A DNA stretch of 20,224 nucleotides from Giesbergeria sp. (GTDB lineage Bacteria; Pseudomonadota; Gammaproteobacteria; Burkholderiales; Burkholderiaceae_C): assembly GCA_017987055.1 (NCBI GenBank), contig JAGNUJ010000018.1, forward strand, positions 1 to 20,224. The letters run 5' to 3'. The position numbers and the translations under genes are program-made. The notes below the pieces were generated by a model. It made no database searches, was not told the DNA's origin, and saw only the letters and a list, made by a program, of their open reading frames with translations. Each line of letters begins with the position of its first letter. Positions within the stretch are counted from its first letter, which is position 1. This document shows, one piece after another, positions 1 to 20,224 of the stretch.

Positions 1-82
1 ACGCCGTTCATCGTCGCGGCGGCTTTTTACCTGACCATGACCTTGGTGCTGACCTGGGGCTTCCAGTATTTGGAGAGACGCT

Positions 83-102
<20 letters not shown>
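1..102 (+). CDS. C-terminus of polar amino-acid ABC transporter permease (partial)
   Basis: The window opens inside a reading frame that ends with TAA at 100-102; 33 residues are visible. They form a hydrophobic stretch ([20 protein letters not shown]) ending in [11 protein letters not shown] last membrane helix followed by a short basic LE-x-RY tail is typical of HisM/GlnP-type permeases of polar amino-acid importers. The next gene is the matching ATPase and overlaps this one or follows within 25 bp, so the two are almost certainly co-transcribed. The substrate cannot be read from this fragment. The start and the periplasmic binding protein lie outside the window. Confidence 0.8.
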
Positions 103-880
<778 letters not shown>

Positions 881-909
881 AGCCACGGCGTTGATAACCG
901 CCCCTAACT

Positions 910-938
910 TTGGCAAAGTTCAGGCAAAGCTGTGTAAA
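910..938 (+). promoter_or_regulatory. Candidate sigma70 promoter for the RcnB-like gene
   Basis: In the 166-bp gap between the ABC ATPase and the RcnB-like gene, TTGGCA (910-915) and TGTAAA (933-938) are 17 bp apart, matching consensus at 5/6 and 4/6 positions. This would leave a leader of about 100 nt before the ATG at 1047. No other clear element is seen in the gap apart from a weak dyad (GGCGTT-gat-AACCGCC, 887-902) just after the ATPase stop. The call rests on pattern matching alone. Confidence 0.3.
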
Positions 939-1046
939 ACCGGTTAACAAAGTGCCTTCTATCGCGCGAGGCAAGGCAAGATAGGTGTTGTTGCCCGTAT
1001 TGATACGGCTTTTTGCTTCTCTCTGCACTGAGGAAAGGGACTTCAC

Positions 1047-1496
1047 ATGACCCGCTTGATCCGCTCTATTTGCCTTGCCGGCGCCGCCCTCGCTTTGGGG
1101 GTTTCTATGGCGCAGGCGCAGCCCCAGCACGATCGCGACCACCGGGGCGATCGCCCCTCTCAGGCGCAGCGCCACCACGGCGGTCCACCGCCCCATGCCC
1201 ATCGCCCGCAACGGCCTGACTACCGCCCTGACCATCGGCCCGGCTACCGACCCGACTACCGGCCGGCGCCGCTGCCGTACTACCAAGGCGGGCGCGGTGT
1301 GGGGCCCAACCACAATTGGCACCGGGGCAGCCGGATACCGCCGGCGTACCGCACGCGCCATTACGTGGTCAATGACTGGCGCAGCCACCGCCTCTCGGCG
1401 CCGCCGCGCGGCCACTACTGGGTGCAAAACGGCGCCGACTACCTGTTGGTCGCCATTGCCACCGGCGTGATTGCACAAATCATCATGAGCCGCTGA
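1047..1496 (+). CDS. RcnB-family periplasmic protein
   Basis: A 149-aa secreted protein. The first ~24 residues form a Sec signal peptide (MTRLIRSICLAGAALALGVSMAQA), with cleavage likely after AQA. The middle (about 25-90) is low-complexity and rich in His, Arg, Pro, Asp and Tyr, with a repeated unit of the form DYRPDHRPGYRPDYRP. The C-terminal ~45 residues (HYVVNDWRSHRLSAPPRGHYWVQNGADYLLVAIATGVI) match the conserved part of RcnB-like proteins, named after the E. coli periplasmic nickel/cobalt homeostasis factor. The family match is well supported; a metal role here is inference from the family and from the histidine content. AGGAAAGG lies about 8 nt before the ATG. It is convergent with ruvC, 22 bp away. 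Confidence 0.82.
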   Translation: MTRLIRSICLAGAALALGVSMAQAQPQHDRDHRGDRPSQAQRHHGGPPPHAHRPQRPDYRPDHRPGYRPDYRPAPLPYYQGGRGVGPNHNWHRGSRIPPAYRTRHYVVNDWRSHRLSAPPRGHYWVQNGADYLLVAIATGVIAQIIMSR

Positions 1497-1500
1497 CCCG

Positions 1501-1518
1501 GCCTTAGTGGCCCAAGGC
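1501..1518. terminator. Small hairpin between convergent rcnB-like gene and ruvC
   Basis: GCCTT-agtggccc-AAGGC fills the 22-bp gap between the two convergent stop codons. The stem is only 5 bp and there is no T-run on either side, so it is at best a weak terminator. Confidence 0.25.
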
Positions 1519-2067
1519 TCAGTAACTGCGCCCGCCCTTGTACATCGCGTGCTGGCGCCGTTGCAGCGTGCCGCCTTCGGCCAGCCGGGCCATCGCCGCG
1601 CCGACGTGGGCGTGGGTGATGGCCATGCCCAGCGCGTCGGCGGCGTCGCTGCCGGGCAGGGTGGGCAGTTGCAGCAGGCGGCGCACCATTTCTTGCACTT
1701 GGCTTTTGGCGGCGCGGCCTTGGCCGACGATGGCTTTTTTCATTTGCAGCGCGGTGTATTCGGCCACCGGCAGGTTGCTGGCCACCAGCGCCGTAATCGC
1801 CGCGCCGCGCGCTTGCCCCAGCAGCAGCGTGGACTGCGGGTTGACGTTGACAAACACAATCTCCACCGTCGATTGGTCTGGCTGGTAGCGCGCCACCACT
1901 TCAGTGATGCCGTCAAACAAAATCTTCAGCCGCCCCGGCAAATCGCCCAGTGCCAGCGCCGTGGTGCGGATGGTGCCGCTGGCGACGTAGCCCAGCTGCT
2001 GGCCTTGCACGTCGATCACGCCAAAGCCGGTGGTTTGCAGGCCGGGGTCGATGCCAAGGATTCTCAT
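1519..2067 (-). CDS. ruvC: Crossover junction endodeoxyribonuclease RuvC
   Basis: RuvC resolves Holliday junctions during recombinational repair as a dimer that works with the RuvAB branch-migration motor. The 182-aa length is normal for a full-length protein. The N-terminus [17 protein letters not shown] carries the first catalytic aspartate D7. The second acidic residue is E69 in [21 protein letters not shown], and the C-terminal pair is D141 and D144 in [16 protein letters not shown], so all four RNase H-fold acidic residues are in place. ruvA and ruvB are not adjacent: the gene stands alone, convergent with the RcnB-like gene downstream, with a repeat copy and an unrelated oxidoreductase upstream. 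The ATG at 2067 is the natural start because the protein begins directly with the beta-strand carrying D7. Confidence 0.96.
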
Positions 2068-2079
2068 TAATTTGCTCTA

Positions 2080-2132
2080 TTATTAATAGCTGCTAGCGCA
2101 GGTATTTAAAGGGTTTGAGGCCTATTTTATCC
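2080..2132 (+). repeat. Interspersed repeat copy R1 (upstream of ruvC)
   Basis: The core reads AATAGCTGCTAGCGCAGGTA, followed by TTTAAAGGGTTTGAGGCCTATTTT. It shares about 40 bases with copies at 4563-4617, 13788-13840 and 15351-15409, which are in the opposite orientation. It fills most of the 80-bp gap between ruvC and the oxidoreductase gene. The arms CTAGCGC and GGGCTAG of the consensus are nearly complementary, so a short stem is possible; in this copy the right arm is degraded (GGGTTTG). Confidence 0.8.
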
Positions 2133-2147
2133 ATAATTACGCCTTTT

Positions 2148-3404
2148 TTAGCCTGCGGCGCGGGTTTGGTTCAGCGTCAGGCTGTTGGCCGGGCGCTCAA
2201 TGCACCAGGTGCCGGCGGGGTGGTAAATGTAGGGTACGCAGCCGTTGCAGTTGCTGCAGCCCGATTGCGTTAATGCCCCGCTTTGGAACAGCTTGACCAG
2301 CGCCGGCTCGTGGATCAGCGCGCGTGCCAGCACCACGGCCTCAAAGCCGTCGGCCAGCGCGGTGCGCACGTTGTCCATTGATTTCACGCCGCCCAAGTAG
2401 CCCAGCGGCACATCGACGGCGGCGCGAATTTGGCGCGAATACTCCAGAAAATACATCTCCTTGAACGCCACTTTGGGCGCGCCCATTTGTGACAGCTTCA
2501 GCATCAGCGGCGTCAGCCAGCCGCTGCCTTTGAGCACTTTTTGCATTTCGTCCATGTTGAAGTTGCTACCAAACATGAACCAGCCCGACTCGATATTGCG
2601 CCCGCCCGAGAGCACCAGCATGTCGGCACCGGCCGCTTGCAGCGCCTTGGCCGTCACGATGGCGTCTTGCACCGTGGCACCGCCGGGCACGCCGTCGGCG
2701 ACGTTGATTTTGGCCAGCACTGCCATATCACGCCCGACGGCTTGTTTGACGCGGCGCAGCACTTCGGCCGGAAAGCGGGCGCGGTTTTCGGCGCTGGCGC
2801 CCCAAGCGTCTTTGCGTTTGTTCGACAGCGGCGAGATAAATTGGTTGAGCAAATAGCCGTGGCCCATGTGGATTTCGACCGCGTCAAAGCCAGCTTCGCG
2901 GCACAGCTGGGCGGCGGTGACGAATTCGCTGGCGACGCGCTCCATGTCGGCCTCGTTCATGGCGCGCTGCCAGTAGTTGCCGCGCAGCAGGCCAGCTTTG
3001 TTCAGCCCTGACGAGGCGCTCATCGTCGCGCCTTGGACTTTGCACGAGGTGACAAACGAGCCGCCGTGGGTAATCTGAAAGCTGATGCGCCCGCCCTCGT
3101 CGTGTACCGCTTGGGCCAGCGCTTTGAGGTCGGGCAGGATGCTGGGGCGCAGCCAGATTTGGTTCTCCAGCGTGCGCCCGACTTCGGAGACTGCGCCATA
3201 GGCCACGGTGGTCAGGCCGACGCCGCCGGCGGCCATGTCGCGGTGGTGTTTCAGCAGCGCTTTGGACGGCGCGCCAGCGACGCACATGCCTTCGTTGGCA
3301 CCGGCGCGGATAAAGCGGTTGCGCAGCGTGATTGGCCCTAGCTGGAAGGGTGCGAACGGGTCGAGCGATGCGAGTGACTCGCCAAGGGGGGAAGTAGTGG
3401 TCAT
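2148..3404 (-). CDS. NADH:flavin oxidoreductase, Old Yellow Enzyme family
   Basis: A 418-aa FMN-dependent TIM-barrel ene-reductase/dienoyl-CoA-reductase-like protein. Visible family features: PFAPFQLGPITLRNRFIRAGANEG at the N-terminus, FQITHGG (H113), and the phosphate/substrate region EIHMGHGYLLNQFISPLSNKR (H179, H182) followed by AWGASAENRARFPAEVLRRV. Near the C-terminus lies C383-x2-C386-x2-C389-x11-C401 in CSNCNGCVPYIYHPAGTWC, which resembles but does not equal the C-x2-C-x3-C-x11-C iron-sulfur motif of 2,4-dienoyl-CoA reductase. There is no NAD(P)-binding C-terminal domain. The substrate is unknown. ATG 3404 is preferred over upstream ATG 3455 because AGGAG lies 10 nt before it and the extra residues are unlike the family. 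It is read in the same direction as the mtgA unit, 90 bp behind it. Confidence 0.9.
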   Translation of the reverse strand: MTTTSPLGESLASLDPFAPFQLGPITLRNRFIRAGANEGMCVAGAPSKALLKHHRDMAAGGVGLTTVAYGAVSEVGRTLENQIWLRPSILPDLKALAQAVHDEGGRISFQITHGGSFVTSCKVQGATMSASSGLNKAGLLRGNYWQRAMNEADMERVASEFVTAAQLCREAGFDAVEIHMGHGYLLNQFISPLSNKRKDAWGASAENRARFPAEVLRRVKQAVGRDMAVLAKINVADGVPGGATVQDAIVTAKALQAAGADMLVLSGGRNIESGWFMFGSNFNMDEMQKVLKGSGWLTPLMLKLSQMGAPKVAFKEMYFLEYSRQIRAAVDVPLGYLGGVKSMDNVRTALADGFEAVVLARALIHEPALVKLFQSGALTQSGCSNCNGCVPYIYHPAGTWCIERPANSLTLNQTRAAG

Positions 3405-3494
3405 TGCAGGTGGTCTCCTGCGGCGATTGTGGTGACGCACGCCCCGGCTTGGCATCGTCTGTTTGGGGGCTTTTGCCTGCCTCCTCAGTGCAAT

Positions 3495-4250
3495 TTACGG
3501 CAACTGCGCGTTGCGCATGCGCCCGGCAATCGCCCGGGTTCTGCCGGCCAGATAGGCCGAGCCGGGGGTTTTTTCAAAGCGCTTGGGCGCGGGCAGCATC
3601 ACTGCCAAGCGCGCCGCCTCGTTCGGTGCCAAGCGGGCGGCGCTTTTTTTGAAGTAGTGCTGCGCGGCGGCTTCAGCGCCAAACACGCCGTTGCCCCATT
3701 CGACGTTGTTGAGGTAAATCTCCAAGATGCGCTGTTTGCTGAGCAGGTTTTCCAGCAGCAGCGTCAGCACCAATTCTTGGCCTTTGCGGATGAGATTGCG
3801 CTCGCTCGACAGCAGCAGGTTTTTGGCCAGCTGCTGGGTGATGGTCGAGCCGCCGCGTATTTTGGGTGCCGGCACGGCCAGCGCCGCAGCGCGGGGCGAT
3901 TTGGCTTGCAGGCGCTCGGCTTTGGCTTGGGCAAGCGCTTCGGCTTTGGCGTTGCGCTCCCAAGCCTTTTCGAGCGCGTTCCAGTCGATGCCGTCGTGCT
4001 GGGTAAAGCGGTCGTCCTCGGCGGCGATGACGGCGCGCTTTAAGTGGTCCGAGATGTGCGCATAGGGCACCCACTGTTGGCGCCAGCGCAGCGGCTGCGG
4101 GCTGCTGATTTGCGCCCAAGCCTCGGAGCGTTGAAAGGCCGTCGATTCCGGGTCGAATACCGCCATGGCGGCAATGCGGCCGATGAACAGCAGTTGCAGT
4201 GCCAGCAAGGCCAGCACGACGAGGCCGAGCCAGCGCAACAGGGCTTTCAT
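3495..4250 (-). CDS. mtgA: Monofunctional biosynthetic peptidoglycan transglycosylase
   Basis: MtgA polymerises lipid II into glycan strands at the outer face of the inner membrane. The 251-aa protein has one N-terminal membrane helix (about residues 5-27) and a GT51 domain: AAEDDRF with catalytic E78, RGGSTITQQLAKNLLL (132-147) and the ERNLIRKGQELVLTLLLE helix (150-167), then EIYLNNVEWGNGVFGAEAAAQHYF. No transpeptidase domain follows, which separates it from class A PBPs. Residues about 101-129 are an Ala/Lys-rich insertion just before RGGST that E. coli-type MtgA lacks. It starts 7 bp after the aroE stop and is the last gene of a minus-strand operon. The downstream oxidoreductase begins 90 bp later. 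Confidence 0.95.
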   Translation of the reverse strand: MKALLRWLGLVVLALLALQLLFIGRIAAMAVFDPESTAFQRSEAWAQISSPQPLRWRQQWVPYAHISDHLKRAVIAAEDDRFTQHDGIDWNALEKAWERNAKAEALAQAKAERLQAKSPRAAALAVPAPKIRGGSTITQQLAKNLLLSSERNLIRKGQELVLTLLLENLLSKQRILEIYLNNVEWGNGVFGAEAAAQHYFKKSAARLAPNEAARLAVMLPAPKRFEKTPGSAYLAGRTRAIAGRMRNAQLP

Positions 4251-4257
4251 TGGTGGA

Positions 4258-5145
4258 TTAGGCAGCGGTGGCCATCAGCGCACGCAACTCGGCCAGCACG
4301 GGCGCGCCGGGGGGGCGCACGCCGCGCCAGATGGCAAAGGCTTCGGCAGCTTGTTCGACCAACATCCCCAAACCGTCGCGCGGCTGCGCGCCGTGCTGTG
4401 TTGCCCAGTCCAAAAAGCCTTGCGCCGCTGCGCCGTACATCATGTCGTAGGCCAAGCTGCCCGCGCGCAGCACGCTGGCCGGCACCGGCACCGCGTCGCC
4501 GGCCAAGCTGCTGGCGCTGGCGTTGATAACCACGTCAAAACTGCCGTCCAATGACCCATTTATAGCCAAATCGACCTCTAGCCCTTTGTTGGTATGCGCT
4601 AGCAGCTCTGTTTTTTGTAGCACGGCGATGCTGCAGTGCGCTTGCACCAGCGCCTGCGCCCGCTCCAGCGTGCGGTTGCTGACGACGATGCGGCGCGGCC
4701 CCGCTGCCAGCAGCGGGCCGAGCGCACCGGCCGCCGCGCCGCCCGCGCCAATCAGCAGCAGGTCGCGCCCGGCCAGATCGACGCCGGCGTTGCGGGTGAT
4801 GTCGGCCACCAGCCCTAAGCCGTCGGTGTTGTCCGCGACGATCTGGCCGTCGATAAAACTCAGCGTGTTGGCGGCACCGGCCAGTTGCACGCGCTGGCTG
4901 CACTGCGTGGCCAACTGCGCCGCTTGCAATTTGAACGGCACGGTGATGTTGCAGCCGCGCCCGCCGCTGGCGGCAAAATCGCGCAGCGCCTGTGCAAAGC
5001 CGTCCAGCGGTACGAGCCGGCGCTCATAGGTCAGCGCTTGGCCAGTGAGTTCGGCAAAACGGGCGTGAATCCACGGCGAGCGGCTGTGCTCGACCGGGTG
5101 GCCCATCACGCAATACGCGTCGATATTTGTTATGGAAGCGCTCAT
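4258..5145 (-). CDS. aroE: Shikimate dehydrogenase (with repeat-derived insertion)
   Basis: AroE reduces 3-dehydroshikimate to shikimate with NADPH, the fourth step of the chorismate pathway. The family features are intact: substrate motif VMGHPVEHSRSP (13-24), GCNITVPFK with catalytic K72, AANTLS (N93), DNTDG with D108, the NADPH loop GAGGAAAG (133-140) and VVINASASSL. At 295 aa it is about 20 residues longer than E. coli AroE. The extra length sits at about residues 176-197 (LQKTELLAHTNKGLEVDLAI and neighbours), between the SNRT cofactor region and the INASASSL strand. It is encoded by an in-frame copy of the interspersed repeat (4563-4617). The ATG overlaps the stop of the TonB-like gene in TCAT (5142-5145, a 4-bp overlap); mtgA follows after 7 bp. 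Confidence 0.95.
   Translation of the reverse strand: MSASITNIDAYCVMGHPVEHSRSPWIHARFAELTGQALTYERRLVPLDGFAQALRDFAASGGRGCNITVPFKLQAAQLATQCSQRVQLAGAANTLSFIDGQIVADNTDGLGLVADITRNAGVDLAGRDLLLIGAGGAAAGALGPLLAAGPRRIVVSNRTLERAQALVQAHCSIAVLQKTELLAHTNKGLEVDLAINGSLDGSFDVVINASASSLAGDAVPVPASVLRAGSLAYDMMYGAAAQGFLDWATQHGAQPRDGLGMLVEQAAEAFAIWRGVRPPGAPVLAELRALMATAA
4563..4617 (-). repeat. Interspersed repeat copy R2, inside aroE
   Basis: On the minus strand this reads CAGAGCTGCTAGCGCATACC, followed by AACAAAGGGCTAGAGGTCGATTTGGCTA, the same family as R1, R4 and R5. It lies wholly within aroE and adds codons without a stop or frame change. The other clear copies are intergenic. Confidence 0.85.
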
Positions 5146-6002
5146 TGCACGCTGGTCTCTAAAGTCTGGTCGCGCGTAAATTTAAAGCGCGAGACCACGG
5201 CAATTTGGTCGGCTTGGCGGCGCATTTCGGCGTTGAAACTGCCAAACGGGCCAGCGGCGCGGGCGATGGCTTGGGCGCGCTTGTCCAGCAGGTGGTTGCC
5301 CGAGCCTTGGACGATTTCGGTCTCCAGCACGCGCCCGTCGTGGTTGACGGTGACGATCATCGTCAGCTCGCCGTAGAGCTTTTTGCCGCCCTGCTCGGGA
5401 AAGTTATCGGTGCCTTTGTCCTCGACTTTGCGGCGCATCGCGTCGTAGTAAATCGCATACACCTCTTCGCGCGTGGCCGGGCTGATGAAGCGCTTTTTCG
5501 GGCGCGCGTTTTCTTCGTTGATGCGCTTTTCAATCTCGGCCAGCAGTTTGATCAGTTGGCGGCGCTTGTCCTCTTGCTCGCTGCTGGCGTTGCTTTGGCT
5601 GGCCGGGCGCGGGTCGGGGGGCGGCAGGGCGGCCAGTTGTTGGCGCAGTTGGGCCAGAAGCTGGGTTTGCTGCTCTTGCAGCGCGTCCATTTTTTGCTGC
5701 GCGTCTTCAAAGTCGTTGCCAACGGCGGTCAGTGCCGAATACGGCAGCGGGCTGGTGGCGCGCCCCTTGTCGGCCTCGCCGCCACCGGCCAGTGCAAATT
5801 GGGCGATGGCTTGGGCTTTGTCGGGGCGCTCGGTCGATTTGGCGTTGACCAAAATCACTTCCAGCGGCGTGTCTTGGAACACGCGGTTAAAGCCCTCAGG
5901 GTCAACAAAGCGCACCGATAACACGACGGCGTGCAGCAAGACAGATGCACTCAGCGCGAGCTGCAGCGTGCTCAGTGACGGGAAGAAGGCGGGAAGTTTC
6001 AC
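5142..6002 (-). CDS. TonB-family energy-transducer-like protein
   Basis: A 286-aa inner-membrane-anchored protein of the TonB superfamily. Residues about 12-32 form a single N-terminal membrane helix (LQLALSASVLLHAVVLSVRFV). Residues about 97-165 are Gln/Glu/Leu-rich with likely coiled coil, broken by a short Pro segment (LPPPDPRP). The C-terminal ~100 residues form a TonB C-terminal fold: YYDAMRRKVEDKGTDNFP, LYGELTMIVTVNHDGRVLETEIVQGSG, then RAAGPFGSF. Canonical TonB spans the periplasm and passes proton-motive energy to outer-membrane receptors. No exbB/exbD is adjacent here, so a role in receptor energisation is inferred from the fold only. The start codon is GTG (6000-6002), overlapping the RNB gene's TGA by 4 bp; aroE follows with another 4-bp overlap. 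Confidence 0.82.
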   Translation of the reverse strand: MKLPAFFPSLSTLQLALSASVLLHAVVLSVRFVDPEGFNRVFQDTPLEVILVNAKSTERPDKAQAIAQFALAGGGEADKGRATSPLPYSALTAVGNDFEDAQQKMDALQEQQTQLLAQLRQQLAALPPPDPRPASQSNASSEQEDKRRQLIKLLAEIEKRINEENARPKKRFISPATREEVYAIYYDAMRRKVEDKGTDNFPEQGGKKLYGELTMIVTVNHDGRVLETEIVQGSGNHLLDKRAQAIARAAGPFGSFNAEMRRQADQIAVVSRFKFTRDQTLETSVQ

Positions 6003-8110
6003 GGGGCAGGATTATCGGTGCTGGCAGCAGCAGCCTCGCTGTCGCTGGGTTCGCTTATATCGACGGCAATGGCAATCGGGCCGGCGCTGGCCTCGTCGTC
6101 GTCGCCTTCGATGTCATCGACTGCAGCATCGTCGCTGGCATCGTTCGGGTCGTCCAAGCGCTCCAGCAGCGTGCCGTGCAAATCGAGCGTGATGTCGTCG
6201 ATGTCGCCCAAGCGCACCCGAATGCGTGCGCCGCGCGAGAGGTTTTGCGCGCCCAGCACCGGAAACACCAGCGGCAGCGTGTCAGCGCGCACCAAGAAGC
6301 TGCCGTCGTAGCCCTCTTTGAACACCGTGGCTTCCAGCTCGGTGATGTGGTTTTGCGCCAGATATTTCAGCGTCCAGAAGCGCTCCATGCCTGACTGGTA
6401 GCCGTTGTAGGCGCTGTAAGTGGTCTCAAAGTTGCTGATGATGGCGAACAGGTCGGCATCTTTGGGCTTGAACGGCGCGGCCAGCGCTGCCGTGTTGCCA
6501 TGGCGCGCGCAGGCAATGATTTGCCACTGGTTGACCAAGTCGGTGTAACGGCGCAGCGGCGAGGTCGCCCACGCGTAGCTTTTGACGCCAATGCCGGCGT
6601 GCGGTAGCGCCCGGGTGCCCATGCGCACTTTGACGCCCGGCGCCAAACTGGCTTGGCTGCGGTAAATGCCCGGCACGCCCAGCTCGGCCATCCAGTTGCC
6701 CCACGTGCTGTTGGCGACGATGGCCGCCTCGGCGACGATCAAATCGAGTGGCGCGCCGCGCTGGCGGGTGCTGATGACGACTTGCTCGCTGCCGTCTGGC
6801 TCGGTGCCTTTGAGGCGCTCGCTGCCGTCGGCGCTGCGCAGGCTGAAGTTGTAGTCCGGGCGGTTGAAGTTCTCGGGCTTGCCGCGCACCACTTCGCGCT
6901 GGGCTTTCAGGTGCTTGGCCAGCAGATGCAAAAATGAGAGCTGCTCGCGCACGTCCTGTAAGGCTTGCGGGGTGTTTTCGACCTCAATTGATGGGTCAAG
7001 CAGCCAGTCTTCGGTGACGATGTGGTCGAGCTGGTCGTGGCGCAGGTTGGCGCTGACGGGCACGCGCTCTAGCTTGGTCTCGGTGGCGGTGATTTCTAGC
7101 GTGGCTTCGTCGATGGTGACGTACAGCGAGACGGCGGGGTTGGCGCGCCCGGCGTCCAGCGTGTAGGTTTGCACCACGTCGTCTGGCAGCATGGTGATTT
7201 TGTAGCCCGGCATATATACCGTCGACAGCCGGTTGCGGCCGACTTGGTCGATGGCGCTGCCCGGTGTGATCGCCAAGCCCGGCGCGGCGATGTGGATGCC
7301 CAGCACCACGGTGCCCGTGCCCAAGCCTTGCAGCGACAGCGCATCGTCGATTTCCGTGGTGTTGGAGTCGTCGATCGAGTAGGCCTGCACATTGGCCAGC
7401 GGCAGGTCTTGCGGCGCAGGCGGTGCGTCCAGCGCTGGAAACGCTGTGCCTTTGGGGAAGTTATCGAACAAAAAGCGCTTCCAGTGGAACTGGTAGCTCG
7501 AATCAATCGCGCCGGCTTTTTGCAGCAGCGCCAGCGGCGCGGTGTGTGTGGCGCGGCTGGCTTCGACCACGGCTTTGTATTCGGGCGCGTTTTTGTCCGG
7601 CTTGAACAAAATTTTGTAGAGCTGTTCGCGGATCGCGTCAGGGCAGCTGCCTTGGCCTAGCTCGGCCGCCCAGTCTTCAATTTGCGCCAGCAGGGCTTTT
7701 TTCTTTTCAATCGCGGCCAGTGCTTGCTGCAAGACTTCAGGCGCGGCCTTTTTGAAGCGGCCTTTGCCAGCGCGGCGAAAGTAGTGCGGCGCTTGGTACA
7801 GCGCAAACAGCGCGCCGGCTTGCTCGCTCAGCGGCGCACTGGCCGAAAAATAGTCGCGCGCCAAGTCGGCAAAGCCAAACTCGTCTTCGGGGGCAAATTC
7901 CCACGCCAAATCTAGCTCGACGGTCTCGGCCACGGCCTGCGCCTGCGCTATCAGCTGCGCTGGTTCGGGCTTGTCGAATTTCAGCAGAATGTGGGCGCTT
8001 TTGACCTTGACCCGTTTACCAGAGTCCAGCTCAATTTGCGCCGAGGTGTCGGCTTCGGAGAGGATGCGGCCGGCCAGAAATTTGCCGGTTTCTTCAAACA
8101 GTGCGTACAT
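5999..8110 (-). CDS. RNB-domain exoribonuclease (RNase II/R family)
   Basis: A 703-aa processive 3'-5' RNA exonuclease of the RNB superfamily. The catalytic motif YSIDDSNTTEIDDALSL (244-260) supplies D247, E253, D255 and D256 for Mg2+ binding; glutamate replaces the second aspartate of E. coli RNase II, as in other EIDDA-type RNB proteins. Downstream, TVYMPGYKITMLPDDVVQTYTLDAG and SPLRRYTDLVNQWQ match the RNB core. The N-terminal ~50 residues look like a short beta-barrel (LAGRILSEADTSAQIELDSGKRVKVKSAHILLKF). The C-terminal ~50 residues are Asp/Glu/Ala/Ser-rich and probably disordered. ATG 8110 (MYALFEETGKFLAG) is chosen over the upstream ATG 8185, which would intrude on the esterase gene and adds Cys/Ser-rich unlikely sequence. 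I cannot tell RNase II from RNase R by eye, so no symbol is given. First of four tightly packed minus-strand genes. Confidence 0.92.
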   Translation of the reverse strand: MYALFEETGKFLAGRILSEADTSAQIELDSGKRVKVKSAHILLKFDKPEPAQLIAQAQAVAETVELDLAWEFAPEDEFGFADLARDYFSASAPLSEQAGALFALYQAPHYFRRAGKGRFKKAAPEVLQQALAAIEKKKALLAQIEDWAAELGQGSCPDAIREQLYKILFKPDKNAPEYKAVVEASRATHTAPLALLQKAGAIDSSYQFHWKRFLFDNFPKGTAFPALDAPPAPQDLPLANVQAYSIDDSNTTEIDDALSLQGLGTGTVVLGIHIAAPGLAITPGSAIDQVGRNRLSTVYMPGYKITMLPDDVVQTYTLDAGRANPAVSLYVTIDEATLEITATETKLERVPVSANLRHDQLDHIVTEDWLLDPSIEVENTPQALQDVREQLSFLHLLAKHLKAQREVVRGKPENFNRPDYNFSLRSADGSERLKGTEPDGSEQVVISTRQRGAPLDLIVAEAAIVANSTWGNWMAELGVPGIYRSQASLAPGVKVRMGTRALPHAGIGVKSYAWATSPLRRYTDLVNQWQIIACARHGNTAALAAPFKPKDADLFAIISNFETTYSAYNGYQSGMERFWTLKYLAQNHITELEATVFKEGYDGSFLVRADTLPLVFPVLGAQNLSRGARIRVRLGDIDDITLDLHGTLLERLDDPNDASDDAAVDDIEGDDDEASAGPIAIAVDISEPSDSEAAAASTDNPAP

Positions 8111-8138
8111 AGGCCGGCATTCTCCCACGGGTGTTGGC

Positions 8139-8723
8139 TCAAATGAGCTGCAAAAACTCGATGATGGCGGGCAGGTGCTGCTCAAAATCGCTCAGCGCGT
8201 GGTCGCCGCCGTCGAGTAGGCGCAATTGCGCGTTGGGATAGCGCGCCACCATGTCGCGCCAGTCCAGCACTTCATCGCCTTTGGCAACCACCGCCAGTTG
8301 CCGCGCGGGTGCGGGCAGGGCGCTGACGTCGAGGGCGCGCAGTTCGTCGATAAAGCGCGGCTCAAAGAAGAAGCGCTCGGCCGGATCGTGCCACGCGGTT
8401 TGCTCGCCGATGTAGCGCTCCAGCGTGTTGGCGGGTTGGGTTGCCGGATTGAGCAGCACGCTGGGGCAGCCAGTTTGCTGCGCCACCCAGCTGGCGTAAT
8501 AACCCCCGAGCGATGAACCAACCACCGCCATGGACGCGTGCGGCCAGTCGGCAATGCCGGCGCTGACCAGTGCCATCGCCTCTTGCGGTGACGGCGGCAA
8601 CTGCGGGCACCACCAGTGCACGCGTGGGTGTTGGCTGGCGACATGCGCCGCCATTTGGCGGGCTTTAGCCGATTGGGGCGAAGAGCGAAAACCGTGCAGG
8701 TAGAGCAAATGGGTGGTGGTCAT
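8139..8723 (-). CDS. YqiA-like alpha/beta-hydrolase (esterase)
   Basis: A 194-aa single-domain alpha/beta hydrolase of the YqiA/YcfP (UPF0227) esterase type. The N-terminus LLYLHGFRSSPQSAKARQM is characteristic. The nucleophile elbow is VGSSLGGYYA (S71), the likely acid is D150 in VVAKGDEVLDW, and the catalytic His is H175 in GGDHALSDFEQHLPAIIEFL. E. coli YqiA hydrolyses short acyl esters; the physiological substrate is unknown. The start at 8723 (MTTTHLLYLHGF) is chosen because the fold begins there; a longer frame to 8870 would run through the divergent rodA start. No Shine-Dalgarno is visible before it. The RNB gene begins 28 bp downstream, so it probably heads that transcription unit. Confidence 0.88.
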   Translation of the reverse strand: MTTTHLLYLHGFRSSPQSAKARQMAAHVASQHPRVHWWCPQLPPSPQEAMALVSAGIADWPHASMAVVGSSLGGYYASWVAQQTGCPSVLLNPATQPANTLERYIGEQTAWHDPAERFFFEPRFIDELRALDVSALPAPARQLAVVAKGDEVLDWRDMVARYPNAQLRLLDGGDHALSDFEQHLPAIIEFLQLI

Positions 8724-8754
8724 AAGGGGGCGGGCGTAACAATTGCTGCACCGC

Positions 8755-8760
8755 GATAAT
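8755..8760 (+). promoter_or_regulatory. Candidate -10 element for rodA (leaderless start)
   Basis: GATAAT matches TATAAT at 5/6 positions and ends 6 nt before the ATG at 8767, so transcription would start at or next to the A of the ATG. No ribosome-binding site is present and no convincing -35 is seen. Confidence 0.4.
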
Positions 8761-8766
8761 TGCGTT

Positions 8767-9939
8767 ATGGGAACTACTTTTGATAAGCCGTCGCTCGCGC
8801 AGCGGATTTTGCCGCTGTTTCGCGGCTTTGATGGCTGGCTAATGGCCATTGTGCTGTTGCTGGCGGGCATTGGGTTGTTGGCGATGTATTCATCGGGCTA
8901 CGACCACGGTACGCGCTTTGCCGATCATGGCCGCAATATGCTGATTGCTTTGGTGCTGCTGTTTGTGGTGGCGCAGATTCCGCCGTCAAAAATCATGGCC
9001 TCTGCGGTGCCGCTGTATGTGTTGGGGGTGGCGCTGCTGCTGGCGGTCGAGCTGTTTGGCATTACCAAAAAGGGCTCTCAGCGCTGGATTGATTTGGGCG
9101 TCACCATCCAACCCAGCGAGCTGCTGAAAATCGCCATGCCCTTGATGTTGGCCTGGTGGTTTCAAAACCGCGAGGGCGTACTCAAACCGCTCGATTTTGT
9201 CGTTGCCGGATTGCTGCTGATGGTGCCCATCGGCTTGATCATGAAGCAGCCTGATTTGGGGACTTCGCTGTTGGTGCTAGCGGCGGGGCTGTCAGTGATC
9301 TTTTTTGCTGGCCTGTCGTGGAAGTTGATCGTGCCGCCGGTACTGCTGGCTACAGTCGGCATTGTGCTGCTGGTGAGCTTTGGCGATTCCTTGTGCGCTG
9401 AAGGGGTGCGCTGGTCGGTGCTGCACGACTACCAGCAGCAGCGCATTTGCACGCTGCTCGATCCCTCACGCGACCCGCTGGGCCGGGGTTTTCACACTAT
9501 CCAAGGGATGATTGCGATTGGCGCTGGGGGGGTGTTTGGTAAAGGCTTTATGGCGGGAACGCAAACCCATTTGGAATTCATTCCCGAGCGCACCACCGAC
9601 TTTATTTTTGCCGCTTTTTCTGAAGAGTTCGGCTTGGTCGGCAACCTGATTCTCATCGTCTGCTTTTTGCTGCTGGTGTGGCGCAGTTTGGCGATTGCCG
9701 TCAATGCAACAACGCGCTTTAGCCGGCTGATGGCCGGGGCGGTGTCGATGATTTTTTTCACCTACGCGTTTGTCAATATGGGCATGGTCAGCGGCATCTT
9801 GCCAGTGGTGGGCGTGCCGCTGCCGTTTGTCAGCTATGGCGGCACGGCGATGGTCACGCTGGGGCTGGCACTGGGGATTTTGATGTCCATCGTGCGCGCC
9901 CAGCGCCCGCCTACCAACCATGCACGCCCAGCGGCGTAA
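8767..9939 (+). CDS. rodA: Peptidoglycan polymerase RodA (SEDS family)
   Basis: RodA is the SEDS-family glycosyltransferase of the elongasome, polymerising lipid II with PBP2 (MrdA) for rod growth. The 390-aa protein is an integral membrane protein with about ten hydrophobic helices. Diagnostic segments: KKGSQRWIDLGVTIQPSEL, PDLGTSLLVLAAG, GRGFHTIQGMIAIGAGGVFGKGF, THLEFIPERTTDFIFAAFSEEFG and GVPLPFVSYGGTAM. These separate RodA from FtsW (no long cytoplasmic N-terminus; EFIPERTTDFIF rather than the division-type sequence). The usual neighbours mreBCD and mrdA are not in the window. An upstream in-frame ATG at 8743 exists, but 8767 is preferred because of the -10-like GATAAT 6 nt before it. tldD follows after 35 bp on the same strand. 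Confidence 0.95.
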   Translation: MGTTFDKPSLAQRILPLFRGFDGWLMAIVLLLAGIGLLAMYSSGYDHGTRFADHGRNMLIALVLLFVVAQIPPSKIMASAVPLYVLGVALLLAVELFGITKKGSQRWIDLGVTIQPSELLKIAMPLMLAWWFQNREGVLKPLDFVVAGLLLMVPIGLIMKQPDLGTSLLVLAAGLSVIFFAGLSWKLIVPPVLLATVGIVLLVSFGDSLCAEGVRWSVLHDYQQQRICTLLDPSRDPLGRGFHTIQGMIAIGAGGVFGKGFMAGTQTHLEFIPERTTDFIFAAFSEEFGLVGNLILIVCFLLLVWRSLAIAVNATTRFSRLMAGAVSMIFFTYAFVNMGMVSGILPVVGVPLPFVSYGGTAMVTLGLALGILMSIVRAQRPPTNHARPAA

Positions 9940-9962
9940 ATGCGCATGAGCGCCCTCGCATC

Positions 9963-9968
9963 TAAAAT
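9963..9968 (+). promoter_or_regulatory. Candidate -10 element for tldD (leaderless start)
   Basis: TAAAAT matches TATAAT at 5/6 positions and ends exactly 6 nt before the tldD ATG at 9975. There is no Shine-Dalgarno. The same arrangement appears before rodA, mpl and the gene at 15476. Confidence 0.45.
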
Positions 9969-9974
9969 GACCGG

Positions 9975-11483
9975 ATGATTTCTCGCACCTCCTCCGGTTC
10001 TCCTTTTGGCGCTTCTTCTGGTGCGCCCCAGCGCGCCCCCACCGCCCGGCGCATCGACATTGCGCGTGCGTTGCTTCTGACTCCTTTTGGTCTGGACGAG
10101 CGCCACTTGGCGCGCGCGCTGGCCGAGATTCGCGCCCACCAAGTCGATGACGCAGACCTGTACTTCCAATACACCCGCAGCGAGGGCTGGAGTTTGGAAG
10201 AGGGCATAGTCAAAACCGGCTCGTTCAGCATCGACCAAGGTGTCGGCGTGCGCGCTGTCAGTGGCGAGAAGACGGCGTTTGCCTACTCCGACGACATCTC
10301 CGAAGCCTCGCTGCGCGACGCGGGGCGCACTGTACGGTCAATTGCGGCTGTAGGCCAATCAGGGCGTGCGAGAGTAGCTACGAAAAAAATAGCAACCAGC
10401 CGTAGTTTGTACGACGGCCTTGACCCGATTGCCACGCTCGACAGCACCGCTAAAGTGGCGCTGCTAGAAAAAGTGGAGCAGCGCGCCCGCGCCAAAGACC
10501 CGCGCGTGGCGCAAGTCATGGCCGGCTTGGCCAGTGAATACGACGTGGTGCTGGTCGCCCGCGCTGACGGCACCTTGGCCGCTGACGTACGCCCGCTGGT
10601 GCGCTTGTCGGTGACGGTGATTGCCGAGCAGGGCGGGCGCCGCGAGGTCGGCTCCGCTGGCGGCGGCGGGCGCTTTGGCTTAGCGTATTTTGACGATGCG
10701 CAAATCAACCAGTACGTCGATGAGGCCGTTAACGCCGCACTGGTCAACTTGGAGGCGCGCCCGGCACCGGCGGGCGTGATGACCGTGGTGCTCGGCCCGG
10801 GCTGGCCCGGCGTGCTGCTGCACGAGGCCGTCGGCCACGGCTTGGAAGGCGACTTCAACCGCAAGGGCTCCAGCGCTTTCAGTGGCCGCATTGGCCAGCG
10901 CGTCGCCGCCAAGGGCGTGACGGTGCTGGACGACGGCACCATTGCCGACCGGCGCGGCTCGCTCAACGTCGATGACGAAGGCCATGCGACCCAGTGCAAT
11001 GTGCTGATTGAGGATGGCATCTTGAAGGGCTATATCCAAGACTCGCTCAACGCCCGCTTGATGGGCGTAGCGCCCACTGGCAACGGTCGGCGCGAGAGCT
11101 ATGCGCACATTCCGATGCCGCGCATGACCAACACCTACATGCTGGGCGGCGACAAAGACCCGCAAGAAATCATCGCCAGCATCAAAAAAGGCCTCTACGC
11201 CACCAATTTTGGCGGCGGTCAGGTGGACATTACTTCGGGCAAATTTGTCTTCTCGGCCAGCGAAGCCTATTGGGTGGAAAACGGCAAAATTTTGTACCCG
11301 GTCAAGGGCGCCACCATTGTCGGCAGCGGCCCCGAGTCGCTCAAAAAAATCAGCATGATTGGCAACGATATGAAGCTCGACAGCGGCGTTGGCGTATGCG
11401 GCAAAGAAGGCCAAAGCGTGCCGGTCGGTGTTGGCCAGCCGACGCTGCGCATCGATGGTTTGACAGTGGGCGGCACCGCCTAA
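9975..11483 (+). CDS. tldD: Metalloprotease TldD
   Basis: TldD is the metal-bearing subunit of the TldD/TldE (PmbA) protease, which in E. coli matures microcin B17 and degrades the CcdA antitoxin. The 502-aa protein carries the zinc motif [12 protein letters not shown] (H283, E284, H288) and C475 in [10 protein letters not shown], and ends in the family's TVGGTA. Strongly conserved blocks include [49 protein letters not shown] and [16 protein letters not shown]. The first ~27 residues are Ser/Gly/Pro/Ala-rich and longer than in E. coli. The ATG at 9975 is kept because no later ATG fits and a -10-like TAAAAT lies 6 nt upstream. Residues about 125-142 ([18 protein letters not shown]) may derive from a degraded repeat. 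The partner tldE/pmbA is not in the window. Confidence 0.95.
10351..10395. repeat. Possible degenerate repeat copy R3, inside tldD
   Basis: TAGGCCAATCAGGGCGTGCG, followed by AGAGTAGCTACGAAAAAAATAGC, resembles the right half of copy R4 (TGCGCTAGCAGCTATCAAAA) with several mismatches and a shorter middle. It falls in a part of TldD that is poorly conserved between species. The similarity is weak and could be chance. Confidence 0.3.
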
Positions 11484-11494
11484 AAGGCACAGCC

Positions 11495-12031
11495 GTGGCG
11501 GCGAGCACCGGATTGCCACTGACGCAGACATGGTTGGGTGGCAATAGCCATTTATGGCTGGACGCGCTGGCCGACGAAGAGCTGCAGCAGTGGCGTGCCA
11601 GTCTCAGCGCACTGGCCGAGCGTGTCGAAGGCGCGATACAAGCGCGCCAGCAAAGCGCTGTGACCGAGCGCACCATCGACGCTGCAGACGCCTTGCTGCG
11701 CGGCGTGCGCCAGCACCAGTTTTTTTTGACTGGACTGGAATCGGCTTGGCACGCCCTGTATTCGTTTGATGCCTACCAACACGCGCAAGAGGAGCTGTCG
11801 GCCACCGTACTCGACTGGCGCCAAGCGCTCGAAGACGACAGCCCGGCCGAAGCCGACTGCTTTCAGCGCCTTCAATTGCTGGCGTGGCGCAGTGTGGGCG
11901 AGGGTATGTTGCTGGTCGATATCTACCAGCACGGCAACGGCCCGCTTAGCGAGGTGCCCCCGCCTGCGCCGGGTTGCTGTAGTGCGGCGTGGCTGTGGCT
12001 GTGGCTGCGCCGTTGGTGGCAGCGCCATTAG
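11495..12031 (+). CDS. Uncharacterised protein with Trp-rich C-terminus
   Basis: A 178-aa protein that I do not recognise. The start is GTG 11495, with AAGG 7 nt upstream and 11 bp after the tldD stop; the open frame extends further back, but only into tldD. Residues ~10-140 look largely alpha-helical and acidic-to-neutral (DALADEELQQWRASLSALAE, then repeated Gln/Ala/Glu-rich helices), followed by WRSVGEGMLLVDIYQHGNGP. After a Pro-rich linker (EVPPPAPGCC) the protein ends in AAWLWLWLRRWWQRH, an amphiphilic Trp/Arg tail partly encoded by a GTGGCT hexamer repeat (11988-12008). There is no signal peptide. The position suggests co-transcription with tldD. Function unknown; it could be a lineage-restricted gene. 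Coding is supported by the tight spacing and by family-like codon bias. Confidence 0.6.
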   Translation: MAASTGLPLTQTWLGGNSHLWLDALADEELQQWRASLSALAERVEGAIQARQQSAVTERTIDAADALLRGVRQHQFFLTGLESAWHALYSFDAYQHAQEELSATVLDWRQALEDDSPAEADCFQRLQLLAWRSVGEGMLLVDIYQHGNGPLSEVPPPAPGCCSAAWLWLWLRRWWQRH

Positions 12032-12080
12032 TGCGCTGTGGGCGGTGTGTTGCAGTGCAGCACCGCTGCGCGCACTGTGC

Positions 12081-12086
12081 TACATT
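12081..12086 (+). promoter_or_regulatory. Candidate extended -10 element before the aroG leader peptide
   Basis: TGC-TACATT (12078-12086) has the TG of an extended -10 and a hexamer matching TATAAT at 4/6 positions. It ends 7 nt before the leader-peptide ATG at 12094, so the leader peptide could be translated from a leaderless or nearly leaderless transcript. No good -35 is seen at 16-18 bp; TTGCAG (12050-12055) is too far away. Confidence 0.3.
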
Positions 12087-12093
12087 GAGCGCC

Positions 12094-12153
12094 ATGTATT
12101 TTTTGCCCAGCGCGTTTTATTTTTGGTTTTACTTCTCGGTCCAAGGCGGATGA
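12094..12153 (+). CDS. Aromatic-rich leader peptide of aroG (attenuator peptide)
   Basis: A 19-codon ORF encoding MYFLPSAFYFWFYFSVQGG, ending in TGA at 12151-12153. Nine of 19 residues are aromatic (5 Phe, 3 Tyr, 1 Trp), and residues 8-14 are an unbroken aromatic run encoded at 12115-12135. It lies 127 bp before the start of the DAHP synthase gene, the entry step of aromatic amino-acid synthesis, and is followed by a terminator hairpin. The layout is that of a ribosome-mediated attenuation leader: scarcity of charged tRNA-Phe, -Tyr or -Trp would stall the ribosome in the run. Only a weak ribosome-binding site (GAG, 12087-12089) precedes the ATG. The function is inferred from composition and position, not from a known homologue. 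Confidence 0.8.
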   Translation: MYFLPSAFYFWFYFSVQGG

Positions 12154-12197
12154 GAGGCAAGAGCGCGCAAGCACCTGATACTTCCCACCCAACCGCC
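12145..12197 (+). promoter_or_regulatory. Possible antiterminator pairing for aroG attenuation
   Basis: GGCGG at 12145-12149, in the last two sense codons of the leader peptide, is complementary to CCGCC at 12193-12197, the left arm of the terminator stem; pairing extends with mismatches through UG and G. A ribosome stalled in the aromatic run (12115-12135) would leave most of GGCGG free, whereas one reaching the stop at 12151 would cover it. This predicts terminator formation when aromatic amino acids are plentiful. The pairing is read by eye; no energies were calculated. Confidence 0.45.
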
Positions 12198-12224
12198 GCT
12201 GCTGCACAAGCCCGGCGGTTTTTT
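12191..12224 (+). terminator. Rho-independent terminator/attenuator upstream of aroG
   Basis: AACCGCCG (12191-12198) pairs perfectly with CGGCGGTT (12213-12220) around a 14-nt loop, followed by a T-run (TTTTTT, 12219-12224) and GTTGTTG. It lies between the leader-peptide stop and the aroG ribosome-binding site. A plain terminator for the preceding gene is possible, but the intervening leader peptide favours attenuation. Confidence 0.8.
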
Positions 12225-12280
12225 GTTGTTGAAGCGTCTGTAGTTGATTTATTCATTTACCCATCGAGAGGAAGCAAACC

Positions 12281-13426
12281 ATGACGGCCCAAGCCACCCC
12301 TGCCAGCGATGTCTGGTACCGAAGCGTCGAGAAAACCAGCCAAGCCGACGACGAACGTATCAAGGACATTACCGTGTTGCCCCCTCCCGAACATCTGATC
12401 CGCTTTTTTCCGATCCGCGCCACTGCGGTCGAGACGCTGGTCACGCAGACGCGCAAAAACATCCACAACATCATGGCCGGCGACGATGACCGCCTGCTGG
12501 TGGTGATTGGCCCGTGCTCCATTCACGACCCGGCGGCGGCGCTGGACTACGCGCGGCGCCTGCAAGCGGCGCGCGCCGAGTACGCCGACACGCTGGAAAT
12601 CGTCATGCGCGTCTACTTTGAAAAGCCGCGCACCACAGTGGGCTGGAAGGGCTTGATCAACGACCCCTACTTGGACGAGAGCTACCGCATTGACGAGGGT
12701 CTGCGCATGGCGCGCCAGTTGCTCATCGACATTAACCGCCTCGGCGTGCCCGCCGGCAGCGAGTTTTTGGACGTGATCTCGCCGCAGTACATTGCCGACC
12801 TGATCAGCTGGGGCGCCATCGGTGCGCGCACCACCGAGAGCCAAGTCCACCGCGAACTGGCCTCGGGCCTGTCGGCGCCGATTGGCTTTAAAAACGGCAC
12901 CGACGGCAACATCCGCATTGCCACCGACGCCATCCAGTCGGCCAGCCGCGGCCACCACTTCTTGTCGGTGCACAAAAACGGCCAAGTGGCGATTGTTGAC
13001 ACCCAAGGCAACCGCGACTGCCATGTCATCTTGCGCGGCGGCAAAGCGCCCAACTACGACGCCGCCAGCGTTGCTGCTGCCTGCCAAGACTTGGCGGCTG
13101 CGCAATTGCCGGCGACGTTGATGGTCGACTGCAGCCACGCCAACAGCAGCAAACAGCACCAAAAGCAGCAAGAAGTGGCGCGCGATGTTGCCGCGCAAAT
13201 TGCCGGCGGCTCGCGCAGCGTGTTTGGTTTGATGATTGAGAGCAACATCGTTGCTGGCACACAAAAATTCACCCCCGGCAAAGACCAGCCCAGCAGCCTC
13301 GAATACGGCAAAAGCATCACCGACGCCTGCTTGGGTTGGCAAGACTCGCTGCAGACCTTGGACGAGCTGGCCGCCGCAGTGCAAGCGCGCCGCACGCTGG
13401 ATAAAGACGCAGCAAGTTCGGTGTAA
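12281..13426 (+). CDS. aroG: 3-deoxy-7-phosphoheptulonate (DAHP) synthase, class I
   Basis: It condenses phosphoenolpyruvate with erythrose 4-phosphate to DAHP, the committed step of the shikimate pathway. The 381-aa protein is a class I (AroF/AroG/AroH-type) enzyme. Metal ligands are C79 in GPCSIHD, H286 in DCSHANSSK, E320 in MIESN and D348 in KSITDACLGW; active-site R110 and K115 are in MRVYFEKPRTT. The block GAIGARTTESQVHRELASGLSAPIGFKNGTDG is nearly invariant in the family. The region equivalent to the allosteric site of E. coli AroG is conserved, including P157 (E. coli P150 lies in the same GxPAxxEFLD context), so feedback inhibition is likely, but by which amino acid cannot be read. 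The ribosome-binding site GAGAGGAAG lies 6 nt before the ATG. Transcription is probably governed by the upstream leader-peptide attenuator. Confidence 0.95.
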   Translation: MTAQATPASDVWYRSVEKTSQADDERIKDITVLPPPEHLIRFFPIRATAVETLVTQTRKNIHNIMAGDDDRLLVVIGPCSIHDPAAALDYARRLQAARAEYADTLEIVMRVYFEKPRTTVGWKGLINDPYLDESYRIDEGLRMARQLLIDINRLGVPAGSEFLDVISPQYIADLISWGAIGARTTESQVHRELASGLSAPIGFKNGTDGNIRIATDAIQSASRGHHFLSVHKNGQVAIVDTQGNRDCHVILRGGKAPNYDAASVAAACQDLAAAQLPATLMVDCSHANSSKQHQKQQEVARDVAAQIAGGSRSVFGLMIESNIVAGTQKFTPGKDQPSSLEYGKSITDACLGWQDSLQTLDELAAAVQARRTLDKDAASSV

Positions 13427-13465
13427 GCTCGCGCGTTGTTTCTCCACACTCCTTGAAAGGCCATC

Positions 13466-13777
13466 ATGCGCAGCGAAGTCTCTGTCTCCTTGTCCCTGAA
13501 CGAAGAATTCAAGTTTGATCTCCAAGACCAAGCCCCGATGACCAACGAAGAAGGCCGCCGTTGGTTGGAAGACCAGTTCATCAGCTTGGAGTGCGAGCCT
13601 TTGCGCGCTAGCGGCAAAGTGCTGTCAGCCGACAAAGTGCTGACGGTGGCACACGCTGGCGGTAAGCGCCTGTTGGCTGATCCAGAGTGGTCGATGGCAT
13701 TTGCCCGCGCTACCAAGGCAGCGCTTGGCAAGCCGGTGGTGCGCGTCGATTTGATGTCGATGGCCGTGAGCTATTAA
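13466..13777 (+). CDS. Small conserved hypothetical protein downstream of aroG
   Basis: A 103-aa soluble protein of unknown function, starting 39 bp after aroG with AAAGG 6 nt before the ATG. The N-terminal half is acidic (LNEEFKFDLQDQAPMTNEEGRRWLEDQFISLECEP). The C-terminal half is more basic and hydrophobic (GGKRLLADPEWSMAFARATKAALGKPVVRVDLMSMAVSY). There is no signal peptide, membrane helix or recognisable catalytic motif. It lies between aroG and the bidirectional terminator at 13841-13878, so it probably shares the aroG transcript; whether it relates to aromatic metabolism is unknown. The good ribosome-binding site, tight spacing and terminator position support it as a real gene. Confidence 0.75.
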   Translation: MRSEVSVSLSLNEEFKFDLQDQAPMTNEEGRRWLEDQFISLECEPLRASGKVLSADKVLTVAHAGGKRLLADPEWSMAFARATKAALGKPVVRVDLMSMAVSY

Positions 13778-13787
13778 CCGAGAAAAG

Positions 13788-13840
13788 TAGCCAAAAGTGG
13801 CTCTAGCCCAATAGATACCTGCGCTAGCAGCTATCAAAAT
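13788..13840 (-). repeat. Interspersed repeat copy R4
   Basis: On the minus strand it reads GATAGCTGCTAGCGCAGGTA, followed by TCTATTGGGCTAGAGCCACTTTTGGCTA. It lies between the stop of the small gene after aroG and the bidirectional terminator. Confidence 0.8.
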
Positions 13841-13878
13841 AACAAAAAAGGATCGGTAGTTACCGATCCTTTTTTGTT
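13841..13878. terminator. Bidirectional terminator between the aroG unit and mpl
   Basis: GGATCGGT (13850-13857), loop AGTT, ACCGATCC (13862-13869), flanked by a seven-base A-run (13843-13849) on the left and six Ts (13870-13875) on the right. The near-perfect dyad works on both strands and serves the two convergent units. Confidence 0.92.
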
Positions 13879-13891
13879 GGGGGCGGTCGGT

Positions 13892-15331
13892 TTACGCCAC
13901 CGCCAGCGCATCCAGCAACTGCTGGTGGATGCCGCCAAACGCGCCGTTGCTCATGCAGACGATATGGTCGCCCGGCTGCGCTGCTTGCACCACTTGGGCC
14001 AGCAGTTGCGCGATGTTGTCAGCGGTTTGCGCGCGTTGACCGGCGTCGGTGCCGACGCCCAAGGGTGCCAGCGCAGCGGCCGCGTCCCAGTCCAGCCCGG
14101 CGGTGTGGCAAAAAGCCAAGTCGGCCGATTCCAGCGCCCACGGCAATTGCGACTTCATCGCGCCCAGCTTCATGGTGTTGCTGCGTGGCTCAAACACCGC
14201 CAGCACGCGGGCTTGGTTGCCGGCGCTGTCCAAATTGCGGCGCAGGCCGTCCAGCGTGGTACGGATCGCCGTCGGGTGGTGCGCAAAGTCGTCATACACG
14301 GTGATGCCGCGCGCCGTGCCGCGCAGCTCCATGCGCCGGCGTACGTTGTGGAACGTCGCCAGTGCCGCCGCCGCTTGCGCTGGCGCCACGCCAACGTGGT
14401 GCGCCGCTGCTATTGCGGCCAGCGCGTTGAGCTGGTTGTGTACGCCCGTCAGCGCCCACTCGACCCGCGCCACTGCGTGGCCGTGCTGCAACACATCAAA
14501 CGCGTGCGGCTCGCCCTGCGCTGAAAAGTCGCTCACGGCTGCGCCAAAGCTGCGCTGCGCGCTCCAGCAGCCTTCGTGCATCACGCGCGCCAAACTGTCT
14601 TCGAGTCCGTTGAACACCACGCAACCGGACGGCGCCACGGTACGCACCAAATGGTGAAATTGACGCTCGATAGCGGCCAAATCGTCAAAGATGTCGGCGT
14701 GATCGAATTCAAGGTTGTTCAGCACGGCGGTGCGTGGGCGGTAATGCACGAACTTGCTGCGTTTGTCGAAAAACGCCGTGTCGTACTCATCGGCCTCGAT
14801 GACAAACAGGGGCGCGCTGCCCATTGCGCCCGCGCCAGCCGTCGGTCGAACGCTGGCACCGAGGCGCGCCGAGACGCCAAAGTTCAGCGGCACGCCGCCA
14901 ACCAAAAAGCCCGGCTGCAGCCCCGCGCACTCCAAAATCCACGCCAGCATCGACGTTGTCGTGGTTTTGCCGTGCGTGCCCGCCACGGCCAGCACGTGGC
15001 GGCCTTGCAAGACGTGCTCGGCCAGCCACTGCGGGCCGCTGGTGTAGGGCAGGCCGGCATCCAAAATCGCGTCCATCAGCGGAAATTTGGCGCTGCCGTC
15101 CGCCAAACGCGCCCGGCTGACGACGTTGCCGATGACGAACATGTCGGGTTGCAGTGCCAGTTGCTCGGCACCAAAACCCTCGATCAAATCAATGCCCAGC
15201 GCGCGCAGTTGGTCGCTCATCGGCGGATAAACGCCCGCGTCGCAACCGGTGACTTTGTGCCCCGCCTCGCGCGCCAACGCGGCCACGCCGCCCATAAAGG
15301 TGCCGCAAATTCCCAAGATATGTATATGCAT
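13892..15331 (-). CDS. mpl: UDP-N-acetylmuramate:L-Ala-gamma-D-Glu-meso-DAP ligase
   Basis: Mpl reattaches the tripeptide released from old cell wall to UDP-MurNAc, recycling peptidoglycan. The 479-aa protein has the Mur-ligase layout: N-terminal Rossmann-like domain MHIHILGICGTFMGGVAALAREAGH, P-loop AGTHGKTTTT (117-126), and the Mpl-specific EADEYDTAFFDKRSKF (179-194) followed by VHYRPRTAVLNNLEFDHADIF. The C-terminal domain carries YDDFAHHPTAIRTTLDG and FEPRSNTMKLG. GTFMGG in place of MurC's GxxGxGMSG and the EYDTAFFDKRSKF block distinguish it from MurC. No Shine-Dalgarno precedes the ATG; instead TAAAAT sits 6 nt upstream. It is divergent from the gene at 15476 and convergent with the aroG unit. 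Confidence 0.96.
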   Translation of the reverse strand: MHIHILGICGTFMGGVAALAREAGHKVTGCDAGVYPPMSDQLRALGIDLIEGFGAEQLALQPDMFVIGNVVSRARLADGSAKFPLMDAILDAGLPYTSGPQWLAEHVLQGRHVLAVAGTHGKTTTTSMLAWILECAGLQPGFLVGGVPLNFGVSARLGASVRPTAGAGAMGSAPLFVIEADEYDTAFFDKRSKFVHYRPRTAVLNNLEFDHADIFDDLAAIERQFHHLVRTVAPSGCVVFNGLEDSLARVMHEGCWSAQRSFGAAVSDFSAQGEPHAFDVLQHGHAVARVEWALTGVHNQLNALAAIAAAHHVGVAPAQAAAALATFHNVRRRMELRGTARGITVYDDFAHHPTAIRTTLDGLRRNLDSAGNQARVLAVFEPRSNTMKLGAMKSQLPWALESADLAFCHTAGLDWDAAAALAPLGVGTDAGQRAQTADNIAQLLAQVVQAAQPGDHIVCMSNGAFGGIHQQLLDALAVA

Positions 15332-15337
15332 AGCGTT

Positions 15338-15343
15338 ATTTTA
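15338..15343 (-). promoter_or_regulatory. Candidate -10 element for mpl (leaderless start)
   Basis: On the minus strand TAAAAT (5/6 match to TATAAT) ends exactly 6 nt before the mpl ATG at 15331. No ribosome-binding site is visible in between. Confidence 0.4.
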
Positions 15344-15350
15344 AGTTAAT

Positions 15351-15409
15351 GGTCAAATCGGCCTCTAGCCCTTTAGATACATGCGCTAGCAGCTATTGAA
15401 ATAATAGTG
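15351..15409 (-). repeat. Interspersed repeat copy R5 (between divergent mpl and 15476 gene)
   Basis: On the minus strand it reads AATAGCTGCTAGCGCATGTA, followed by TCTAAAGGGCTAGAGGCCGATTTGACC. It is the copy closest to consensus and lies in the divergent intergenic region, immediately upstream of the mpl promoter candidate. Confidence 0.85.
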
Positions 15410-15463
15410 GTCATCGCTGGAAGGTGTTGCCCCGCAGTGCGCCCCATCCCGCCGCCTTCGCGC

Positions 15464-15469
15464 CACAAT
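15464..15469 (+). promoter_or_regulatory. Candidate -10 element for the gene at 15476 (leaderless start)
   Basis: CACAAT (4/6 match) ends exactly 6 nt before the ATG at 15476. No Shine-Dalgarno is present. It is the weakest hexamer of the set with this spacing. Confidence 0.3.
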
Positions 15470-15475
15470 GGCGCC

Positions 15476-16093
15476 ATGCACTTATCGATTGAGACTGAAA
15501 TTGCCCAAGCCGCCGCCGCGCTGGTGGTGGACGAGGGTTTGGAATACGGCAGCGCCAAGCGGCGGGCGCTCAAGCAGCTTGGCCTGCCACCGCGCAGCAC
15601 GCCGCTGCCCGACAACGAGTTGGTGGAAGACGCGGTGCGCGAGCACTTGGCGCTGTTTTGCGCTGACACCCAGCCAGCCGAATTGCAAGCGCTGCGCCAA
15701 CTGGCGCTGCTGTGGATGGAGCGCTTGGCACCGTTTCGCCCCTACGTGGCTGGTGCGGTCTGGCATGGCACGGCGACGCGCTTGTCGGATATTTACCTGC
15801 AGTTGTTCTGCGATGACAGCAAATCTGCCGAGATAGCGCTGATTGACAAGGGTGTGGACTACGACGTTCAAACCGTCACCGGTCTGCACGGCCAGCCCGT
15901 TGAGGCGTTGACCCTTGCCAGCCCATCGAAAGAGCTGGGCGTCGTCGTCGGTGTGCATTTGCTGATTTACGACTTAGACGACCTGCGCGGCGCTTTGCGC
16001 TTGGATGCGCGCGGGCGCGCACCGCGGGGCGATACGGCGGCGCTGCGCCAACTGCTGCAAGAGACACACAGCACGCCAGAGGTGTGGCCGTGA
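15476..16093 (+). CDS. Conserved hypothetical protein upstream of TlpA-like gene
   Basis: A 205-aa soluble protein without signal peptide. I recognise the sequence type as conserved in Burkholderiales but know no function. Notable segments are EYGSAKRRALKQLGLP near the N-terminus, EDAVREHLALFCADTQPAELQALRQLALLWMERLAPFRPYVAGAVWHGTATRLSDIYLQLFCDD in the middle, and a hydrophobic VVVGVHLLIYDLDDLRGAL strand with an acidic cluster. The GxVxxGTATxxSDIYLQLF run loosely recalls a nucleotidyltransferase fold, but no convincing catalytic triad is claimed. The start at 15476 is supported by CACAAT 6 nt upstream; 23 extra upstream codons are unlikely. Its stop overlaps the TlpA-like start (GTGA), indicating translational coupling. 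It is divergent from mpl. Confidence 0.75.
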   Translation: MHLSIETEIAQAAAALVVDEGLEYGSAKRRALKQLGLPPRSTPLPDNELVEDAVREHLALFCADTQPAELQALRQLALLWMERLAPFRPYVAGAVWHGTATRLSDIYLQLFCDDSKSAEIALIDKGVDYDVQTVTGLHGQPVEALTLASPSKELGVVVGVHLLIYDLDDLRGALRLDARGRAPRGDTAALRQLLQETHSTPEVWP

Positions 16094-16623
16094 GACGGCG
16101 CGCTTCGCTGTGGTCGTTGGGCATGGCCGCAGCGTGTGGTGGCTTGGGCTGGGCGTGGCTGCAGTCGCCATCGGGCGGTGACAGTGGCGCACCCTCTGAG
16201 GCGGAGCAGACCTTGTGGCAACAGCGTTTTCAGTCGCCCGATGGCGCTGAATGGGCAATGCAGTCGCTGCGCGGTCAGCCGCTCGTTGTCAACTTTTGGG
16301 CAACTTGGTGCCCGCCGTGTATTGCCGAATTGCCGCTGCTGGACGACTTTTATCAGCAAAACGCCGCCAACAGCTGGCAAGTGGTCGGTTTGGCGGTGGA
16401 TAAGCCCAGTTCGGTGCGTAGTTTTTTGGCGCGCGCACCAGTGCATTTCCCTATAGGCATGGCGCAAGACGGTGGCAGTGCGTTGGCGCGCAGCTTGGGC
16501 AACCTCAGTGGTGGCTTGCCGTTTACGGTGCTGCTGGGGCGCGACGGGCGGGTGCTGCACCGTAAAATAGGCCAGCTTAAAGCGCCAGACTTGCAGGGCT
16601 GGCGCGATTCACCCGGTGCCTAA
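16090..16623 (+). CDS. TlpA/ResA-like periplasmic thioredoxin
   Basis: A 177-aa membrane-anchored thioredoxin-fold reductase. Residues about 5-25 form an N-terminal signal anchor (ASLWSLGMAAACGGLGWAWL). The thioredoxin domain has NFWATWCPPCIAELPLL with redox cysteines C74 and C77, followed by VVGLAVDKPSSVRSFLA and the cis-Pro loop GGLPFTVLLGRDGRVLHRKIGQL. TlpA/ResA proteins keep periplasmic cysteines reduced, for example in cytochrome c or CuA maturation; no such client genes are nearby, so the target is unknown. The start is GTG 16090, overlapping the previous gene's TGA in GTGA, with AGAGG 7 nt upstream; a GTG at 16084 lies too close to that AGAGG. Confidence 0.88.
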   Translation: MRRRASLWSLGMAAACGGLGWAWLQSPSGGDSGAPSEAEQTLWQQRFQSPDGAEWAMQSLRGQPLVVNFWATWCPPCIAELPLLDDFYQQNAANSWQVVGLAVDKPSSVRSFLARAPVHFPIGMAQDGGSALARSLGNLSGGLPFTVLLGRDGRVLHRKIGQLKAPDLQGWRDSPGA

Positions 16624-16643
16624 TAGTGTTTTACTGCGCTTCA

Positions 16644-16659
16644 AGTCTTCTATAAGACT
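16644..16659. terminator. Small hairpin downstream of the TlpA-like gene
   Basis: AGTCTT-ctat-AAGACT forms a perfect 6-bp stem with a 4-nt loop 20 bp after the TlpA-like stop. No T-run follows, so termination is uncertain; it could equally be a protein-binding dyad. Confidence 0.3.
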
Positions 16660-16676
16660 GTGCGCGCCACTCTGAA

Positions 16677-16694
16677 AATTAACGTCAGTTAATT
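16677..16694. promoter_or_regulatory. Palindrome upstream of accBC (candidate operator)
   Basis: AATTAAC-GTCA-GTTAATT is a perfect 7-bp inverted repeat with a 4-bp spacer, in an A/T-rich region (about 16660-16740) that contrasts with the G+C-rich surroundings. It lies 82 bp before the accB ATG. The region should hold the accBC promoter; TAAATT at 16735-16740 is a possible -10. No regulator can be named from the sequence. Confidence 0.4.
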
Positions 16695-16775
16695 GAAAAT
16701 AAGACAATAAAGCAGAAGTAGAGCCAAATTAGAGTAAATTTGCGCCCTCTTCAGATTCTTAGCGTTGGAGTCCCC

Positions 16776-17231
16776 ATGGATTTGCGAAAACTCAAAACCC
16801 TCATTGATCTCGTCTCCGAGTCAAACGTCTCCGAACTCGAAATCACCGAGGCCGAGGGCAAAGTGCGCATCGTCAAAAGTGGCGCCACCGTCGTACACCA
16901 ATATGCACCGGCGCCCGCACCGGCTCCTGCGGCTGCAGCAGCGCCCGTCGCCGCTGCCGTGGCTGAGCTGCCCGCTCCCGTTCCGGCTGAGCCGACTGGC
17001 CATATCGTCAAGTCGCCAATGGTCGGTACGTTCTACCGGGCTTCTAGCCCCGGTGCCAAATCGTTTGTTGAGGTGGGCAGCGTGGTCAAGGAAGGCGAGA
17101 CTATCTGCATCATCGAGGCGATGAAAATCCTCAACGAAATTGAGGCCGACAAGTCTGGCACTATCAGCCGTATTTTTGGTGAAAACGGTCAGGCAGTAGA
17201 GTACGGACAACCATTGTTCGTCATCGAATAA
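16776..17231 (+). CDS. accB: Acetyl-CoA carboxylase biotin carboxyl carrier protein
   Basis: AccB carries the biotin that shuttles carboxylate between AccC and the AccAD transferase, making malonyl-CoA for fatty-acid synthesis. The 151-aa protein starts [32 protein letters not shown], as typical BCCPs do. An Ala/Pro linker (about 44-72) separates this from the biotinyl domain. That domain contains the thumb segment [15 protein letters not shown] (81-95) and the biotinylation site EAMK with K117, then [15 protein letters not shown] lies 5 nt before the ATG; 12 further upstream in-frame codons are not family-like. accC starts 7 bp downstream, so the two are an operon. Confidence 0.97.
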
Positions 17232-17238
17232 GGCACCC

Positions 17239-18588
17239 ATGTTCAAAAAAATATTGGTAGCTAATAGAGGCGAGATTGCACTGCGCATTCAGCGCGCTTG
17301 CCACGAGTTGGGTGTCAAGGCGGTGATGGTTTATTCCGAGGCCGACCGCGACGCCAAATACGTCAAGCTGGCCGAAGAGGCGGTGTGCATCGGGCCCGCG
17401 CCCTCGCCGCTGTCGTACCTTAATATGCCGGCGATTATTTCGGCGGCTGAAGTGACGGATGCCGAGGCGATTCACCCCGGCTATGGTTTTTTGAGCGAAA
17501 ACGCCGACTTTGCCGAGCGCGTCGAAAAAAGCGGCTTTCAGTTCATCGGCCCGACCCCGGAAAACATCCGCACGATGGGCGATAAAGTCGCCGCCAAGCA
17601 AGCGATGATCAAAGCTGGCGTGCCCTGCGTGCCCGGCTCCGAGGGCGAGTTACCCGACGATCCAGTGCAAATTCGCCGTCTGGCCAAGGCCATCGGTTAC
17701 CCCGTCATCATCAAGGCCGCTGGCGGCGGCGGCGGACGCGGAATGCGCGTGGTACACACCGAGGCGGCGCTGGTCAATGCGGTGCAAATGACCAAGGCCG
17801 AGGCCGGTGCGGCGTTTGGCAATCCGGCCGTCTATATGGAAAAGTTCTTGCAGAACCCGCGCCATATCGAGATCCAAATCATTGCCGACAAGCACCGCAA
17901 CGTGGTGTATTTGGGCGAGCGCGATTGCTCAATGCAGCGGCGCCACCAGAAGGTGATTGAAGAAGGCCCCGCGCCCGGTATTCCACGCAAACTCATCGAT
18001 CGCATTGGCGACCGCTGCGTCAGTGCCTGCAAAAAAATCGGCTACCGCGGCGCTGGCACGTTTGAGTTTCTCTACGAAAACGGCGAGTTTTATTTCATTG
18101 AAATGAACACCCGCGTGCAGGTCGAGCACCCAGTGACGGAGCTGATTACGGGCGTAGATATTGTGCGCACGCAAATCATGGTGGCCGCAGGCGAAAAACT
18201 GCCATTCACGCAGCGCCAAATCCAAATCCGTGGTCACGCCATTGAGTGCCGTATCAACGCTGAAGACCCGTACAAGTTCACGCCCTCACCAGGGCGCGTG
18301 ACGACGTGGCACGCGCCGGGTGGCCCGGGCGTGCGGGTCGACTCGCACATCTACACCAATTACTACGTACCGCCGAACTACGACTCGATGATTGGCAAAA
18401 TCATCGTCCACGGCGACACGCGCGAACAAGCTTTGGCGCGGATGCGCACGGCACTGTCCGAGACGGTGATTGAAGGCATCCACAGCAATGTGCCGTTACA
18501 CCGTGAGCTGATGGTGGATGCCAAGTTTATGGACGGCGGCACCAATATCCATTATTTAGAAGAGTGGCTGTCGCAGCGCCAGCGCTGA
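17239..18588 (+). CDS. accC: Acetyl-CoA carboxylase biotin carboxylase subunit
   Basis: AccC carboxylates the biotin of AccB with ATP and bicarbonate. At 449 aa it matches the E. coli length. Visible features: [17 protein letters not shown] at the N-terminus, [14 protein letters not shown] (80-92), K116, K159, the glycine-rich ATP-grasp loop GGGGGRGM (162-169), [15 protein letters not shown], and the catalytic [14 protein letters not shown] with E288, N290 and R292. The C-terminal domain contains [22 protein letters not shown]. It is in an operon with accB (7-bp gap). A strong hairpin follows before prmA. Confidence 0.97.
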
Positions 18589-18611
18589 GCGCGCCAGCCT
18601 ATTGCCCGAAT

Positions 18612-18653
18612 GCGGGTCCACGCCAAATTAGGGCGTGGGCCCGCTTTGTTTGT
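18612..18653 (+). terminator. Strong hairpin between accC and prmA
   Basis: GCGGGTCCACGCC (18612-18624) pairs with GGCGTGGGCCCGC (18632-18644) over 13 bp with one G-T wobble and a 7-nt loop, followed by TTTGTTTGT. It looks like an intrinsic terminator ending the accBC transcript, though the interrupted T-run may allow readthrough into prmA. Confidence 0.75.
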
Positions 18654-18685
18654 CAGACTGTAGATAGTGAATAAGGCGCAACGCC

Positions 18686-19573
18686 ATGTATGAACTGAGC
18701 TTGATGTGCCCGGAAGACCGGGTTGAAACCCTGAGCGACGCACTCGATGCACTGGACGCGCTGAGCGTGTCGGTAGAAGACGCCGACGCGCAAACCGACG
18801 CCGAACAGGCGCTGTTTGGCGAGCCTGGCATGCCCCCGCCCAAAGACGGCTGGCAGCGCAGCCGGGTGCTGGCGCTGTTTTCCGAAGAGGCGCAGGCGAA
18901 CGAAGCGCTCCATCTGCTGTCAGCACAAGACTTTTTTCACGATTGCCAAGTGTTGGGCGTGGCCGCCGTGCCCGACCAAGATTGGGTGCGGTTGACACAA
19001 TCGCAATTTACGCCAGTAGACATCACGCCTGAATTTTGGATTGTGCCGACTTGGCACGAGCCGCCCGCCGAGGCAACGCGCGTGATTCGCCTCGACCCCG
19101 GTTTGGCGTTTGGCACCGGCACGCACCCAACGACGCGCATGTGTTTGCGCTGGATTGCACGCCAAGCCGCGACGCCGGGGTTGGGCCGTGTGTTGGACTA
19201 CGGCTGCGGCTCGGGCATTTTGGCGATTGGCGCCGCCAAGTTTGGTGCGACCGACATTGACGCGGTGGACATTGACACGGCGGCGGTGGAATCGACCGAA
19301 TACAACGCCAATGCCAACGAAGTGCAGCTGAACGCCGGTCTGCCCGACAAGGCCAAAGGCCGTTACCAGACGGTGCTGGCGAATATTCTGGCCACGCCGC
19401 TGAAGGTGTTGGCACCGCTGCTGCACAGCTATGTCGCTGACGGCGGTCAATTGGTGCTGGCGGGTATCTTGGAGCGCCAAGCGCAAGAGTTGAAAGACGC
19501 TTACGCCCCGTATCTGGCACTCACGGTGGCCGACACCGAGGACGGCTGGATCTTGATGACAGGCTCACGTTGA
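18686..19573 (+). CDS. prmA: Ribosomal protein L11 methyltransferase
   Basis: PrmA methylates lysines and the N-terminus of ribosomal protein L11 using S-adenosylmethionine. The 295-aa length equals the usual family length. The N-terminal L11-binding domain begins MYELSLMCPEDRVETLSDALDALDALSVSVEDAD. The linker and catalytic domain carry IRLDPGLAFGTGTHPTTRMCL (GTGTHPTT 143-150), the SAM loop DYGCGSGILAIGAAKFGA (171-188), VDIDTAAV, and the VLANILATPL motif in place of DPP. Codons 2-7 (YELSLM) are a standard PrmA beginning. Spacing of 97 bp from accC, with a terminator between, suggests its own promoter or readthrough. The DUF3426 gene follows 49 bp later. Confidence 0.96.
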   Translation: MYELSLMCPEDRVETLSDALDALDALSVSVEDADAQTDAEQALFGEPGMPPPKDGWQRSRVLALFSEEAQANEALHLLSAQDFFHDCQVLGVAAVPDQDWVRLTQSQFTPVDITPEFWIVPTWHEPPAEATRVIRLDPGLAFGTGTHPTTRMCLRWIARQAATPGLGRVLDYGCGSGILAIGAAKFGATDIDAVDIDTAAVESTEYNANANEVQLNAGLPDKAKGRYQTVLANILATPLKVLAPLLHSYVADGGQLVLAGILERQAQELKDAYAPYLALTVADTEDGWILMTGSR

Positions 19574-19622
19574 TACCACTGTTGGAAGTCGCCCTGCGGG
19601 ACACTTCTACCCTCCACCGCCG

Positions 19623-20224
19623 ATGAGCCAAAACACCCGCTGCCCGTCTTGCGCCACCTTGTTCAAGGTGGTGGCCGACCAACTGCGCATCTCCGATGGC
19701 TGGGTGCGCTGTGGCCAGTGCCAGCAGATTTTTGATGCGGCTGCCAATATGCAAGCGGTGCCCGAGCCAGCGCTGTTGACCGATTTCGATGGGTTGCCCG
19801 GCAGAGTGCAACAGCCCTGCCCAGAGATTGAGAAACGCGTTGAGGCACCAACTTCGTTATCGATCACACCGCCTGCGGAGTTGCCGCTGGCCGATGAGGC
19901 GCAGGTGTTGGACGTGCCCGAACCGGTGGTGCCGGCTTTTTTGATCGCCCCGGCCAACCCCAAAGCTGCTGCACCAGACAGCAGCGCTCCAGCGTTGGCA
20001 TGGCCGAGCGCGCCCGCTGCGCTGGTGTCAGAACCGTCATTACCGGAGTCGGGGTCGGATTTTGAGTGGCTGGAGGAATACGAAGCTGCGCCGACTGCGT
20101 TAAAGGTGCTGGAGCAGCCCATCGAGCCTGCATCGGCGCTGTTTGAGGAAGTCCCGTCCGATTTCTTTGCGCAGCTAGCGGAAACTCCCGCTGAGCTGAT
20201 TTACGCCGAGCCTGAGCCTGAGCC
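19623..20224 (+). CDS. DUF3426/MJ0042-type zinc-ribbon protein (5' part)
   Basis: The reading frame is open from ATG 19623 to the window end (200 complete codons) and is cut there. It starts MSQNTRCPSCATLFKVVADQ and continues LRISDGWVRCGQCQQIFDA: a zinc ribbon with C7, C10, C30 and C33, the N-terminal MJ0042 finger of DUF3426 proteins. The rest of the visible part is low-complexity, rich in Pro, Ala, Glu and Leu, ending in Glu-Pro repeats (GAGCCT x3 at the edge). In this family a membrane helix and a C-terminal DUF3426 domain normally follow; they would lie outside the window. Position after prmA is usual for Burkholderiales. No clear Shine-Dalgarno precedes the ATG. The molecular function is unknown. 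Confidence 0.82.
   Translation, partial: MSQNTRCPSCATLFKVVADQLRISDGWVRCGQCQQIFDAAANMQAVPEPALLTDFDGLPGRVQQPCPEIEKRVEAPTSLSITPPAELPLADEAQVLDVPEPVVPAFLIAPANPKAAAPDSSAPALAWPSAPAALVSEPSLPESGSDFEWLEEYEAAPTALKVLEQPIEPASALFEEVPSDFFAQLAETPAELIYAEPEPE

Follow-up and report, generated by a model that had tools for sequence, protein, structure and literature searches.

DAHP synthase acts as the valve of aromatic synthesis, and in Giesbergeria sp. the gene encoding it, aroG, is preceded by a short open reading frame (ORF) with seven consecutive aromatic codons and by a terminator. What does this arrangement do, and to which amino acids would it answer? We addressed these questions for the window (the whole stretch of 20,224 nucleotides that was analysed, from contig JAGNUJ010000018.1) and for the corresponding loci in related genomes. 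Judging from the sequences, the aroG 5' leader is very probably a classical ribosome-mediated transcription attenuator on a Phe-type DAHP synthase, answering to the supply of Phe, Tyr and usually Trp.

The leader ORF and the layout of the aroG locus

The leader peptide ORF (MYFLPSAFYFWFYFSVQGG, probably leaderless) lies at positions 12094-12153 of the forward strand, with its stop codon at 12151-12153, and an aromatic-rich ORF is likewise found upstream of aroG in relatives. Residues 8-14 of the peptide are F-Y-F-W-F-Y-F (12115-12135, forward strand); no other run of five or more F/Y/W codons exists in any of the six reading frames of the window. The intrinsic terminator (AACCGCCG...CCGGCGGTTTTTT, 12191-12224, forward strand), which the original prediction had placed 38 nt past the leader stop, starts 37-38 nt after it and is followed by a Shine-Dalgarno-like sequence, GAGAGGA (12266-12272, forward strand, recognised from the sequence), and by the ATG of aroG at 12281 (12281-13426, forward strand; class I DAHP synthase, Pfam PF00793, DAHP_synth_1). 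The 19-codon ORF with its aromatic run, as well as the ribosome-binding site and aroG behind the terminator, were found where they had been predicted.

Two further ORFs flank this unit. The one at 11270-12031 (forward strand), between pmbA and the leader, gave no Pfam match and is separated from the leader ATG by 62 nt, a gap in which the leader promoter would lie unless it extends into the ORF. The other encodes 103 amino acids (13466-13777, forward strand, about 40 bp 3' of aroG), gave no Pfam match either and is possibly co-transcribed with aroG.

A search of the window against Rfam yielded no match above the gathering score, and when matches up to E 10 were considered for the region 12000-12320 only RefA5 and mir-33 appeared, both far below their gathering scores. 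A known RNA family (Rfam, e.g. the Phe and Trp leaders) was rejected on the ground that no curated covariance model matched.

Conservation of the leader peptide and its codons

We scanned the 400 nt 5' of aroG in 139 loci, of which 80 were the best 80 of 587 and the rest came from the genome itself, its genus and its family, for ORFs in which 5 or more of 10 codons are F/Y/W. Four loci were excluded for lying at a contig edge or containing a partial gene, and some genes were entered twice (e.g. L011/L102). A leader ORF was found in 114 of the 135 loci scanned, a proportion that describes a sample picked by similarity and is no census. Five of the 21 loci without a leader are copies of a second DAHP synthase paralogue (L002, L108-L111), and the loci without a leader further include three of Polynucleobacter, two of Cupriavidus and records labelled Planctomycetota and Verrucomicrobiia. 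For the Polynucleobacter (L031-L033) and Cupriavidus (L036, L038) loci neither a leader nor a terminator was found in the 400 nt 5' of the aroG relatives; the leader has apparently been lost there or the genes are other paralogues, and these loci could serve as natural controls.

For the alignments (A1-A3) 67 of the 114 leaders were used, taken from 84 references by thinning out close relatives. The ORF frame holds on average 6.8 aromatic residues in its best 10 codons and the other two frames 2.3 and 2.2 (67 aligned leaders). The aromatic character of the control codons is kept through synonymous changes and through interchange of F, Y and W: the aromatic codons of the 67 leaders comprise TTT (191), TTC (104), TAC (67), TAT (51) and TGG (62), corresponding to 295 F, 118 Y and 62 W residues. 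All three residues are present in 57 of the 67 leaders, and F and Y only in the other 10. At codon -7, counted from the conserved GGCGG motif discussed below, Y occurs in 34, F in 22 and W in 9 of the 67, and at codon -6 F occurs in 50, W in 13 and Y in one; this exchange indicates that the site needs an aromatic residue but not a particular one. Examples are MQVRSAFYFWFYFSVPGG of Acidovorax (L003), MSALRAYFFAYFWFPVSGGREASA of Variovorax (L010), MSAKFYFYFFWHLKPLADREG of Burkholderia and Caballeronia (L065, L066) and MHSFIFFTGYFYFSDSNPKAVE of Rugamonas (L055).

One locus (L030) has kept the terminator and its position and has a degenerate leader, YHFWHFH, in which His replaces several of the aromatic residues. 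By its sequence this leader would be either decaying or gaining His codons.

Three competing helices in the leader RNA

The terminator (segments 3:4) pairs CCGCC (segment 3, 12193-12197, forward strand), which is common to the antiterminator and the terminator and identical in all 67 aligned leaders, with a second GGCGG (12214-12218), directly followed by six T (12219-12224). Its fold of -16.5 kcal/mol (z -2.94) was equalled by one of 200 shuffles. Across the alignment 99.8% of the cells of helix 3:4 are paired, and its inner pair is GC in 53, AU in 13 and UA in one of the 67 leaders.

The antiterminator (segments 2:3) had been proposed to form between GGCGG in the last leader codons and the same CCGCC, and this pairing is indeed part of the minimum-energy fold of the GGCGG-to-CCGCC segment in 66 of 67 leaders. 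GGCGG itself (segment 2, the antiterminator 5' strand, 12145-12149, forward strand) is found in those 66, the exception being L007, which has GGCCG. It stands in one reading frame in 41 of the 67 leaders and in another in 25, and its conservation in two frames implies a constraint on the RNA. For helix 2:3 the paired fraction of cells is 97.0%, and covariation was found only at one flanking pair (CG 35, UG 12, UA 8, AU 1, unpaired 11 of the 67), where the score was 0.089 versus 0.084 for the helix slid by one; the GGCGG/CCGCC core shows no covariation because it hardly varies. Of the covariation that the original prediction expected in two stems, that of the terminator, at its inner pair, was present, whereas that of the antiterminator, at its single flanking pair, was not clearly above the slid control. 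Single-sequence folding alone was not distinctive (z -0.17 for the region of 211 nt and -0.12 for the antiterminator segment), and the antiterminator of the window is no more stable than shuffles. As such folding would not single the element out, its proof is comparative.

Another structure, additional to the two originally considered, is a protector hairpin (segments 1:2) over the last aromatic codons, with covariation. The core of its 5' strand is UUCUC (segment 1, 12133-12137, forward strand, in codons 14-15) and its 3' strand is GAGAGG (12152-12157, forward strand), which can alternatively pair with a pyrimidine tract (12181-12186) inside the antiterminator. In single folds of 50 nt around GGCGG, at least four pairs connect the 24 nt before GGCGG with GGCGG or the sequence after it in 66 of 67 leaders. 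The helix in the alignment consists of nine pairs (UUCUC/GAGAG and four inner pairs, columns 17-26 with 35-44) and shows pairing in 87.4% of cells, compared with 41-60% for slid controls; the comparison is biased towards the helix, which was picked after inspection of the single folds. Both sides have changed in six of the nine pairs (as many in one of 500 shuffles), and the covariation score of 0.243 exceeds that of all 500 shuffles (mean 0.133), a score of the kind that kinship among the leader sequences can inflate. The number of pair types in helix 1:2 was not above that of the shuffles (97 of 500 were as high), and RNAalifold returned no consensus pairs for the 1:2 segment and only the outer six pairs when applied to the inner antiterminator helices.

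Modelled position of the ribosome and choice between the helices

The effect of a ribosome on these helices was modelled for 66 of the 67 leaders (L007, with GGCCG, was left out), assuming that the ribosome shields the RNA as far as 12 nt beyond the first base of the A-site codon and folding the RNA as it would be at the moment that the polymerase has made CCGCC and three more bases. With the ribosome waiting at codon -7, -6, -5 or -4 from GGCGG, the early antiterminator had a modelled probability above 0.5 in all 66 leaders, and with the ribosome 3 codons from GGCGG or nearer in none of the 66; this border between permissive and non-permissive codons shifts by one codon when the footprint is set to 9 or 15 nt. 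The codons at -7, -6, -5 and -4 are aromatic in 65, 64, 52 and 42 of the 66 leaders, respectively, and the codon at -3 in 3 of 66. According to the model, the end of the aromatic run coincides, to within a codon or so, with the point from which a waiting ribosome would begin covering the antiterminator. For the window the modelled antiterminator probability is low at the first control codons (0.03 at codon 8, F, and 0.08 at codon 9, Y) and then 0.74 at codon 10 (F), 0.88 at codon 11 (W) and 0.99 at each of the codons 12 (F), 13 (Y) and 14 (F).

In the model without a ribosome the early antiterminator had a probability above 0.5 in 26 of 66 leaders, so that the protector hairpin does not appear decisive everywhere. 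When the full leader was folded to equilibrium, the terminator had a probability above 0.5 in 65 of 66 leaders without a ribosome, in 56 of 66 with a stalled ribosome and in all 66 with the ribosome at the stop codon. As the terminator prevails at equilibrium even when the ribosome is stalled, kinetics must govern the switch.

Probable start of the leader transcript

The window has an extended -10-like element (TGCTACATT, 12078-12086, forward strand) with the hexamer TACATT at 12081-12086, 7 nt 5' of the leader ATG, and a TG one base upstream of the hexamer. We take this to be a putative promoter, for which the predicted 5' end of the transcript would be at about 12093-12094. The same feature was looked for in 111 leaders (the weak L071-L073 were left out), counting hexamers with at least 4 of 6 letters matching TACATT. 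The best hexamer ends 6-8 nt 5' of the leader ATG in 84 of the 111 (6 nt in 10, 7 nt in 50 and 8 nt in 24 leaders), with that of L059, among the 84, probably being a chance match. In Burkholderia- and Massilia-like leaders a -10-like box was seen by eye farther upstream. A Shine-Dalgarno-like tetramer (one of four) within 20 nt 5' of the leader ATG was found in only one of the 111 leaders. The close spacing between the -10-like box and most leader ATGs suggests that the leader transcript is leaderless.

Distribution of the leader

A covariance model (R1) built from the 67 leaders, mostly close to that of the window, matched 194 of 200 sampled genomes of the family, in 137 of 141 genera (E<=1e-6). 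A lack of conservation in relatives, which had been named as the outcome that would speak against the leader, is clearly contradicted by these 194 genomes and by the 114 of 135 loci of the upstream scan. Each family genome has one match, with the exception of one genome (G187) with two matches and two aroG-like genes. Of the six family genomes without a match, two have no DAHP synthase match and four have lower-scoring ones (E 6e-59 to 1e-148). Another six (G044, G065, G093, G137, G140 and G165) combine an R1 match with only a lower-scoring DAHP synthase. The position of the leader is fixed: 60 matches were entered in a check of the distance to aroG, and all 50 that could be judged lie 33-86 nt 5' of the matched aroG start on the same strand, the other 10 having no listed aroG row.

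In the order 35 of 150 genomes matched R1, in 14 families, and 31 of the 35 belong to families other than that of the window; loci were retrieved for 20 of the 35, and all 20 matches precede aroG. In the class we found matches in 8 of 114 genomes (E<=1e-4), including the genome itself and one of the same family (G139). One of these genomes lies outside the order (G382; its locus L165 is the same gene as L190) and has a GTG-started leader, MNTPCARFYRWYYFPKPPAEEGVRAF, before aroG with the same arrangement of GGCGG and terminator. By this sequence the element would either extend beyond the order or have been transferred. In the remaining five genomes of the class the matches, at seven loci (L166-L172), have no DAHP synthase next to them, and all but one of the seven are confined to the 3' part of the model.

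We also looked directly upstream of 68 DAHP synthase genes from members of the class outside the family of the window (28 loci, L174-L201, and 40 regions, L202-L241). One clear leader (L190) and one possible leader (L220) were found; aromatic-rich ORFs in L233 and L234 have no terminator and were not counted as leaders, and in the remaining 64 regions no leader was seen with the strict terminator filter. As R1 was trained on near leaders and stricter filters were applied in the large searches, the low R1 counts at a distance are lower bounds. In the possible case (L220:195-323, from G465 of the same class) the ORF 5' of the DAHP synthase gene ends in ...KFYFYYYFSA, an attenuator-like aromatic run, and a GC hairpin lies at its stop codon, with no clear U-run behind it. 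This may be a similar but unrelated leader.

A leader common to many genes of the genome itself was rejected: in the assembly, which is 61% complete, R1 gave one match of 94.9 bits and 19 others of at most 24.2 bits, mostly to the terminator end of the model.

The AroG enzyme and a search for the E. coli regulators

The closest solved structure to the product of aroG in the window is that of the Phe-sensitive E. coli AroG (1n8f). At the position aligned with Ser211 (S211) of E. coli AroG the enzyme has a serine, and the genome's second DAHP synthase (L002) has a glycine, which we take to mark Phe-type and Tyr-type regulation, respectively. The leader was found in none of the five copies of this second paralogue that were examined (L002, L108-L111).

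According to the published passages on its regulation, transcription of DAHP synthase genes in E. coli is controlled by TyrR and TrpR. We searched for both regulators in 40 relatives, 24 of the genus itself and 16 of other families in the order (30 of the 40 with a completeness of 90% or more and a contamination of 5% or less). The Trp repressor TrpR (PF01371) was found in none of the 40, and neither was the TyrR-type HTH domain HTH_TypR (TIGR04381), which presumably marks the TyrR family; in both searches the E. coli control was positive. The leader is an obvious candidate for the transcriptional control of aroG in these relatives, in which no TrpR or TyrR-type HTH domain was detected.

Proposed mechanism and alternative explanations

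The conserved ORF, its aromatic codons, the three competing helices and the fixed position before aroG together point to a switch in which start site, translation, stalling and regulatory outcome would be as follows. Transcription would start at the leader AUG, give or take about one nucleotide. With charged Phe-, Tyr- and Trp-tRNAs available, the ribosome would reach the stop codon and cover segment 2 (GGCGG/GAGAGG), upon which CCGCC would pair with the second GGCGG and transcription would stop before aroG. When one of the charged aromatic tRNAs is short, the ribosome would wait in the aromatic run and cover segment 1 (UUCUC), which, when free, would hold segment 2 in the protector hairpin. 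Segment 2, freed in this way, would pair with CCGCC once that has been made, and the terminator would be pre-empted and aroG transcribed. Without translation the protector hairpin would tend to form, leading to termination.

We put at about even the chance of a more far-reaching form of this proposal, namely that the attenuator is an order-wide OR gate over the charging of the Phe, Tyr and Trp tRNAs, in bacteria for which the TrpR and TyrR-type domains went unfound in the relatives searched, with the aromatic codons doubling as strand 1 and with leaderless translation. If it holds, a shortage of any one of the charged tRNAs would be enough to release the shikimate pathway at its first step. 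As the aromatic codons would serve both as sensor and as strand 1, overlapping nucleotides would be under selection for aromaticity in the peptide and for pairing in the RNA, and as the leader would be translated from a leaderless transcript, its initiation may answer to other conditions than that of the rest of the genome.

The combined sensing of Phe, Tyr and Trp that had been proposed for this leader stands as far as codon content goes, with all three residues encoded in 57 of 67 leaders, and is only partly supported, given the 10 of 67 without a Trp codon and aroR of Corynebacterium glutamicum, which reportedly responds to Phe and not to Tyr. It is possible, though the less probable course, that the attenuator answers mainly to Phe and that the Tyr and Trp codons are passengers or serve fine tuning, as in C. 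glutamicum aroR, for which the source, in its account of the regulation, gives Tyr availability as being without effect. Among the control residues F is the most frequent (295 F against 118 Y and 62 W in the 67 leaders), the 10 leaders without W fit as well, and the enzyme has the serine that we assume to be typical of Phe-type enzymes. Nevertheless, most leaders hold all three aromatic residues, F, Y and W interchange at the same site, and the W and Y of the window (codons 11 and 13) lie within the predicted sensing stretch.

The remaining alternatives are less probable than this. That the terminated leader RNA or the peptide also acts in trans, as a small RNA or small protein like rnTrpL/peTrpL of Sinorhizobium meliloti, seems rather improbable: the predicted terminated transcript, about 130 nt long, leaderless and containing a conserved ORF, does resemble the published description of rnTrpL, but the peptide is conserved only as aromatic positions and as residues explicable by RNA pairing. 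Arrest peptides keep specific residues; in the case of TnaC the nascent peptide stalls the ribosome in answer to Trp. We consider a comparable arrest by the aromatic peptide, in response to a small molecule, very improbable and rejected it, for although an aromatic-rich nascent chain is encoded in a conserved unit, there are no invariant specific residues, F, Y and W substitute for one another and the flanks vary between families. Phe codons arise easily in U-rich DNA, and one could envisage a constitutive terminator of the upstream gene accompanied by a chance aromatic ORF; this is hardly credible in view of the frame control and the conservation, which led us to reject it, and of the pairing that the competing helices have kept.

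Relation to known systems

Multivalent leaders of the ilvGMEDA type, in which one leader senses several related amino acids, differ from the aroG leader in that the amino acids are branched-chain and not aromatic. The closest precedent for an attenuator before aroG is aroR-aroF of C. glutamicum, the aroR transcript reportedly being leaderless. In that system, as described in the published account, the DAHP synthase gene aroF is preceded by a leader peptide with Phe-Tyr-Phe and is controlled by ribosome-mediated attenuation, and its transcription goes up under Phe limitation. The F-Y-F of aroR corresponds to residues 8-10 of the leader in the window, likewise before a DAHP synthase gene. C. glutamicum belongs to another phylum, however, and its leader has F-Y-F and shows no Tyr effect, whereas the leaders of the group studied here have up to seven consecutive aromatic residues and usually a Trp.

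With trpL and pheL of E. coli, as these are presented in the literature consulted, the aroG leader shares the control codons for the end product, the competing helices I:II, II:III and III:IV and the terminator before the structural gene; the E. coli leaders each answer to one amino acid and act in terminal branches, whereas the aroG leader would act at the common first step and answer to up to three. For E. coli aroF attenuation was once hypothesised, as mentioned in a published text. A predicted aroF attenuator of Acholeplasma (uORFC-13-1), according to its published entry, similarly has, in front of a DAHP synthase gene, a short ORF with one or more Phe codons and a terminator; it differs in having a ribosome-binding site and at least one Phe, and in being another RNA from another phylum. 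A putative attenuator is also listed before the DAHP synthase gene of the DAHP synthase-tyrA operon of Vibrio; it derives, however, from a database of predictions, and no leader peptide is described for it, the word 'leader' being absent from the text of the paper. The leaderless attenuator ORF starting at AUG has a counterpart in trpL/rnTrpL of S. meliloti, which in the published description is located before trpE and concerns Trp only.

From these sources, as far as they extend, F/Y-containing leaders that attenuate a DAHP synthase gene (C. glutamicum; predicted in Acholeplasma and listed as a prediction in Vibrio) and leaderless attenuator ORFs (S. meliloti trpL) are known, and the aroG leader stands out by its breadth, its triple aromatic content and its occurrence where the E. 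coli regulators were not found in 40 relatives. To C. glutamicum aroR and the motif of Acholeplasma it would add a further DAHP synthase gene with a Phe- or Phe/Tyr-coding leader, possibly of independent origin. It would provide a large bacterial group with a testable mechanism, constitute a natural multivalent aminoacyl-tRNA sensor that could be used as a reporter, and make a new Rfam-type family. In the open full-text literature that was searched, no description of the aroG leader in Burkholderiales was found. A table of 2010 includes a motif, Burkholderiales-1, given there without an Rfam entry, that may overlap the aroG leader.
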